The position numbers and the translations under genes are program-made. Positions 1 through 64,000 of a stretch of 64,000 bases of DNA are shown one piece after another; within the stretch, counting starts at the first letter, position 1; each line of letters opens with the position of its first letter. Under the pieces are notes generated by a model. It had not been told where the DNA came from. It did not search any database and saw only the letters and a list, made by a program, of their open reading frames with translations. The stretch comes from Sabulibacter ruber (GTDB taxonomy: Bacteria > Bacteroidota > Bacteroidia > Cytophagales > Hymenobacteraceae): contig NZ_JAFFID010000001.1 in assembly GCF_017355955.1 (NCBI RefSeq), forward strand, positions 1,798,001 to 1,862,000, read 5' to 3'.

Positions 1-231
1 CAAAAATTAACAGGCCAGACCATTGATTTATTGGCTTACCCCTACGGCAACTTCAATGAAGGAACAGTAAAAGTAGCCGAGGGGCTGGAATTCAAAGCCG
101 CGGTAACCACTGAAACCCAGGTAATAACCAAAGATTCAGACCCTTACCGGTTAGGCAGAGTTCAGGTACCAAACTGGGCTCCTGAACAATTTAAATTCCA
201 ACTCAAAAAAGCTTGGGGATTAGTAAATTGA
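1..231 (+). CDS. Polysaccharide deacetylase (NodB-type), C-terminal fragment
   Basis: The frame is open from the first base, so the gene begins before the window and only its last 76 residues are seen. They contain a YPYG motif followed by a short helix, an AAVTT strand and a DPYRLGRVQV stretch. This matches the end of the NodB/polysaccharide-deacetylase barrel, where the YPYG and R..V strands line the active site. The family removes N- or O-acetyl groups from cell-wall or exported polysaccharides. The next gene starts about 20 bases downstream on the same strand, so it probably shares an operon with the glycosyltransferases that follow. The catalytic Asp and His residues lie outside the window and cannot be checked. 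Confidence 0.75.
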   Translation, partial: QKLTGQTIDLLAYPYGNFNEGTVKVAEGLEFKAAVTTETQVITKDSDPYRLGRVQVPNWAPEQFKFQLKKAWGLVN

Positions 232-250
232 TTGCATCATGAGGAGTACC

Positions 251-1153
251 ATGCCAGGCGAAATACTTGTTTCAGTTATCATCCCTTTCCTGAACGAAGA
301 GCGCTTTCTGCAAGAGGCAATAGAAAGCGTGTTAAAGCAGGATTATACCTCTTGGGAGATACTGTTAATAGATGACGGCTCTACTGACCGTAGTACCCAG
401 ATAGCCCAAGAATTTGCCCAGCGGTTTCCTGATAAGATCTTCTACCTTGAACATGAGGGCCATGTAAACAAAGGGTTGAGCGCCAGCAGAAACTTCGCGA
501 TAAGCCATGCCAGGGGCAAATACATTGCCCTGCTGGATGCTGACGATGTCTGGCTCCCGGGCAAACTTTCCAATCAGGTAACTATTTTCCAGGAAAATCC
601 CTCAGTTGCCATGATTGCAGAAAGCTCGGCTTACTGGTATAACTGGGAAGATCCTGGTAAGAGTAACGTTGTTATCCCGGTAGGCGCTCCGCAAGATACC
701 ACCTACCCTCCACCTCAGTTGATGAAGCTTCTGTACCCGCTGGGAGAAGGAGCCGCTCCATGCCCCTCTGGGTTGATATTTACCAAAGCTGCCTTTGACA
801 GATCTGGTGGATTTGAGGAGTCTTTCAGAAAAGAATACGGGTTGTATGAAGACCAGGCCTTATTAAGCAAGATCTATCTGTCAGAAACGGTTTACGTATC
901 CTCAGCCTGCAATAATCTGTATCGGCAACGGGCCGAATCCATTGTTTACAGCGTGCATGCAGACGGCAAATACCACACCGTCAGGCTGTTTTACCTGAAA
1001 TGGCTGAGCGCTTATCTTCATAAGATGAACATTCAGGACAAAACCATTCACGATCTTCTTAGAAAGGCGTTTTTTCGTTATCGTTATCCAATTCTGCACC
1101 TACTTACCAATACTCTTCCTGAAAAGGTCTTACATTTTGTAAAACAGAACTAA
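251..1153 (+). CDS. Family 2 glycosyltransferase
   Basis: This is a 300-residue GT-A fold enzyme. The N-terminal VSVIIPFLNE strand, the DDGSTD nucleotide-binding motif (about residues 41-46) and the DADD metal-binding motif (about 96-99) are all present. No membrane segment is evident, so it should act in the cytoplasm, moving a sugar from a nucleotide donor to a lipid-linked glycan. An in-frame ATG exists at 239, but the ATG at 251 is preceded by GAGGAG at 241-246 and gives the usual family N-terminus, so I prefer 251. It lies between the deacetylase fragment and another GT2 gene, with short gaps, consistent with one operon. Donor and acceptor cannot be told. Confidence 0.88.
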   Translation: MPGEILVSVIIPFLNEERFLQEAIESVLKQDYTSWEILLIDDGSTDRSTQIAQEFAQRFPDKIFYLEHEGHVNKGLSASRNFAISHARGKYIALLDADDVWLPGKLSNQVTIFQENPSVAMIAESSAYWYNWEDPGKSNVVIPVGAPQDTTYPPPQLMKLLYPLGEGAAPCPSGLIFTKAAFDRSGGFEESFRKEYGLYEDQALLSKIYLSETVYVSSACNNLYRQRAESIVYSVHADGKYHTVRLFYLKWLSAYLHKMNIQDKTIHDLLRKAFFRYRYPILHLLTNTLPEKVLHFVKQN

Positions 1154-1165
1154 AACACAAGCACA

Positions 1166-2185
1166 ATGCCTGCAATATCCGTCTTAATGCCGGTCTATAA
1201 TGCTGAGAGATTCCTGAAAGAGGCAATAGACAGTATTTTGCAGCAGACCTTCCAGGACTTTGAGTTTATCGTTATTGACGATGAATCAAAGGACAATAGT
1301 GTAGCCATTATCAATTCCTATACAGATCAACGCATCAGGTTCATTCAAAACGAGCGAAACTTAGGGATTTCGGCCACATTGAACAAAGGCATTCAGTTAG
1401 CCAAAGCCCCCATTATTGCCCGCATGGATGCCGATGATATCAGTACTCCGGACCGGTTGCAGAAGCAGTTTGACTACTTGCAGGCGAATCCAGAGTGTGT
1501 GATGGTTTCTAGTTTGGTGAAAGTAGTAACAGAAGATGGACAATTTATCAGGGTAGACAAATTCAAAAGTAAGTTCTTTTACTACAATCTCACTTTTAGT
1601 TGCTGGATCTACCACCCTACTGTCATGTACAGGAAGCATGCTGTGGAGGAGGTAGGAATGTATACCGTTCCTTATGCCGAAGATTTTGAGTTGTTCTGGC
1701 AGCTTACCCGCAAATACAAGTTCTACAACTTATCAGAAATTTTACTTTATTACAGAGTCACAGACCAGAGCCTGCACCAGGTACTCAAAAAGAAGGAGTA
1801 TGAAGAAGCCTTACAGGAGCAGTTGCTCAGAAATTTTCGCTACTACGCCGGGCCTGATTTTACCCTCCCTCTTTCTCACATAGAATGTCTCCAGCATAAT
1901 TTCCAACCCTTACTGGAGATGGGCAGCGTTAAAGAAGTGATTCAATGTCTACATAATCTAGATGTTATAACTGAAGGAATTCTAAAAAAAGAAAATATCA
2001 ATAAAGATGTAAAAGCCATAAAGAAAGCTGCTTTAGGTAAAAGAAACTATATCTTAATATTCTTCATCTATCATTTCCCTAAAATCAAGATAATTGAACT
2101 ACTTATCAGGGACCGGAAAATCAAGTTCCTGATAGAATTGATCATAGCTGCAGCCAAAAGAAGGATAGTAAGTCCAAATCCATAA
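1166..2185 (+). CDS. Family 2 glycosyltransferase
   Basis: This 339-residue GT2 enzyme begins 12 bases after the preceding GT2 gene. It has the ISVLMPVYNAE N-terminal strand, a DDESKD donor-binding motif (38-43) and DADD (88-91). The C-terminal 100 residues are Lys/Ile-rich with a hydrophobic stretch (YILIFFIYHF) that may touch the membrane. Role: cytoplasmic sugar transfer during polysaccharide or glycolipid assembly. It is probably co-transcribed with its upstream neighbour; a 277-base gap follows. Sugar specificity is not deducible. Confidence 0.88.
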   Translation: MPAISVLMPVYNAERFLKEAIDSILQQTFQDFEFIVIDDESKDNSVAIINSYTDQRIRFIQNERNLGISATLNKGIQLAKAPIIARMDADDISTPDRLQKQFDYLQANPECVMVSSLVKVVTEDGQFIRVDKFKSKFFYYNLTFSCWIYHPTVMYRKHAVEEVGMYTVPYAEDFELFWQLTRKYKFYNLSEILLYYRVTDQSLHQVLKKKEYEEALQEQLLRNFRYYAGPDFTLPLSHIECLQHNFQPLLEMGSVKEVIQCLHNLDVITEGILKKENINKDVKAIKKAALGKRNYILIFFIYHFPKIKIIELLIRDRKIKFLIELIIAAAKRRIVSPNP

Positions 2186-2462
2186 AGCCTTTGGCTTCAT
2201 ACCAAACTCAAAGCATCGCGTGCGTGCAAGAAATCAAACGTTAAGTTAAAATCTGTGCAGATTCAGGTTTGATTAAACTGCAGGTTTTGACTTTATTAGA
2301 ATTCTACTACCGTCTTCCCGCTCTGTTACATCTACTTAATTAACAAACTATTTACCCTGGTACTCCCCCCTGTTTCCATAGTTAGGAAATTGACTACAAC
2401 CTGAATTGCATAACAAGTCAGCATTTCACAAACAAGCAAGAAATTGTTAACTGCTCAATGCT
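2186..2462. other. Intergenic region between two GT2 genes
   Basis: The 277 bases hold no convincing gene. Just after the stop codon is an imperfect inverted repeat around 2189-2216 (CTTTGG and CCAAACTCAAAG arms) that might act as a weak terminator. I see no clear TTTG/TAnnTTTG promoter pair, although the next gene is far enough away to have its own. Confidence 0.4.
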
Positions 2463-4082
2463 ATGCCTTTATTACCTCCCCCAGCATACCCCTTAGTCTC
2501 GGTTATAATTCCCTGTTATAATCATGCCTCCTATTTACCTGATGCAGTAGATAGTATACAGAGGCAAACGTACTCCAATATTGAGATCATTATCGTGGAT
2601 GATGGTTCAACCGATGACACCAGAGTTGTCTCGGAAAAACTTAGTTCTGCAAAATACATTTATCAGGAAAATCAGGGGCTTTCTGCCGCCCGTAACACCG
2701 GAGCCTTACATAGTACCGGCGAGTTTTTGGTCTTTCTTGATGCGGATGACCTTCTATATCCTTATGCCATTTCTTACAACCTGGCGTATCTGCTTCAACA
2801 CCCAAACGCAGCTTTTGTCTCCGGGGCTTATCTTGCTATTACCCACGCCAAGGAAAATCTGGATGATGGAGGTGAGGAAATACTAGATGATCACTACATC
2901 AACATGTTACGCAAGAACTACATTGGCATGCACGGCACGGTTATGTACAGGCGGTGGGTTTTTGATGAGTTTTTGTTTGACACCTCTCTGAAGGCTTGCG
3001 AAGACTACGATCTATACTTGCGAGTAACCCGCAAATATCCCGTTCTCCACCATACCAAAAAATTGGCGGCGTACAGAATGCATACATCCAATATGTCTGG
3101 CAACCTTCCCCTGATGTTGTCACAGGCATTGGAGGTTTTAAAGCGTCAGGAGCCAGAATTAAGATCTGACGCTGAAAGAGAAGCTTATGAAGCGGGACTA
3201 AAAGGGTTTGTTGATTATTATACAACCTTAATATATGGTTGCCTAAAAGCGGAGCAAATAAAGCCTACCCCTGAAGTACTTAATTTTCTACACCAGTACA
3301 AGCCCAAATCCTATTACATGTACTATCTGGTAGAATTCTTCACAAAGAAACTGAGCTTAAGAACAGTAACACCAAATTTTGTCTTTCGGTATCTCCATCG
3401 CCGGGGAGTTTATAAAAATTTTTTACCCGCTATTGGTAACATTAAGTTTGGAGACCTCATCAGCAAAACTCCTTTTAACCGAACCTTTGGCCAGAACAGA
3501 GGAGGCGCCATAGACCAATACTATATTGAGAATTTCCTGCGCTCAAAAGCAGATTACATCACGGGGCAAGTCCTGGAATTTGGCGAGAACCAATATGCCA
3601 AGCGTATCGGCGGGGACAAGGTGACACAATGTACGGTCTTGAGATTAGAGGACCTTGATGAAAAATCATCTACCCTCCCTGAGTTCAGCCCCAAAGTGAC
3701 TGCAGGAGACAATACCTTTGATTGCATCCTATTACCCCAGGCTTTACACTTGATATATGATTTCAAGGCAGTGGTAAAGGATTGTTTTAGGGCCTTGAAA
3801 CCAGGCGGCACTTTACTTCTTACCGTACCCGGTATAACACCGGTTGATTTCGGGCCGTGGGAAAAAAACTGGCTATGGACGTTCACCCGTTTTTCCATAG
3901 AAAAAATGTTAGCGGAAACGTTTCCCATCAACCATATAGAAACAAATTCTTTCGGGAACGTGTACGTTGCCTCTGCTTTCCTGTATGGGGTGGGGAAAAC
4001 AGAGCTAAAGCAAGAGGAACTAGACTATCAGGACCCTCATTTCCAGGTAATCATTACCGGCAAGGCAACAAAGACAGCTTAG
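2463..4082 (+). CDS. Bifunctional family 2 glycosyltransferase / SAM-dependent methyltransferase
   Basis: The 539-residue protein joins two domains. Residues 10-240 form a GT2 domain with VSVIIPCYNHA, VDDGSTD (45-51) and DADD (93-96). A helical linker follows, and from about residue 360 a class I methyltransferase-like domain starts: VLEFGENQYAKRIGG stands where motif I lies, then FDCILLPQALHLIYDF (about 420) and ALKPGGTLLLTVPG. The motif-I glycine pattern is weaker than usual, but the later motifs are typical of methyltransferase_11-type proteins. A plausible role is to add a sugar and O-methylate it or a neighbouring residue, which can cap a growing chain. It ends 24 bases from the convergent Wzi-like gene. 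Confidence 0.82.
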   Translation: MPLLPPPAYPLVSVIIPCYNHASYLPDAVDSIQRQTYSNIEIIIVDDGSTDDTRVVSEKLSSAKYIYQENQGLSAARNTGALHSTGEFLVFLDADDLLYPYAISYNLAYLLQHPNAAFVSGAYLAITHAKENLDDGGEEILDDHYINMLRKNYIGMHGTVMYRRWVFDEFLFDTSLKACEDYDLYLRVTRKYPVLHHTKKLAAYRMHTSNMSGNLPLMLSQALEVLKRQEPELRSDAEREAYEAGLKGFVDYYTTLIYGCLKAEQIKPTPEVLNFLHQYKPKSYYMYYLVEFFTKKLSLRTVTPNFVFRYLHRRGVYKNFLPAIGNIKFGDLISKTPFNRTFGQNRGGAIDQYYIENFLRSKADYITGQVLEFGENQYAKRIGGDKVTQCTVLRLEDLDEKSSTLPEFSPKVTAGDNTFDCILLPQALHLIYDFKAVVKDCFRALKPGGTLLLTVPGITPVDFGPWEKNWLWTFTRFSIEKMLAETFPINHIETNSFGNVYVASAFLYGVGKTELKQEELDYQDPHFQVIITGKATKTA

Positions 4083-4106
4083 GATATCACAGAGAAAACA
4101 ATCCCT

Positions 4107-5582
4107 TCACTTAATCTGCCAGTTTACTCCCAGAAGGCCTCCCGTATTATGGGATAACTGGCCCATGTCTCTTCCTACTGCTGTGGTAAAAGTCAGTGAT
4201 GGTCCTATCTGGCTGATGAGTTCACCATAGAAATAGGCTTGTTTCTTTACTGACGTGAAGAGGGCATCATTATAGTAGTTGCCAGCATGTTGTACATAGG
4301 TTGCCAGGGTGCGGTAACTGATTCTGGTGGACAAATTACCTTTTAACCCCACATGCAAACCCGTCACACGGTTACTAACAACATTCCAATCATTTCCAGG
4401 GCTTCCTTCGCTTAAGTCAAGATTGTACAGGCTGGCATGCCTCCGGTTTAAGAAAAGCGGAGTCCCAATGATCTGCCCCTGATAGTCCCAACCCGTTAAG
4501 TAAGTGGCATTGTTATAATAATTGAACCTACCTTGGTAAATGACGGGCCCACCCTGGTATTTGGTGTAAATGCCTTCAATCACCACTTTACTTACTAAAC
4601 CCGGATGTCTCAAATCAAAGCCAATGCCCACCAATCTGTCTCGGCTGAAAACGTTAAGGCCATTGATTTTATCCCGCGCATCGGGGCTTCCTACCCCCTT
4701 ATCAAAAATAGTCTGTGTGTATAAATGCAGGGATTTGCCTTTCAGGAGAAAATTCACGCCAAAATCAGAGACGATCACATGGTTCCCGACCGCATTCACA
4801 ATATCAACCGGACCTTGTTGACTGGCAGGATCGGTTTCATCACCTTTTGCTCCCACCAAAATCCTTAGGTAATCCTTGAATCTACTTGGGATCTGCCCCA
4901 AGGGGTGTCTTCCACCCCATTGGGCAAAGTGGCTCAATCCGGCATGTACATTCAGAGCATCTCGCCCTATTCTTAAACACAGGTTCTTTTCATGCAGATA
5001 GGCACCTTTGACATGATTTGAATTGCCCAACCACCCATGGCTAAATACCCCTTTAACCTTTAAGAATCCGTTTGTATGAGGTATGTTCACATAGTCTTTC
5101 ACCGCTACCCCCACTTTAGGAATGGGCAGAGCATTTCTACTGACAGCTAACGAGCCACTGGATAACTCTGGATCTACGTTGCCTACTGTTTCGGCATATC
5201 GGCCGCCACGCAGCTCCCATGCGCCATACCCTACCTTTAAATAGGCTTCTTTTAGAAAAACATCCCTAAAATGGCTGTTATTGTATACATCTACTCCATA
5301 CCCGATGTGAAAGGGTGCTTTTGATGACAATGGGCTCCCAGGTGGCGGAAGGTACTTTCTGGAAAAAAGGTGAGTATTGCCTATTTTGAGATGGGTAATC
5401 AAATCATGTTGTTTCAAAGGAACCGTTCCAAAGCGGTTAGCCTCTATCCAAAAAGGCGGATGATTCTCTGTGGCTATGATTCCCGAGGTGCCCCCCTCTA
5501 CTTTCAAAGAATCTATGGTCTGACCTGAGACATTCATGACACATATGAGAGAAGCAAACAAAAACAGATGAACCCTTCTCAT
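4107..5582 (-). CDS. Wzi-like capsule assembly outer-membrane protein
   Basis: A 491-residue protein with a Sec signal peptide (MRRVHLFLFASLICVMNVSG, cleavage near residue 20). It is rich in alternating beta-strand segments and aromatic residues, and is about the length of Wzi-type barrels. Phrases such as PFWIEANRFGTVP near the N-terminus and ELRGGRYAETVG further on match the Bacteroidota branch of the capsule_assembly_Wzi family. Wzi proteins are outer-membrane lectins that help anchor exported capsule. It faces the preceding operon and is divergent from the acyltransferase gene. Another surface barrel is possible, but the surrounding glycan genes favour Wzi. Confidence 0.75.
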   Translation of the reverse strand: MRRVHLFLFASLICVMNVSGQTIDSLKVEGGTSGIIATENHPPFWIEANRFGTVPLKQHDLITHLKIGNTHLFSRKYLPPPGSPLSSKAPFHIGYGVDVYNNSHFRDVFLKEAYLKVGYGAWELRGGRYAETVGNVDPELSSGSLAVSRNALPIPKVGVAVKDYVNIPHTNGFLKVKGVFSHGWLGNSNHVKGAYLHEKNLCLRIGRDALNVHAGLSHFAQWGGRHPLGQIPSRFKDYLRILVGAKGDETDPASQQGPVDIVNAVGNHVIVSDFGVNFLLKGKSLHLYTQTIFDKGVGSPDARDKINGLNVFSRDRLVGIGFDLRHPGLVSKVVIEGIYTKYQGGPVIYQGRFNYYNNATYLTGWDYQGQIIGTPLFLNRRHASLYNLDLSEGSPGNDWNVVSNRVTGLHVGLKGNLSTRISYRTLATYVQHAGNYYNDALFTSVKKQAYFYGELISQIGPSLTFTTAVGRDMGQLSHNTGGLLGVNWQIK

Positions 5583-6142
5583 AACTGTCGGCTAATTTCT
5601 TTATCTCACAAGGTAGGTAGATACTCCAAACAACATCATTGACGATTATCAAAACTGATTTACTAAATATAATATTTATTATATAGATTATAACTAAAGC
5701 ACAGCAAATTTTTATGGATGACCTGTATGAACTCACAAGCATTCTAATCAAGATTTGGCAGTTACCCACCATTGCGTCTATTTGACAATCACCTCAAACA
5801 ATTTGCTGATATGATTGGGTGCCACCCTATGAAGAATATGCCAGCTTTTTGAAATGCTTCATTGGAAGCATTTCAAACCTACCTCAAGTTCATCATTAAT
5901 TCTCTCCTGAAACGTCCACCCGTTTAAATTCTAAATCAAAACCAAAAAATCTGTGTAAGTACACTTTATATTAAATTTATGACTATATTTATAAGTATTT
6001 ATACATTACAGGTGTTTTGTACTGCTTTTTAAAGGCATCTGGAATGAAATACTTACTTCCCTTCCCCCACAAGCAAATACCTGATACTCTCCAATAGAGC
6101 ATCAAGAAACGAACAGTAGATTCTTATAAAGGCTGAATAAAC
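5583..6142. other. Divergent intergenic region
   Basis: These 560 AT-rich bases separate the minus-strand Wzi-like gene from the plus-strand acyltransferase gene and should contain both promoters. I could not find a good consensus promoter. The only clear structure is the inverted repeat listed separately at 5848-5877. No coding sequence longer than a chance reading frame is supported. Confidence 0.5.
5848..5877. repeat. Perfect 13-bp inverted repeat
   Basis: The arms TTTGAAATGCTTC (5848-5860) and GAAGCATTTCAAA (5865-5877) are perfect reverse complements around a 4-base ATTG loop. The site sits in a divergent promoter region rather than after a gene. It may be an operator or an RNA hairpin in a leader. 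A run of T precedes it on the plus strand, so on the minus strand it is followed by A rather than U, which argues against a minus-strand terminator. Confidence 0.6.
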
Positions 6143-7288
6143 TTGAGAAGCGATTTATTAATAAGCCCTACTCTACAGAACAACAACTTTGACGTGCTCA
6201 GGTTTGCGCTGGCGGTCACCGTTATCTACAGCCATTGCTATGTGATTTATTATGGGAAAACAATTGATGTTGAGCCTTTTATGGTTATCACCCAAAATCA
6301 GGCAGACCTGGGAAGTGTGGCTGTCAACTGCTTTTTTGCGATCAGTGGGTTTCTAATTGTCCGAAGCTTTCAAAACACTTCCTCAATTCCTAGTTATCTA
6401 AAAAAGAGAATCCTAAGAATTTACCCCGGGTTTCTTGTGGCGTTTGCCCTAAGTATGCTGGTAATAGCTCCTTTAAGTACGATAGACAACAGCCATCCTC
6501 AAGGAAATGTAACTGCTTATTTCCAGGAGTTCAGAGGGAAAGCGTTCCTTCTGAATCTGTTTACCCTGCAAACCCAAAGAGCGCCTTGGTCTTTCCAGGA
6601 CAATCCGTTGCCCAACATGATCAATGAATCTTTATGGACTATTCAATACGAATTTATTTGCTACTTGATAGTTCCTGTTCTGGCACTCCTGGGATTGTTA
6701 AAAGGAAAATGGCAGCCTTTGGTATTGTTTGGAATTTCCTACCTCTTTTTCGCTTTACAGGAAGTAGCACACTGGTTTCAATGGGAGAATTACCAGGGAA
6801 GAATAATGAGCCATCCACTCTATCTCCCCAAATTCATTACCTACTTTATGGCAGGCGCCTGCTTTTTTCTGTATAGAAACCACATTAAGAGAAGCTTTGG
6901 CCTCATAATTGTATCAATTGTTGCTCTTATTGTTTCTTGTATTTGGCTCCCTTACTTCAATTTGGTGGCACCATTTGCTGGCTCGTATGTATTATTCTAC
7001 TTGGCCTACCATCCCACCTTACCCTTTCCTAGGTTTGCAAGGAAAGGAGACTTTTCTTACGGGCTTTATCTATACGCGTGGCCTGTTCAACAGCTAGTGT
7101 TAGCTATTGCAGGTGAACACCTGAATATTTATCTGCTGTTTATACTTTCAGGCTTCATCTCTTTTATTGCGGCTTTTGTGAGTTGGCATGTAGTAGAAAA
7201 GCCTTTCCTTAAACTTAAAAAAGAGGGATCTGGGCAACCGCTTCCAACTACCAATAATCTGGAAATGAGTTACATTAAAAACAATTAA
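6143..7288 (+). CDS. Acyltransferase family 3 membrane protein (OafA-like)
   Basis: A 381-residue polytopic membrane protein. It starts with NNNFDVLRFALAVTVIYSHCYVIY, which carries the family's R and H residues in the first membrane segment, and continues with RIYPGFLVAFALSM and about ten hydrophobic segments. Members of this family move acetyl or other acyl groups from the cytoplasm to sugars of O-antigen, exopolysaccharide or peptidoglycan. The start must be TTG at 6143: an in-frame stop lies only three codons upstream, and no ATG occurs before the conserved first segment. The GT2 gene follows after 114 bases. The acyl group and acceptor are unknown. Confidence 0.87.
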   Translation: MRSDLLISPTLQNNNFDVLRFALAVTVIYSHCYVIYYGKTIDVEPFMVITQNQADLGSVAVNCFFAISGFLIVRSFQNTSSIPSYLKKRILRIYPGFLVAFALSMLVIAPLSTIDNSHPQGNVTAYFQEFRGKAFLLNLFTLQTQRAPWSFQDNPLPNMINESLWTIQYEFICYLIVPVLALLGLLKGKWQPLVLFGISYLFFALQEVAHWFQWENYQGRIMSHPLYLPKFITYFMAGACFFLYRNHIKRSFGLIIVSIVALIVSCIWLPYFNLVAPFAGSYVLFYLAYHPTLPFPRFARKGDFSYGLYLYAWPVQQLVLAIAGEHLNIYLLFILSGFISFIAAFVSWHVVEKPFLKLKKEGSGQPLPTTNNLEMSYIKNN

Positions 7289-7402
7289 CTTTTAAACTAT
7301 CAAAGGTATCTAAGCCAAGGTTTAACTTATCAACCGTAAATAGGCTACCTTAATTAACTCTTAGATTGAATCACCTGCCTAAAGCCATTTTCAGACAGGT
7401 AT

Positions 7403-8419
7403 TTGGATAGAATTATTTATTATAATTTGATTGTGCAACCAAGAATTCCGTCATCACCACCTATCATTTTGCCTCTTCCTACTGCAGGAAAGAGGCCGAT
7501 TTGGTCCGTGATGATTCCTGTCTATAACTGCGCAGAGTTTCTTCCTGAAACCCTGGAAAGCGTACTGCAGCAGCAACTTCCTGAAGAGGTAATGCAAATT
7601 GAGGTTATTGATGATTGCAGTACCGATGCCAATGTAGAAGCTATTGTCAATCAAATAGGGAAAGGCAGAATCAAATACTTCAGACAACCAAGAAACGTAG
7701 GAAGTCTCCGGAATTTTGAAACTTGTATCAACCGAGCCCAGGGAGAATTGGTGCACTTACTACACGGCGACGACCGGCTCAGAAAAGGCTTCTATCAAAA
7801 AATGGGGCAACTGTTTGAGCAACACCCCCAGGCAGGAGCTGCTTTCTGCCGGTTTAGTTATATGGATGAAAGCGGGCACATAGACTACGTGCAGCCTTGC
7901 GAGATGAAGCAGGATGGGATTTTAGACAATTGGCTTTTGCGCATTGCCGAACGCCAGCGCATCCAGTACGCTTCCATTGTGGTCAAACGGGAGGTGTATG
8001 AGAAACTAGGCAGCTTTTATGGAATCACGTATGGAGAAGACTGGGAGATGTGGGTGCGCATAGCCAAACACTATCCCGTTGCCTATACCCCAGAAGTCTT
8101 AGCCGATTACCGGAAGCACCTGAGTTCTATTTCAGGACAAAAGTTTTTGAATGGCCAGTATCTGATGGATATTGCCCATGCCATGAAGCATATTCAGGAG
8201 CATTTACCAGAGAATGAGAGAAAAGCTGTTCTGGAGAAATCAAGGTACGCTTATGCCCATTATGGCGTGAGTGTTGCAAACAGAATATGGCACGCAACCC
8301 ACAATAAGCAAAATGTTAAAAGCCATATAAAGCATACCCTTGTCATGCACAACGGTAGCTTCAAGCTTTATCTTAAGATTCTGAAAGTATATTTAAAGAT
8401 TGTGACCAATAGAGTGTAG
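7403..8419 (+). CDS. Family 2 glycosyltransferase
   Basis: A GT2 enzyme of up to 338 residues: IWSVMIPVYNCAEF, DDCSTD (about 70-75) and HGDD (about 121-124) in place of the usual DADD. The changed first residue keeps the two aspartates that bind the metal. C-terminal half: GEDWEMWVRIAKHYP, typical of GT2 proteins that act on surface glycans. Only TTG (7403) or GTG/TTG codons slightly downstream can start the gene, because the first in-frame ATG lies inside the catalytic domain. The start is therefore uncertain by about ten codons. It follows the acyltransferase gene on the same strand. Confidence 0.83.
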   Translation: MDRIIYYNLIVQPRIPSSPPIILPLPTAGKRPIWSVMIPVYNCAEFLPETLESVLQQQLPEEVMQIEVIDDCSTDANVEAIVNQIGKGRIKYFRQPRNVGSLRNFETCINRAQGELVHLLHGDDRLRKGFYQKMGQLFEQHPQAGAAFCRFSYMDESGHIDYVQPCEMKQDGILDNWLLRIAERQRIQYASIVVKREVYEKLGSFYGITYGEDWEMWVRIAKHYPVAYTPEVLADYRKHLSSISGQKFLNGQYLMDIAHAMKHIQEHLPENERKAVLEKSRYAYAHYGVSVANRIWHATHNKQNVKSHIKHTLVMHNGSFKLYLKILKVYLKIVTNRV

Positions 8420-9300
8420 TCTCAAACGATATTCCACAAAGGCTTTTAACCTCCTCTTCTATCCTCTTTCCTTCTTTTTAAGCAGAACCTGTACCTAGCT
8501 TTGTCCTGAACACATCGCGTTTTGGAGGTAGTTTTATGAAAACAGAAGCAAAATGGCAGGATCTTAAAAATACTAAGTGCACCAATTAGCCTAGCCAAAA
8601 CCTACGGAAGCAATCCCAATTCTAACACACCATACTATTTATGTTAACATTCCCATTTTAGGAACAAATTCTAGATTTGACACAAAAACTACAATCCAAC
8701 TAGCTTATGGGAGAGACGCCCATTAAGCGGCAAATATTTGTAAATCAACTAGCAAAAAAAGAGTGATACCTAAACGGGTTGTTTTTTTTATCCTTACTAC
8801 AGCGCTATTCATACATTCATCAGGAGTAATCCTCGTTTAGGATTGCCCTCTGTTTTAGCACTGTTTTCCTGAAAACTCCTGTAAAACAGACATGACTTAC
8901 ATGAAATGATTTAGTTTCTCATGAAATCTATGCAAACCTGGCGCTATACTCTTCATTTTACATTAGTCTAAGGCTCTGTATTAATTTCTTATATTATAGG
9001 TCTTATTCATTATTAAGTAACCGCCTTTATAAGCGTAGTTGAATACAAGCACAATGAGATTATACTTATACATCAAATGAATTAGTACTGAAATAGAGCA
9101 AATTACCTTACACTCTTTTCTATCGGCATAATCATTGAAACACGTTGACTTAATGGTTAAGATCATCTCATGCCGACAAGTAGAGCGAAGCTCATGAAAG
9201 CAGTTATTGCCTCCCATCGCTTTCGTCAGTTTCACATCTAAAGTGCTTTGAGCTATGGAAGACATAGGAATAACCGATTATAAACTTTGACCCTTCAGCT
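8420..9300. other. Long intergenic region without a supported gene
   Basis: The 881 AT-rich bases between a GT2 gene and the multidomain lipoprotein gene show no reading frame with protein-like composition. The best candidate (minus strand, 8981-9265) is rejected below. A small hairpin (AATCCT and AGGATT arms near 8827-8843) lies inside a wider CAGGAGT/ACTCCTG pair. Just before 9301, TATAAACTTTG resembles the Bacteroidota -7 box TAnnTTTG with one extra base. Confidence 0.45.
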
Positions 9301-12300
9301 ATGACCGCTCCGCCTTTCTGGGTCAAGTGGATATTACCAAGGCTTTCTGCTGCACAAACGGTAAGGTATCTACTCTTTCTCAGCCTACTTTATCTTCTTT
9401 CTGCCTGCTCTCAGAAAAGTAAACCAGACAAGGTTCTGTTATTCTACAACCATTCTAAAGGAGAGCAACCCATTCAGGGTTACCTGGAAGAGATTCAGAT
9501 ACAAGCCGCCAAGCAACAAATCTTAGTTGATCTAACAGATAACGCATCTCATTTCAACCAACAAAATCTAGAACAGTACCAGGCGGTCATTTTCTTCAGA
9601 ACCTCAGGCGAAAAACTTAACAAAGCCCAAAAAAGAAGTTTTGCTTCATTTATACAGGAAGGCGGTGGCTTTATTGGCATAGATGCCGCTTTAGAGAATC
9701 CGCAAGATTGGGAATGGTACGCCTACCTGTTGCAAACTGGGTTAAATAGCACCCTCAAAGCCATTCCAGTCGCTTCTGTCCTCCCCGACCAAGAAACAAA
9801 CCCGGTACCGCTGCCTACCCGTTTCCAGTTTCAGGAAAGCCATATCTGCCTTTTACAAACCTCCTCTGAGCCAAGCCAAAACAAGTACTTTCCCTCGCAG
9901 ATAACAGAGGCGATGCACTATGTTCTTGGCAACACAGGCAAAAACAAAGACCTACCGGTTAGCCACCTTCAGGAAAAAAGCCGATACCACGCCAATGTTT
10001 TGTTTGAGGATCTAAAAGACCCCATGGAGCTAAGCATTGCCCCTACCGGGGAGGTGTACATCATCCAACGGAAAGGGGCTTTACTTGTCTTTGATCCTAA
10101 AACTAATACCACTGAGAAGATAGGCACCGTTCCCGTTGATGCCTCAGACGCTGGCCATGGCCTCCATGGGATGGCACTTTCTCCGGATTTCACCCAAACC
10201 AGACACATCTTCCTTTTTCTAACCCCACCCAACAGCAATGGCTCACTAATGCAGGTATGCAGGTACACGCTAAAGGCGGGAAAACTGGATCTGCCCTCAA
10301 AGAAGGTATTGCTGGAGATACCTCTGGATGTAAATGGAAGCGGCCACTTAGGGGGATCGCTTTCCTTTGATGCCGAAGGGCTGTTATACATCTCTACCGG
10401 TGACAACTCCTATGCAAACTTCTCCAGCGGCTTCAGCCCGATGGATGAACGGCCTGGTCATGCCAGCAACGATGCCCAACGCTCAGCCGGTAACACCAAT
10501 GACCTGAGAGGGAAAATTTTACGCATAAAGCCGCTGCCAAACGGTTCCTACTCCATTCCAGAGAGTAACCTATTTCCTAAGGATGGCTCACAAGGAAGAC
10601 CCGAAATTTACGTGATGGGGTGCCGGAACCCTTTCAGAATAGCCGTAGACAAACCAACCGGAACTCTATACTGGGGCGAGGTAGGGCCTGATGCCGGCAA
10701 AGACAGCACGCGCGGCTCCCAGGGATATGACGAGATAAACCAGGTCAGGAAAGCGTGCAACAACGGATGGCCTTACTTCATAGGGAAGAATGCTCCTTAT
10801 GCTGAGTATAATTTCGCCTCAGGCAAGATAGGAGCCTTGTTCAACCCCAATGCCCCCGTTAACAACTCACCCAATAATACTGGCGCCAAAAAGTTGCCCC
10901 CTGCCGCTCCTGCCTTTATTTACTATCCTTATACCCCCTCCAAAGAATTTCCAGAGCTAGGCGAAGGTGCTCGCTGCGCTTTAGGAGGCCCCGTCTATCA
11001 CTACAATCCTCAATCTAAGTCCGCCATAAAATTCCCGGCTTACTATGATGACGTGCTGTTTATAGGCGATTGGTCCAGAAACTGGATCAAAGCGGTGTAC
11101 ATGGACCAGGACCTGAACTACCTGCGCACCGAGGCTTTTATGCCAAACCTTGCCCTCAACCACCCCATTGATTTTGAGTTCGGCCCAGACGGCGCTCTGT
11201 ATGTCTTAGAATTTGGTGATCCGTGGGGCTATCTTCAGGAAAGAGGTAAACTGACCAGAATTGAGTATAATGTTGGGAACCGGCCTCCGGTAGCAGTTGC
11301 CTCGGCCTCCAAAACAACCGGGCAGGCCCCACTCAAGGTTCAGTTCTCAAGCAAAGGCACTTTTGATTACGATGAGGGAGACAAACTTACGTATGAGTGG
11401 ACCTTGAACGGCAAACCATTTGGCGGTAACGCCCCCAACCCTGAATTTACTTTCCATAAACCCGGCCAGTTCCTGGCAGTGCTCTCAGTAACAGACAAAA
11501 GCGGCGCTACCACCCAGAGTTCTCTGAAAGTGACGGTAGGCAAAACCTTACCAGCTCTTAGAATTGCCTCTAACGCCAATCAATCCTTCTACTGGGACAA
11601 TGAAGTATTCGGGTACCAGGTGCTGGTTTCAAACCAACAGCACCAACCAGATAAAGCGAATCTGAGAGTCACGTTAGACTACCTCCCGGAAGGGAAAGAC
11701 TTACCAGGTTTGCCCCTGCAGAGCAAAGAAACCACCGCTTTGAAGGTGAACAAGGGAGAGCAACTTCTGCGCAAAAACGATTGCAAGTCTTGCCACATGA
11801 AAGACGAAGAAGGGTACGGCCCTGCCTTTTTAGCCGTGGCCAGCAAGTATAAGCCTACCACTAAAACTGTCTCGGAGCTGGCCAATAAAGTCATCAATGG
11901 CGGCGGCGGTGTGTGGGGAGAGCACTCCATGAACGCGCATCCGCAGCTTTCAAAAGAAGATGCCGACGCTTTAGTCCAGTATATTCTTTCCCTTTCCACC
12001 CCTGAACTTACTTCGCTTCCTTCTGAAGGGAATTTACTGCTAGACAAGCACCAAGGCAATGGCCCTACCGGGAAGTACATTTTAACTGCTTCCTATGCAG
12101 AGAATGGGGCTAACGGAGAAGAAGCCTTTACAACTTCCCGTAAGATAATCCTTCGGCATCCGCGCGTGGAATCCTATGATTTTGATGGGTACACCGATGT
12201 GTCGCAGGGCTCTTCTGGAAACAACCATTTTATAGAGAGTAAAGAACAAGGTGGGTACCTGGTGCTCAAGAATATAGATCTGCACCAAATAAGTCACCTA

Positions 12301-12588
12301 ACCTTCAACTACTCGGCCTTAGAAAACGGTGGGCTCATTGAAGTGAGGGCCGGGTCTCCGGAGGGATTTCTAATTGGGCAGCTTAATTTTACCCCTACAG
12401 GCAGTTGGAAACAATGGCGTGAACAAAATGCATTGCTGAAGAACCCGGGAGGCAAACCCGATTTGTACCTCGTTTTCAAACGCAAGGCGTTACTGAAACC
12501 AAGTCAAGTCCGGTTGCGCTGGATAGAATTCCACCGGAAGAAACCAGTAGCTACCACCTCAAAATGGGTCACGGCCATCTCCTCCTGA
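9301..12588 (+). CDS. Multidomain lipoprotein: ThuA-like, glucose/sorbosone dehydrogenase, PKD, cytochrome c, CBM
   Basis: A 1095-residue exported protein. A lipoprotein signal peptide ends in LLSAC with the lipidated Cys at 36. Domains in order: ThuA/glutamine-amidotransferase-like (about 45-200); a beta-propeller glucose/sorbosone-dehydrogenase domain (about 223-660) with GRPEIYVMGCRNPFRIAVD and FEFGPDGALYVLEFG; a PKD domain (about 666-745); a c-type cytochrome with one haem site CKSCH (828-832) and a likely Met ligand near 877; and a C-terminal CBM6-like beta-sandwich (about 956-1085). Such fusions are frequent in Bacteroidota and are thought to oxidise sugars in the periplasm, passing electrons to the attached cytochrome. 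The real substrate is unknown. A strong terminator follows. Confidence 0.88.
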   Translation: MTAPPFWVKWILPRLSAAQTVRYLLFLSLLYLLSACSQKSKPDKVLLFYNHSKGEQPIQGYLEEIQIQAAKQQILVDLTDNASHFNQQNLEQYQAVIFFRTSGEKLNKAQKRSFASFIQEGGGFIGIDAALENPQDWEWYAYLLQTGLNSTLKAIPVASVLPDQETNPVPLPTRFQFQESHICLLQTSSEPSQNKYFPSQITEAMHYVLGNTGKNKDLPVSHLQEKSRYHANVLFEDLKDPMELSIAPTGEVYIIQRKGALLVFDPKTNTTEKIGTVPVDASDAGHGLHGMALSPDFTQTRHIFLFLTPPNSNGSLMQVCRYTLKAGKLDLPSKKVLLEIPLDVNGSGHLGGSLSFDAEGLLYISTGDNSYANFSSGFSPMDERPGHASNDAQRSAGNTNDLRGKILRIKPLPNGSYSIPESNLFPKDGSQGRPEIYVMGCRNPFRIAVDKPTGTLYWGEVGPDAGKDSTRGSQGYDEINQVRKACNNGWPYFIGKNAPYAEYNFASGKIGALFNPNAPVNNSPNNTGAKKLPPAAPAFIYYPYTPSKEFPELGEGARCALGGPVYHYNPQSKSAIKFPAYYDDVLFIGDWSRNWIKAVYMDQDLNYLRTEAFMPNLALNHPIDFEFGPDGALYVLEFGDPWGYLQERGKLTRIEYNVGNRPPVAVASASKTTGQAPLKVQFSSKGTFDYDEGDKLTYEWTLNGKPFGGNAPNPEFTFHKPGQFLAVLSVTDKSGATTQSSLKVTVGKTLPALRIASNANQSFYWDNEVFGYQVLVSNQQHQPDKANLRVTLDYLPEGKDLPGLPLQSKETTALKVNKGEQLLRKNDCKSCHMKDEEGYGPAFLAVASKYKPTTKTVSELANKVINGGGGVWGEHSMNAHPQLSKEDADALVQYILSLSTPELTSLPSEGNLLLDKHQGNGPTGKYILTASYAENGANGEEAFTTSRKIILRHPRVESYDFDGYTDVSQGSSGNNHFIESKEQGGYLVLKNIDLHQISHLTFNYSALENGGLIEVRAGSPEGFLIGQLNFTPTGSWKQWREQNALLKNPGGKPDLYLVFKRKALLKPSQVRLRWIEFHRKKPVATTSKWVTAISS

Positions 12589-12630
12589 AGTAATACAAGC
12601 CTGAGATAGCTCTACACCGCTGAGACACAA

Positions 12631-12690
12631 AAGCGCCCTCCCGTTTTAGCCTGGTTTCTATAAAACCAGCCCGAAAACAGAAGGGCGCTT
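12631..12690. terminator. Bidirectional hairpin terminator
   Basis: A long stem-loop between convergent genes. The left arm begins AAGCGCCCT (12631) and ends CTGGTTT; the right arm begins AAACCAG and ends AGGGCGCTT (12690), with a few mismatches in the middle and A/T-rich inner parts. It lies 42 bases after the lipoprotein gene and about 150 bases beyond the end of the minus-strand GT-C gene, so it probably ends transcription mainly from the left. Confidence 0.75.
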
Positions 12691-12841
12691 CCTGAGGTTA
12701 CAAATCCTAGAGTTGTCCTCTATAAGTCTATCTCAACCAATCAAAAGCCAATATTCTGTTTTTCACTCGTTTACTGAAAAACACATCCTAAACAGAAAAC
12801 CAGAAGTTCACCTTGATCCCTATCCCATAAGCAAGTGTGCT

Positions 12842-14518
12842 TTATTGAGCAAGCTGGAAGAGGGACACTACGGTTTCCTTCTGATTGAATTTAGGACCCA
12901 AGTTTTCTCCAAAGGAAGAGAAAGAAGGCTCCAGCATTTTGCCGGGCACTAAGCTCTTTTCGAAATACCAGGCAGGCTGCCCAATAAACCCTCCGATGTT
13001 GTTCCTTACATGGGTATGATACAAGTACCATAACCGGTTATGGTTTTTGATCTCCCCAAAACCCGTAGAAAGTTTGCCGAGATACTCGGCATAGGAAGTT
13101 GAGTTGGTTTTCAGATCTTGGCCCTCTACGGCAGTGTACTTCAGGTTATAGGCCTCCTTGTAGTAAAGGTAGGCGTGCCACATATTCCAGTACACGTACA
13201 CCGCATCGCCCTCTTTATAGTGCTCATTGATAAACAGCAGGGCCTCCCGGTTCGCCTCTTTCTTGTAGAAGTTCTCTGTGTTAAGCGCCTCTTTGATCGC
13301 ATTCCAACCCGGTGCTGCCAAAAGCAACAAGCATAGAACTAACCTAACGGGTAGGTGCTTAGGCAAGAATTCCCATAAACTTTGCGCTCCGTAAGAAATA
13401 AACAGGATAAACATGGGTGCTAAAAACAAGACAAAGCGCTCATGAAAAGGGTAGAATTTCAACCCAGAAGCCAACAGTGTCAACAGAACGGGGAAAGCCA
13501 GCACCGAGAACTTCTTAAAGTTATTTTTAGCCATCAATACCACCCCTACCCCCATGAGCAGTAAAGGCAATAGCCTAAGCTGCACCAGTATAAAAGACAA
13601 GGCTCCGGTGAATCTTATCTTCTGGCCCAGAGGATGTTTGACCAAGGCATTGGTTTTATGAAAGAACCACTCAAAGTCCCCCACAGAAGTAGGAAGTAAA
13701 GGCATATAGGCGTGGTAGACTTTCTCGAAGAAGACGGTCAGCCAGCCAGAGTCCTGGTAGCGGCCCAGGTAGAGCAGGTAGACGGCCGCGAAGCTCGCCA
13801 GCCAGGGCAGGAAGGCCGGCGCGTAGCCCAGCGCCGCCCGCCAGCCCCCCTCCCGCAGCGCCCCCAGGCCCACCGCGCCGGCCACCCCGGCCAGCACGAA
13901 CACCGACGAGTAGGAGAACCAGGGCAGCAGCGCCCCCCACAGGCCCCAGGCCCAGAGCGGGAGCCGCCCCCGCCGCTGGCGCGCGTACAGCCACAGGCCC
14001 AGCACCGAGGCCAGCAGCTCGGTGCTGTACTGCTTGGCCTCCACGGCGTGGTAGACCGCCGGCCCGGCCAGCGCCAGCAGCGCCAGGGCCAGCAGCGCCG
14101 CCCAGGGCCGCAGGAAGTGCCGGGCCACCGGCGCGAAGAGCCCCAGCGCCGCCACCCCGCACAGCAGCGGGAACAGGCGCAGGGCCAGCTCGCCCTTGCC
14201 CAGCAGCTCCACGGCCAGGCGCTCGGCCCACAGGAAGGCCAGCGGCGCCTTCTGCTCGTAGGCCAGCGGGCCGGCCGCCAGCTCCCCGAAGCCCATCCGC
14301 ACCAGGCTCACGGCCAGGTAGAGCTCGTCGCGCCACAGCGAGCGGTTGTCCAACAGGTGGAACACCCGCAGCAGCGCCCCGGCCGCCAGCACCGCCCACG
14401 TGAGCGCCCGCAGCAGGCGCCCCGGACCGGCGGAAGCGGGCTCAACGGGAGAGACAGGAAGGACAGGATGCTCTGCTACCGCTGGTCCAGACTGGTAAAT
14501 TGAAGCCATATCATACAA
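12842..14518 (-). CDS. GT-C membrane glycosyltransferase (GT39/ArnT-like), third of three tandem copies
   Basis: A 558-residue polytopic protein. After an N-terminal cytoplasmic tail and the first membrane segment comes LLDNRSLWRDELYLA, whose Asp-Glu pair in the first periplasmic loop is the catalytic hallmark of PMT/ArnT-type enzymes. About ten further hydrophobic segments and a soluble C-terminal domain (KEGDAVYVYWNMWHAYLYY) follow. Such enzymes take a sugar from a polyprenyl phosphate and attach it to a periplasmic acceptor. Residues 18-266 are encoded by an extremely GC-rich block nearly identical to the next gene, whereas the C-terminal half has normal composition and diverges. Its start lies 2 bases after the stop of the preceding copy, implying co-transcription. 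ATG 14509 is an alternative start. Confidence 0.83.
   Translation of the reverse strand: MYDMASIYQSGPAVAEHPVLPVSPVEPASAGPGRLLRALTWAVLAAGALLRVFHLLDNRSLWRDELYLAVSLVRMGFGELAAGPLAYEQKAPLAFLWAERLAVELLGKGELALRLFPLLCGVAALGLFAPVARHFLRPWAALLALALLALAGPAVYHAVEAKQYSTELLASVLGLWLYARQRRGRLPLWAWGLWGALLPWFSYSSVFVLAGVAGAVGLGALREGGWRAALGYAPAFLPWLASFAAVYLLYLGRYQDSGWLTVFFEKVYHAYMPLLPTSVGDFEWFFHKTNALVKHPLGQKIRFTGALSFILVQLRLLPLLLMGVGVVLMAKNNFKKFSVLAFPVLLTLLASGLKFYPFHERFVLFLAPMFILFISYGAQSLWEFLPKHLPVRLVLCLLLLAAPGWNAIKEALNTENFYKKEANREALLFINEHYKEGDAVYVYWNMWHAYLYYKEAYNLKYTAVEGQDLKTNSTSYAEYLGKLSTGFGEIKNHNRLWYLYHTHVRNNIGGFIGQPAWYFEKSLVPGKMLEPSFSSFGENLGPKFNQKETVVSLFQLAQ
13722..14467. repeat. GC-rich repeat block, copy A
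   Basis: This 746-bp segment matches 15401-16146 with about seven single-base differences counted by eye (about 99% identity). Inside it nearly every third codon position is G or C, whereas the sequence on both sides has ordinary composition. It codes for the N-terminal half of the GT-C gene. Long open frames in other phases here are a by-product of the lack of AT-rich stop codons. Confidence 0.92.
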
Positions 14519-14520
14519 GA

Positions 14521-16179
14521 TTATTGGGCTAGTTGAAACAAGGATACCACTGTATCGCCACCTTTATACCTTTCCCCTGCCCTTTGGCCCAGCCCAGAGA
14601 AAGTTTTCTCCAGGCCCTCCCCTACTACATAGTCTTTGTGGTGATACCAGGTAGGTTGATCCACGTAGTCTCCAATGTTTATCCGCAGGTAAGAATCATA
14701 CAGGAACCACAACCGGTCCTTGTCCTTGATCTTCTGGATACCGGGGTCGAGATTCTTCAGGTACTCGGCGTGGTTTGCGGAAGAAGTCTTCAGATCCTGG
14801 CCCTCTATGGCGGTGTACTTCAGGTTATAGGCCTCCTTGTAGTAAAGGTAGGCGTGCCACATATTCCAGTATATGTACACCGCATCGCCCTCTTTATAGT
14901 GCTCATTGATGAACAGCAGACTCTCCCTGTTCTTTTGGTGGTTAAGAAAATGTTCCGGGTACAACACTTCCCGCGTGGCATTGTAGAGCAGAGGTGCCAT
15001 CAGTAAGGCGACCAATACTGCCTTCACTGCTTTATTGCCAGAAAAGAAACCCACAATCTTCTGGGCGCTGTACCCGATAAATAGAATAAAAACAGGGGCA
15101 AGAAACAGCACCAGTCGCTCATAAAAGGGGTAAAACTTAAGGGCGGATGCCAACAGGGTCAAGAGAACGGGGAAAGCCAGTACCGAGAAATTCCGAAAGT
15201 TATTTTTGGCCATCAACAGCATGCCAGCCACTAAAAGAACCAACGGGAAAAGTCTCAACGCCACAAAAGCGGTCGGGGAAGCAACGGTGAATTTGAAGTA
15301 TTGGCCTAAAGGATTTTTTGCCAGTTCGTTCGCCTTTTCAAATAACCATTGGGCAATCACCCCAGGGGAGAACGAAAGCGGGAGATAAGCCCGGCAGTAC
15401 TTCTCGAAGAAGACGGTCAGCCAGCCGGAGTCCTGGTAGCGGCCCAGGTAGAGCAGGTAGACGGCCGCGAAGCTCGCCAGCCAGGGCAGGAAGGCCGGCG
15501 CGTAGCCCAGCGCCGCCCGCCAGCCCCCCTCCCGCAGCGCCCCCAGGCCCACCGCGCCGGCCACCCCGGCCAGCACGAACACCGACGAGTAGGAGAACCA
15601 GGGCAGCAGCGCCCCCCACAGGCCCCAGGCCCAGAGCGGGAGCCGCCCCCGCCGCTGGCGCGCGTACAGCCACAGGCCCAGCACCGAGGCCAGCAGCTCG
15701 GTGCTGTACTGCTTGGCCTCCACGGCGTGGTAGACCGCCGGCCCGGCCAGCGCCAGCAGCGCCAGGGCCAGCAGCGCCGCCCAGGGCCGCAGGAAGTGCC
15801 GGGCCACCGGCGCGAAGAGCCCCAGCGCCGCCACCCCGCACAGCAGCGGGAACAGGCGCAGGGCCAGCTCGCCCTTGCCCAGCAGCTCCACGGCCAGGCG
15901 CTCGGCCCACAGGAAGCCCAGCGGCGCCTTCTGCTCGTAGGCCAACGGGCCGGCCGCCAGCTCCCCGAAGCCCATCCGCACCAGGCTCACGGCCAGGTAG
16001 AGCTCGTCGCGCCACAGCGAGCGGTTGTCCACCAGGTGGAACACCCGCAGCAGCGCCCCGGCCGCCAGCACCGCCCACGTGAGCGCCCGCAGCAGGCGGC
16101 CCGGACCGGCGGAAGCGGGCTCAACAGGCGAGACAGGAAGGACAGGCAGTACAGGAGAAACTCTAAAGGCTAGCGACAT
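14521..16179 (-). CDS. GT-C membrane glycosyltransferase (GT39/ArnT-like), second of three tandem copies
   Basis: A 552-residue paralogue of the two flanking genes. It has the periplasmic-loop motif LVDNRSLWRDELYLA, the EQKAPLGFLWAERLAVELLGKGELALRLFP region, VYHAVEAKQYSTELLAS, then more membrane helices and a soluble tail with KEGDAVYIYWNMWHAYLYY. Expected reaction: transfer of a sugar from polyprenyl-phosphate-sugar to a periplasmic lipid, glycan or protein. Residues about 12-260 come from the GC-rich block shared with the downstream copy. The C-terminal half is only partly similar, with a further identical DNA patch around 14819-14875. It starts 28 bases after the first copy ends. Confidence 0.83.
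   Translation of the reverse strand: MSLAFRVSPVLPVLPVSPVEPASAGPGRLLRALTWAVLAAGALLRVFHLVDNRSLWRDELYLAVSLVRMGFGELAAGPLAYEQKAPLGFLWAERLAVELLGKGELALRLFPLLCGVAALGLFAPVARHFLRPWAALLALALLALAGPAVYHAVEAKQYSTELLASVLGLWLYARQRRGRLPLWAWGLWGALLPWFSYSSVFVLAGVAGAVGLGALREGGWRAALGYAPAFLPWLASFAAVYLLYLGRYQDSGWLTVFFEKYCRAYLPLSFSPGVIAQWLFEKANELAKNPLGQYFKFTVASPTAFVALRLFPLVLLVAGMLLMAKNNFRNFSVLAFPVLLTLLASALKFYPFYERLVLFLAPVFILFIGYSAQKIVGFFSGNKAVKAVLVALLMAPLLYNATREVLYPEHFLNHQKNRESLLFINEHYKEGDAVYIYWNMWHAYLYYKEAYNLKYTAIEGQDLKTSSANHAEYLKNLDPGIQKIKDKDRLWFLYDSYLRINIGDYVDQPTWYHHKDYVVGEGLEKTFSGLGQRAGERYKGGDTVVSLFQLAQ
15401..16146. repeat. GC-rich repeat block, copy B
   Basis: Partner of 13722-14467 at a constant offset of 1679 bases, with no insertion or deletion over 746 bp. 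The visible differences include one giving LGFLW versus LAFLW and one giving LVDNR versus LLDNR. Both block edges are sharp: outside them the two genes quickly lose alignable identity and fall to normal GC. Confidence 0.92.
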
Positions 16180-16207
16180 TCAGGGGATATGATATGAGTG
16201 ACAGGTT

Positions 16208-17905
16208 TTATTTCTGGTAATTGCCAGGAGACTCTTTGCTAACTTCAAAGAGAGCTACTCTCAATTCAGGAGTCTCAAACCCATCAACTTCATATCCCAT
16301 CTCCGAAAATTTCTGATGTAACTTTTTACCTCCAAGTACTTCTTTAAAATACCAAGCCGGCCGATGGTCAAACTCTCCAATCTTTACCCCTCGGTTTTTA
16401 CAATAGATAAGCCATACCCTCTTTGAATCCTTTAAGCCGGTAATCTCCGAGGTCAGTTTCTCAAAGTATTCAGAAGCATCTGCAGAACTAGCCCTGAAAT
16501 CGCTTCCTTCTATGGCATTGAATTTTAGGTTGTAAGAAGTCTTATAGAACTTATAAGGCGTAAGCATGTTCCAATAGACATACACCTGATCACCTTCTTT
16601 ATAGTGATCATTAATAAGCAGAAAAGCATCACGGCAATAGGCTCTCTTGTAACCACCAAAGAGCTCTGGCTGCAGTAATTGCTGGCCTGACACCAAGAAA
16701 CAAGGCATTAAAAGCAACAGAGGTATGGTGAATGCCACCGCCGGGCTTATACGCTTTATGAACGCTCCTATCTGCTGACATCCTAAAGCAATGATCAGGA
16801 TGAATAAGGGAGCGAGAAAAACAGTGAGGCGCTCGTACAAGGGATACAGCTCCAGGGCAGAAGCCACTACTGCCAGTAGGTAAGGCATAACCAAGGCCAA
16901 CAGGAATTTTCGGTCTTTCCTGAAAAACCAGGCAAGTCCAACCAAAATGCAGCCGATGGCTAAAAACGCTCTCTTAAATAAAGCAAGAAGAAAAGCATTT
17001 TGCGTAACAACAGTATTTAAAGTAAGCCCTAACGGATACCTGATCAGCCTGTTTCCTGCTTTCCTGATGGGCCATAGCAAGTCTCGCAAGGACTCCGGAG
17101 GAAACGGCATGAAGCTGCTCCTTACTTTGAAATAATGGATGAGCCAGGCTGAGTCAATGTGTTTTTGGGTAAACAGGAAGTAATTCACTGCAAAACTCAC
17201 CAACCAAATGCCAAATGGTAGGAGGTTCCTTACCATAGAGGACCATTCTTTCCTGCACAAATGATACCCTGTAACTCCGATTGCCATACCAGCCAAGACA
17301 AACACAGAGGCATAGGCAAACCAAAGCACCAGTCCTCCCCAGATACCCCATAGGGTCAGAGAGCTTAACGACTTGGTTTTGTGGTAGCGGGTGTAAAGGT
17401 ACAGGCAGGTAATGGAGGCGAGCACCTCAGTACTGTATTGTTTGATTTCAACCCCATGGTACACCAAAGGCGGGGCAAGCGCCAATATGCCCATCGCAAT
17501 GGCTACCCCATAAGGTTTCAAGAAGTATGAGCAGACCTTCCTAAACAGAAACAAAGACGCAATTCCGCATAGGAAGGGGAAAAACCTGAGTGCCAACTCA
17601 CTCTTCCCAAATACCATCACAGCAAGTTTACAGAACAGGAGGAACCCTAAAGGGGCCTTTTGCTCATATTCCAGTTCTGTGAAAAGCAGATCGCTCAGGT
17701 CTTTGTTAATAAGACTGGAAGCCAGGTAGATTTCATCTAGCCAAAGAGATCTGTTATCAAGGTAGTGGAACACCCTGAGGAACACCCCAGCCAAAAGAAA
17801 AGCCCAGACCATTGTCTTCCACCCGAGACCGAACCCCACTTTTGCGGAAGCACTTGGAAGATTTTCGTACACTAGCACAGGGGCACTCTCTACTTTTAAC
17901 GGCAT
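16208..17905 (-). CDS. GT-C membrane glycosyltransferase (GT39/ArnT-like), first of three tandem copies
   Basis: A 565-residue member of the same family, with ordinary base composition throughout. It keeps YLDNRSLWLDEIYLA, EYEQKAPLGFLLF, KSELALRFFPFLCG, VYHGVEIKQYSTEVLAS and the C-terminal KEGDQVYVYWNM segment. These are exactly the positions conserved in the two GC-rich paralogues, so the protein-level family existed before the GC-rich block arose. Predicted location: cytoplasmic membrane with the active site outside. It is the promoter-proximal gene of the three-gene minus-strand operon. The acceptor is unknown; having three copies suggests successive or alternative additions. Confidence 0.85.
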   Translation of the reverse strand: MPLKVESAPVLVYENLPSASAKVGFGLGWKTMVWAFLLAGVFLRVFHYLDNRSLWLDEIYLASSLINKDLSDLLFTELEYEQKAPLGFLLFCKLAVMVFGKSELALRFFPFLCGIASLFLFRKVCSYFLKPYGVAIAMGILALAPPLVYHGVEIKQYSTEVLASITCLYLYTRYHKTKSLSSLTLWGIWGGLVLWFAYASVFVLAGMAIGVTGYHLCRKEWSSMVRNLLPFGIWLVSFAVNYFLFTQKHIDSAWLIHYFKVRSSFMPFPPESLRDLLWPIRKAGNRLIRYPLGLTLNTVVTQNAFLLALFKRAFLAIGCILVGLAWFFRKDRKFLLALVMPYLLAVVASALELYPLYERLTVFLAPLFILIIALGCQQIGAFIKRISPAVAFTIPLLLLMPCFLVSGQQLLQPELFGGYKRAYCRDAFLLINDHYKEGDQVYVYWNMLTPYKFYKTSYNLKFNAIEGSDFRASSADASEYFEKLTSEITGLKDSKRVWLIYCKNRGVKIGEFDHRPAWYFKEVLGGKKLHQKFSEMGYEVDGFETPELRVALFEVSKESPGNYQK

Positions 17906-18331
17906 GGCTTTACAGATGCTATTCTACATTAGTATGATAGAGGTCTGCGCGCCTCTACATATAAACCTTGAAGTGTGGCAAACAGTAGTAGAAATGCTCA
18001 AGCAAAGCCATCATCTAATAAGGGTTCTTGATGAGCTTATCTTGAGCAACTAAATAAACTGCAAAAACAATACCATAATATTACAGTTTAAAGATTAATT
18101 AATACAATTTGTGAATAAAATTGTATCAGGTAGGAAAATGATCAACTCTTACATACTTAATATACTTAGATAAGACACTGATTATCAAATCACAATAATA
18201 CCTGCTCCGCAAGACAAGCGATAAAAATGATTTTGCCACTCTCATGATACGGAAGCGGCTTGAAAAAACTAGCCTACTTTTTGTTAAAAAATATCTTACT
18301 AAAACAACAACATTAAACTTTAGAGAAAAAG
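17906..18331. other. Divergent promoter region
   Basis: 426 AT-rich bases between the GT-C operon (leftward) and the HAD gene (rightward). It must carry promoters for both. I see no exact TTTG/TAnnTTTG pair. The one clear signal is the inverted repeat listed at 18102-18126. Confidence 0.45.
18102..18126. promoter_or_regulatory. Operator-like inverted repeat
   Basis: ATACAATTT (18102-18110) and AAATTGTAT (18118-18126) are perfect 9-bp reverse complements separated by 7 bases. This spacing suits a dimeric DNA-binding regulator. The position between two divergent transcription units supports a control site, but AT-rich sequence produces such repeats by chance. Confidence 0.4.
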
Positions 18332-19066
18332 ATGGCTCAAGAGAAGCAGTTAGATTGGACCAAGATTAAGGCTGTAATTTTTGATGTGGACGGCACACTT
18401 TATACTCAGTCCAGAATGAGAAAGAGGATGCTTTTTGCGTTGATCAGCTATTATGCATGGAGACCCTGGCGGTTAAAAGACTTTTTGATTTTATACCACT
18501 TCAGGGTTGAACGGGAAAAAAAAGCAGGGTATTCGGCCGGTAATCTGGAAAACGCCCAATATGAATGGTGCGCTGAGAAAGGCAACTTTCATATACCCAG
18601 AATCAGGAAAGTTGTGGAACACTGGATGTTTACGTTTCCTAACCAATTTCTCAAAAACTGCATGTATCCGGGAGTTAAAACGTTTTTTGAGTCTTTAGAA
18701 AAAAACGGTCTAAAAACGGGAATATACTCTGATTATAAAGCAGTTGACAAGTTAAAAGCCATGGAATTAGATGCCGATTTGATCGTGTGTTCCACAGACA
18801 AGGAAGTAGACAAATTGAAACCTAACCCCGATGGCTTATTCTATATAGCGGAAAAATTGGGGCTGTCTACGGATGAATGCCTTTTCATTGGTGATAGGTT
18901 GGAATTAGACGGAGAATGCGCCGAAAGAGCCAACATGCCTTACCTTATTCTGGAGAAAAAGCCCTTCAAGGAATTTGACTTCTACGCCAAGCTAACCCAG
19001 CAACTTATACAAGCCAAACAAGGGAACAAAGCGAAAAAAGCCTCCTTAGAAATCAACTCCTTATAA
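18332..19066 (+). CDS. HAD-superfamily phosphatase
   Basis: A 244-residue soluble HAD hydrolase. Motif I is DVDGT (18-22, nucleophile Asp18 and acid Asp20), motif II is the Ser in GIYSDYKA, motif III is the Lys in KLKPNPDG, and motif IV is GDRLELDGE. A helical cap lies between motifs I and II. The family removes phosphate from small molecules. Directly downstream is a UbiA-family prenyltransferase; if that enzyme makes a polyprenyl-phosphate 5-phosphosugar, this phosphatase could remove the 5-phosphate. That pairing is inference from position only. General phosphoglycolate-type activity is an alternative. Confidence 0.85.
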   Translation: MAQEKQLDWTKIKAVIFDVDGTLYTQSRMRKRMLFALISYYAWRPWRLKDFLILYHFRVEREKKAGYSAGNLENAQYEWCAEKGNFHIPRIRKVVEHWMFTFPNQFLKNCMYPGVKTFFESLEKNGLKTGIYSDYKAVDKLKAMELDADLIVCSTDKEVDKLKPNPDGLFYIAEKLGLSTDECLFIGDRLELDGECAERANMPYLILEKKPFKEFDFYAKLTQQLIQAKQGNKAKKASLEINSL

Positions 19067-19544
19067 AAACAGTTGCTCTCCGCAGCAGCAACAACAAGGA
19101 AAGCATTGCTTGCCTCTAGCCTCATCTTGCAAACCCCCAGGGTTCCAATAAGAAGATCTATACTTTACTCAGCCTTGGGTTCTTCGCTCTATTACCAGAA
19201 GTTTGCCTGGGATAGATGCCGTCCAGAATGGGAGAAAGTATTTCATTTTGGGAAATTGAGGCCAACTTGTTTATTCTCTTTTTGAGATTTTCTTATCCAA
19301 AATGGGAAACATAGTAAGTTTCCCACCTTCAACTACCATCAAAGTATATAAAATCTAAGCATATTCCTACTTATCAATCGGCTATGTGCCGTTAAATAAT
19401 CTTTTTTAAATATTTTACATAACCTTGGCATGATTTTGAACATAATATTATAACTATCAAAGATTAATTATTCTTTTTCTATTAAATCACAGCTAACCAT
19501 TGCCTCTGTAGGCAAAACAATCTAAAAAGATAAACTACTACCGT
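19067..19544. other. Intergenic region before the prenyltransferase gene
   Basis: 478 bases with no supported gene. The last 170 bases are strongly AT-rich and probably contain the promoter of the prenyltransferase gene, although no exact Bacteroidota promoter is visible. The gap shows that the HAD gene and the prenyltransferase gene need not form one transcript. Confidence 0.4.
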
Positions 19545-20564
19545 ATGAACCCTACCGTTACTGTACCAGATTCGTCTAATGCAGAAGTTGTTCTCCGTCC
19601 TGCTGGCTTAAAAGAGTATATCGCCATTGCCCGGCCAGACCATTGGTTCAAAAACATTTTTATGTTGCCGGGTATGCTCTTCGCCTTCCTGGTGTATGAT
19701 ACCACCCTGGACTTCAATCTTCTGTTAAGAATTGTAGTGGGTATTGTGAGCACCTGCTTGATTGCCTCTGCCAATTACACTATCAACGAGTACTTAGACG
19801 CCGAATTTGACCGGTTCCACCCTGAGAAAAAGAAAAGGTCAGCAGTTGTAACGGTGTTGAGCCCTGGGTATGTGTACTCAGAGTACTTCGCGCTGGCCAT
19901 TATTGGCCTGGCACTGGCTTATTATATTTCACTTCCGTTCATGGCCATTGAAGGCTTTCTGCTTTTCATGGGCATCATGTACAATGTAAGACCCTTCCGC
20001 ACAAAAGAGCGGGTTTACCTGGATGTTCTCTCTGAATCTGTGAACAACCCTATCAGACTAGCACTAGGCTGGTTCATTTTTGTGCCGGCAGCCCTGCTTC
20101 CTGAAAGCTTCCTCAACCCAGCCTGGGCGTTGATTCCCCCAAGCAGCATCATTGTAGCATATTGGATGGGCGGCGCCTTCCTGATGGCCACCAAACGCTT
20201 TGCCGAGTACCGTTACATCAACAACCCAGAACTGGCCGGGTTGTACCGTAAATCTTTCAAGCGGTATACAGAAAACAGCCTGTTGATTTCAATGTTCTTT
20301 TATGCCATCACGTCGGCATTCTTCCTGGGCATTTTCCTGATCAAAAACAAGATAGAACTCCTTATAAGCTTCCCGTTCTTCGCCCTGATGTTTGCCTGGT
20401 ATCTTCAGATTGGTCTGCGCAAAGACTCGGTGGTGCAAGGTCCGGAAAAGCTGCACAAAGAGACGGGATTCATGCTTTATGTAGTTCTTTTCACCCTCCT
20501 GTTGATGGGCTTGGTCTACATAGACATTCCGGCTTTAAACTGGTTCCTGAAGCAATCTTTCTAA
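19545..20564 (+). CDS. UbiA-family prenyltransferase, polyprenyl-phosphate phosphoribosyltransferase-like
   Basis: A 339-residue protein with about nine membrane helices. The first UbiA signature is N81-x3-D85-x3-D89 within NEYLDAEFDRFHPEKKKR. The trailing DRFHPEKKKR closely resembles the D-R-x-H-P-x-K-R-x-R pattern of decaprenyl-phosphate phosphoribosyltransferase (Rv3806c type) rather than quinone-pathway UbiA or MenA. DHWFKN at 32-37 also fits. Expected reaction: transfer of ribose-5-phosphate from PRPP to polyprenyl phosphate on the cytoplasmic side. A HAD phosphatase lies upstream and a GMC oxidoreductase 55 bases downstream. The subfamily call is by motif only; another aromatic or lipid prenyltransferase cannot be excluded. 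Confidence 0.8.
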   Translation: MNPTVTVPDSSNAEVVLRPAGLKEYIAIARPDHWFKNIFMLPGMLFAFLVYDTTLDFNLLLRIVVGIVSTCLIASANYTINEYLDAEFDRFHPEKKKRSAVVTVLSPGYVYSEYFALAIIGLALAYYISLPFMAIEGFLLFMGIMYNVRPFRTKERVYLDVLSESVNNPIRLALGWFIFVPAALLPESFLNPAWALIPPSSIIVAYWMGGAFLMATKRFAEYRYINNPELAGLYRKSFKRYTENSLLISMFFYAITSAFFLGIFLIKNKIELLISFPFFALMFAWYLQIGLRKDSVVQGPEKLHKETGFMLYVVLFTLLLMGLVYIDIPALNWFLKQSF

Positions 20565-20619
20565 TACAATCCTTTTTTGACCCTCCTTCTTAAAGAGTAG
20601 ACAATAACATTTTCTGTCA

Positions 20620-22068
20620 ATGAAACATACGTCATATGACTTGGTGGTAGTAGGCACTGGGTTTGCATCAACGTTTTTTCTCTATAAATACCTGAGCAAA
20701 GCACCAGCCTCCGCAAAGGTGCTGGTACTGGAAAAAGGGCATTTCTTTCCTCATGCTGAGCGGGTAAAAGAAAGAAGAGGAGAAGAAACGCCTTATGCCA
20801 AATTAAACCCAGATGCCCAGGAAACATATGACAACCACAATCCAAAGAAGAGGTGGATGTTCACGCAAGGCTTTGGGGGAAGTTCCAACTGCTGGTATGG
20901 CTGCACTCCCCGGTTCATGCCTGCTGATTTTAAGATGAAATCGCTCTACGGCGTTGTGAATGACTGGCCCCTGCAATATGACGAACTTGATCCGTACTAC
21001 ACTCAGGTAGAGGAACTCATGTCTATTTCGGGGCCCGAAATCACGCCGTTCCCTAAAAAGTCTTCTTACCCGTTGCCGCCACACCTGTTTACCACGGTAG
21101 ATAAGATTCTGCACAAGGAGTATGGCAACCTGTACATTAACCAGCCTACCGCCAGAGCCAGAGTTGCCGTAAACGGTAGAAATGCCTGCTGCGCCAGTGC
21201 CGTCTGCCACGTGTGCCCTGTGAATGCCAAGTTCACCATTGAAAACTCCAACATGGGGGTTTACCAGGACCCACGCGTAGAACTTCTTTATGGAGCACAG
21301 GTCTACAGCCTTGATCTGGAGCAGAACGTAGCACGTAAAGTCAACTTTATCAAAGATGGCAAGGAGCATCATGTTGCCGGAGAGATAATAGCACTGGGCA
21401 CCAATGCCATGTTCAATGCCAATATCCTCCTAAACTCTGGAGACAAAAACCCATTCACAGGGAAAGGCCTAGGAGAACAGTTAGCGCTGGAGGCATCTGT
21501 TTACCTGGATAATCTGGAAAATGTGGGAGGCAGTACCTGGGTGAACGCTAACGGCTACATGTTGTACGACGGAGACCACCGGAAGGACTTTGCCGCCTGC
21601 CTCATGGAATCCAACAATGCCCCATACATCAGAATGGAACGAGGTAAATGGCGGCATCTCATCAACTTCCGGATGATCTTTGAAGAATTACCCGAAGACC
21701 ACAACTACGTTACAACCTCCCCGGACAGATTGAGGCCGGCCGTTCACCACAAAGGTCCTTCAGAGTACGCCTTGAAAGGCATTGAGAATATGAAGAAGAA
21801 GCTGCCTGGTATTCTGTCTTGCTTACCTGTAGAGAAAATTGAATACTCTTCTTTGATAGAATCGGAGGCGCATATTCTGGGCACCACCCGCATGAGCGGC
21901 AACGCCAATGAAGGGGTGGTAGACAAACATTTGAGGCATCACCAATACCGTAATTTGTTTGTGCTGGGCAGTGGCAGTTTTACCACGTTCACTCCCGCCA
22001 ACCCTACCCTGACGTTATCTGCCTTGTCACTGCACGCCGCCGATAAAGCCTTTGGTAGCCTCTCATAG
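20620..22068 (+). CDS. GMC-family FAD oxidoreductase, large subunit
   Basis: A 482-residue flavoprotein. The dinucleotide-binding motif near the N-terminus is VVVGTGFAS (12-17 core, Ser in place of the last Gly). GFGGSSNCWYGC is the GMC signature region, and the C-terminus has HILGTTRMSG and PANPTLTLSALSLHAAD, as in gluconate- and sorbitol-type membrane dehydrogenases. The chain has no signal peptide of its own. The next gene encodes a small protein with a twin-arginine signal, the usual arrangement for co-export of a folded GMC large subunit with its small subunit. Position after the UbiA-like gene hints at oxidation of a lipid-linked sugar, but the substrate is not visible from sequence. 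Confidence 0.83.
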   Translation: MKHTSYDLVVVGTGFASTFFLYKYLSKAPASAKVLVLEKGHFFPHAERVKERRGEETPYAKLNPDAQETYDNHNPKKRWMFTQGFGGSSNCWYGCTPRFMPADFKMKSLYGVVNDWPLQYDELDPYYTQVEELMSISGPEITPFPKKSSYPLPPHLFTTVDKILHKEYGNLYINQPTARARVAVNGRNACCASAVCHVCPVNAKFTIENSNMGVYQDPRVELLYGAQVYSLDLEQNVARKVNFIKDGKEHHVAGEIIALGTNAMFNANILLNSGDKNPFTGKGLGEQLALEASVYLDNLENVGGSTWVNANGYMLYDGDHRKDFAACLMESNNAPYIRMERGKWRHLINFRMIFEELPEDHNYVTTSPDRLRPAVHHKGPSEYALKGIENMKKKLPGILSCLPVEKIEYSSLIESEAHILGTTRMSGNANEGVVDKHLRHHQYRNLFVLGSGSFTTFTPANPTLTLSALSLHAADKAFGSLS

Positions 22069-22140
22069 AAAGCTGTTGGATAACTCCTTTATACATGTTT
22101 AGAAACACGAACGAGATTAGAATCAATTAGGAATACAGGT

Positions 22141-22569
22141 ATGAATAGAAGGTATTTTTTAAGATTAACTGGCCTGGCCGGAGCAGCAACCATTGCCCTC
22201 CCCAGTTTAGGATATATCTCTACTTCTCTAAAGGATGCAGCCGTAGGAGTCATCATGAATGAACTGAGCTACCTTAAACTGGACAAACCGGGAGTAGAGC
22301 AATTTGTAGACGATTACCTCAGAGGGCATTATATAACCACCAGCATGAAGGCGAAATTTAATTTAATGTCTTGCTACTATTTAGGGGTAAATGCCACTAA
22401 GTCACTCACCATCACGAAGCTAGTACAAACCTACCTGGTCTCCACTGACTTCTTCCTGAATAAAATGGATGAGAGCAAAACCGTGAAGTACATCAATAGA
22501 AACATGCCGTACAAGATGCCCTGTTACAACCCATTCTCCTTCCTGTACTATCCGTCTGCCTCATCTTAA
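22141..22569 (+). CDS. Small Tat-signal protein, likely small subunit of the GMC dehydrogenase
   Basis: A 142-residue protein beginning MNRRYFLRLTGLAGAA, a good twin-arginine signal (RR followed by F-L), then about 100 mostly helical residues (LDKPGVEQFVDDYLRGH). This matches in size and layout the small subunits of gluconate 2-dehydrogenase and related sugar dehydrogenases, which help fold the GMC subunit and carry it across the membrane. It lies 72 bases after the GMC gene on the same strand. Sequence identity to those families could not be tested, so the subunit role is inference from gene order and the Tat signal. Confidence 0.65.
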   Translation: MNRRYFLRLTGLAGAATIALPSLGYISTSLKDAAVGVIMNELSYLKLDKPGVEQFVDDYLRGHYITTSMKAKFNLMSCYYLGVNATKSLTITKLVQTYLVSTDFFLNKMDESKTVKYINRNMPYKMPCYNPFSFLYYPSASS

Positions 22570-22761
22570 GTCTGTTCTGCCCTATTCATTTCCCTGTTTC
22601 ACGCCTGTTTTTCTTAAAACAAGCTAAAATCAAAGTCTAACAGGCTTGCAACTGTAAGCAAAGGGGAGTGGAAGCTTAAAAGGATAAGCACCAATCTATG
22701 CTGGTGCAGCAGCACCTAGAACAAGAACAAATTATTTAATCTGAAAAAGTTATATGCGTAT

Positions 22762-24255
22762 ATGAGCATTCCTACCCTCTCGTTTAAACAGGCATTCACC
22801 GCTAAAGGCATCAATTACTATAGCTTTTTAAATGAATATGCATCGCCAGACAAGTATGCATCATCCATTTTAAAATATAAGATATTCTGTTGTGTATGGG
22901 CCATTGCCTCCATTTTCCACATGGCCAATTACAATGGATTCACTCTCAATTTTACCTTCTTTCTGCTAACCAGTGCTGCGGTTGCATTGATGGCCAAACC
23001 TTCTTCCATTGTAAGGTTACTCATCTTTGCTTGTATGCAGATTTTCAGGGTAGGGCTGGATCTTCCCGGGGTAAGCAATCACTGGCTACTTACTTCATTC
23101 GTTAACCTCACCATCATCCACTCCTTCCTGTATTTGGTCATCAAGCGGAAAACCTTTTACATAGACAAAGTGGAGTTCCTGGAGACATTTGCCCCGCTTG
23201 TTAAGATAGAGGTGATAGTCCTGTATTTCTATGCGGTTTTCCACAAACTGAATGCCGGCTTTTTTGATACCGAATTCAGCTGCGCGGTAAGGTTTCTTTT
23301 AGTACAGAATAACTACTACAATATCTTACCTTCAGACAAGTACTTACTTACATTAAACATCTACGCTACCTTAGTCATAGAATCCCTGATTCCGCTACTG
23401 CTGTTATTCAGGAAAACCCGTTATGTAGGCATACTCGTTGGGTTGGTCTTCCACTTCATTATTGCCTATAACCCCATCAATGGTTTTTATGACTTTTCTT
23501 CTTTTGTCTTTGCCCTTTACTTTTTGTTTACGAGCAACAGTTTCAGTAGTAAGATAAATACCCTTTACACCAAAGCAATCCGCCGGAAAGTAGCCCTGAA
23601 AAATCAGCTGCTCCAATTCAATCTGGTCAACTTTACTTTGTTTGCTTTCTCAATCGTCTTCGTCATGATCCTGGTTTATGTTTATAACAAGGCGTTTCAA
23701 GACTACTTCCGGCATATCCTCTGGACCACGTACGGCCTGGCATTCATCATCATTTTTGCCATGTCTATGGGAACGAAGGAGAAAAAAGAAGAAAAGAATC
23801 CGTTCGCTATCTCGCACTATTCCCTCATCTTGATTCCGCTGATAGTGTTCCTGAACGGCCTCTGCCCTTATCTGGGCCTGAAAACAGAATCTTCTTATGC
23901 GATGTTTTCAAACCTGAGAACGGAGGATGGCATTTCTAACCACTTCATAATTCCTGCAAGTGTGCAGGTATTTGATTACCAGAAAGACATTGTGGAGGTA
24001 GTTTCTTCCTCTGAATACCACCTGCAGCACTTAGCCGATGAAAAGAAACTGGTACCGTACTTCCAGTTCCGGAGATTTGTGAGAATGGAACGGCCAGAGT
24101 ATGTGAAATATATCAGAAATGGGAAGCCGTATACCTTTGAGTTAAGCAAGGCGTCTGCAAACCATGAACTCTTCCAGAAAAGCAATTACTTCATGGAAAA
24201 AGTAATGTACTACAGATACTACAACAAAAGCGGGGCCCAGGAATGCCGCCACTAA
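22762..24255 (+). CDS. HTTM-like polytopic membrane protein, copy 1
   Basis: A 497-residue protein with about ten membrane segments and a roughly 110-residue C-terminal soluble part. The region VEFLETFAPLVKIEVIVLYFYAVFHKLNAGFF, followed by CAVRFLL and LFRKTRYVGILVGLVFHFIIAYNP, resembles the HTTM domain related to the membrane part of vitamin K-dependent gamma-carboxylases. The C-terminal part carries a motif conserved with the next gene (GLCPYLGLKTESSYAMFSNLRTE). Bacterial HTTM proteins have no agreed function. It follows the GMC/Tat pair, and a hairpin lies after its stop. The HTTM call is from overall pattern and is moderate. Confidence 0.65.
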   Translation: MSIPTLSFKQAFTAKGINYYSFLNEYASPDKYASSILKYKIFCCVWAIASIFHMANYNGFTLNFTFFLLTSAAVALMAKPSSIVRLLIFACMQIFRVGLDLPGVSNHWLLTSFVNLTIIHSFLYLVIKRKTFYIDKVEFLETFAPLVKIEVIVLYFYAVFHKLNAGFFDTEFSCAVRFLLVQNNYYNILPSDKYLLTLNIYATLVIESLIPLLLLFRKTRYVGILVGLVFHFIIAYNPINGFYDFSSFVFALYFLFTSNSFSSKINTLYTKAIRRKVALKNQLLQFNLVNFTLFAFSIVFVMILVYVYNKAFQDYFRHILWTTYGLAFIIIFAMSMGTKEKKEEKNPFAISHYSLILIPLIVFLNGLCPYLGLKTESSYAMFSNLRTEDGISNHFIIPASVQVFDYQKDIVEVVSSSEYHLQHLADEKKLVPYFQFRRFVRMERPEYVKYIRNGKPYTFELSKASANHELFQKSNYFMEKVMYYRYYNKSGAQECRH

Positions 24256-24628
24256 GCTTCAACCAGTAGTATTCAATTGTAATGTGAGATCAAAGGCTCT
24301 CAGTGCATCAGGAAATCTGCACTGAGAGCCTATACTCTTGAAGTTTCCTATGCTTTTTTAGCCTTAGCCCAGTATGCTTTTCTCTTGATTTGTTTCTTAA
24401 AAAGGCTGCATTTTAAGCCTGAAATACCAATTCTAAATAAAAAACTCATTTCCCCTACCCACGGTAAGCACACACCCAAAGGTCAGCTTCCTGCAACAAA
24501 AGCTAGTTTAAACCACCTGATCCTCCCCGCTTTACTGAGAAGTTCCTCAACAAAACAGTTCAAGCATTGCCATATCCCCCATTATTGACTAAGCAAACAC
24601 GGAAAGAACACAGATAGAGAATGCTGTC
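24256..24628. other. Intergenic region between the HTTM-like paralogues
   Basis: 373 bases without a supported gene. It holds the hairpin at 24295-24330. The remaining sequence shows no clear promoter; a short plus-strand reading frame at 24385-24588 has no protein-like character. Confidence 0.45.
24295..24330 (+). terminator. Hairpin after the first HTTM-like gene
   Basis: GGCTCTCAGTGCA (24295-24307) pairs perfectly with TGCACTGAGAGCC (24318-24330) around a 10-base loop. It lies 40 bases after the stop codon. The bases after it are only moderately T-rich, so termination may be partial. Confidence 0.65.
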
Positions 24629-26122
24629 ATGAACACCTATCCACCACTAACCAGGAAAGCACCTTCAGTAATTGAATCACCCTACCTGGACGTTCCTGCG
24701 GGGTTTTCTTCACAAGAGAACCACAAGGCCACTGTTCTGAAATACAAGATCTTTAGTTGTCTTTGGGCCATTGCCTCCATTTTCCATATGGCCAATCACA
24801 ACTCATTTTCATTGAATTTAACGTTCTTCCTGCTTACCATCTCGGCGTTAGCACTAATTGCCAAACCCTCTTCTCTTGTACGCTTGCTGATTTTCATAAC
24901 CATGCAAATGTATCAGGCCTACACAGATATGCCAGATGCACCCAACCACTGGTTGTTAGCAGCCTTCATGAACCTGACCATTATTCAGTCATACGTATAC
25001 CTTATTTTCAAACGGAAGAGCTTTTACATAGACAAAGCAGAACTGTTAAACACCTTTGCCCCTTTGGTGAACATTCAGCTGATCATTCTCTATTTCTTTG
25101 CTGTTTTCCACAAACTGAATGCAGACTTCTTCAACACAGAGGCAAGCTGCGCTGTCAGGTTCCTGATTCTACAGAATAACTACTACAACATCTTGCCACC
25201 AGACAAGATATTCCTCACCATCAACATATACCTGACCGTTTTCATAGAGGCGCTTATTCCCCTACTCCTCATTTTCCGGAGGTCGCGTAACTGGGGAATA
25301 TTGTTAGGGCTGGTATTCCATTGCATATTGGCGTACAACCCTTTGAATGGGTTTTATGATTTCTCTGCCACAGTCTTCGCCCTCTATCTCCTGTTTACCA
25401 GCACAAGTTTCAGCAACCAGATTTATCAGCTCTACCAGAAATTCAAGCGTCAAAAAACAGCCTTGAAGAGGAAGCTACTTCAGTTCAAACTGAGAAACCT
25501 TTTCTTTTTTGCTGGTTCTGTTGGATTGCTGGTTGCCTTAGTACATTATTACAACCGTGAATTTGAAGATTATTTCCGACATTTAGTCTGGACCGGCTAT
25601 AGTGTGTCTTTCATAGTGATCTTCATGCTGGCCATGAGATCAGGAGATGCCTCTGAAAAGCCAAAGGCGTTCTCTTTTGCGCACTTCTCCTTGATGATTA
25701 TTCCTGTCATTGTTTTCGTAAACGGATTATGCCCTTACCTGGGCTTGAAAACAGAGTCTTCTTACGCCATGTTTTCCAATTTAAGAACCGAGGGAGGTAT
25801 CACTAACCATTTCATTGTACCGGCAAGCACACAGATATTTGACTACCAAAAAGATGTGATAGAGATTGTGTCTTCTTCTGACCCTTTTTTACAGAGAATG
25901 GCGCAAGAACAGAAACTACTAGTCTACTTTCAATTCAGACGGTATGTAAGAAAAAGCAGAGTCCAGCAAGTCAGCTACAAAAGGAATGGAGTACCGGCAA
26001 CCTTTGACCGGAGCAAGGCTTCTGCCAATGACCCAATGCTAAGAAAGGAAAATGGCATGCTGGAAAAAATCATGCAGTTCCGGTACTTCTACAAAGACGG
26101 GACACAGTTGTGCTTACATTAA
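24629..26122 (+). CDS. HTTM-like polytopic membrane protein, copy 2
   Basis: A 497-residue paralogue of the gene before it, of the same length and colinear. Shared stretches include KYKIF, CLWAIASIFHMANHN, FFAVFHKLNADFF, ILQNNYYNILPPDK and GLCPYLGLKTESSYAMFSN. The N-terminal 30 residues differ. Strict conservation of the C-terminal soluble motif argues that both copies work. It is followed after about 50 bases by an unrelated membrane-protein gene on the same strand. Function unknown; a membrane enzyme or lipid-linked-substrate carrier in the glycan locus is possible. Confidence 0.65.
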   Translation: MNTYPPLTRKAPSVIESPYLDVPAGFSSQENHKATVLKYKIFSCLWAIASIFHMANHNSFSLNLTFFLLTISALALIAKPSSLVRLLIFITMQMYQAYTDMPDAPNHWLLAAFMNLTIIQSYVYLIFKRKSFYIDKAELLNTFAPLVNIQLIILYFFAVFHKLNADFFNTEASCAVRFLILQNNYYNILPPDKIFLTINIYLTVFIEALIPLLLIFRRSRNWGILLGLVFHCILAYNPLNGFYDFSATVFALYLLFTSTSFSNQIYQLYQKFKRQKTALKRKLLQFKLRNLFFFAGSVGLLVALVHYYNREFEDYFRHLVWTGYSVSFIVIFMLAMRSGDASEKPKAFSFAHFSLMIIPVIVFVNGLCPYLGLKTESSYAMFSNLRTEGGITNHFIVPASTQIFDYQKDVIEIVSSSDPFLQRMAQEQKLLVYFQFRRYVRKSRVQQVSYKRNGVPATFDRSKASANDPMLRKENGMLEKIMQFRYFYKDGTQLCLH

Positions 26123-26174
26123 AATCTAAGGATTGATTGGCTTCACCGAAGGAAATTCTAAATACGAATACATA

Positions 26175-27038
26175 ATGGAAATACTCTTCAAAATAAACCC
26201 TTCAAAGATTTTCAGGTTCTATTTAAAGGTCTTGCTTGTGGTGGTAACCCTAAGCCTGATAGCTGTTTCCCTGGACTATTATTTCAAAAACATAGAGATA
26301 AACAAAAGCATATCGTCTAGTTACACCTTCAATACTTATGTGGTGGGCATGTTTGACTGTAACGGAGAGAAGAACATCCCTACTTACATTTCCTCCATCA
26401 ACCTATTTATTAGCGCCGGCCTACTGTTTCTCATTTCAAGAGTGACCAGGGCCTCTGCCGCACCCAGGCTCCATAAACAATGGTCCTTCTTAGGTTTCCT
26501 GTTTCTCTTTCTGGCCCTTGATGAACTATTAATGTTGCATGAGGTCATGGGGCTGCCCTTTATTGTGGTGTTGAAAATTTTGAATGGAGGCAATGACATC
26601 CCACTGGTTAGGTTCACAGGCTTCATTCCCTATATTCTGGCGGCTGGCTTCTCTTTCTTCTTCTTTGTAAACTGGTTTTTCTCCCTTCCTAAGCCCATCA
26701 TGTATGGGTTTATTGCCTCGGGGCTGCTGGTTGTGATAGGTGCAGTAGGCATAGAATTGTTGGGAGAATACTTGCGGGGCATATTTGGCAAGTATAGTTA
26801 TCCTTACAAAGTCATTACCACCTTTGAAGAATCCTTAGAGATGCTGGGCATTATGTACTTCATCAAGACATTGCTGGTTTACCTGAAGTTGCACCAGAAA
26901 TCTCTTAACCTGAAGTTTGATTTCGGCACCAACGGTACACAAGGAACTTCTTCAGCCGAGATTTCCTCACTTTCGGAAAAAAGAGACCAACAACCCACTT
27001 CTCTTAGAAGCAGTGTAGCCAACAAACAAGTAGTTTAA
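26175..27038 (+). CDS. Membrane protein of unknown function with DE/HE and FEE motifs, copy 1
   Basis: A 287-residue protein with about seven hydrophobic segments. I do not recognise the family. Shared with the minus-strand gene at 27777-28607 are FYF-type N-terminal helices, the TYVVGMF / TYVTGMF segment, LALDELLMLHE and TTFEESLEMLG. The conserved Asp-Glu, His-Glu and Glu-Glu...Glu residues lie at membrane-segment edges and could bind a metal. The frame stays open to a TTG at 26133, but ATG 26175 aligns better with the paralogue's start. It follows the second HTTM-like gene closely. The Ser/Gln-rich C-terminal tail is not conserved. Confidence 0.7.
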   Translation: MEILFKINPSKIFRFYLKVLLVVVTLSLIAVSLDYYFKNIEINKSISSSYTFNTYVVGMFDCNGEKNIPTYISSINLFISAGLLFLISRVTRASAAPRLHKQWSFLGFLFLFLALDELLMLHEVMGLPFIVVLKILNGGNDIPLVRFTGFIPYILAAGFSFFFFVNWFFSLPKPIMYGFIASGLLVVIGAVGIELLGEYLRGIFGKYSYPYKVITTFEESLEMLGIMYFIKTLLVYLKLHQKSLNLKFDFGTNGTQGTSSAEISSLSEKRDQQPTSLRSSVANKQVV

Positions 27039-27106
27039 GCAGCAGCCTAAAACTGCATTAACCACTTTCTACTGTAAAGACCGCTGTACCACAGCCACAA
27101 AATTTC

Positions 27107-27160
27107 AACCCAAAGAAAACGCCTGGGCAGTTTGCACTGCCCAGGCGTTTTCTTTGGGTT
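27107..27160. terminator. Perfect 24-bp stem bidirectional terminator
   Basis: The left arm (27107-27130, starting AACCCAAAG and ending CTGGGCAG) and the right arm (27137-27160, starting CTGCCCAGG and ending CTTTGGGTT) are exact reverse complements around a 6-base loop TTTGCA. The stem has a GC core and A/T-rich ends, so it can stop transcription in both directions. It lies between the convergent membrane-protein and GtrA-like genes. Confidence 0.88.
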
Positions 27161-27287
27161 TTCTGAGAAACAGCCTAAAAACAGAGGTGCTCATCAAAGC
27201 ATACCTGATAGACTGATGCAAAGGTGTTTAAGCCAGAAAGCGTGTAAGTTTCCGTTTGCTCTAGGCAAATCTGTGATTCAACAGAAA

Positions 27288-27698
27288 CTAGCTTTTGAAT
27301 ACAAACACCTTTTTTGTTACAAAGTTGAAAATGGCAACCAGTATGATTGCTAACAGTTTACCGTATTTGGGATCCAGGAAAATCTTCTCTACAAATAGCC
27401 AGATCAGGATTTGGTTAATGAAGAAACCAGCAACCGAGAACAATACAAAGGCTATCAATTCAACCCTTGCCGAATACTTCCCGCTCTTAAAGACCCATTT
27501 TTTTGAAAGTACATAATTCAGCAAAATGGCCAGGAAGGTGGAAATAAAATTAGCGACAAGGTAGTTTATCTGAAAGTACTCATTCAGTAGGATGAAAAAG
27601 AACATATCGAACCCTGCACAGAGGGCCCCTACTATGATGAACTTTACCAATTGCAAAGCCTCTTTTTGCTTAGCCGTAGCAGGAACTAAAGATATCAT
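27288..27698 (-). CDS. GtrA-like membrane protein
   Basis: A 136-residue protein with four membrane helices: VKFIIVGALCAGFDMFFFILL, YLVANFISTFLAILLNYVLSKKWVF, IAFVLFSVAGFFINQILIWLF and LLAIILVAIFNFVTKKVFVFK. The N-terminal FxxVG and the N-Y-x-x-S-K-x-W-x-F motif after helix 2 are family hallmarks. GtrA-type proteins are linked to flipping polyprenyl-phosphate sugars to the outer face for GT-C transferases, which fits the three GT-C genes in this locus. It is downstream of the unknown membrane-protein gene on the same strand. Confidence 0.85.
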   Translation of the reverse strand: MISLVPATAKQKEALQLVKFIIVGALCAGFDMFFFILLNEYFQINYLVANFISTFLAILLNYVLSKKWVFKSGKYSARVELIAFVLFSVAGFFINQILIWLFVEKIFLDPKYGKLLAIILVAIFNFVTKKVFVFKS

Positions 27699-27718
27699 GT
27701 TAACTTATAACTAAACGC

Positions 27719-27744
27719 ATGCCCTGTTACCTGTCACAGGGCAT
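27719..27744 (-). terminator. Hairpin between two minus-strand genes
   Basis: ATGCCCTGT (27719-27727) and ACAGGGCAT (27736-27744) form a 9-bp stem with an 8-base loop. It sits in the 78-base gap between the 27777-28607 gene and the GtrA-like gene. No T-run follows on the minus strand, so it may be a weak terminator or an RNA-processing hairpin. Confidence 0.45.
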
Positions 27745-27776
27745 CAAGGTAAGTATGCCTGAAATGAATAGTAAGC

Positions 27777-28607
27777 TTATGCTACCAGAATATCAAGATG
27801 CTTAGAAACTGGAGCACTATTTTTTAGCGTTTCCGGTTCTGTGTCCTGGTTTTTGCCACCCACAGAGATGTTAATGCTAATCTTGGCTAGATTTTTCTGG
27901 TACTCCATGTACCTCACCAACGAGTGGATGAACAGAATAACCCCCATCATCTCAAGGGTTTCCTCAAAAGTTGTGATCAGTTTGTAGATTGAAAGCATAT
28001 TATAGCTTACCACCAACCCACTCACCATCTCCATTCCCACTGCCCCTGATATAAACAGAACTCCAGCCAAAAAAAAGCTAAGCATTGTCTTTCTAGGAAG
28101 AGACAGAATGAACTTAAAGAAGTAAGCTCCTACAAAAAGTGCTACCAGAAAATAAGGAACAAACCAGGCGAAGTGCAGAACTCCTATATCGTCTCTTTGA
28201 AGCACGCTCTGAAGAATCGAGCGCATGGGCTTTGCGCTGATTTCATGCAACACAAATAGCTCGTCCAAGGCCAACCAGATGAAAACGCAGCCCAAAAGGT
28301 ACCATTTTCTAAAGTATTCAGGCTCTTCACTGTTTTTCACATATTTAGAGATCGTAAAAAGCAGGATTGCAGAGAAAAGAAGATTTAGGGTTGAAAAATA
28401 TGTTGGCACGTTCCGCTCGCCATCAAAATAAAACATTCCGGTTACATAGGTCTGAAACGTATACCGTGAGGTAATTTTAGAATTGGTGTAATTCTCAAAG
28501 TAATACTCAATGTAGAGCACCGTGAGGTTTAACACCAATAATACCACAAGGCTTTTGAGAAGGAATTTCAAAACCTTACCTGATTTCAACTCATAAAAGC
28601 TTTCCAT
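27777..28607 (-). CDS. Membrane protein of unknown function with DE/HE and FEE motifs, copy 2
   Basis: A 276-residue paralogue of the plus-strand gene at 26175-27038, about as long and colinear. Matching positions include ITSRYTFQTYVTGMF, GERNVPTYFSTLNL, WLALDELFVLHE and LITTFEETLEMMG. About seven membrane segments are visible. The acidic and histidine residues are kept while much else has changed, which suggests a catalytic or metal-binding role. I cannot assign a known family. It is transcribed toward the GtrA-like gene and may share its transcript. Confidence 0.7.
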   Translation of the reverse strand: MESFYELKSGKVLKFLLKSLVVLLVLNLTVLYIEYYFENYTNSKITSRYTFQTYVTGMFYFDGERNVPTYFSTLNLLFSAILLFTISKYVKNSEEPEYFRKWYLLGCVFIWLALDELFVLHEISAKPMRSILQSVLQRDDIGVLHFAWFVPYFLVALFVGAYFFKFILSLPRKTMLSFFLAGVLFISGAVGMEMVSGLVVSYNMLSIYKLITTFEETLEMMGVILFIHSLVRYMEYQKNLAKISINISVGGKNQDTEPETLKNSAPVSKHLDILVA

Positions 28608-29094
28608 GCATTAAAAGCGCAAAGGGTCCTACAATTTTGAAGATATAAACTGATTGATAGTACAATTAAAGCCGATTTGTACAATAACTTCTTCAATTAT
28701 AACTCATTCTTCTGATTTTTGCAATATCCTAAGCTATAATATAAATATATATTATGCGGTTTGGGTTTGCCATTACCACCGCACACTTAAGTTATTTTCA
28801 TCTGGTGCTTGAAGAAAGCCTCATTTCACTTACTTAAAACAACCTCAGCAAGTTACTATCATCTTGAATGTTAAAAGATTAAATACGCCAAGACCAATAT
28901 TGCAAGAGAACAATTTCAATCTAAATAATGGTCTGGATGTATGGAGTATATCACTTAACAATCTGTTTAATTCCTTCACCTAGGAGTTCACAACTTCTGA
29001 ATGCCACTAATTTTAAGGTTAGCACAAATAAAAAGAGGGAATACTATGCCTGAACAAGCATTGAGTATTCCCTCTTGAAGAAGTGCCCTATAAA
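28608..29094. other. Intergenic region separating the membrane-glycosylation locus from the EPS cluster
   Basis: 487 AT-rich bases. Apart from the terminator at 29033-29076, which belongs to the gene on its right, and presumed promoter sequence for the minus-strand gene on its left, I see nothing. Confidence 0.5.
29033..29076 (-). terminator. Terminator at the end of the EPS cluster
   Basis: AAGAGGGAATACT (29033-29045) and AGTATTCCCTCTT (29064-29076) are perfect 13-bp complements, 19 bases after the stop of the last minus-strand EPS-cluster gene. On the minus strand the stem is followed by U-containing sequence (TTTATTTG), fitting an intrinsic terminator. Confidence 0.8.
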
Positions 29095-30093
29095 TCAGGA
29101 AGCTGCTTTGGAAAATCTGTACTTGATGATTTTTATCAGATCATCGTTCAAAGGAAGCCCCGCAAGCGCTTTCACCGCGAACTTAAAACCACTCATATAG
29201 TCCTTCTCCCGCAGGTAGTTCTTGGTGTTCGTCATCATTTGTTCATGATAGATCAACTTATCCAGCTTTCGCGTGAGTTTCTGAACCATAAGCAACTTCT
29301 CGTTTTTGCTTAGTTTCTTGAAATCTGCCGTGAATAACTCATTTAGCCTTGGGTCTACCCTGTCTTTGTAATGCCAGTAGTGGTTTATGTATTCCGCTGA
29401 CTCCAGCAATTTTGAAGCTTCATTCAGAACCACCGTAAACGCCAACTGTTCGCTTATCCGCCATTGGGTTTTCAAATAAAATTCATCTGAAAGGGCGAAA
29501 ACATCCGGAATAAACTGCCTCATTTGACTTGAAACGCCAATTACGCCCGCATTCCAGATGTACTGCCCTCTGTGCAACTGCACATCCTTCCCCCCAATGC
29601 TGAAAGGTTTGCTTTCAATAAGTTTTACAAAAGACCTGGGAAATTCCTGAGCATCCAGCGCACTGGTATTCATCCATTTGTAGACATCTATCATTTCCTC
29701 AAATGAATATTCCTGAACGTGCATAAAGCTTTGCCCTGGAACTAAGCCTTTTAACAGGCTTTTAGGGTTGGAGATAAAAAAGGTATCTGTGTCTATATAC
29801 AGAATATCATCCTTGGGGTACGACTGAAACGTTTTATCAACCACAGAAATCTTGAACCGGTAAATGAGCCCCGTTTTATTGGTGCTCTCCTGTATTTCAC
29901 CCATTGATACGTATACATACGTCACGTTCAAGTCAGCAAAGTAGGGTTTGAAGTAATCTGGGTTATCTGTGTAAATGATTACCCGCACCTCTTCATTCTC
30001 TTTCCCGCACCAACTAAAAAAGCTCAACACTGAAAATAGAGTTCTTTTGAACTCAACTTCTTTACCGTAACATAATAGAACTACGTTTTTCAT
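29095..30093 (-). CDS. Nucleotide-sugar-type glycosyltransferase (GT-A, DxD)
   Basis: A 332-residue soluble protein: KNVVLLCYG N-terminal strand, and ILYIDTDTFF with a DTD metal motif at 101-103 followed by the usual hydrophobic acceptor-side strand. A middle segment, QYIWNAGVIGVS, is the N-A-G-V sugar-binding pattern of GT8-like and related transferases. It is the last gene of the minus-strand EPS cluster, separated from its upstream neighbour by 205 bases, so it may have its own promoter. A strong terminator follows. Donor sugar unknown. Confidence 0.75.
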   Translation of the reverse strand: MKNVVLLCYGKEVEFKRTLFSVLSFFSWCGKENEEVRVIIYTDNPDYFKPYFADLNVTYVYVSMGEIQESTNKTGLIYRFKISVVDKTFQSYPKDDILYIDTDTFFISNPKSLLKGLVPGQSFMHVQEYSFEEMIDVYKWMNTSALDAQEFPRSFVKLIESKPFSIGGKDVQLHRGQYIWNAGVIGVSSQMRQFIPDVFALSDEFYLKTQWRISEQLAFTVVLNEASKLLESAEYINHYWHYKDRVDPRLNELFTADFKKLSKNEKLLMVQKLTRKLDKLIYHEQMMTNTKNYLREKDYMSGFKFAVKALAGLPLNDDLIKIIKYRFSKAAS

Positions 30094-30298
30094 ACCTGGG
30101 CAATGTTTTACTTTCTTATTGATTTAAGAAATTCACTTAATAAACACTTAAAGAATAGATTTCACCGCTTCTATATCCACATTTGATTTTCAGAGAATCC
30201 ACTCTTTCTGTAAGCAGATTAGCGAATCTTTTTCTCTATGATGGTAGAGTTCTGCTAACAGAATCAACCTGGGCTCAGTAGCAGCATAACTACTGACT

Positions 30299-31369
30299 TC
30301 AGTTTAGCAAAGACTTATAAAAAGCAATGGTCTCCAAAGCTATTCTTTCCGGATCAAGGGAATCAATTGCCGGAGACAGGTTAAGATGGCTAACTTTCTC
30401 TTGCTTTGTTTCCTGCATACACTCTTCTAGAACCTTTGGGCTAATCTGGCCTTGGTAGGTTTTAATCCATTTGGAGCCCACCATCTGCTTCAGTTCACTT
30501 AAAGCCCATAAGTCTGGGGCTAAGGTTGGTTTATTGAAACTAACATTCAGCAAAGCCGAACCTGAGTTAAATATCTTATTATAGGGAGTGACTACCACAT
30601 CTGAACAATTGAAATACAATTGTAAGTCGTCGTCTTCTATGAAAGAATCAATAAACAAAACGTTTTGAGCGCCCTTTAACGTCTCGTTCAATTCATTTCT
30701 AACATCCTGATGCACTTTTCCGGCTATAAGCAGCAGGGCGTTAGAATCATTTAACCCTTTGAATGCCTTGATGAGCCCCGTTACATTTTTGTAAGCCCTT
30801 ATCTGCCCCAGAAAAAGAAAAACAAACTTATCTTCCGGCACATTCAACTTTCTCCTTGCCTCACACCGGCACACTTCATTGGGATAATACCCCTTATAGT
30901 GAGGATGATTAATGTGGCGAAACTGTTGTTTTCCGTTTCCGCCCGCTTTTTGCCGAATAGTTTCTAAACCAGTTTGATTAAGGCTAATGAATCCATCCAC
31001 CTTCTGATACATAAACATGTCTAGCTTCTTCTGTAGATCAGCAAACTTGCCTTCATGGTCTTCCAGGTTATGCACAGTCCAGACCACTTTTCGGCCTAAG
31101 ATCTTGATCAGGTTTATGAACCAAAAGAAAATACCCAACCTGACTCTATTCTCTAAAGTACTAGCCCCAAAGAGAACGTTACTGGGCCAATGAATGTGGA
31201 ATATCCGGTACTTAGAGGAGAAAATGTATTGAAGGCTTTTCTTTAGAGAGAAATCGTACTCATAAACCCGGTGGCCTATAGGCTCAATGTTACTATAAAG
31301 CAAGTAGTTATAAGGGTTCCCTTTTTTTGTTGAATAAGCCGGGCATGCCAAAATTCCAAAGCCTCTCAT
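30299..31369 (-). CDS. Family 4-type glycosyltransferase (GT-B)
   Basis: A 356-residue GT-B enzyme. FHIHWPSNVLFG and VVWTVHNLEDHEG form the N-terminal acceptor domain. FLFLGQIRAYKNVTGLIKAF opens the C-terminal donor domain, and SDVVVTPYNKIFNSGSALLNVS carries the Ser-Gly loop with phosphate-binding residues. The pattern resembles mannosyl- or glucosyltransferases of Bacteroidota EPS clusters. Its ATG overlaps the stop of the upstream flippase gene (TAATG), a sign of translational coupling. Confidence 0.85.
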   Translation of the reverse strand: MRGFGILACPAYSTKKGNPYNYLLYSNIEPIGHRVYEYDFSLKKSLQYIFSSKYRIFHIHWPSNVLFGASTLENRVRLGIFFWFINLIKILGRKVVWTVHNLEDHEGKFADLQKKLDMFMYQKVDGFISLNQTGLETIRQKAGGNGKQQFRHINHPHYKGYYPNEVCRCEARRKLNVPEDKFVFLFLGQIRAYKNVTGLIKAFKGLNDSNALLLIAGKVHQDVRNELNETLKGAQNVLFIDSFIEDDDLQLYFNCSDVVVTPYNKIFNSGSALLNVSFNKPTLAPDLWALSELKQMVGSKWIKTYQGQISPKVLEECMQETKQEKVSHLNLSPAIDSLDPERIALETIAFYKSLLN

Positions 31370-32838
31370 TAATTATACGCTTTTTGATGTTTAAGGACTT
31401 TAGAGTAGAAAATATCAATCATGTACTTTCTGTATGAAGAAGGCATTAGCAGGTACATCAGGATACCATAGATAAGAGCTCCTAATCCTATCAAAACAAC
31501 CAACCGCACAATAAGCAGATTACCTGCCAGCAGGGTTGCAACATTAAACAGCACATAAGCCATCACAAAGGAAGAGCCAAGCGGAGGTAGAATAGCCTTC
31601 AGATACTTCTGCCACTTAATTCCTGTCAACTTCAAAGCACACCAGGCAGATACCGGGTACAATATCAACGCTCTGCCCGCGAAGGCTAAAGCTGTGGCTA
31701 ATAACCCAAAACGGGTAAAGATTATAAAAGAAACCACATTGGAAATAGCATACAGAAGGGTTAACCTGGTCTGCCACTGAGGTTTGTTTTTGGCAACCAT
31801 TACACTTTGGTTGTAATACCCAATTGATGTCAGGAAGCCAATAACTGTAACCACCTGCATGACCGGCACCGCCTTGATCCATTTTTCACCTAATACCAAA
31901 ATGGTGATATCCTCTGATAAAACAGCAATCCCTATAAACACAGGAGCCGTCACCATGGCGGTCAAGGTAGTAGCATGAAGGTACATTTTAGCTAACCCTG
32001 CGTCATCATTCTGCAACTTCGCAAACGCCGGCATTGACACCCGCAATAAGGCGGAAGAAATCACCGTATTCAAGGTGCTGGAGATTCTTTTACCGGTGGT
32101 GTAAATACCCGTTGCTACCGGCCCTAAATAGTAGGTCACAAAAAATATGTCACTATTCTGGTTAGCCGCATTGCTGAGGTTTGACAATGCAATGAATTTG
32201 CTAAAATTCACGATCTCCTTCAGAGATTCTTTGGAAACCTTCATTCCGGGCCGCCAGGAGGTTGTAAACCAAAGCAGGCACAATTGGCAAATAGCGGTGG
32301 TTAACTGTTGAGCCAAAACGCTATACACACCAAAGCCTTGCAGAGCCAAAATGACCCCAATGGCACCCCCTAAAGAAACCGAAATGGAAGACCGGATTGC
32401 AATTGTCCGGAAATCCATGCGGCGTCTTAACCAGACTTCATGAATACTGGAAAGGCCAGTTGTCAAAATGATGAGACTAGTGGCCCGCATCACAATGGCT
32501 AGTCCTTTAGAATCCGTCAGATCTTCAAAAAAGCCGGCTGTAGAAATGAGGAAAAGGAAAGCTGGCACAGAACACCCTATGCAAAGCCAGAAAGCGGTGT
32601 TGTAATCCGTTTCCGTGGGCTCTGCTTTTCTGATGATGGCTGTCACTATACCATCATTGATTACGGCCACAAAAATGTTAACAAATACCAGCGCAAAAGA
32701 AAGGAGTCCGAATACCTCTGGATCAAGTATCCGGGCAAGCACAACAAACACGCTGAGGGTAACCAACTGACGAAAGAAATTGTCAGCAATTGCCCAAACG
32801 GTACCTTTAATAAAGCTTTTACCGGAACTACTGCTCAT
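31369..32838 (-). CDS. Polysaccharide flippase (Wzx-like, MOP superfamily)
   Basis: A 489-residue membrane protein with about 12-14 helices. The N-terminal half has the polysaccharide_synt pattern: GKSFIKGTVWAIADNFFRQLVTLSVFVVLARILDP, in which the LARxLxPxxFGL motif is typical. It should flip undecaprenyl-pyrophosphate-linked repeat units to the periplasm for the Wzy-like polymerase encoded upstream. It begins 7 bases after the pyruvyl transferase gene and overlaps the next gene by one base. Confidence 0.88.
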   Translation of the reverse strand: MSSSSGKSFIKGTVWAIADNFFRQLVTLSVFVVLARILDPEVFGLLSFALVFVNIFVAVINDGIVTAIIRKAEPTETDYNTAFWLCIGCSVPAFLFLISTAGFFEDLTDSKGLAIVMRATSLIILTTGLSSIHEVWLRRRMDFRTIAIRSSISVSLGGAIGVILALQGFGVYSVLAQQLTTAICQLCLLWFTTSWRPGMKVSKESLKEIVNFSKFIALSNLSNAANQNSDIFFVTYYLGPVATGIYTTGKRISSTLNTVISSALLRVSMPAFAKLQNDDAGLAKMYLHATTLTAMVTAPVFIGIAVLSEDITILVLGEKWIKAVPVMQVVTVIGFLTSIGYYNQSVMVAKNKPQWQTRLTLLYAISNVVSFIIFTRFGLLATALAFAGRALILYPVSAWCALKLTGIKWQKYLKAILPPLGSSFVMAYVLFNVATLLAGNLLIVRLVVLIGLGALIYGILMYLLMPSSYRKYMIDIFYSKVLKHQKAYN

Positions 32839-32845
32839 TTTACCC

Positions 32846-33679
32846 CTATTTCTCCCAAAGGTCTATCGGGAATGCATCTAATAGTTTCTGAGCATCAAAT
32901 TTTGGAGGCTGCATTCCGCCCATCTCCAACGCCTGGGCTACACTTGTAGCAAACTCAATCTCTCCCCTTCCGGTACCGTGTAAATAGTCATTGTACTTAA
33001 AGAGGTTCTCTGTTTCGGTGAGCCGTATGTAACAAGCCGGAATGCCAAAGGCTTCGGCTATGATAAGCCCATGCAGCGAACTGGCAATAACAAATTCAGC
33101 CTTAAGAATTTCCTCTACACATTTATTCCAACCCCATACCGGTGAGATAACATTCTTCAGATTCAGAACCTTTGCAATTTTCAAGTCATGCAGGTTAGGC
33201 ACCACTACATACTCTTTCTGGGGGTCTTTCTTGAACCTGCCTGGAAAAATATGGGGGATTAACAAAGCTGGATCTCCATAAACTTCTGGCACCGGAATCC
33301 CCCTTTTCATCAGAAACTCCCTGGTAAGAGGTCCTCGTACAGCCCGTACATCTAATCTGGAAAACGTATGCTCATTTACATCCACTTTACCGTTCACCCC
33401 CGTTCCCCATATGACATCATTGTCTGAGGCGAAATGGAGTACAGATCCAATAGCCAGCATGGTACGCTGATGTTTTGTTTCCTCCTCTAAAAGGTGGTTT
33501 CTATCTGCCAGTACTTTAGTGACAATTACTTTAGATAAGTGATCCCCAAAATTTTGGCTCCCGTTCAGCGGTTTCCAGTAGTATAAATCTACGTGGTTAT
33601 AATTCAGGGAATCGGGCTGAACATCAGGCGCAGGATTTTTGAAGGAAAAGCGTCTTAAGATTCTCTCAGATAGAGGCAT
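32846..33679 (-). CDS. Polysaccharide pyruvyl transferase family protein
   Basis: A 277-residue protein. The N-terminal region has NFGDHLSKVIVTKVL, the family's N-x-G-D motif; the centre has AVRGPLTREFL and YGDPALLIPHIF; the C-terminal half has VIASSLHGLIIAEAFGIPA, the conserved S-x-H-G/AxxxxxP donor motif. Members transfer pyruvate from phosphoenolpyruvate to sugars as ketals, adding negative charge to exported polysaccharide. It is directly upstream of the flippase gene. Confidence 0.88.
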   Translation of the reverse strand: MPLSERILRRFSFKNPAPDVQPDSLNYNHVDLYYWKPLNGSQNFGDHLSKVIVTKVLADRNHLLEEETKHQRTMLAIGSVLHFASDNDVIWGTGVNGKVDVNEHTFSRLDVRAVRGPLTREFLMKRGIPVPEVYGDPALLIPHIFPGRFKKDPQKEYVVVPNLHDLKIAKVLNLKNVISPVWGWNKCVEEILKAEFVIASSLHGLIIAEAFGIPACYIRLTETENLFKYNDYLHGTGRGEIEFATSVAQALEMGGMQPPKFDAQKLLDAFPIDLWEK

Positions 33680-33826
33680 ATTTGAATAAACTTAAAAGGT
33701 AAAGCAAGCGGAATAACTGAAGCACTTACCAACTATTCTTATAAACTTATAAATAGTAACTTTAACTTTCTAATTAATAACTAAAATAAGTTAAATCTAA
33801 ACTTGTTTTAAATACACATACAGGCT

Positions 33827-34786
33827 TTAAAGCTGCTCAGTCACGGTAAGCGCAACTTTTGCCTTGACAGATAAGCCGCATAGGATTACCCCGTAGCAAA
33901 AAACCTTTTTCAATATCTTCCTTACTTTGTTTCGGGCTTTAGCCAGGTATATTCTGGATGAACTTATTTGGCTTTGTCCGTTCCAGGGAGTCAAGCTTAG
34001 GTAATCGAAAAACAGGTTCTGGTAGTGGGTGTTGAAGTTATATGACTTATAGATGGGCTTTGTAGACATAAAGTGAATGATGTAAGGATCTTCATGGTCA
34101 CCTGTGGCAAAATAATTCCACAAGACATCTAACTCCAACCATTTATCAGCCAATACCACATTCAAGCCATACTGATCGGGGAAGTTTGCGTAGTTCTCGT
34201 TAACCCTGATGCAATCCAGTATTTTACTTGTAAGATCAGATTCACGCCATTTTTCTACATCAATCAACAATAACCCCGTATTAAAGTATTTGGCGCTACC
34301 ATCTAATTCTAATTCTTTGTAGTTGACTACTCCTCCCCAGCTACAATCAATTGTCTTGATTCTTTGGTCCATGACAGCGGCAATGACCTTACTCTGCATA
34401 TCAATATTCCACAGGGTGCTGATGTCTGCCTGAACAATCATATCCACATCCAGGTAGATGACCCTTTTTACATGTTGAGGCACAAAGTAGGAGATGAAGA
34501 ACCTCATGTAAATATTAAGAGGCCAGGAACTCTTATCTAGCGGAAGTACAATCCCGGATGGAATTGCATCCTTCATACTGATCCAGTACAAAGAACTTAC
34601 CTCAGGGTTAATAGAAGCCTGAAGTTTTTCTTTGGTCTTCTCCCCTACTCTATCTTCAACCACATAGAAGTCTAACCGTTCCCCTGTTTTATGATTAACT
34701 TCAATGGACTTTATCAATGCAGCTAAAAGCACCACATAATGGTCATCCGATACTACAACAATAGAGATTGGACCAGAACCTTTCAT
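33827..34786 (-). CDS. Family 8 glycosyltransferase
   Basis: A 319-residue GT8 enzyme: ISIVVVSDDHYVVLLAALIKSI at the N-terminus, RVIYLDVDMIVQADI with DVD at 113-115, YFNTGLLLIDVEKWR, FPDQYGLNVVLADKW (the D-Q motif), then a Lys/Arg-rich C-terminal tail that may touch the membrane. Such enzymes transfer galactose or glucose with retention onto lipopolysaccharide or EPS units. Gaps of 147 and 113 bases flank it. Confidence 0.87.
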   Translation of the reverse strand: MKGSGPISIVVVSDDHYVVLLAALIKSIEVNHKTGERLDFYVVEDRVGEKTKEKLQASINPEVSSLYWISMKDAIPSGIVLPLDKSSWPLNIYMRFFISYFVPQHVKRVIYLDVDMIVQADISTLWNIDMQSKVIAAVMDQRIKTIDCSWGGVVNYKELELDGSAKYFNTGLLLIDVEKWRESDLTSKILDCIRVNENYANFPDQYGLNVVLADKWLELDVLWNYFATGDHEDPYIIHFMSTKPIYKSYNFNTHYQNLFFDYLSLTPWNGQSQISSSRIYLAKARNKVRKILKKVFCYGVILCGLSVKAKVALTVTEQL

Positions 34787-34891
34787 AAAGGATAATTAAA
34801 ACAACTTATTCTAAAAACAGCCGCTCCGCAAAGCTGGCATGAAACATTCACCAGTTTGATGAATCCTACTAACACTAATCAAACACAGAAG

Positions 34892-34908
34892 CCCTCCTGT
34901 CAGGAGGG
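34892..34908 (-). terminator. Palindrome overlapping a stop codon
   Basis: CCCTCCTGTCAGGAGGG is a perfect inverted repeat. The TGA stop of the GT-B gene (34900-34902) lies in its loop. On the minus strand it is followed by CTTCTGTGTTTG, moderately U-rich. It may be an attenuator that reduces expression of the downstream genes. Confidence 0.5.
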
Positions 34909-36078
34909 ACTAATACACGTTAAAAGAGTAGACGTTACCTTCTCCCAACTGAAACCCTGGGCATACTCTTTTCTCTTTTTTTGCTCTACCTCGCTGTCCT
35001 CTGATAAAGCTCTTTCAGTTTGGGCAATAAACTCTTCAGGAGATTCGGCTAAGTAGGTGTAGGATGAAAAAACTTCCCTCATGGTATTGGTTGAAGTGGC
35101 AACCACGGGTTTACCCATGGCCAGATACTCTACAATTTTTAAAGGGAAATTACCTCTGGTGATGTCATTCAAGATTTGAGGATTGATGCAAACGTCAAAG
35201 TACTCCAGATAGGCCGGCACTTCGTTTGTATGCTTAATACCCAGGAAATACACATTAGGCAGATGATGCAACTCACTGTTCTTGAAATCATCATCCTCTT
35301 TCCCAATGAATACAAAACTCCAGGAGGGCTTCTGTTTTGCAAGCTGAATCATCAGCTGCAGATCCAATCTAAGCGTAATCAGAGCTCCAACGTATCCAAT
35401 GATTGGTCCAGGAATACCAGCCAAATCCTTTGGCATTGGATTCGCTTCTCTTAAGAGATACTGTTCTACATTGAATCCATTCCCAATGTAAAAACTATTG
35501 GCATTGTATTTCTTGGCTCTTTTGGTAAAATCAAACGAATTACATACAACAGCGTCTGACTTCTGCATCAGTTTAGGTTCAAGGGAGGCTCCGTGTTTTC
35601 TCCAGTAATCCAGCCCAAGTGTATAATCCCTATCTAGGTAAATATACTTCTCTGGTTTTAAGAACTCTTTCAGATAGTAGCTACGAAAGATATCCTTATC
35701 GTTAATTAATATGAATTTATCAAACCCAAGCTGATCAGTAGCCTCTTTTATATCTTTCGCTAAACGGGAATTATTTACCCAATTAAGGATAGAGAAAACA
35801 GGAGTAAATGGCACCCAGTTTATTGACTCAATTACTCTGGTAGGATTCAAAGCCCACAACCTGGGACCTAATTTAATCAATGGTTCCTGTTTATTTTTGA
35901 TGGCTTTGATGTGAGCATCAACATATACATCGTTCCTGGAGGTCAACGTAGCCTTTCTATCAATTGGAGAGTTTACATACAGCACGTTATGTTTCTTTGC
36001 CAATTCTTTCGCCAGACAAGTAGAGGTAGAATCTCTATCTGTATTTATTCTCTGAAGGCTTACAAAAACGAAGTTCAT
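34900..36078 (-). CDS. GT-B glycosyltransferase (GT1/GT4-like)
   Basis: A 392-residue protein: MNFVFVSLQRINTDRDSTSTCLAKELAKKHNVLYVN in the N-terminal domain, SDAVVCNSFDFTKRAKKYN in the middle, GPIIGYVGAL and WSFVFIGKEDDDF opening the donor domain, and PLKIVEYLAMGKPVVAT, the E-x7-type donor motif. It resembles TuaH-like or UDP-galactopyranose-transferring enzymes. It lies 45 bases downstream of a GT2 gene. Sugar specificity is not clear. Confidence 0.83.
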   Translation of the reverse strand: MNFVFVSLQRINTDRDSTSTCLAKELAKKHNVLYVNSPIDRKATLTSRNDVYVDAHIKAIKNKQEPLIKLGPRLWALNPTRVIESINWVPFTPVFSILNWVNNSRLAKDIKEATDQLGFDKFILINDKDIFRSYYLKEFLKPEKYIYLDRDYTLGLDYWRKHGASLEPKLMQKSDAVVCNSFDFTKRAKKYNANSFYIGNGFNVEQYLLREANPMPKDLAGIPGPIIGYVGALITLRLDLQLMIQLAKQKPSWSFVFIGKEDDDFKNSELHHLPNVYFLGIKHTNEVPAYLEYFDVCINPQILNDITRGNFPLKIVEYLAMGKPVVATSTNTMREVFSSYTYLAESPEEFIAQTERALSEDSEVEQKKRKEYAQGFSWEKVTSTLLTCISPS

Positions 36079-36123
36079 AAAAGATCTTATTTAATATTGC
36101 TGCGCTACAAAATCAACCTTACC

Positions 36124-36906
36124 CTATTTGGCAATATATAAATCAAAATTATACTTGATTTGTCTATAAATATCTCTTCCAAAAGAGATCAATGGACCTT
36201 TACTTTGTTTCCAACTGCTGCGCTGAATTGTGCTTGGCTCTTCTGCAGAATTCTTTTGCAGAAACAACTCTTTGAACCTATCATAAAACAACCCTCTGCC
36301 CTTATTCTGAATGAAAGATAGGCACATTAAGTATTCTGCCTTATCTGACTTTATACCCTCTACATACCGGCCAAATTTTTGCAGGAATGTTGATCTCCTT
36401 AAGTGAGGATGATCTGTATAGTAATAAATCTTTCTGTAATCAGTAAACCAAGGCTTAATTACCATTCTAGAAAAACCCTTTTTATATGGCTTTAAATAAG
36501 GATAGGCGGAATAAGCATAGAATCTGACGATGTCCAATTCTTTTTCAGCTTTCATAAACTCTACAGCATCAGGAAAATGCTCTTTGAAAGCTTCTAATGG
36601 AATAAAATCTTCCTGGACATAAAGCGTAAAAGGGGTTTTTACTGCCTCCTGGCCTTTGTTCAGATTGTTAGCCAAGCCTTTGTTTCTAGGAGAAGTAATC
36701 AACCGGAATGAATAATCTTGCTGGAGTTCTTTAATGGCATTCAAGTGCTCAGGCTTGCTACCATCATCTGACACCACAACCTCTTCAAACTCACAACCCA
36801 GCTCCCTATACGCTTTGAGAAGTCGCTCCAGAGAACTACTTCTGTTATAGTGTGTGATCAGCAAGGTTACATCCTTGAAAAAGCATTTCGCTGTATCCAT
36901 AAACAA
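36124..36906 (-). CDS. Family 2 glycosyltransferase, paralogue of 37935-38813
   Basis: A 260-residue GT2 domain: DVTLLITHYNRSSSLERLL, SDDGSKPEHL (DDGS about 47-50), SPRNKGLANNLNKG, and YVQEDF where DxD-type motifs usually stand. The Glu-Asp pair probably does the metal-binding job. The same set occurs in the gene two positions upstream, so the two arose by duplication within the cluster. ATG 36900, two codons in, is an equal start choice. Confidence 0.85.
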   Translation of the reverse strand: MFMDTAKCFFKDVTLLITHYNRSSSLERLLKAYRELGCEFEEVVVSDDGSKPEHLNAIKELQQDYSFRLITSPRNKGLANNLNKGQEAVKTPFTLYVQEDFIPLEAFKEHFPDAVEFMKAEKELDIVRFYAYSAYPYLKPYKKGFSRMVIKPWFTDYRKIYYYTDHPHLRRSTFLQKFGRYVEGIKSDKAEYLMCLSFIQNKGRGLFYDRFKELFLQKNSAEEPSTIQRSSWKQSKGPLISFGRDIYRQIKYNFDLYIAK

Positions 36907-36948
36907 GTGACTACTTAGGCTAAATTTTAATGGTTTATTTAGATGAGC

Positions 36949-37806
36949 TTATTTATTGGTCATGCTTATGTTCTTAGGCATGCGGGAGTTGAAATGGTTC
37001 TTGAACCTTTTTAGCTCTTTTACTACCCGGGCATTTAGAGCTTGGGAAAAGTTACCAGTACGTTGTAAGGTACGGGGGCTGGTCCAGGCTCTGGCCCTAT
37101 TTGACCTTACCTGCTTTATTTTACCATATCGCATCAAGCCTAAACAAAGCTGCCCATCATCACCCCAGAAGTTGGTTTTTATAAAGCCTACTTTCAGGCC
37201 ATACTTTTTCACATACCCCATACTCAAGCCATAGGCATTATAATAGGGCCGTTTCAGGTGTCTTATCTCAGAAATCGCGTCTTTTAAGGATTCCAGAATG
37301 TACAGCTTCCAGCGGGGAAAACCCGGTTCACTTATAAAAGAATACCGCCCGTATACACAAACCACGTTAGGTTTCATCAGCACTTTCATCATGTCATCAA
37401 CCCAACAAGAGGGGTAATAACAATCTGCATCTGCCAATAGAATATACTCTCCAGATGCATTTTCCTGCCCGGTTTGTCTTGCCGGTCCGCACCCTTGCTT
37501 TACTTCAAACAGGGATCTAACATGTAGCCTATCAACAGTGTCCTGGGTTCTGTCTTTTGAGTTATTATTAATCACAATAATCTCAAATGGAATCTGGGTT
37601 TCCATTCTTGACAGACTGGCAATACATCTCAATATGTTTACCTCTTCATTCCAGGCAGAGATCAATATACTTACCAAAGGGCTTTTACTTTGTACCCTAT
37701 CTAAGTCACGGTTGATTTTATCAAAAACAACAGATGGTATATCTTCAAACTTCTCGTAATCAAATTTGAGATCGTTTATCCAATTAGGATTTGAAAAAGC
37801 TCTCAT
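36949..37806 (-). CDS. Family 2 glycosyltransferase
   Basis: A 285-residue GT2 enzyme sitting between two paralogous GT2 genes. LVSILISAWNEEVNILRCI, INNNSKDRTQD (79-89), KQGCGPARQTG and LLADADCYYPSCWVDDM give the full GT-A set. The last 50 residues are basic (ARVVKELKRFKNHF). It belongs to the same minus-strand transcription unit. Acceptor unknown. Confidence 0.85.
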   Translation of the reverse strand: MRAFSNPNWINDLKFDYEKFEDIPSVVFDKINRDLDRVQSKSPLVSILISAWNEEVNILRCIASLSRMETQIPFEIIVINNNSKDRTQDTVDRLHVRSLFEVKQGCGPARQTGQENASGEYILLADADCYYPSCWVDDMMKVLMKPNVVCVYGRYSFISEPGFPRWKLYILESLKDAISEIRHLKRPYYNAYGLSMGYVKKYGLKVGFIKTNFWGDDGQLCLGLMRYGKIKQVRSNRARAWTSPRTLQRTGNFSQALNARVVKELKRFKNHFNSRMPKNISMTNK

Positions 37807-37934
37807 AGGGATAAGTAATTGTTTACGGCTAAAGAGATGCTAAGCAACTTAGATAATATTATACAATAAGATATATAAAACATCCTAAAAATCATAACTA
37901 ATATTCAATAACCTACTTCTTTAATGGAAGGAAA

Positions 37935-38813
37935 TTATATTAGCTCTTGAGGTAGGACTTTGCTTCCTACAGTATTTTCCTGTTCATCAAAACTCCTCAC
38001 CATATCTTTTTTTGGGGTTTGCTGCGAAGTCAACATTAATTCAAGGGTATGTTTTAGAAGACGATATTTCAAATACATCCACCTCAAGAAAAGAATTGGG
38101 GGCTCTTTTTGCTGTTTCCACTTAGGGCGCCCCATGGTGCTTGGCTCATCAGGAGTATTCTTTTGTTCAAAAACACCTGTAAATTCTTCAAAGAACAATC
38201 CTTTTCCTTTGTTCTTGATAAAAGAAAGGCACATTTCAAATTCAACAACATCCCCCTTTTTACCTTCCTGATACCTTCCAAACTTCTGAAAAAAGGAAGT
38301 ACGTCTTATGTGTGGCTGGTCACTATAAGAGTAGAACTTTAAGTGATTGGTATACCAGGGCAATGGTTTATACACCATTTCGGAAAAACCCTTAGAAAAC
38401 GGCTTTAGGTAAGGATATTTGAAATAAGCATAGAATCTGATTAAATCAACATCACTATGCTTGTTCATGATTTCAAGCGCATCCCGAAAGTGGGTTAGAA
38501 AGGCTCTCTTGGGAACAAAATCCTCCTGCACATACAAGGTATAAGTGGTTTGCACCGCATCCTGCCCTTTGTTCATATTGTGCCCTAATCCTTTATTTTC
38601 TGGGCTGGCAATCAATTGAAACGAGAACGCTTTCTGCAACTCTCTCAAGACAGCTAAATGCTCCGGCTTACTGCCATCATCGGAAATAATAACTTTTTCA
38701 AAAGCACAGCCAAGTTCCCGAAACGTCTTTAGCAGACGCGTCAACGAACTACTTCTGTTATAGTGCGTTATCAGCAAAGTAACATCCTGAAAATAGTATC
38801 TAGCATTTTCCAT
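37935..38813 (-). CDS. Family 2 glycosyltransferase, paralogue of 36124-36906
   Basis: About 292 residues from the ATG at 38813, which gives MENARYYFQDVTLLITHYNRS and aligns with the paralogue. The frame stays open to an ATG at 38870, adding 19 unmatched residues. Motifs: SDDGSKPEHL, SPENKGLGHNMNKGQ and YVQEDFVP. The C-terminal 60 residues (QQTPKKDMVRSF) are extra relative to the paralogue. It lies 19-76 bases after the acetyltransferase gene depending on the start. Confidence 0.83.
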   Translation of the reverse strand: MENARYYFQDVTLLITHYNRSSSLTRLLKTFRELGCAFEKVIISDDGSKPEHLAVLRELQKAFSFQLIASPENKGLGHNMNKGQDAVQTTYTLYVQEDFVPKRAFLTHFRDALEIMNKHSDVDLIRFYAYFKYPYLKPFSKGFSEMVYKPLPWYTNHLKFYSYSDQPHIRRTSFFQKFGRYQEGKKGDVVEFEMCLSFIKNKGKGLFFEEFTGVFEQKNTPDEPSTMGRPKWKQQKEPPILFLRWMYLKYRLLKHTLELMLTSQQTPKKDMVRSFDEQENTVGSKVLPQELI

Positions 38814-38889
38814 ATTTGCTAACTTCAGAATGACGGGGTGGTTTCCGATTAAAGAATGGGCTATTTTCAATTACCAATTGATTTAGTTT

Positions 38890-39534
38890 TTAGGAAACAA
38901 TCTCTAAAATTTGAAGCTTTTTGACTCCTTCCCACTCAGAGGTCTGGAAGTTGTATCTTTTAAGTACCCTGGCAGGATTTCCTCCCACAACCGAGTAGGC
39001 TGGAACATCTTTGGTTACCACACTGCCCGCTGCCACCACCGAATGTTTTCCTATCCGCACCCCTGCCGTAATCACCGCATTTGCTCCAATCCAACACTCA
39101 TCCTCAATGATAATTTCAGAGGTTTTGCAGGGTTGGTCCTTGATGGGCACATGTATATTGTCGTATCCGTGATTTAGGCCGGAAATGACTACGTGCTGCG
39201 CAATGATCACCTGGTTTCCAATAGAGACAGGCCCGATCACTACTCCGTACAACCCGACAAATGTACCCGCCCCAATCAGAACATGCCCCATTCCATTATT
39301 GATGACAGCATAGTCTTCAATCACAGAATTGTTGCCGACAGAAAAAGCGTTGAAAGGCAAGACATCTAGCCTTGAAGTACTCCTAAAAACCGCATCATCG
39401 CCTTTCTTATGGTAGAAAGGGTTCATGAAATTCCGGACCCACCACCGAGGCCTTGCCTGATTTTTTGGCATTAGCATATACAGCGCTATTGCTTTCAGGC
39501 GTTCATCTGTCTTTATTTTCTGAAGTAAGCTCAA
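38890..39534 (-). CDS. Hexapeptide-repeat acyltransferase (WcaF/maltose-acetyltransferase-like)
   Basis: A 214-residue left-handed beta-helix enzyme. The hexapeptide repeats run from GAGTFVGLYGVVIGPVSIG to KHSVVAAGSVVTKDVPAYSVVGGNPARVLKR. The catalytic-type His is in SGLNHGYDN. The family O- or N-acetylates sugars using acetyl-CoA, here probably an EPS repeat-unit sugar. It sits between GT2 genes in the cluster. Confidence 0.88.
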   Translation of the reverse strand: MSLLQKIKTDERLKAIALYMLMPKNQARPRWWVRNFMNPFYHKKGDDAVFRSTSRLDVLPFNAFSVGNNSVIEDYAVINNGMGHVLIGAGTFVGLYGVVIGPVSIGNQVIIAQHVVISGLNHGYDNIHVPIKDQPCKTSEIIIEDECWIGANAVITAGVRIGKHSVVAAGSVVTKDVPAYSVVGGNPARVLKRYNFQTSEWEGVKKLQILEIVS

Positions 39535-39603
39535 TTTCGTAAAGACTATTTTATAAAATTTAAATATAATATATAACAGAGCAAATATTACTCCACAAAC
39601 AAT

Positions 39604-40797
39604 TTAATTCTCACTGCTAATTGCCACAGACGGAATAGTTGTTCTATCTGCTTTCTCCCAGGCCGCAGGCTGAGCGTTTCTGATAAACCGGAGGAACCCC
39701 GCAAAAACAGCCAAGTTCATTAATGTGAAGTATAGTGGCAGGATCAATGCTTTCACTTTTCTTCCTTTGCTTTCCATTACCCAGCCTACCCAAGAAGCCA
39801 AATAAAAAAGAATCTGTGAAGCAAATATGAGCGTGTACAGGCCCCCTTTTTGCCAGGCAAGAATCAAACTTAGTGGCAATAAAAGAGCTAACATGAGTGG
39901 AGCGATACTCCACCGCAGCACCCTATGTGACACATACAGAAAAGTTACCAGTGGTTGCCGGAATGGGTTAAGCAAGGCCCCCAAGCGAACCATGGATTGC
40001 CATCCTCCGGCGCATATTCTCACTTTTCTCTTCATCTCTTCCGCAATGGAGGTAGAAGGCGTTTCAGAAGCATACGCCAAAGGCTCGTACACCACCTTGT
40101 ATCCCTGTTCCACAATCCTAAGCGACTGTACAAAATCATCCAAAATTGTGTCTTTCTCCAGAGGCCGGTATAAGTCTGATCTAAACGAGACAAGCTCACC
40201 AGCTGCTCCCATCAGGCTATAGATCTGGGAATCACATTTTTTCAGAAAAGACTCATACTTCCAATACAAACCTTCTCCGGCACCGGGGGCAGAATCTAAC
40301 GTCATTACTTTCTTTTCACCGGAAACAGCCCCTACCTGTTGGTCCTGGTAGTGTTTCACCATCTCTCTCACAGCTTCTTTATTCAGAAAGGAATTACAGT
40401 CTGTAAAAATGACGTATGGCGTCTGAACATACTGCATGGCTCTATTCTCCGCCAAAGCTTTCCCCCCTCTCACAGGTGAATGCAGGTGCAGTACTTGAGG
40501 ATAGTTCGCTAGAATTTCCCCGCAGTTGTCAGTAGAGCCATCAGTAATGAAGATGATTTTAAGCTTCTTTCTGGGGTAATCTAAAGAAAGGCAGTTTTCT
40601 ATTTTACTCTCCAGGATTGAAGCCTCGTTGTATGCCGGTACTACCAACGTAACATCGGGTTCAAAAAAAGTTAAAGCTTTCGGCTTCCTTAACAGGAGAG
40701 CTCCTTTTGCCATTATCCAGGCTACCAGAGCGTATCCGAAATATGTATAAAAGACGACAGCAAACGCAATCCAGAGGCTAATTTCCAGGACTCCCAT
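39604..40797 (-). CDS. Membrane-bound processive-type GT2
   Basis: A 397-residue protein. An N-terminal membrane helix (ISLWIAFAVVFYTYFGYALVAWIM) is followed by a GT2 domain with LVVPAYNEAS, TDGSTD (85-90), FTDCNS (131-136) and ILDDFVQSLRI, then three or four C-terminal membrane helices. This resembles IcaA/hyaluronan-synthase-like enzymes, although the QxxRW motif seen in its upstream neighbour is replaced by KRKVRICAGGWQSM. It starts 11 bases after the 28-codon gene. Confidence 0.86.
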   Translation of the reverse strand: MGVLEISLWIAFAVVFYTYFGYALVAWIMAKGALLLRKPKALTFFEPDVTLVVPAYNEASILESKIENCLSLDYPRKKLKIIFITDGSTDNCGEILANYPQVLHLHSPVRGGKALAENRAMQYVQTPYVIFTDCNSFLNKEAVREMVKHYQDQQVGAVSGEKKVMTLDSAPGAGEGLYWKYESFLKKCDSQIYSLMGAAGELVSFRSDLYRPLEKDTILDDFVQSLRIVEQGYKVVYEPLAYASETPSTSIAEEMKRKVRICAGGWQSMVRLGALLNPFRQPLVTFLYVSHRVLRWSIAPLMLALLLPLSLILAWQKGGLYTLIFASQILFYLASWVGWVMESKGRKVKALILPLYFTLMNLAVFAGFLRFIRNAQPAAWEKADRTTIPSVAISSEN

Positions 40798-40808
40798 ATG
40801 AATAGAGA

Positions 40809-40895
40809 CTAGTCGTTTCTTTTAATATTTAACCCGCTGAAGAAACCAATGATCAAGAAAACCACGGCCGGGAAAGCAAAGATTTCGAAAGGCAT
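40809..40895 (-). CDS. 28-residue single-helix membrane microprotein
   Basis: ATG at 40895 opens a 28-codon frame ending TAG at 40809. The product starts MPFEIFAFPAVVFLIIGF and ends in the basic tail NIKRND, giving one hydrophobic helix with the positive end inside. It exactly fills the gap between two membrane GT2 genes, starting 21 bases after one stop and ending 11 bases before the next ATG. This spacing, and the lack of any other reason for the gap, supports a real gene. It may bind and steady one of the neighbouring membrane transferases. No family recognised. Confidence 0.55.
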   Translation of the reverse strand: MPFEIFAFPAVVFLIIGFFSGLNIKRND

Positions 40896-40916
40896 AAAAC
40901 TGATGTATTACAAAGA

Positions 40917-42122
40917 TTAAACATTGATTTCAGGAGAAACAGATTTGGCTTTATGAGGCGTAGAAAGAAAAGACTTTTTAGCTTTCTTAATCTGGAACAA
41001 AGCCTTTACCATACAGAAAAGCGCGTACGGCAACTGAAAGAGAGCCTTCCCTAGTTTATCGCTTTTATATAAACGGGCCGGCAGAGCAATCAACAGTGCC
41101 GCACTTAACATTAGAAGCAATATACCCCAAAAGATAGGTGAGGGACCGTATGGGATTATGAGTGAGAATAAGAAAAACAGACCTAAAACGCCAATCAACA
41201 AAATCCTGGGCACCAGAAAGGCCTGTACAACTTTGTTAAAGAACTCAATATTACCTAGTCTCAGGAGTTGTAAGACTCCCTCCACAGCATACTTTTTCAG
41301 GAACTCTACCTGGGCAGCAATCCAACGGGTTCTTTGCTGAGTGAAAACCTTGGCATTCTCTATTTTCTCATCATAGACAAACACTTCATCCAGGTAACAG
41401 ATCTTCTCCTGGTCTTTCACAATCCTGAAGTCCAGTTCCTTGTCTTCCCCAACCGTTTCACCTATACCTTCCAACAACTGCTTCAGGTAAGAAAAACTGA
41501 ACGCCATTCCAGAACCGATGAGAGCAGACGACATGCCTATGGCATAGTGCCCTTTTCTATAGATGTGGTTATTGATTTCCTCGTTACAGGCATCCAGGAA
41601 GGCAAAGGAAGTCTCCATGTTTTTGGCAGTCCTATGGGCTTGAACCACTTTGTAACCAGCCCCAAACGCCTTATTCACTTCTTCCAGAAAATTGTTGCCC
41701 ATCAAATTATCGACATCAAGAATGACCGCGACGTCATATTTATGAGTGGGCAGTTCACTAAGGGCGGCAGAGAGTGCTTTGCCTTTAGTGCTTTTTTCAA
41801 AAAACACCTCAATAACGCCAACTCCTTGAACCTCTAGCTTAGTGATGGTTTCAGGCTGTAATCCGTCAGCGATCACAAAAACATCGAAGTCTCCCTCATA
41901 CGCATGATTCAGGGCTGCAATGCTGGTCTCCAGCACAACCTCGTCGGCTTGGTATGCTGGGATCAACACACAGAAGCGTCTGTATTTATTTACAAAAACC
42001 CGTAATGGTTTTGCCTTTTTATGACCAGCCAGAGAAAAGAAGAGCAAGTAGCAGCAATTGAATAGAAGATATGCCCCTATGCCATAAAGAATAACGTTCA
42101 ATACTATTTCAATGACTTTCAT
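40917..42122 (-). CDS. Membrane-bound processive-type GT2 with QxxRW motif
   Basis: A 401-residue protein: an N-terminal helix, a GT2 domain with CVLIPAYQADEVVLE, VILDVDNLM (DVD metal site), GEDKELDFRIV (catalytic-base region) and QQRTRWIAAQ (the QxxRW motif that holds the polymer end in cellulose- and hyaluronan-type synthases), then four C-terminal helices. It may extend or transfer a sugar while gating it across the membrane. The next gene downstream is the 28-residue microprotein. Confidence 0.86.
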   Translation of the reverse strand: MKVIEIVLNVILYGIGAYLLFNCCYLLFFSLAGHKKAKPLRVFVNKYRRFCVLIPAYQADEVVLETSIAALNHAYEGDFDVFVIADGLQPETITKLEVQGVGVIEVFFEKSTKGKALSAALSELPTHKYDVAVILDVDNLMGNNFLEEVNKAFGAGYKVVQAHRTAKNMETSFAFLDACNEEINNHIYRKGHYAIGMSSALIGSGMAFSFSYLKQLLEGIGETVGEDKELDFRIVKDQEKICYLDEVFVYDEKIENAKVFTQQRTRWIAAQVEFLKKYAVEGVLQLLRLGNIEFFNKVVQAFLVPRILLIGVLGLFFLFSLIIPYGPSPIFWGILLLMLSAALLIALPARLYKSDKLGKALFQLPYALFCMVKALFQIKKAKKSFLSTPHKAKSVSPEINV

Positions 42123-42218
42123 CTCTGTACTTCAAACTTGTAACTACAATAGGGACTTTGGAGATTAGTTTGTGGAGCAACTTGGCACCTTCAATTTCAT
42201 TCCTCTCCCAATTCTTCT

Positions 42219-43169
42219 TTATGGCATCACCAGGCTTTGCATCTGTTGAGCATTTGCCTTGTTATGGTATCCTGTATTGACATGTATATTCCTGGTAGTC
42301 AAATTCCACCAGATACCTTTCACTAATGCTTTTAAGTGTTTCCCTTGGAACGCAAACATGAACTCTAATATCTTCTTGGGGATTGCGGCTAAGAGAAAGA
42401 TGAGCACGCTTGTCCATAAAGCTCCTCCAGAAATGTTTCTTCTCAGGAACAAAAGTCGATTTCTATTCATATAGTAGGTTTTAAGCACAGAGGCTTTCCC
42501 TACTGACATTGATTCTTTATGATACACCTTTGACTGGGCTACATAATGACAAGAGTATCCTGCTCTTTTAATCATCTCACACCAGTCCAGCTCTTCATAG
42601 TAGAGAAAATAAAGTTCGGGCATCAAACCCACTTCCTTGATAACCCTCATGGGCACCATCATGGCTGCTCCGTCTGCCAGCACTGTAGTAGAAGATGTAT
42701 CATATTGGCCATTATCTTTTTCTAATTGACCAAGCGTGATGCTCCGTCCAGTCCAGGGGTTTATTCCTTTGGAACCGGCATATTGGATAATGTCATCTGT
42801 TCCGTAAAAAATGATCTTTGGAGAAGCAATTCCTGCTTTTGGATTCTCCTGAAACAACTCAATAAAAGGCTCCAGAAAATCTGGCTCAACTTCAGTGTCA
42901 TTGTTCAGGAAGAGGACATACTCGCCAGAAGCTTGTGCAATACCCAAATTGTTTCCTCCCGCAAACCCAAGATTCACCGAAGACCTGAGCAAAGTTACTT
43001 CCGGATAGAGCTCCTTGATGATGGAAGGATCATCAGAGGGTGAGGCATTATCTACTATTATTATCTCAATGTTCGGATAACTTATCTTCCGAAGCGAAGC
43101 AATCATGTCACAGGTTACTGCGGCCTGATTGTAGTTAACTGAAATAATAGAAACTAATGGACTAAGCAT
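42219..43169 (-). CDS. Family 2 glycosyltransferase (rhamnosyltransferase-like)
   Basis: A 316-residue GT2 enzyme: LVSIISVNYNQAAVTCDMI, VDNASPSDD, RSSVNLGFAGGNNLGI, LFLNNDTEVEPDFL (NDTE metal motif) and YYEELDWCEMIKRAGY, the family signature of dTDP-rhamnose and related transferases. A hydrophobic C-terminal segment may anchor it. Its start overlaps the end of the Wzy-like gene by 8 bases, showing coupling. Confidence 0.87.
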   Translation of the reverse strand: MLSPLVSIISVNYNQAAVTCDMIASLRKISYPNIEIIIVDNASPSDDPSIIKELYPEVTLLRSSVNLGFAGGNNLGIAQASGEYVLFLNNDTEVEPDFLEPFIELFQENPKAGIASPKIIFYGTDDIIQYAGSKGINPWTGRSITLGQLEKDNGQYDTSSTTVLADGAAMMVPMRVIKEVGLMPELYFLYYEELDWCEMIKRAGYSCHYVAQSKVYHKESMSVGKASVLKTYYMNRNRLLFLRRNISGGALWTSVLIFLLAAIPKKILEFMFAFQGKHLKALVKGIWWNLTTRNIHVNTGYHNKANAQQMQSLVMP

Positions 43170-44640
43170 GGGCTTCTTTTAATTGCTTCAGTTCTTCATC
43201 AAGCTTAGGTCCTTGGAATACAAATGCCCAGGAAATGTAGATGATCATGGAAGAGGGCATCATGTTCATAATCTCATTACTATAACTACTGATTATGATA
43301 CCAGTAAAGCCTGCCGTAAGCGCAGTAAGTTTGAATTTGAGACCTTTGTCCTGCGTTCGCCAGACAATCCCACAACTCTTTCCTATAATGTACATCATGA
43401 GACTTATCCAAAGCACGAAACCTGGCGTCCCGTACTCTGCCCAAATCTTAACCCAATAGCTATCAGGTGGAATGGAAGCTAAATAAGTTCCTCTGTTATA
43501 GTTTCGGCCGGTAAAACCAATGGCACCAACACCTCCCCCAAGTGGGTGAGCCTCCAGGTACTTCTGAATCTTCTCCTGGTTGTTTAGACGAGCGTTGAAA
43601 GAAGCATCGTGTTGTCTAAGCGCTGAACGCATCCTTCTGATCTCAAAATTGCTCTGACCTATTGAGGTGAATTTGAGAAAGCAGAACCCAGTAATGAGCA
43701 ACGTAAGGGCAATGAGGGTTACCTTGAAGTTCTTGTTGATAAAGATAACCACTCCCAACCCGATGAAGATTGTAAAGAGGGCTCCACGTGTTCCTGAAAT
43801 AGATTCACCATAAAGGAAGGCCAGAGCTGCCAAAGCACACAATACTCTCTTCCAGATCTTGAAAGGGCCTAAAGCTAAAACCAAGGATACTACGAACAAG
43901 TGAGCCTGCGAAGCACCAAACTGACTGGCATCTGTGTAAAAGGAGAAAGCACGTAACTCCCCAAAGATCAAGTGGGTCACATACCCCGAAGTAGCCAACC
44001 AAACTTGCTCTGCTTGTGAAAGACCAAATTTTACCTGCTTAACTCCATTAAGGGTAGCTAATAAGGAAAAGCAGATAATCATGATCAAAAAAGTATTCAA
44101 GTCTCTATTCTTGTTGAATAGAATCAGGCAAAGAGGTACAGCCAGCAACCATAACAAAGGATACCTGAAATCAAGCATCCATCCCAATATGTTTGAGCCA
44201 GCCGGGTTGAACAGTTCAACAATGTTGATGAAAATCCAACCGATACCCAGGATACAAATCTCGTTCTTCAGATTAGCCCAATCATACTCTTTCGTTGTAT
44301 GAAAAATGACGGCCAGCCAAGTTAACACCAGCAAGCCTTCGATCACATACAAGTAAGGTAAGCCTTGTCCAATTTCCCTGGCTAGTAAATTGAACATAAA
44401 ACAGTACACAATAAAAGCTATAAGACCAACCTTGGGCTCTCTAAACACTGAAAATAAGAAAGGAGCAACTAGCAATATCGTGAGCATCAACCCAGGCATC
44501 ACAAAGCCTAACTGGGCAGTAAGCCACCCGATACCAACAGCAGCGAGTATTACTAGCGGTATAAAGTAATTAAACGGTCTTTTTTCAGAAGATAATTGAA
44601 GTTGCCTCATGGTAGCTTTAATTGTACTATTGATAATCAT
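43162..44640 (-). CDS. O-antigen ligase / Wzy-type polymerase
   Basis: A 492-residue protein with about 12 membrane helices and a large periplasmic loop between residues 330 and 400. The loop has SFNARLNNQEKIQKYLEAHPLGGGVGAIGFTGR, resembling the Wzy_C/O-antigen_ligase region with its conserved Arg and H-P-x-G-x-G. It should join flipped repeat units, or ligate chains, in the periplasm. A second ATG ten codons in (44610) is possible. A hairpin separates it from the Wzc-like gene. Confidence 0.83.
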   Translation of the reverse strand: MIINSTIKATMRQLQLSSEKRPFNYFIPLVILAAVGIGWLTAQLGFVMPGLMLTILLVAPFLFSVFREPKVGLIAFIVYCFMFNLLAREIGQGLPYLYVIEGLLVLTWLAVIFHTTKEYDWANLKNEICILGIGWIFINIVELFNPAGSNILGWMLDFRYPLLWLLAVPLCLILFNKNRDLNTFLIMIICFSLLATLNGVKQVKFGLSQAEQVWLATSGYVTHLIFGELRAFSFYTDASQFGASQAHLFVVSLVLALGPFKIWKRVLCALAALAFLYGESISGTRGALFTIFIGLGVVIFINKNFKVTLIALTLLITGFCFLKFTSIGQSNFEIRRMRSALRQHDASFNARLNNQEKIQKYLEAHPLGGGVGAIGFTGRNYNRGTYLASIPPDSYWVKIWAEYGTPGFVLWISLMMYIIGKSCGIVWRTQDKGLKFKLTALTAGFTGIIISSYSNEIMNMMPSSMIIYISWAFVFQGPKLDEELKQLKEAHA

Positions 44641-44662
44641 ACCCCTTAGGGCTTTTGTATCC

Positions 44663-44706
44663 GTCCTTCCTTTCTTCCAATAGAGTACTTGAAAGAGAGG
44701 AAGGAC
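44663..44706 (-). terminator. Hairpin between the Wzc-like and Wzy-like genes
   Basis: GTCCTTCCTTTCTT (44663-44676) pairs with AAGAGAGGAAGGAC (44693-44706) with a single non-canonical pair. It lies in the 117-base gap inside the EPS cluster. There is no U-run on the minus strand, so it may weaken read-through, or stabilise the upstream transcript, rather than stop transcription. Confidence 0.5.
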
Positions 44707-44757
44707 AGATTCAATTTGCTAAGCCATCACCTTGCGTGATAGGAGTAGTGTTATTTT

Positions 44758-46941
44758 TCAAACAGTTTCTAAGGCTGGTAGGCTCTTGGGAGACTGTAGC
44801 GCCTTTTGTTCCTGGAGAACACTCTTGGGCTTAACCACTACCATTTCCTTGGCATCATCTGGTTGAACTGAGCTCAACACTGTTTCGATCGGAGCATTGG
44901 TTACTTTTTGAATGCTCTCAAACATTGTTTTATCGGCTTGTTTCCACACACGATTCGCTTTCACTGTTAAGAGAACCAGATCAAGATGCTTAAACAAGGA
45001 CACTGGATAGGTGTCTTCAAGCAGGGCAGGGAATTCCACAATCACCACTGTATTGTTCAGGAAGTTTTCACCTGCTAAATCAGAGACAGATGCATCGGTG
45101 AGCACCCCTTCCAGCGGAGCATAGAAACCGCAGTTTGCATCAGCCGGAATCTGGCCTTTGTGACTCTTAGGATAAAGCACCTGCACCTCAATCCCCATGG
45201 ATATCAGGTTATTGGCTAAGGTATTGCAAAGCACCGTTTTACCTTCGCCGGACATGCTACTCATTACCCCTACTACAAATGGATAAGCAGTGTCCTTCTG
45301 TTTCATTTTGAGAATCAATTGTCTTGCCAGTTGATCCTCAGCATTTTGGGCTAGTTGAAGCAGTTTAGAGTTGCTTGAATCTGTAGCTGGTAATACCCCG
45401 AAGATTGGATATTGTAGTTTTTTAGCAGCAACAGAAGGCTTACGCAGTGACTCATCTAACAATGCATGTGCAATCAGGGCCCCAAAGGTTAGCAGGAACA
45501 CACCTAATGAACCAAAGATGATGAGTAGAATCCGAGTGATCTTAGTTGGGCTGCCGGGCAGGAAAGGAGGATCTATCACCTTTAATTGCGAAGCCAACTC
45601 AATGTTCTGTTGATTTAGCTTACTTTGGTTAAGACCTTCCAATTTTGCCAGGTATTCCTGTTCAGCCATGGTCACATCGCGGGTTAGCTTTCTATTCTCA
45701 GCTCCCAGAGGCATTAGTTTCTCATACTCCTGGGCATAGGCAGCTCTTTGCTTATTAATAAGGCTACGCTTACTTTTTAATTCCTCCAGCAGGAAAGTAG
45801 TTCTTACCCAATCAGTCAGCATGTTGGTGACTGGCAAGCCTTGCACAGTATGGGTATTGGCATAATGCTTATCCACTGATCCCAGCATCTTTTTGGACAG
45901 GTTATCAGCCTCCTGTCTAAGAGAAGCTAATCTGTTTGACTGGGCAGTATTGGTTTTGCCTTTGTTCAACAACTCTAGCTCAGCTATCTCGGTCGTAATT
46001 CCAGAAAGTCTGTTTTTGAGTTGCAGCACTTCCTGGCTATACAGGTTTGGAACGCCTCTGTCTTTCAGGCTTTGCTCCAATGACCGTAAAGTAGACAAGG
46101 CACCTGCGTACTCAATCTCCATATCATTGGATTTACCCATCAGAGTATTTTTCTCGGTTGTAGTTGAACCTACCTGGGTATTGTAATCAATGATGTTGTT
46201 TGCTTGCTGGAAAGCCAATAGCTTGTCTTCTGCATTTCTTAACTTCACCAAGGCACTGTCAGTAGCTTTTGTGAAATAGTCAACCACAGATTCTGACTGG
46301 GCAGTGAACAGCGTTTTATGTTTTTCCAGAAACAATTGAGTAAAGAGCTCAAGCGTATTCTTACATTGAGCAGGATCACCTGAGTAGTAAGCGATTTGCA
46401 AGAGATCACTATCACCAAGTCTTTTTGCTTCAATGGTTGAAAAAGCATCGGCTGAGTAACCTAGTTCACCTGAGTTGATGATATCTCTTACTGGATTAGC
46501 GTCGCTTGCGTGATAAGCAACAGCAATGTTCTTAGCTGTCTCTTGTAGCGTTGATCCTACTAGTTGTCTTTTTAGAGTAGCTGGTACAAACTCCTGAAGT
46601 TTTTGGTAGGAGGCTTCACTTAAGATATTAGGATCATGCTTTTTCAGCATCAGGTGGGTAGCCAAAAGCCTGAAACCTAATTCTGTTCTGATGTCTCTTG
46701 AATCTATGATAGATATCAGGTTCGCAAATCCGTCCTTGGCAACCTTATACTGGGTTGTACTTTTGGTGACGTCACTAAGATTATACCCAGACGCAATACC
46801 GGTATAAATAGTGGTGTTTGTCGTGTACTCATCATCCTGATCTTTTGTAAAGAAGAAGATAGATGCGGCAGTTACAGAGGTTACTGCAACTAACAGGAAC
46901 AGATTCCGGGATATAATTTTAAAAATGTCTTTCAGTTTCAT
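44758..46941 (-). CDS. Wzc-like polysaccharide co-polymerase with degenerate kinase domain
   Basis: A 727-residue inner-membrane protein. An N-terminal Wzz-type helix (LFLLVAVTSVTAASIFFF), a long periplasmic coiled-coil region with a GNVR-like segment, and a second helix (ILLIIFGSLGVFLLTFGALIAHALLDE) come first. From about 560 a P-loop domain follows with Walker A SSMSGEGKTVL. The two Asp-containing motifs of bacterial tyrosine kinases are altered: VQVLYPKSHKG stands in place of Walker A', and VVIVEFPAL in place of Walker B. There is no C-terminal tyrosine cluster. It probably controls chain length and export as a scaffold without kinase activity. Confidence 0.87.
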   Translation of the reverse strand: MKLKDIFKIISRNLFLLVAVTSVTAASIFFFTKDQDDEYTTNTTIYTGIASGYNLSDVTKSTTQYKVAKDGFANLISIIDSRDIRTELGFRLLATHLMLKKHDPNILSEASYQKLQEFVPATLKRQLVGSTLQETAKNIAVAYHASDANPVRDIINSGELGYSADAFSTIEAKRLGDSDLLQIAYYSGDPAQCKNTLELFTQLFLEKHKTLFTAQSESVVDYFTKATDSALVKLRNAEDKLLAFQQANNIIDYNTQVGSTTTEKNTLMGKSNDMEIEYAGALSTLRSLEQSLKDRGVPNLYSQEVLQLKNRLSGITTEIAELELLNKGKTNTAQSNRLASLRQEADNLSKKMLGSVDKHYANTHTVQGLPVTNMLTDWVRTTFLLEELKSKRSLINKQRAAYAQEYEKLMPLGAENRKLTRDVTMAEQEYLAKLEGLNQSKLNQQNIELASQLKVIDPPFLPGSPTKITRILLIIFGSLGVFLLTFGALIAHALLDESLRKPSVAAKKLQYPIFGVLPATDSSNSKLLQLAQNAEDQLARQLILKMKQKDTAYPFVVGVMSSMSGEGKTVLCNTLANNLISMGIEVQVLYPKSHKGQIPADANCGFYAPLEGVLTDASVSDLAGENFLNNTVVIVEFPALLEDTYPVSLFKHLDLVLLTVKANRVWKQADKTMFESIQKVTNAPIETVLSSVQPDDAKEMVVVKPKSVLQEQKALQSPKSLPALETV

Positions 46942-47693
46942 TTGCTTTGTATTAAATCGATTAGTCTCATTCCAATTGTATCTTCCATCAATAAGAGCTG
47001 TGTTTCATAGTTTACCTTGGCTTGTTTTAAGGCTGCAGAGGAACTAGTGAAAGCTTGTTGCACCGTTGACATTGCATCAATCTGTATTTCACCACTCTTG
47101 AATTGCTTTTCTGCCAGTTTGTGCGTCACAACTGCTGATTGATAGGCTTGCTGCTGTAGTTCCAGCTGAGATTTTGCCAACACAAGGTTCTGGTACAAGG
47201 TTATCACCCGCTGTCTGACGGCTCTCTCAGCTAACTTTCTACTTCCCTCAGCTTGGGCAATAGCCAGTTCCTGGTTTTTTATGAGATTATGTCGACTCAA
47301 TAATTGACCTAAAGGCAAAGACATGGACAAACCCACATTATATCTGGCACGGAGAGGGGCATCAAACGCATTGAAGGAGTTGATAGGTTCACCGTTGAGG
47401 TTGTAATTGCCTAAGCTTCCGTAGGTATAGGCCGAGTTGATTGAAAAGCCGCTATAAAAGTTTTTGCGTATAATTTTTTTCTGTTCTATTGCCTGCAATT
47501 TGGCTGCGTCGGCATTTTCTAGTTCTGCTGCATTAGTAATGGCTGCCTCTGTCAAAATAGGAAGAGCATACTCAGAATTGAATAGCTTTTTCTCCCAATC
47601 TGTTGCTTCCTGTGTTGTGCCGCTCTGAGCCATCACCAGCATTCCTTGGAAGGCTAGCAAAATCGCAAGGGTAATTTTTTTCATTTTAAACAT
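46938..47693 (-). CDS. TolC-family outer-membrane protein, half-length
   Basis: About 251 residues: a signal peptide (MKKITLAILLAFQGMLVMAQ), then the alternating helical and beta-strand pattern of outer-membrane efflux proteins (SYALPILTEAAITNAAELENADA; YNVGLSMSLPLGQLLSRHN; a C-terminal coiled coil). Typical TolC chains hold two such repeats in 420-480 residues; this has about one. It is coupled to the Wzc-like gene by a 4-base overlap and may replace the missing Wza-type export channel. Starts at 47708, 47693 or 47684 are possible. 47708 overlaps the upstream gene, and 47684 gives the cleanest signal peptide. Confidence 0.77.
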   Translation of the reverse strand: MFKMKKITLAILLAFQGMLVMAQSGTTQEATDWEKKLFNSEYALPILTEAAITNAAELENADAAKLQAIEQKKIIRKNFYSGFSINSAYTYGSLGNYNLNGEPINSFNAFDAPLRARYNVGLSMSLPLGQLLSRHNLIKNQELAIAQAEGSRKLAERAVRQRVITLYQNLVLAKSQLELQQQAYQSAVVTHKLAEKQFKSGEIQIDAMSTVQQAFTSSSAALKQAKVNYETQLLLMEDTIGMRLIDLIQSK

Positions 47694-47700
47694 TATATTT

Positions 47701-48867
47701 TTATACATTTTCTTTTTGAAATAAAGCAGGCAGGGTTTTGAGCAGAATGTACAAGTCCTTTTTCAGGGAGAACTTCTGTGCATATTCAATATCAAGGGCC
47801 TTTCGTTCAGCTTCTGACATTGTGCCTTTTCCACGCTTGCTAACCTGCCATAATCCTGTGATTCCTGCTGGTGCTATGAACCTGGCCGCATATTGGTCTG
47901 TGGTGATTCTTTCAGCCTCATAGACTGGAAGTGGCCTATTCCCCACAATTGACATATCTCCTTTTAAGACATTGAATAATTGAGGTAGCTCATCCAGGCT
48001 CGTGTTTCTCAGAAACATTCCCAGTTTAGTAATTCTGGGGTCATTCGCGATTTTGATAAAGGCCGCCCCGGTTTTTGATTTTTTTGATTGGATGTACTGC
48101 TTTTCACAAATGATCTTGCCGTGCTCATCTATCAATTTGTTTCCGCATTCAGATCCCATATCGGAACAGGTTGAACAAATCGAAAAGAGATCTTCAGGAC
48201 TGGTTCGTGTGGGTTGGTGATACTGATTTAAGTCTTTCATGGAGTCCAGAAGCTTATCAGCATCTTGCCTCATTGACCTGAACTTCCAGAATTTGAATAT
48301 CTTGTAACCTGTACCAACTCTGTAAGAGTAGTAGAAGGCAGGTCCCTTAGATTCCAGCTTTATCAGAATAACGATCAGGAGCATCAAAGGGGAAAGAAAG
48401 AACAATGCGGTGGATGCAACTACTACATCAAATATGCGCTTACCAACCGGATATTTGTATTGATAGATGTTTTCTATAGGAGTGGTTACTTCTTCATATT
48501 TAGAAAGCGCCAAATACTTCATTCTGGTTTTTAGCTTTTCCATATCTGGCTTTCTATAGAAGACATCTGAAACGCCTGCCGTCATCAACATTCTTTGCAG
48601 AGTTGGAGAAACCAGATCCTCTGCCAACCAGATAACTGGTATGGAACGTAGAAACCGCTCCTTCACGGTTCTCAACAAGTTGATTCCCAATGGAGAACCT
48701 AATGATGCAGCATCAATTATGATATCGTATTGATCACCTTTCTCTAAGGATTGCAGAAAGTACCTAGGGTTGTCAAAATGATTTACATCAAACAAAGGGT
48801 CTAATTCAGACTCAAAATTGATAGCTTCCTGTAGATCAGGAGAAAGATAGGCAACCCTTGTTTTCAT
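47701..48867 (-). CDS. Receiver-like domain fused to polyprenyl-phosphate sugar phosphotransferase (WcaJ/WbaP-type)
   Basis: A 388-residue protein. Residues 1-120 look like a response-regulator receiver domain: an Asp at 52 lines up with the phospho-acceptor and the conserved Lys-Pro is at 106-107, but the usual acidic pair near the N-terminus is mostly lost. The C-terminal part is the bacterial_transferase domain: KRIFDVVVASTALFFLSPLMLLIVILIKLES helix, KFWKFRSMR (194-200), DELPQ (292-296) and DMSIVGNRP (304-312). It starts EPS repeat units by putting a sugar-1-phosphate on undecaprenyl phosphate. A four-Cys insertion (Cys231, 234, 241, 254) interrupts the catalytic domain. It lies 6 bases after a stand-alone receiver gene. 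Confidence 0.87.
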   Translation of the reverse strand: MKTRVAYLSPDLQEAINFESELDPLFDVNHFDNPRYFLQSLEKGDQYDIIIDAASLGSPLGINLLRTVKERFLRSIPVIWLAEDLVSPTLQRMLMTAGVSDVFYRKPDMEKLKTRMKYLALSKYEEVTTPIENIYQYKYPVGKRIFDVVVASTALFFLSPLMLLIVILIKLESKGPAFYYSYRVGTGYKIFKFWKFRSMRQDADKLLDSMKDLNQYHQPTRTSPEDLFSICSTCSDMGSECGNKLIDEHGKIICEKQYIQSKKSKTGAAFIKIANDPRITKLGMFLRNTSLDELPQLFNVLKGDMSIVGNRPLPVYEAERITTDQYAARFIAPAGITGLWQVSKRGKGTMSEAERKALDIEYAQKFSLKKDLYILLKTLPALFQKENV

Positions 48868-48873
48868 GGTGTT

Positions 48874-49254
48874 TTAAGAAATTTTAACTCTTCTTAGAAC
48901 ATTCTTAATCCTCACCTCAAGCTCTTCAGGATTGAAAGGCTTCACCATGTAGTCATCCGCGCCGCTTTTTAGGCAGAGGATCTTATTTCTTGTTTCTTCC
49001 TTGCCAGAAAGCATGATCAAAGGGATGTCTTTGAATAAAGTACTCGCTCTTAGCTGCTTAATGAAGTCTAAGCCATTCATAAAAGGCATTTCAAAGTCAG
49101 CTACTATGGCATCAATGTGATTCCCCTCTTCCAACCAGGCCATGGCTTCTTTTCCGTTTGACTTAACCACAACTTGATAAGCCCTAGAGAAGTAATGTTC
49201 CAGTATCAACCCGATTGAAGGCTCATCATCAACTATTAATAAAGATTGCTTCAT
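48874..49254 (-). CDS. Single-domain response regulator
   Basis: A 126-residue receiver domain with all key residues: acidic pair Asp9-Asp10, phospho-acceptor Asp53 in VADFEMPFMNG, Ser/Thr in MLSG, and Lys105 in MVKPF. There is no output domain, so it passes its phosphate or acts by protein contact. It is the first gene of the EPS operon, directly after a sigma-54-type promoter and immediately before the receiver-like sugar phosphotransferase. A likely role is to sense the phosphorelay encoded at 49760-55794 and adjust export. Confidence 0.9.
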   Translation of the reverse strand: MKQSLLIVDDEPSIGLILEHYFSRAYQVVVKSNGKEAMAWLEEGNHIDAIVADFEMPFMNGLDFIKQLRASTLFKDIPLIMLSGKEETRNKILCLKSGADDYMVKPFNPEELEVRIKNVLRRVKIS

Positions 49255-49759
49255 CTTGTCTTTTTTTTACATATTATATGAAACAACCGTGCCAAACCTG
49301 ATTTTATCTTAAATTTTAGGAGAAAAGTATAAACAAGTACGTTTCACTACTTATTTCTTCCCATTTTGAGAATCCATGTTTTATTCTGGGAATTAAACTT
49401 ACTCTTGAAGGGTCTATCAGGAAGGTTGAATCGATTTACAAACGGATGGGACGGGAGAATATATTAAATATGTGGATAGTAGATACCCAACCTGAGTGAA
49501 TTAAGTTAAGCACTATCCTACTAACAATAGTAGTACGTTAGCAAAGCAATAATTAAGATATATCAGAAGAGCTTTAATAAAAAAATGTCAATTAATTAAA
49601 GCATACACTATGCATGGATAAGATTAAATCAAATATGAATTTCACACGCAAATAAGTAAAACAGATAAAGAACAACCAAATCCATTTTACACCTATTTAA
49701 TTCAAGTTATAACCTCAATATTCAGTAACGAATATCGCCTACTTTTCTAAAAAAAGGCC
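49255..49759. other. Intergenic region upstream of the EPS operon
   Basis: 505 AT-rich bases between the hybrid pseudo-kinase gene and the EPS operon, both on the minus strand. It contains the candidate sigma-54 promoter at its left end. The remaining 450 bases would be the place for enhancer-type activator sites; I see no clear repeated motif there. Confidence 0.5.
49279..49295 (-). promoter_or_regulatory. Candidate sigma-54 promoter of the EPS operon
   Basis: Read on the minus strand, TTGGCACGGTTGTTTCA matches the consensus TTGGCACG-N4-TTGCA with one change: T for the G of the -12 GC pair. The GG of -24 and the final C of -12 are kept at the right spacing. Transcription would start about 12 bases on, near 49268, giving a leader of about 14 A-rich bases before ATG 49254. 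A sigma-54 activator gene lies 2.6 kb away. The site is by eye only. Confidence 0.6.
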
Positions 49760-51700
49760 TTAAGCATGAAGAGACAGTTCTTCAGAAAATACGTTTACCA
49801 CTTTTTGAGTTTCATCACTAATAATATCCAACAAACCATCTAACTCATGGTAGTTGGTTTTAGCATTTGAAATTTCTTCCACCCTTCTCATCGCCTGAGC
49901 AGCTTTAACAACTTTTATATTTCCGTAAGTTGATTTCAAACTATGTGCTACAAGTGAAACCGTTTCCCATTGCTTCTGCGCAACGGCTTGTTGAAGCTTA
50001 GCTAATTGACCAGGGACAATATCCACAAACAATTTCTGCATTTTGCGGATGAACACGGCATCTTGAGCCATATCTCCTAAGCCTGAGAAGTCATACAGAG
50101 GAACTTCTTCGGCTTCAAACTTCTCCCTTTGAGAATACCTATCTTTTACTTGTTGGCCGGTATTCTTTGAGATACAAAGAAATAAGTCAAAGGCATGATA
50201 TGGCTTCTTGAGGAAATCTGTAAACCCAAACTCCTTGAATCTGACAGGGTCAAAATTGCCAGAAGTGCCGGTAAAAGCCACTATAGGGGTATTTTGATTG
50301 GGCCCATTTGAATTCCTTATCAAGGATGTTGCCCGTAGGCCATCCATTTCGGGCATCTCAATATCCATGAGGATCAGATCATACTTCTGTTTTGATGATA
50401 AGGTAACAGCATCTTCGCCTCTACTTGCAACATCAAGCCTGGAATTCCAATTTTGAATCTGGTACCTTACCAATGATTGACAACTTTCATTATCATCAAC
50501 AAGCAGTAATTTCAATTCTTTTAAATGCTCTGGCTGGAGATATCTGCTACTTGAGTCTGAAACCGGCTTGTCGTTTACAGAGAAAGGCAACACAAACTCA
50601 ATGCTTGTTCCCTGCCCCATTTTGCTTTCAAACCAAACTTTCCCTCCTTGCAGCCCAATCAACCGCTTGCAGGTATACACCCCTAAGTCAAATCTAGAGT
50701 TCTTGTCTAACTCGTCGTTGGTGAATGCATTCTCCGAATTGAAGAAGTCCTCAAACTCATCAAAACTCTGGTCCAGTCCTAAGTTATTGATAGAGAACTG
50801 CAAGTAAAGGACCTTTTCTATTCTCTCCTTCTGGAAAACCGAGACAACTATATCTTTACTCTTAGTATACCTGATAGCACAATTGATGAACTTAACCAGT
50901 ATCAGATTCAGGTGGGCAGGATTCAATTCAACCAGCGGGATCTTTGCAATAGGCTCAGAGAAATGGATTACCACATCCTGCTCAGTTGCTTTAAGAGAAA
51001 GCACCCGAACTACATTTTGAGTGAATTCAACAATATCTGTTACTTCAGTACCAAAATCCAGAGCACCTGATTCTAATTTGGTGTATTCCAGAATATCTTT
51101 AGGCACTTCCAGAAGATAATCAGAGATGGAAAGGAGAGAGTTTAAGTATCTCTTTTGATCTTTATTGATGAACGTTTTCTTTAACAGCTTAACCAAGCTG
51201 ATTACAGCATGTATAGGGGCATCAAGCTCTTTGCCAACATCGGCTAAGAATTTCTCTTTAGCAGAAAATGAGTTTTCAGCAATCTGAAGACTTTCCTTTA
51301 GGTTTGTGATTTCTGCAGAGGTAGAGAGTAACAGCCGTTGGCCATTGGGCTGAACAATAGTTTTTTTTGTGGTCAGGAACCAGGCGCCTCTTCCATCTTC
51401 AAGCTTGAAAAACTCCTCTATCTTACACTCATCGTCCGCAGCAATTACTTCTAAGTCCCTCTCATAGGAGAAATCAAAGTCGATAGCCCCTTTCTCGAGC
51501 AACTGTTCCAGATTACTTCTATGTAACTGAGCATAAGCCAAATTAGCCCAAACTATCTTGCCGTAAGCATCTTTGACATAAGTTGGATTGGAACTACTCT
51601 TAAAGATTTGCTCAATAGAAAACATAGGCTTAACAAGAACTGTATTCACAAAATACTTAGCGCTTGAAGCTTTAAAGAAAGCTAAGCCTAAGAAGGGCAT
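49760..51700 (-). CDS. Hybrid histidine pseudo-kinase with PAS, REC and HPt domains
   Basis: A 646-residue protein. Order: PAS (about 30-130), a dimerisation/phospho-acceptor-like region, an ATPase-like domain (to about 385), REC (about 393-510) and C-terminal HPt. In the H-box, the usual SHEIRTP is GKELDAP (156-162), so the phospho-accepting His is Lys157. The G1 box DxGxG is NLGLDQS. Both changes argue against kinase activity. REC keeps VDD, the phospho-Asp in ILMDIEMPEMDG and the Lys in LKKPY. HPt keeps VAHSLKS with its His near 585. It could therefore relay phosphate made elsewhere. ATG about 51625 is an alternative start. Confidence 0.88.
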   Translation of the reverse strand: MPFLGLAFFKASSAKYFVNTVLVKPMFSIEQIFKSSSNPTYVKDAYGKIVWANLAYAQLHRSNLEQLLEKGAIDFDFSYERDLEVIAADDECKIEEFFKLEDGRGAWFLTTKKTIVQPNGQRLLLSTSAEITNLKESLQIAENSFSAKEKFLADVGKELDAPIHAVISLVKLLKKTFINKDQKRYLNSLLSISDYLLEVPKDILEYTKLESGALDFGTEVTDIVEFTQNVVRVLSLKATEQDVVIHFSEPIAKIPLVELNPAHLNLILVKFINCAIRYTKSKDIVVSVFQKERIEKVLYLQFSINNLGLDQSFDEFEDFFNSENAFTNDELDKNSRFDLGVYTCKRLIGLQGGKVWFESKMGQGTSIEFVLPFSVNDKPVSDSSSRYLQPEHLKELKLLLVDDNESCQSLVRYQIQNWNSRLDVASRGEDAVTLSSKQKYDLILMDIEMPEMDGLRATSLIRNSNGPNQNTPIVAFTGTSGNFDPVRFKEFGFTDFLKKPYHAFDLFLCISKNTGQQVKDRYSQREKFEAEEVPLYDFSGLGDMAQDAVFIRKMQKLFVDIVPGQLAKLQQAVAQKQWETVSLVAHSLKSTYGNIKVVKAAQAMRRVEEISNAKTNYHELDGLLDIISDETQKVVNVFSEELSLHA

Positions 51701-51849
51701 GCTATATTCAATTAGATGATATTACTCAACTTCTCTTCCCTCCTAAATAACAGAAACCACTTAAATACCACACTTTATTTTAGGTGTTAAAATCATTAAA
51801 TAAATATTCCACCTATAGCCAATAATCTTTGATCACTTTTAAATGTCAA

Positions 51850-53226
51850 TTATCTTCTATGCTCGGGAATTAGCACCTCACCCTTCTGAATCATTCTATA
51901 AATTGTTGATTTACCTACCTTAAGTTTATCTGCCACATAGACAACATTGTAGTTATATTTATCAAGATACTTCTGCACAATTTCATAGATATATTCATCC
52001 AGGGTTTTCTCTTCTGAGGTAGCCGCAGTAAAGGATGCCTGAAGTTGAATTTCATTTTCAGTAATCAAATTAGAATCGGCAAGAACTGCCGCTAACTCTA
52101 CAACTGCCTTCAATTCACGCACATTTCCTGGATAAGGATGATTTAAAAGCTTTTTTTGTGCGCCTGCTGAAAATGACTTTTCTTCTAAATCGTTCTGGTG
52201 GCAGTAATCTCTCAAAACCTTATTGGCAATCAACAGAATATCATGTCCTCTTTCCCGCAAAGGAGGCAGTTGAACTTGCACCCCCAGTAATCTATAGAAC
52301 AAGTCTTCTCTAAAATTGCCTTTTTTCACTTCCTCAATCAAATTCCGATGGGTAGCAGTAACGATACGCACTTCCACCGGAATACTTTTGTTAGAGCCTA
52401 CCGGAGTCACCTCTCTCTCTTGCAATACCCGCAAAAGTTTTGATTGGAGATTTATGTTCATTTCTCCTATTTCATCTAAAAAGAGGGTCCCTCCATTGGC
52501 TTCCTCAAATTTCCCCACCCTTCTTGCAGTAGCGCCGGTAAAGGCCCCCTTCTCATGCCCAAATAATTCGCTCTCCAACAATTCAGAGGGTAATGCTGCA
52601 ATATTGACCGCAACAAAGGGCATTTTAGCTCTTCTTGAGTTTTGGTGAATTGCTTTAGCAATTAACTCTTTACCAGTTCCTGTTTCTCCCGTAATGGTGA
52701 CATTAATATTATTTACGGCGGCCTTCTCTACTAACTGGAACACTTTTTTGATGGGTTCAGATGAGCCCACCAATTCACTGCCCAAGGTATATTTCTGCTT
52801 TACCTCGTTTCTTAGTATTTCTACTTCCTGCCGAAGGGCTTTATTCTGCTTGATCTTCTCTATGATGCTCCAAAGCCTTTCTTTGGTTTCATCATTTTTC
52901 ACTATGTAATCAAAGGCACCCATTTTCAGAAGACTTACAGCCTTTCTAATATCTTCCTGACCAGAGATAATTATCACATAAGACTTAGGGCTTTGCCGAA
53001 GGATCTGCTGTAGAACTTCTTCACCTGTACCAGAAGGCAAGTGGTAATCTAGCGTAATGATATCAGGGGCTTCTGATAAACGGCCCAAAAACGAATCTAC
53101 GGAGTTAAATACCTCCACCTGGTGATCCGGATTCAGAGAGAGATGATAGCTAAGGAACTGTGAATACCAAATATCATCTTCGAGAACAAATATCTTAGCG
53201 GAAGAACCATCTTTAAACTCAGGCAT
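51850..53226 (-). CDS. Sigma-54-dependent response regulator (NtrC type)
   Basis: A 458-residue regulator. REC: acidic residues in VLEDD, phospho-Asp60 in ITLDYHLPSG, and a C-terminal Lys in IVKND. The AAA+ domain has Walker A GETGTGKE, the sigma-54-contacting GAFTGA loop, GGTLFLDEI and R-finger region. A C-terminal Fis-type helix-turn-helix ends it (VADKLKVGKSTIYRMIQKG). When phosphorylated it should drive sigma-54 promoters, of which one candidate lies before the EPS operon. The frame extends 16 codons further upstream, but MPEFKDG at 53226 is the natural start because receiver domains start almost at once. Confidence 0.92.
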   Translation of the reverse strand: MPEFKDGSSAKIFVLEDDIWYSQFLSYHLSLNPDHQVEVFNSVDSFLGRLSEAPDIITLDYHLPSGTGEEVLQQILRQSPKSYVIIISGQEDIRKAVSLLKMGAFDYIVKNDETKERLWSIIEKIKQNKALRQEVEILRNEVKQKYTLGSELVGSSEPIKKVFQLVEKAAVNNINVTITGETGTGKELIAKAIHQNSRRAKMPFVAVNIAALPSELLESELFGHEKGAFTGATARRVGKFEEANGGTLFLDEIGEMNINLQSKLLRVLQEREVTPVGSNKSIPVEVRIVTATHRNLIEEVKKGNFREDLFYRLLGVQVQLPPLRERGHDILLIANKVLRDYCHQNDLEEKSFSAGAQKKLLNHPYPGNVRELKAVVELAAVLADSNLITENEIQLQASFTAATSEEKTLDEYIYEIVQKYLDKYNYNVVYVADKLKVGKSTIYRMIQKGEVLIPEHRR

Positions 53227-53730
53227 GCAGATGAAAACTATTAAAAGAACAATTAACCTTTCAACTACTGCCAATATATAAAAGAATTATGAAAATTCTT
53301 ATAGCATATATGCTTTACTCAACTTATTTTAACTTATCTGAGAAGAACGCCTCTTCTTCTCAATCTAATGTACCTTAGATTTCAGCATTACTTAGTTGTT
53401 GGTTATTGAACATGCCCTTCACTCACTCGCTCTCATGGCAAGAGTGACAAAGACAACAGATAATTTCTGGAGTAGGCGAGCTGAGAAAGAGTGTAAGCTT
53501 TTAGATTAGGTGAGGTTGCATGTTTGATCTATCTTTAAAAGATAGCATCCATTAAGTTATTCCATCTTAGCAGAGGCAATCAGTTTCCTGCTGTAGCTCC
53601 TTTGGCAAATCATTATCAACCATGGCAACCACCAGCTGTTGCTGCAAATGGATCATAACAAAAGGCACTGTCACATAAGGTATGAATGAAATTCAGCAAG
53701 GATAAAAGAGATTCACTCCTGTTTGAGGGA
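53227..53730. other. Intergenic region between the two control genes
   Basis: 504 bases with no supported gene. Small inverted repeats occur (for example GCAAC/GTTGC near 53625-53645), but none looks like a clear terminator. It should contain the promoter of the sigma-54 regulator gene; no consensus was found. Confidence 0.45.
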
Positions 53731-55794
53731 TCAATTATACGCTTTCTTAGAATCTAAGTGCTGTAACAGTTTGTTGAAAAGATCTTGAGGCACAAAAGGC
53801 TTGGACAAATACCCCTGCACACCGGCCTCTACAATTCTTTTGCGCTCCTCTTCACTACCATTAGCAGTTAAAGCAATCACCGGCACCTGATGCCCTGCCT
53901 CCCTCATTCTAGAAACTGCGTGGAAGCCATCTAATACGGGCATGTACAGATCCATTAACACCAAATCATAGGCATTTGAGTTGATCTTCTCCAAGGCTGT
54001 TAATCCATCTTCAGCGGTATCGACTTCTGCATGCCAGCTAGTAAGCAACTTTGTAGCTACCGTTTTGTTCATCACGTTGTCATCAACTACTAGGATTTTA
54101 ACTCCGCGCAATTTGGTACTGGAAACCTTGGCGCTGCAAGCCCTAGGAACCGTAACCAAAGAGGCCTGGGGTTTAACATACCTCAACCTAACTGTGAATA
54201 CAGTGCCTTTACCTGGCGTGCTTTTTAGTAAGATATTCCCTTTGTGCAGATCAACTAAGTTTTTGGTGATAGCCAAACCCAGCCCTGAACCACCAAATTG
54301 GCGGTGGGTGGAAGAGTTTGCTTGCACAAAACTTTCAAAAACGCTTTTCTGCTTTTCTAATGGAATACCAATACCTGTATCTGCTACAGAGAAATCCAGT
54401 ACCCATTCTTTGTCTGTCTGGTAAATAACCTCTACGCCCATCTTAACAGAACCTTTCTCGGTAAACTTGATGGCATTACTTAATAGATTATTAAGGATCT
54501 GCATCAATCTTACTGGGTCTCCGGCGACTTCTTCGGGAGTACGGGGGTCTATTGAGAGTTCAAAATCCACCTTTTTCTCAGCGGAGCGCAAGCATAGCGC
54601 TTGGTGCGTATTCTTTAAAAGATCTTTTAGATGGAAGTTTACTTTCTCTAACTCTACTTTACCGGCCTCAATTTTAGAGAAGTCTAAGGTGTTGTTTACT
54701 AAGGCTAACAGGTTTTGAGATGAAAAATGAATAGAGTTTAAATTATCTCTATACTCCTCTTTTAGCCCTTCTTCTTGCAAGAGCAGATACGTCAACCCCA
54801 TGATAGCATTCAACGGGGTTCTTATTTCATGGCTCATATGAGACACATACTCGGTTTTCACCTGAGCCAGTCTTTCGGCTTTTTCTCTTTCTACCTTTAA
54901 AGCCTGTTCTTTTTCAACCGCGTCGGTAACATCCTGCAGAGTACCTACTATCTTGGAAAGCTGCTCCTGCCTGAAAACAGGCTTTGTCTTAAATCTTACC
55001 CAGCGTGATCCGGTAGGGCTTAGAACCTCCAACAGGCGTTCAAACTTTTCTCCTCTGTTAAGCATATCATTCCATGCAGCTTTCAGAGAGGAGCGGTCTT
55101 CTTCCCGTAAATAAGGTAAAAGGGCTTCAAATCCTGGCAAAGATACCTCAGAAGGGATATTCAGAAGAGTATGAATGTAGTCTGTATAGAAGAATTCACC
55201 TGATTCTATAGAGTATTCCCAAAGACCAACTTCTAATAAAGACTCAATTTCCTCGGTTAAAGCACCTGCCTGATGAAGATTCCTCAGGCGTTTGTTGGGC
55301 TTTTCATGCAACTGAACCTTATCAAAGGTGGCAGGGAAATCATCTAGAGTAAGATTTCTAACGGCATCATACTCCTGGAGGCAATACTGGTGGTTTAAGT
55401 TAAATACCTGCGACATCCCAAAGGTGCGCCCCTCTCCAAATAAGTTTGACACCTTATCTCTGCATACATTAAGATTGAAAGCGGGCACTTCGGCAATCTG
55501 AAAAGCATTTTCAAACACTAACGGTTGCTGCAATCCTAAAGCCTTTCTTTTCCATTCCTTGTCAGAAGAGATAGAGAGTAAATAAATCCCTTGTTCTTTA
55601 AGCGTATGAAGAAAAGATTTCAGCACAAGTTTGATGTTCCCCAAGGTCAAGAATGAAGTGGAAGGATTGAAGAATTCACTTACATTCTCCAGCATATTGG
55701 AATACTCTGCATTCCTACCTGACTTGGGCAATTTCAATGATAACCATTGCTTCATTCCTTGGGGCTCATTAACGGAGATCGGAGCAGACTTCAT
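53731..55794 (-). CDS. Hybrid sensor histidine kinase
   Basis: A 687-residue cytoplasmic kinase. The N-terminal 170 residues form an unfamiliar sensor region (ending about NLTLDDF), followed by a PAS/PAC domain (about 195-295). Next comes HisKA with the intact H-box YVSHMSHEIRTPLNAIMGL, then HATPase with N-box NLLSNAIKFTE, DTGIGI and GGSGLGLAI. The C-terminal REC domain has VDDN, phospho-Asp in VLMDLYMPVLDG and Lys in LSKPF. Every catalytic box is present, in contrast to the neighbouring pseudo-kinase, so it is the likely phosphate source. No membrane helix is seen, implying an internal signal. Confidence 0.92.
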   Translation of the reverse strand: MKSAPISVNEPQGMKQWLSLKLPKSGRNAEYSNMLENVSEFFNPSTSFLTLGNIKLVLKSFLHTLKEQGIYLLSISSDKEWKRKALGLQQPLVFENAFQIAEVPAFNLNVCRDKVSNLFGEGRTFGMSQVFNLNHQYCLQEYDAVRNLTLDDFPATFDKVQLHEKPNKRLRNLHQAGALTEEIESLLEVGLWEYSIESGEFFYTDYIHTLLNIPSEVSLPGFEALLPYLREEDRSSLKAAWNDMLNRGEKFERLLEVLSPTGSRWVRFKTKPVFRQEQLSKIVGTLQDVTDAVEKEQALKVEREKAERLAQVKTEYVSHMSHEIRTPLNAIMGLTYLLLQEEGLKEEYRDNLNSIHFSSQNLLALVNNTLDFSKIEAGKVELEKVNFHLKDLLKNTHQALCLRSAEKKVDFELSIDPRTPEEVAGDPVRLMQILNNLLSNAIKFTEKGSVKMGVEVIYQTDKEWVLDFSVADTGIGIPLEKQKSVFESFVQANSSTHRQFGGSGLGLAITKNLVDLHKGNILLKSTPGKGTVFTVRLRYVKPQASLVTVPRACSAKVSSTKLRGVKILVVDDNVMNKTVATKLLTSWHAEVDTAEDGLTALEKINSNAYDLVLMDLYMPVLDGFHAVSRMREAGHQVPVIALTANGSEEERKRIVEAGVQGYLSKPFVPQDLFNKLLQHLDSKKAYN

Positions 55795-56535
55795 AAATAT
55801 TACATTTATTTATTCTTATCGCCAATATACAATCATATATTAGTTTAATCAATTTAACGAGCAAAAATTTGAAATGATTCAGGCTAAATTTATCCTTTTC
55901 TCATAGTTTTAAACAGTTTTTCTTTATAAAATTATATAATAGCAACTTATCCTTATTTAACACTAGAATAAAAATCTTATCAAAAAATTCTTCGGAGAAC
56001 CTCCCTTTGTAAATTATTATTAATCTATCGGCTCAACCAACGTATTGTTTTACAAAATCATAAATGAGCAACTTAACTGCCTTCAGGGCTATAGCGCAGA
56101 AATCATCAAATCGCTCTATTCCAAAAATTTAGAAAAAAAATAAATTTATTTTTCAGAACTACTCACCACTCCTTTTGCAGGCCTATATTCTTAAGTTAGC
56201 AAACACTTTTAATCACGTTAGTTCAACTTAAGACAAGCAGGTCAACCTTACTCTAGCTAAAGAAACACGCTCTTTTGCACAAGCACTGTTCAACCCAATG
56301 TAGCATGCATTATATATAAGGGGGAAAGTTTTAAACGCACCTTGTTGTGCAAAGTTTCGCTAAGCAGGCATGCACCTCTTCACTTTGAGATAAACTCTGA
56401 TCGCATCAGGCTTATGATATAAGCAGATGTTTCTTTTGGGTTTGTCTCTAAGTAAATGCGAACAGCTCTTAGGAAAGCAAGAAATGCTTACTAAGCATTG
56501 ACAAGAAAGCTGTAACGCAGAAGCAGGGAATAAAA

Positions 56536-56567
56536 AAAGCCTCTTATCAGAGGAGATAAGAGGCTTT
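56536..56567 (-). terminator. Terminator of a lost or displaced tRNA gene
   Basis: AAAGCCTCTTATC (56536-56548) and GATAAGAGGCTTT (56555-56567) form a perfect 13-bp stem with a 6-base loop. On the minus strand it is followed by a run of U (seven T), a textbook intrinsic terminator. No protein gene ends just before it on that strand; the tRNA 3'-end fragment at 56572-56590 does. Confidence 0.82.
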
Positions 56568-56571
56568 AGAA

Positions 56572-56590
56572 GTGATCCCGCTGGGATTCT
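56572..56590 (-). other. tRNA 3'-end fragment, candidate attachment site of the integrative element
   Basis: Read on the minus strand, GAATCCCAGCGGGATCACT has the layout of a tRNA from the T-loop (G57 A58 A59 T60) through the 3' T-stem CCCAG, acceptor strand CGGGATC and discriminator A. The 5' three quarters of a tRNA are absent: preceding bases give AAA where TTC should be, and no D- or anticodon arm is found. Tyrosine recombinases often integrate at tRNA 3' ends and leave such a fragment at the far end. The amino-acid type cannot be told. Confidence 0.55.
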
Positions 56591-56799
56591 TTCCAGTCTC
56601 ATAACACATTGATTTTCAAATAAATACAGCTCAGTTAAAATTACAGGCCACAAATTTGACCACTAATCTACTAAAACTAGTTTAGATTTACGTATTGGTT
56701 GTATTTGCACATAAGCTAAGGTAATATTTTCAACATACATGGCAAAAAGTTAGAGTAGCAACTGTACAACCTTTCCTTAGTGCTTGCTCCAACAACACT

Positions 56800-57510
56800 T
56801 TAATCGTTAGGTTGTTCTTGATATGATAGGGCTTCGATTTTATCATGCAGACTTTTTATTCTATTTGGAAGAATAAAAATGTACTCTATTAGATAATCTA
56901 GCATTTCTACCATTAGTTGGGATATCTCCTCAGTTGGCTCCTTTTCTAAGTCAAAATGTGCTCCTAAGTTCCCTCCCTTTCTAATAGCGTCCGCAAGGGT
57001 TATAATAGGCTCTTCTAAGTCAATATGTTTGGATAAGCCTTTTAGTTGAGTGGCCAAAGGCTTGTTCTTATCCTCTTCGGGCACTACTGATTTTGTTATC
57101 CCTTCAAGTACTCGCCTGCAAAGCACTGAGGTAGCTGTCCATTCATGTGCGTTAAGCACATTGATTGCGGAAAAATATGCTTTCTTAAGCCCTTCTTGCA
57201 TATTATCCGCTTGTTGAACACCTGACAAGGGTTCTCTACTACCGTTTGAAGGATGAATAAATAGGTGGCCAGTCCGAATCGGTTTATTCTCCCGCTTCTT
57301 AGTTAGGTAAATAAAAGTAGTTTTCTCTTGGCAAGCAGGGCAATGTGTCAAAGCATATTCAACTACGTAAGTTCTTTTTGCAAGCCATTGAATTGAAAAA
57401 TTAACCTTGCGTCTACAATGAGGGCAAGTACTATCAACTGAAATGGGAATTTCATAGTCATGGGTAATTTCAGTGTTGGTGAAATTTTGTTCAGGTATGT
57501 GTCTAAGCAT
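56800..57510 (-). CDS. DUF4145-type protein with zinc-ribbon-like cysteines
   Basis: A 236-residue protein. The N-terminal part has two Cys pairs, CPHCRRKV and CPACQEK, that could bind zinc. The C-terminal part, with SVLCRRVLEGI, KGLSKHIDLEEPIITLADAIRKGGNLGAHF and EMLDYLIEYIFILP, matches the DUF4145 pattern (the Arg-x-x-Glu and R-x-x-GN-x-x-H elements). DUF4145 occurs in mobile-element and defence contexts, but its function is not established. It is the leftmost gene of the element and has a candidate promoter at 57535-57565. Confidence 0.75.
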   Translation of the reverse strand: MLRHIPEQNFTNTEITHDYEIPISVDSTCPHCRRKVNFSIQWLAKRTYVVEYALTHCPACQEKTTFIYLTKKRENKPIRTGHLFIHPSNGSREPLSGVQQADNMQEGLKKAYFSAINVLNAHEWTATSVLCRRVLEGITKSVVPEEDKNKPLATQLKGLSKHIDLEEPIITLADAIRKGGNLGAHFDLEKEPTEEISQLMVEMLDYLIEYIFILPNRIKSLHDKIEALSYQEQPND

Positions 57511-57534
57511 AAATCAATGGATTTGCTTTATGTT

Positions 57535-57565
57535 CCAAGGTAGTTGAATAACCCTTAACAGCAAA
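57535..57565 (-). promoter_or_regulatory. Candidate Bacteroidota-type promoter
   Basis: On the minus strand, TTTG (57562-57565) is followed after 19 bases by TACCTTGG (57535-57542). The consensus is TTTG-N19/21-TAnnTTTG, so there is one mismatch in the -7 box. It lies 25 bases before the DUF4145-type start codon. Confidence 0.4.
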
Positions 57566-57846
57566 ACTTGACTTTAAGAGAAAATTTTATGCCTAACAAA
57601 TAGTGTCCTCGTATAAGCAGGACTAGTACTAGTACAAAGAAGAAAGCACAAGTATTAATTACACATATACAGTAGACTTTACTTTGGAACTTGCGTGCAC
57701 ACTCCATTGATAGCATACTGGATATTCAAAGAACACTTAGTCTTAAATGACTTTCCAGAAACAGAGGGCACATTCTCATTGATTCAGGCAAAACTCCCTT
57801 CCATGTTGCCCTTTGAAGTAGCGTGTGGAAGGGCGTTTGTTGTTTC

Positions 57847-57861
57847 GTTAAATTATTTAAC
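57847..57861. repeat. 15-bp palindrome, copy 1
   Basis: GTTAAATTATTTAAC is a perfect odd-length palindrome. An identical copy lies at 63037-63051, and near copies at 60303 and 60554. All are inside the integrative element, which suggests a binding site for one of its own proteins. Confidence 0.6.
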
Positions 57862-57906
57862 GGTCCCTATTAAGGCATCATAGAATATGTGATAACTTTG
57901 ATAGTT

Positions 57907-58158
57907 TCATTTTGGAACTTGGATGCCTCTTTCTAGAAGCAAAGCCTTGGCGACTGCACAAGTTTCATAGTCTTCATTCTGCAACGCTTGTAGATAAAGG
58001 TTCATAAGGGAAGGGTCAGTAGGTTCGGCCTCTCTGAGATAGGGCAATCTTTTTTCTTCATCAAGTGCTCTGATCTGCTTAGAGATTGCTTTTGAAATGC
58101 CGTTATAATGGCTTACAAATTGCTTTTCTTCTTCGTTGTCTGGTTTAAAGTTTTCCAT
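57907..58158 (-). CDS. Small hypothetical protein (cassette-like gene)
   Basis: An 83-residue acidic, helical protein (MENFKPDNEEEKQFVSHYNGI). No family is recognised; there is no signal peptide or membrane segment. Charged, helix-rich composition supports a real gene. It is in the row of minus-strand single genes separated by attC-like palindromes; the one on its upstream side is about 105 bases away. Confidence 0.6.
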   Translation of the reverse strand: MENFKPDNEEEKQFVSHYNGISKAISKQIRALDEEKRLPYLREAEPTDPSLMNLYLQALQNEDYETCAVAKALLLERGIQVPK

Positions 58159-58262
58159 AATCTAATAAGTTTCTATTACTTTATTTGGGAAGCAAATTAT
58201 TAAACTGCCTTACAGCATTAATTCCTGTCAAGTCATTAACATGTTAAACAAAAGCCTTTCTA

Positions 58263-58323
58263 TTAACTATTATGCCGTTATTATGCCGTCGGCCGAAGTA
58301 TGGTGTTTGCACAATGTTGGCAC
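58263..58323 (-). repeat. attC-like imperfect palindrome 1
   Basis: Outer arms are TTAAC (58263) and GTTGGCAC (to 58323). The inner arms ATTATGC and GCACAAT pair, with a wobble. The centre is GCCGTCGGCCG (58285-58295). The site starts 10 bases after the stop of the 58334-58921 gene. The layout of outer box, spacer, inner box and centre is that of integron attC sites, oriented with the minus-strand genes. Confidence 0.6.
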
Positions 58324-58333
58324 AAGTGTTTTT

Positions 58334-58921
58334 TTAGTACTGCGCCCAAACTAATTTCATTTTCAATCCTGTTTGTTTCTCAATATGGCTTACAAGTTCC
58401 TGTTGGTTTACTTTGTCAAAGTCGGGATTTATTATGGTAATCTGATATTTTGAAAATCCTGATTCAGAATCGTAAATAAGGTTATTCAAGCTTGTCCCTT
58501 TTTTGCAACAGGGAGTTACAAATTCCATTTCTATAAAGTCGGACTCTTCAGCTTTGGCCATTTCCTCTTGCCATTTCTCAAATTCAATTTCTCTTCTACA
58601 ATGAGGGCAGGTAATTTTTTCGAGGTTTACTCCTGAATCCGCAAAATCTACTTTGTTCTTTATCTCAAAGGTAATTTCCTTTTCGGGAAAGGTTCTGGTT
58701 ATGAATTCAGCTATAGATTGATTCTTTTCTTCTGTGATTTCTAAATTATAGTCATTTGGGATAATTTTAAGCTGAAAATCGGAGAATACTGAGTTTGATG
58801 GTTTATATGTGAATTCAATACCATTTTCATTTTCTTTCCTTTCCATTTGAATGTTTTCTTTTGTTGCGGAACAAGCTGATATAATCTGAAATAGGAATAA
58901 GAGAATAACTAATTTTTTCAT
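58334..58921 (-). CDS. Hypothetical lipoprotein with CxxC motif (cassette-like gene)
   Basis: A 195-residue protein with a lipoprotein signal (MKKLVILLFLFQIISACSA, lipidated Cys about 17). The mature part is acidic with a CPHCRREIEF zinc-ribbon-like motif near residue 99 and a second Cys pair, PCCKKG. CPHCRR also appears in the DUF4145-type neighbour. Function unknown. Its ATG follows directly on the GTTAAGG end of attC-like site 2, as in integron cassettes. Confidence 0.7.
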   Translation of the reverse strand: MKKLVILLFLFQIISACSATKENIQMERKENENGIEFTYKPSNSVFSDFQLKIIPNDYNLEITEEKNQSIAEFITRTFPEKEITFEIKNKVDFADSGVNLEKITCPHCRREIEFEKWQEEMAKAEESDFIEMEFVTPCCKKGTSLNNLIYDSESGFSKYQITIINPDFDKVNQQELVSHIEKQTGLKMKLVWAQY

Positions 58922-58922
58922 C

Positions 58923-58990
58923 CTTAACGTACTGGTGTAAACGGCGGCGGAGGCCGTCGGCCGATGCTGGCGTTTACGCGTTGTTAGCGC
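58923..58990 (-). repeat. attC-like imperfect palindrome 2
   Basis: Outer boxes CTTAAC (58923) and GTTAGCGC (to 58990) pair through TAAC/GTTA. Inner boxes TAAACG and CGTTTA pair perfectly. The centre is GCCGTCGGCCG (58953-58963), identical to sites 1 and 3. The spacers between outer and inner boxes differ in length on the two sides, a typical attC feature. It begins 5 bases after the stop of the 58995-59489 gene and touches the next start codon. Confidence 0.7.
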
Positions 58991-58994
58991 ACGT

Positions 58995-59489
58995 TTATTT
59001 TTCTACATAAATGGTATCATCTGAAAGTTTAATCCACATAAAGCCATCGATTTGTGCTTGTAATTTTGAGCCATCAGCATTAGGCAATATTGATTCTAAA
59101 ATTATTGGAAATAAGCTTTCGCTAGTTTCATTTAGCATCTTATAAGTTTCTTCTTTAGTTTGGTCGTCAGGCTGTGAAATGCCCATCCAAAAATTTGCCA
59201 TTTGGTTCCCAGCAAAAATATATGGTTGGATACTACTTAATGAATTATCAAACGAAGGAGAGCATAGACCAGAATATTTTCTACCTGATTTCGACATAAA
59301 CTCACCTTCTATGATTAAAAGTCCTTCCGATGGATCTGGGTATTTTAAGTCTAAACGTGGTTTTAAAGTTGTTTCATCTTGCCCATCTTCCCCCTCCTCA
59401 TCAATTGCAAATTCCCAAATTGGAGAAATTTCAAAATGACTTTTATTGAAGTCTTCAAATTGGATTCTTAATTTTTCAATATTTTCCAT
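58995..59489 (-). CDS. Hypothetical acidic protein (cassette-like gene)
   Basis: A 164-residue soluble, acidic protein (EEGEDGQDET near residue 30; FIFAGNQ-like and FWMGISQPDDQT segments). No known family is recognised, and no signal peptide or membrane helix is present. It starts about 20 bases after attC-like site 3 and ends 5 bases before site 2, a tight single-gene cassette layout. Confidence 0.68.
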   Translation of the reverse strand: MENIEKLRIQFEDFNKSHFEISPIWEFAIDEEGEDGQDETTLKPRLDLKYPDPSEGLLIIEGEFMSKSGRKYSGLCSPSFDNSLSSIQPYIFAGNQMANFWMGISQPDDQTKEETYKMLNETSESLFPIILESILPNADGSKLQAQIDGFMWIKLSDDTIYVEK

Positions 59490-59508
59490 GGAATTTAATT
59501 TTAAATGA

Positions 59509-59579
59509 GCGCTAACGGATTAGTGCATGAGGCGTGCAAGGCCGTCGGCCGTAGCATGGCTTATGCGCCTTGTTGTGGG
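59509..59579 (-). repeat. attC-like imperfect palindrome 3
   Basis: Outer boxes GCGCTAAC (59509-59516) and GTTGTGGG (59572-59579); inner pairing between GCATGAGGC and GCTTATGC-type arms with bulges; centre GCCGTCGGCCG (59541-59551). It lies between the 59677-59991 and 58995-59489 genes. Confidence 0.65.
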
Positions 59580-59676
59580 AAGTTGTTTTTTTATTCTATT
59601 TTATTTTCTGTTTTAAGGCTGTTTTCTGAAAATTAGGTCAAAGACAGTTATTTCTTTATCAGGTAATCTTTACTCC

Positions 59677-59991
59677 TTATACAATTACCTTCCTTCTTTT
59701 AGAGATGAAAGCTATTAATCTCTCTATTGCGAAAGAATAAAAAATAATATTTGAAAGAAGTGCTGGAAAATAAAGAGCCATGTATTCGGTTATAACTCCC
59801 CAGAACAAAGTATGAAAAGGAAATCGTAGAATTTGAAATGTCGCCGCTAATATTGTAGATAATAATCCGCCGCCAGAAGTACCTTCATCTTCGGCAAAAG
59901 CTGCAATGAAGGAGGCAATCATCAGAAGGGTAATTATAGAACCAATCGTAATGAAAGCTAAAGGATTAAAATTCTTTGGTAGAATCTTCAT
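59677..59991 (-). CDS. Small membrane protein of unknown function (cassette-like gene)
   Basis: A 104-residue protein from ATG 59991 (MKILPKNFNPLAFITIG) with two or three hydrophobic segments (FITIGSIITLLMIASFIAAF and YMALYFPALLSNIIFYSF) and a basic C-terminus. An in-frame GTG at 60015 would add eight polar residues. Not recognised. It is the first gene of the cassette row when read on the minus strand. Confidence 0.6.
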   Translation of the reverse strand: MKILPKNFNPLAFITIGSIITLLMIASFIAAFAEDEGTSGGGLLSTILAATFQILRFPFHTLFWGVITEYMALYFPALLSNIIFYSFAIERLIAFISKRRKVIV

Positions 59992-60014
59992 TTTTCCATG
60001 ATTACAATTACCCA

Positions 60015-60053
60015 CAACTAACGGATAAACGGAACACCTACGGTTATTGGCAC
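60015..60053 (-). repeat. Degenerate attC-like element 4
   Basis: CTAAC (60018) and GTTATTGGC (to 60051) can form the outer boxes, with partly pairing inner arms (TAAACGG and CGGTTA). The GCCGTCGGCCG centre is absent and the site is shorter. It may be a reduced attC or the upstream (attI-like) end of the row. Weak on its own. Confidence 0.3.
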
Positions 60054-60816
60054 TATAGGTGGAAGTAGTTCAACCATCCTTTTTAATGTACCTTTTTTCA
60101 GGGTTCATGTAAATCCCTCCTCAAAGTAACCGTTTTTCCCTGAACCTCAAAATAGTGCCCTGTTTACCTCAAAATGGCGGTTCTGATGGTCTGGAAGCCC
60201 CAGATTCAGGATTCCCTTGCTGTTGGCACCCATCTAAACAAAGCCTTTCAACCCTTATTCGTAAGCTATGCGCTTGTATTCGGGTATATCCGGTTATACA
60301 CGGGTAGTACACGGTTAAATAATTTAAATTTAAAATCCTGCCCAAAACGCCTGTTTTCTGGGAAGTAGTACACGTGCCTTTTTTGGCTGTAAAAACGCCA
60401 ACTAGAACACCCTAGAATCCGGCTTGATGCCACTTTGCCGGAAATCATCACATAAACTGAAAGGGAAGAGGCCCAAACGATTTGCTTTTCCGTCGTTTAC
60501 CTTACCCTTCTGAACCTTAGGGCCAGTATCTAAATCGGAATGGAATCATAGCCTTAAATTATTTAATTGTTTCTAAAGGGCTCGGCGCACATATCCGCTT
60601 AATGCCCTTTTCAGTTCCTGCAAAACCCCTTCCAACAATTTATCACTCCCCTGAAAATACCATCCAGAACCTTCGTTCACTTGTAAGAAGCCGATGTACC
60701 TTTGCAAAAGGCAATTCACACCGGACATTCTAAACCCATTTTCAAAGAAGGAAAACCCTTCTGCCGGTATGCTATTGCCCAAACCCAAACAATTAAACAA
60801 TTTTATAAAACATCAA
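60054..60816. other. Divergent non-coding region of the element
   Basis: About 760 bases without a supported gene, between the cassette row (leftward) and the polymerase gene (rightward). It contains repeated short blocks: ACCTCAAAAT twice near 60145-60175, GTAGTACACG at 60304 and 60365, palindrome-like TTAAATAATTTAAAT near 60304 and TTAAATTATTTAAT near 60555. A promoter candidate lies at 60672-60704. It could be part of an origin or control region. Confidence 0.45.
60672..60704 (+). promoter_or_regulatory. Candidate promoter of the polymerase gene
   Basis: TACCTTTG at 60697-60704 is an exact match to the Bacteroidota -7 box TAnnTTTG. TTCG at 60672-60675, 21 bases before it, is one mismatch from the -33 TTTG. 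If real, transcription starts near 60711, so the ATG at 60694 cannot be used and translation starts at 60769 or 60817. Confidence 0.5.
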
Positions 60817-62445
60817 ATGCACTATTCAGTACCATCAAATTTTGACATTGAAAAACACCTTGAGCAGTACCCGCTGGAAGAATGGTGGCCCCAAAGCGCC
60901 ATAAAGGACTTCTGCCCAGACAAGTTGCACTACGTCCTTTCCCTTCCAATTGAAATCCCCTCCAACAACAAAGACCTCAAGCACCGCAACGGCTTTGTGC
61001 CCATCAATTCCACGGCACTTAAAAACGCCATCGGGAACGAATACAAACACTACCTTGACTATCTGGTGAACACGGGCGTGTTTGACGGGGGGAACAATCA
61101 GTACAGGAACGGCATCCACTCCCGCATGTACCGCTACACCAAGGAGTACCGGCAAGGGTTCAGGACGGTAGAAGTTAAAAAGACCTTTTCCTTCACCTAC
61201 AAAAAGGAAATCACCAAGCTGGAGGAGGAGCGCCTACGGGAACTTGACTCCAAGATAGGGAAGCACCTGATTAAACAATTTAACAAAGACCTTCTGAAGA
61301 TGGACTTGGAAGGGGCAGAATCATACATGCGCAGCACCTTTCTGAAAGGCGTTAGGGAAGTCGGTTTTTTAAATTTAAAAAATAGGGTCATAGAAGTGAA
61401 CAACCTCAACCGGCAGGACCCTACCGCCAAGGAGAAACTGACACCAAGAGAGAAAAAGCTATTAAAGTTCTACACCAACCTGCACGCGGCCATGAAGATA
61501 GCGGACGGCAACTTTTACCACGGCTTTGACACCGTCTCCGGCCGGTTCCACTCCTCGTTAACTAATTTAAAAAAGGAACTACGGAATTTCCTGACATACG
61601 GCGGGGAGAGCCTGTATGAGGTGGATTTGAAGAACAGCCAGATGTGGTTCAGCCTTTTGCTTCTGGATAGGGAGTTCTACGGGAAAAAGAGGGTGCGCGG
61701 CGCTAAATTTTCTATTTCCCCTTCCTCTATGTTCATTGATAAAGGTATTCCTAATGTCATAGATGCAAATATCCCTTCCACAAAGGCTAAAATAACCTTT
61801 AAAAGGTTGTCTATCCATAATGTATTATCAAACGAGATATTCCAATGTCTTCCAAATGTCTTCTCTAACGTTATGCTTCAAGATATACTTAAAGACATTG
61901 ACAATGAAGATGTTGTCCACTACAGGAATGTGGTACTTGAAGGAAAGCTGTATGATTACCTTTTAGATAGGTATGAAGAGAAGACAGGCAGAAAGGATAT
62001 GGACAGGGGAAAGATGAAGAAAGTGATGTTCACCATCCTTTTCTCCGAGAACGAGAAAGAAACGAAAGGAAGGGAAACCATGAAGGCAATGAAAATCAGG
62101 GAGCAGCGGGAAGCCGCAAAAGACCTCTTCCGAAGCTGCTTCCCCACTGTGATGCGTCTGTTTGAGTACATCAAGCAGGAGAACCACCGCCTGCTCGCCT
62201 GCCTCCTGCAAGCCATAGAGGCCCACGTACTTTTGAACAAGGTGTGCGGCAGGATAAAGAGGGAGAGACCGGCCATGCCCCTGTTCACGGTGCACGATTC
62301 CATCCTGACCACGGAGATGAACAAGGACTATTTGGTTAGGGTGGTAAGGGAAGAGTGCCTACGGCTCACCGGCTACACGCCAAGGGCAGAGCCTAACCTG
62401 CTGCACCCCGGAAAGCTGGAAATGCCATTTAAAACGGCGGCATAG
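60817..62445 (+). CDS. Divergent family-A-like polymerase of the integrative element
   Basis: 542 residues from ATG 60817 (583 if ATG 60694 is used; numbers below use the longer form). GRFHSSLTNLKKELRNF, then VDLKNSQ with Asp311, resembles motif A of DNA polymerase I and its preceding G-R...NL segment. Motif B is R438-x3-K442-x3-F446-x3-F450, the exact spacing of the O-helix R-K-F-Y series. QAIEAHVL and FTVHDSILTT (His534-Asp535) match the Q-helix and motif C. Pol I has HDE; T7 RNA polymerase has HDS as here. The Glu that excludes ribonucleotides in Pol I is Gln316. There is no exonuclease domain. Likely role: replication of the element. Residues about 334-424 use more AT-rich codons. Confidence 0.6.
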   Translation: MHYSVPSNFDIEKHLEQYPLEEWWPQSAIKDFCPDKLHYVLSLPIEIPSNNKDLKHRNGFVPINSTALKNAIGNEYKHYLDYLVNTGVFDGGNNQYRNGIHSRMYRYTKEYRQGFRTVEVKKTFSFTYKKEITKLEEERLRELDSKIGKHLIKQFNKDLLKMDLEGAESYMRSTFLKGVREVGFLNLKNRVIEVNNLNRQDPTAKEKLTPREKKLLKFYTNLHAAMKIADGNFYHGFDTVSGRFHSSLTNLKKELRNFLTYGGESLYEVDLKNSQMWFSLLLLDREFYGKKRVRGAKFSISPSSMFIDKGIPNVIDANIPSTKAKITFKRLSIHNVLSNEIFQCLPNVFSNVMLQDILKDIDNEDVVHYRNVVLEGKLYDYLLDRYEEKTGRKDMDRGKMKKVMFTILFSENEKETKGRETMKAMKIREQREAAKDLFRSCFPTVMRLFEYIKQENHRLLACLLQAIEAHVLLNKVCGRIKRERPAMPLFTVHDSILTTEMNKDYLVRVVREECLRLTGYTPRAEPNLLHPGKLEMPFKTAA

Positions 62446-62474
62446 AATAAATTAACAGAACCGATGCCATGACC

Positions 62475-63010
62475 CTGTTTTAGCCCTACCATAATATTTT
62501 CTGAATTGAATGGTGCCATTGGCACCTGAAAAGGATGCGCCTCTTGGCGGGGCTAAAACAGCGGTAAAACAAGGTCTTCAGAGGTATGCGGGTGCCACCT
62601 TAAACCACAAAGACAAAGCGCGTGGGTAGTCTGGCCTGTGTACTTCCGGATGGCTAAAGAGAACCCATTGGACAATGGAAGGTTTCTGTTGCACAGGCTT
62701 GAAAATAGCCTGTTATAGGCGTTTACAGCTATCCATTGCTGTGGATTGACTTAGGCCAGCTTGGCAAGCGAAGCCTGAATGGACGGCCTGAAACAGGGCT
62801 AAAACAGCCATTTTGCAATAGCGAAGCAGAGGGCTGTTCTAGGGCAAGCGGAAACAGGGGAAAGACGGTTTGCTTGTCTCTGCTCAAGGGCGAGGAAGCA
62901 AAATTCAGAACTCTGGTTTTAGCCGTTTAGAGCCGTTTCCAGAATCAAAGGCAGAGGAGAGAGTTGAGGGGGAGAAATGGGAATGAAGGGGCTAAAAACA
63001 GGGCTAAACC
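62475..63010. repeat. Iteron-like GGGCTAAAACAG repeats
   Basis: Exact copies at 62550-62561 and 62796-62807 (plus strand) and 62475-62486 (minus strand); a one-base-longer copy, GGGCTAAAAACAG, at 62989-63001, followed at once by GGGCTAAACC. A weaker match on the minus strand lies near 62915. Spacing is irregular, unlike classical tandem iterons, but four copies of a 12-mer in 530 bases are not expected by chance. Confidence 0.6.
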
Positions 63011-63036
63011 ACTATGGCAAAGGGATGGTGTAAGCC

Positions 63037-63051
63037 GTTAAATTATTTAAC
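63037..63051. repeat. 15-bp palindrome, copy 2
   Basis: GTTAAATTATTTAAC, identical to 57847-57861. It lies about 160 bases beyond the end of the excisionase-like gene, just after the iteron-like repeats. Confidence 0.6.
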
Positions 63052-63195
63052 AGATACAGAAACTCCGTTTAAAATAGTGAACCACCTTCATCTTAAATCA
63101 TCAGGTACACATCAGAACATCTATCTAAAAGCAATTAAGCCAAAATAGATAGCACTTTTTTAAACCAATTAAAAAATTCATCAATGCAAAAAAAA

Positions 63196-63210
63196 GGGAG
63201 CATTGCTCCC
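63196..63210 (-). terminator. Terminator of the excisionase-like gene
   Basis: GGGAGCATTGCTCCC forms a 7-bp GC-rich stem 13 bases after the stop. On the minus strand it is followed by eight T residues, a textbook intrinsic terminator. Confidence 0.85.
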
Positions 63211-63222
63211 TCTCTTTTACTA

Positions 63223-63477
63223 TCAATTACCAAATTTTATCCTCTCAATATCTTCAGCCCTAAATCTATTTTGGTCTGAATATTGAACCGGAACCAAAAC
63301 CCCTTCCTTAATTAACTTTTTAAGGGTATTGAAACTGCAGTTCAACTCTTCCATAACCTGTTTAGGCTTAAGCAGCGGCTTGGACATTTGAAGAGGTGAA
63401 ATCATATTAGCAACCTTATTAAAAAATCTCTCTTCAAATTCATTTAAATCATTCTTTGTCAAAATATCAATATTCAT
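63223..63477 (-). CDS. Excisionase-like helix-turn-helix protein
   Basis: An 84-residue protein. The C-terminal half, LLKPKQVMEELNCSFNTLKKLIKEGVLVPV followed by NRFRAEDIERI, is the HTH_17/excisionase winged-helix pattern common in Bacteroidota integrative elements. The N-terminal 35 residues form a helix. It probably binds near the attachment site to favour excision, or controls transcription. It lies about 100 bases downstream of the recombinase gene on the same strand and ends at a strong terminator. Confidence 0.82.
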   Translation of the reverse strand: MNIDILTKNDLNEFEERFFNKVANMISPLQMSKPLLKPKQVMEELNCSFNTLKKLIKEGVLVPVQYSDQNRFRAEDIERIKFGN

Positions 63478-63573
63478 AATTGGATTTTCTAATTTAAACT
63501 TAAATAATTTTCTTTACACAAAAATAAGCTGAACACTTACAAGTGAAAGAATAAAATAGGGTGTTATTTGTTC

Positions 63574-64000
63574 TTAACTTACATTTTTCAACAATCCACC
63601 TTCTAATTCAAACAACGTTTGCATTTCATTAATAATCTTAAGCGGCACTACTTTAGCGTATACTTGCGTAGTCTTTACACTCTTATGACCCAACATTTTA
63701 CCTATGGCTTCCCTTGAAATACCTAATGAGAACAACTTTGTAGCGAAAGTGTGTCTAGCTACGTGACTAGAAATATTTTTACTAATACCACACTCTTCTG
63801 CGACAATTTTTAAATACTTGTTGTAGTTCTTCAATGAGGGAATCGGAAAAAATGTACCACGCGAAAGACTAACTGGATGATTCTTGTACTTTTCAATAAT
63901 CATTTTTGCATCTGAAAATAAAGGCACAGTAAACTGCTCTCCTGTTTTTCCCCTACAACCAACTACCCACTCCCAATCACAGTTAGGCATCTTCTTAATG
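63574..64000 (-). CDS. Tyrosine recombinase (integrase), C-terminal part
   Basis: 142 residues are visible; the frame runs off the right edge, so the N-terminal arm-binding and core-binding domains and the first catalytic Arg lie outside. Visible: RGKTGEQFTVPL with the beta-hairpin Lys, SSHVARHTFATKLFSLGI with the H-x-x-R box, LGHKSVKTTQVYAKV with the second His and the nucleophilic Tyr. All key residues expected in this part are present, so it should be active. It would integrate and excise the element, here probably at a tRNA 3' end. Confidence 0.9.
   Translation of the reverse strand, partial: IKKMPNCDWEWVVGCRGKTGEQFTVPLFSDAKMIIEKYKNHPVSLSRGTFFPIPSLKNYNKYLKIVAEECGISKNISSHVARHTFATKLFSLGISREAIGKMLGHKSVKTTQVYAKVVPLKIINEMQTLFELEGGLLKNVS

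Follow-up and report, generated by a model that had tools for sequence, protein, structure and literature searches.

What kind of polymerase is encoded in the chromosome of Sabulibacter ruber, and what does it do for the DNA that carries it? The window analysed here is a stretch of 64,000 nucleotides (contig NZ_JAFFID010000001.1, positions 1,798,001 to 1,862,000). The first-pass annotation of this window had proposed a stand-alone family-A-like polymerase with mixed DNA and RNA polymerase motifs, possibly an element-specific replicase. We found the open reading frame and all of the motifs it listed at the residues it gave (Table 1). They are conserved in an alignment of 65 family members, in which one or two members have no letter at any given column.

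Table 1. Features of the polymerase locus, its element and five related elements. Positions refer to the window unless a contig is named.
Feature	Position	Strand	Size, sequence or evidence
attL, left element boundary	56572..56589		18-bp repeat of the tRNA-Lys 3' end, exact match GTGATCCCGCTGGGATTC
DUF4145 cargo protein, PD-T7-4-like anti-phage candidate	56800..57510	-	PF13643 E 2.5e-10; PADLOC PD-T7-4 E 9.9e-8
Four small cargo ORFs	57907..60015	-	83, 195, 164 and 112 aa; ORF calls
TV-Pol-type family-A polymerase ORF	60694..62445	+	583 aa, ATG start, no internal stop
N-terminal winged-helix-like domain, residues 75-148	60916..61137	+	AlphaFold2 models, pLDDT mostly >80
GRxHT...LR motif (R284, R297)	61543..61584	+	conserved arginine region ahead of the palm; R297 in 59/65
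Motif A, D311-L-K-N-S-Q316	61624..61641	+	family alignment
Motif B (fingers), R438-x3-K442-x3-F446-x3-F450	62005..62043	+	family alignment
Motif C, H534-D535-S536	62293..62301	+	family alignment; S536 in 54/65
Inverted repeat 3' of the polymerase gene, conserved	62471..62572		CTGTTTTAGCCC-63-GGGCTAAAACAG, then TAAAACA
Second, weaker inverted-repeat copy	62910-63011		
HTH_17 protein, candidate excisionase	63223..63477	-	84 aa; PF12728 E 2.5e-6
Tyrosine integrase	63574..64000, 5' part onward to contig C111 1862812	-	412 aa; PF13102, PF00589, PF17293
attR	contig C111 1863208-1863225		about 1.2 kb past the window end
Elements at L042, L044, L062	tRNA-Met		8.7, 9.1 and 10.0 kb
Elements at L055, L047	tRNA-Val		12.5 and 17.9 kb

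The residues expected at a polymerase active site are near-invariant in the family. D311, D535, E509 and Y420 each occur in 64 of 65 members and are invariant where present, and K442 (63/65), H534 (63/65), Q316 (62/65) and R284 (62/65) are almost invariant. R438 is found in 51 of 65 members, and position 450 is F or Y in 64 of 65. Phe446 had been read as a DNA-polymerase-like mark; this residue is F in only 34 of 65 members and M, Y, L or I in the rest, and it is therefore no family hallmark. The spacing from K442 to D535 is tight across the family (median 79), whereas that from D311 to K442 varies from 49 to 175 residues and spans an insert at 331-389 that is poorly modelled. Most homologues are only 20-30% identical. 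Near-invariance of the motifs at this degree of divergence indicates that they are not chance matches and that catalytic activity is under selection. The 583-aa protein is real and conserved, and almost certainly a polymerase. Its actual start may lie at Met26 or Met42, since residues ~1-40 are modelled with low confidence and many relatives begin near the equivalent of Met42.

Among 390 genomes of the order, 45 hold homologues by E-value, frequently two or more each; across the phylum the figure is 16 of 395. Relatives were also found on a Hymenobacter plasmid, in six phage records (huge phages) and at 23 IMG/VR loci. No model in Pfam, NCBIfam or PADLOC covers the family. None of 42 members matched any Pfam or NCBIfam polymerase model; this includes the curated PF00476 model (DNA polymerase I), one of the profiles proposed earlier as a check. 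Searching Pfam, PHROGs and PDB with the single polymerase sequence gave only noise, and viral scans with P0001 or with a huge-phage member as query gave no matches. The host carries a separate PolA elsewhere in its genome.

We relied on structure to assign the fold, because profile comparisons by hhalign were too weak to decide between PolA and T7 RNA polymerase. The PolA comparison reached E 0.0099 with a probability of 4%, and its score exceeded that for T7 RNA polymerase in an unequal comparison with a single T7 sequence. When the family profile was compared with PDB sequences, the sole match was DNA polymerase I; it was weak (E 3.2), with collinear segments. An AlphaFold2 model was built from the window protein together with R. 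latericius and IMG/VR relatives. The mean pLDDT was 74.7, with most of the core at 80-95 and disorder at 1-40 and 331-389. A PDB structure search with the model returned 36 matches at E<=1e-3. All 36 were DNA polymerase I, the best being apPOL (3.1e-5), and T7 RNA polymerase was absent at this threshold. TM-scores over the whole chain were modest (~0.25-0.36), as expected from the differing N-terminal part and the long insert. Matches among virus models included the replication protein of the Zamilon virophage (E 1.8e-3) and a phage protein labelled 'putative DNA polymerase I'. In the model, D311 lies in a palm strand and D535 opens the next palm hairpin, both with high confidence, so that, judged by strand position, neither refuting condition set earlier (a missing palm fold, or the two Asp residues apart) was seen. 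These data indicate that the predicted fold is a family-A right hand. Together with the absence of any nuclease domain in Pfam searches of the polymerase, they agree with the earlier description of a stand-alone family-A polymerase without exonuclease.

The same data bear on the proposal of a mixed DNA/RNA polymerase. Comparison with PolA aligns D311 and Q316 with the D and E of DYSQIE, placing Gln316 where the sugar-discriminating Glu would be, as the first-pass annotation had noted, and the HDS form of motif C is indeed shared with T7 RNA polymerase. The Ser after HD and the Gln are thus both present, but hybrid ancestry is not borne out. With only DNA polymerase I among the PDB neighbours at E<=1e-3, the mixed designation comes down to one Ser and one Gln. 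The near-invariant Gln at the sugar-gate position in the family alignment is a new feature.

Rather than a hybrid of unknown kind, the protein fits a described family. Iyer, Abhiman and Aravind defined the TV-Pols in 2008 from transposon and virus sequences (PMC2579912). They are nuclease-free proteins of 400-600 aa with a minimal family-A core, predicted to act as both primase and polymerase (prim-pols), and a subset has an extra N-terminal domain and a neighbouring gamma-delta resolvase or lambda-type integrase (PMC2579912). The 2008 alignment includes Cytophaga hutchinsonii, and the family was reported in Bacteroidetes (PMC2579912). The polymerase is best filed as a TV-Pol, or a very close relative of one, in a family known since 2008. 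The TV-Pol of phage Ma-LMM01, sought as a positive control with the family HMM, gave no significant match.

The model also places a winged-helix-like domain ahead of the polymerase core, with the order H75-91 E102-105 H106-113 H117-126 E130-132 E143-148, and this unit reappears in a second AlphaFold2 model. Searched against the PDB, the domain had no significant match; the best was a plasmid Rep-DNA complex (5kbj, E 0.42), followed by CodY, MarR and ArsR types. Homology to RepA was rejected because the 5kbj match is not significant, and the likeness is one of topology alone. As modelled, a winged-helix-like domain fused N-terminally to the polymerase is a new feature.

We found that the polymerase gene lies within an insertion of about 8.65 kb in tRNA-Lys, with two tRNA-Lys genes beyond the integrase. 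Against the second tRNA copy, the attL match lengthens to 20 bp. Sister genomes show the empty site, with tRNA-Lys following the left flank without interruption; in four of these genomes the sequence spanning the junction is 89-96% identical over 93-131 bp, which identifies the island as an insertion. The integrase is one of seven PF00589 matches in the host's 6.16-Mb genome. The polymerase, the integrase, the Xis candidate and the att sites of this element are all intact. These results support the earlier suggestion that the polymerase belongs to an element, and they indicate that it is part of a site-specific integrative element of a Rufibacter-like host. The N-terminal domain, the element boundaries, the integrase, the att sites and the empty site were absent from the first-pass annotation.

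Within the element, the DUF4145 protein is, from its sequence matches, a candidate single-gene anti-phage system. The four small cargo ORFs matched no Pfam or PADLOC family above cut-off, and their G+C content is ~33-38%, lower than the ~40-43% of a large part of the left flank. No helicase, relaxase, capsid, SSB, nuclease or second polymerase was recognised in the element. Specifically, family models recognised no helicase or MP-like SSB gene beside the polymerase, where the neighbours are DUF4145, small ORFs, HTH_17 and the integrase.

Five further elements of 8.7-17.9 kb could be delimited in the same way, each with a polymerase and an integrase inside. This tRNA-integrated, well-delimited class of element carrying a TV-Pol is likewise new. 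Of 41 bacterial loci, 16 have a tyrosine integrase and 8 a serine recombinase at most 6 kb from the polymerase, and 20 have one or the other. By chance, PF00589 would be expected at ~0.7 of 41 loci, a density taken from one genome, the host's own. About half of the 41 bacterial loci have no recombinase within 6 kb. Nine of the 41 loci have an HTH_17-type gene no more than 3 kb from the polymerase.

Several of these loci show features of their own. The three tRNA-Met elements are distinct TV-Pol elements that occupy one chromosomal site and have flanking genes in common, which marks the site as an integration hot spot. The cargo of one of them includes paired genes for DarT (PF14487) and a Macro-domain protein (L062 4484-6183), and the 18-kb tRNA-Val element contains a 1597-aa Sacsin/NO VEIN-domain protein (L047 12271-17064). 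A serine recombinase and a small conserved protein of 106-154 aa lie beside the TV-Pol at L002 2976-4062, L042 5245-6263 and L062 6907-8152, a pair that may form a second recombination module. In R. latericius (G347), two polymerase copies are frameshifted and a third, divergent one is intact (L002 882-2551; L069 4499-6160 and 8934-10647), a history of decay and repeated gain.

The relatives on phages and plasmids coexist with other replication genes. Five huge phages of 595-735 kb (LR756501, LR756502, LR756504, LR745206 and LR756511) carry a short relative of 387-424 aa; four of them have split PolB matches and one has PolA and PolIII alpha. A role as the main replicase of huge phages was therefore rejected as a general reading. 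The H. qilianensis plasmid p_unnamed4, which carries a relative, also encodes ParA and a protein annotated for replication initiation, plasmid locus L051 has Rep3, and L050 has a similar gene fragment and ParA. We likewise rejected the reading of the polymerase as a plasmid initiator, the sole replication gene, since the plasmids that carry it have their own Rep. The presence of other DNA polymerases, or of a conventional Rep gene on three plasmids, suggests by analogy that the TV-Pol may be accessory rather than the sole replicase, at least in huge phages and plasmids. On two IMG/VR contigs (L111, L112), a TV-Pol, RNase HI and a serine recombinase are found close to a gene for a large terminase, which in L111 matches phrog_6681 (E 5e-51).

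The polymerase gene is followed by 0.78 kb that separates it from xis. This interval holds three exact copies of GGGCTAAAACAG, all within 333 bp of the gene, and none occurs elsewhere in the 64 kb; allowing two mismatches, the window holds 11 copies where 7.5 are expected, which is not unusual. The ~100-nt repeat, likewise a new feature, also occurs at L002 2567-2668, L041 10272-10374 and L069 8822-8922 (minus strand). In these four copies it begins 14-29 nt past the polymerase stop and forms 16 pairs, 3 of them compensatory. A covariance model gave strong matches only at the four sites from which it was built. Weaker palindromes follow the polymerase gene in L042 and L062, and shorter similar palindromes occur across genomes of the genus, with ~50 at E<=1 in one (G228). 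The repeat is thus a candidate origin or priming site, or a candidate transcription hairpin. Because similar palindromes recur in the genus and the repeat may be a generic hairpin, we treat an origin role as a lead of low weight.

Taken together, these data favor a reading that we consider likely, in which a TV-Pol with a winged-helix-like domain serves an integrative element by priming or limited synthesis after excision, while the host does the bulk of the copying. The polymerase probably primes and/or copies the island DNA once it is out of the chromosome. From the att and empty sites at this locus we infer that the integrase and the HTH_17 Xis candidate would excise the element as a circle. 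The TV-Pol may then use its N-terminal domain to recognise element DNA, perhaps in the 0.78-kb interval that bears the repeats, and would make the first DNA strands, most likely as de novo primers or by limited extension, to judge from CcPol-MP. Host helicase and replicase would carry out bulk synthesis, since the element has no recognised helicase, SSB or other polymerase gene. The copies would reintegrate or be passed on with their cargo, the anti-phage candidate included.

A start without a primase is plausible by analogy, because CcPol, which the 2008 authors assigned to TV-Pol, forms with MP a proven primer-independent DNA primase (Bebel 2020, PMC7581432). CcPol-MP makes DNA primers de novo through the CcPol active site, from dNTPs only; CcPol alone does not prime and needs MP (PMC7581432). 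In the 2020 paper, CcPol was the sole proposed TV-Pol to have been characterised biochemically (PMC7581432). Points against our reading are the weak PolA profile score, the absence of any Pfam or NCBIfam polymerase match among 42 members, CcPol's need for MP, the Gln in place of Glu, the recombinase-free loci and the frameshifted R. latericius copy.

A more self-sufficient enzyme would be a single-chain prim-pol and origin-specific initiator, whose winged helix binds an adjoining origin and whose polymerase initiates and elongates the two strands with no need of the host replicase. The domain layout in the models, the three exact GGGCTAAAACAG copies past the gene with the conserved inverted repeat, and the proposal of TV-Pols as prim-pols (PMC2579912) are consistent with it. 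However, no helicase was recognised in the element, the winged-helix match is below significance, and similar short palindromes are scattered over genomes of the genus, with an unremarkable two-mismatch count in the window. We consider this unlikely, and equally doubtful its extension to a Bacteroidota TV-Pol branch of self-sufficient prim-pols with an origin-binding winged helix and a Gln gate that initiate at the hairpin past their own gene. If true, such a branch would initiate replication of widespread tRNA-integrated, defence-carrying elements, a family-A counterpart of pipolins, which are integrative elements with their own primer-independent PolB and a tyrosine recombinase. The polymerase might instead repair, fill gaps in or make the second strand of incoming single-stranded element DNA, or be part of a defence system, rather than act after excision. 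Both ideas were raised for PolA-SSB primases by Rice 2023, some elements carry defence-type genes (the PD-T7-4-like protein; DarT with a Macro domain), and huge phages with a relative have other DNA polymerases too. The recurring neighbour, however, is a recombinase module and not any given defence gene, and PADLOC has no model for the polymerase; we view this alternative with doubt.

The Ser of motif C and the near-invariant Gln could also point to a T7-like RNA polymerase or an NTP-using RNA primase. This is quite improbable: DNA polymerase I accounts for every PDB fold match at E<=1e-3, the PolA profile score beats that of T7 RNA polymerase (though against one T7 sequence, an unequal test), the Gln side chain is still bulky, and CcPol takes dNTPs only (PMC7581432). 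Relatives on plasmids and phages, and the broken copies in R. latericius, would suit a plasmid or phage replicase stranded as a chromosomal relic, but the intact gene set and att sites of this element, the empty sites in sister genomes and the Rep genes on three plasmids with a relative make this very improbable.

The 2008 prim-pol prediction becomes directly testable on a complete, recently inserted and apparently intact element with known ends, whose host has cultured Rufibacter strains as close relatives. The element would also offer a natural comparison for what allows a family-A polymerase to start primer-free, and it may explain how small defence-carrying islands multiply and move in Cytophagales. 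Such islands are likely under-recognised, since none of Pfam, NCBIfam and PADLOC detects the family.

Among known systems, DNA polymerase I (PF00476) shares the fold and motifs A, B and C, but the protein described here falls below Pfam detection and is exonuclease-free. T7 RNA polymerase shares motif C as HDS and gives no structural match at E<=1e-3. Pipolins likewise combine a polymerase and a tyrosine recombinase in an integrative element, although theirs is a family-B polymerase. The CcPol-MP and PolA-SSB systems of SCCmec and Bacillota islands resemble this locus in having a family-A polymerase domain within a recombinase-bearing island. CcPol retains the sugar-gate Glu (Glu174) and Phe (PMC7581432), whereas Gln316 takes the place of Glu174 here, and the winged-helix-like N-terminal domain stands where those systems have an exonuclease or its remnant; CcPol has no such N-terminal domain. 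PolA-SSB primases have an OB-fold SSB gene beside the polymerase, followed by a helicase, and their last thumb helix is one turn shorter than in Pol I (PMC7581432, PMC10061031).

The closest likeness is to the TV-Pols, in the 583-aa length, the two palm Asp residues, the RxxxK of the fingers, the conserved hairpin Arg ahead of the palm and the lack of a nuclease. The mobile-element setting also agrees, with its own integrase, att and empty site here and a recombinase at 20 of 41 loci. TV-PolN was predicted to be all-helical, whereas the domain here combines helices with a beta wing, and the D5 helicase is absent here. The authors of 2008 inferred replicative transposons, whereas the elements described here are tRNA-specific and integrative, with their ends delimited.
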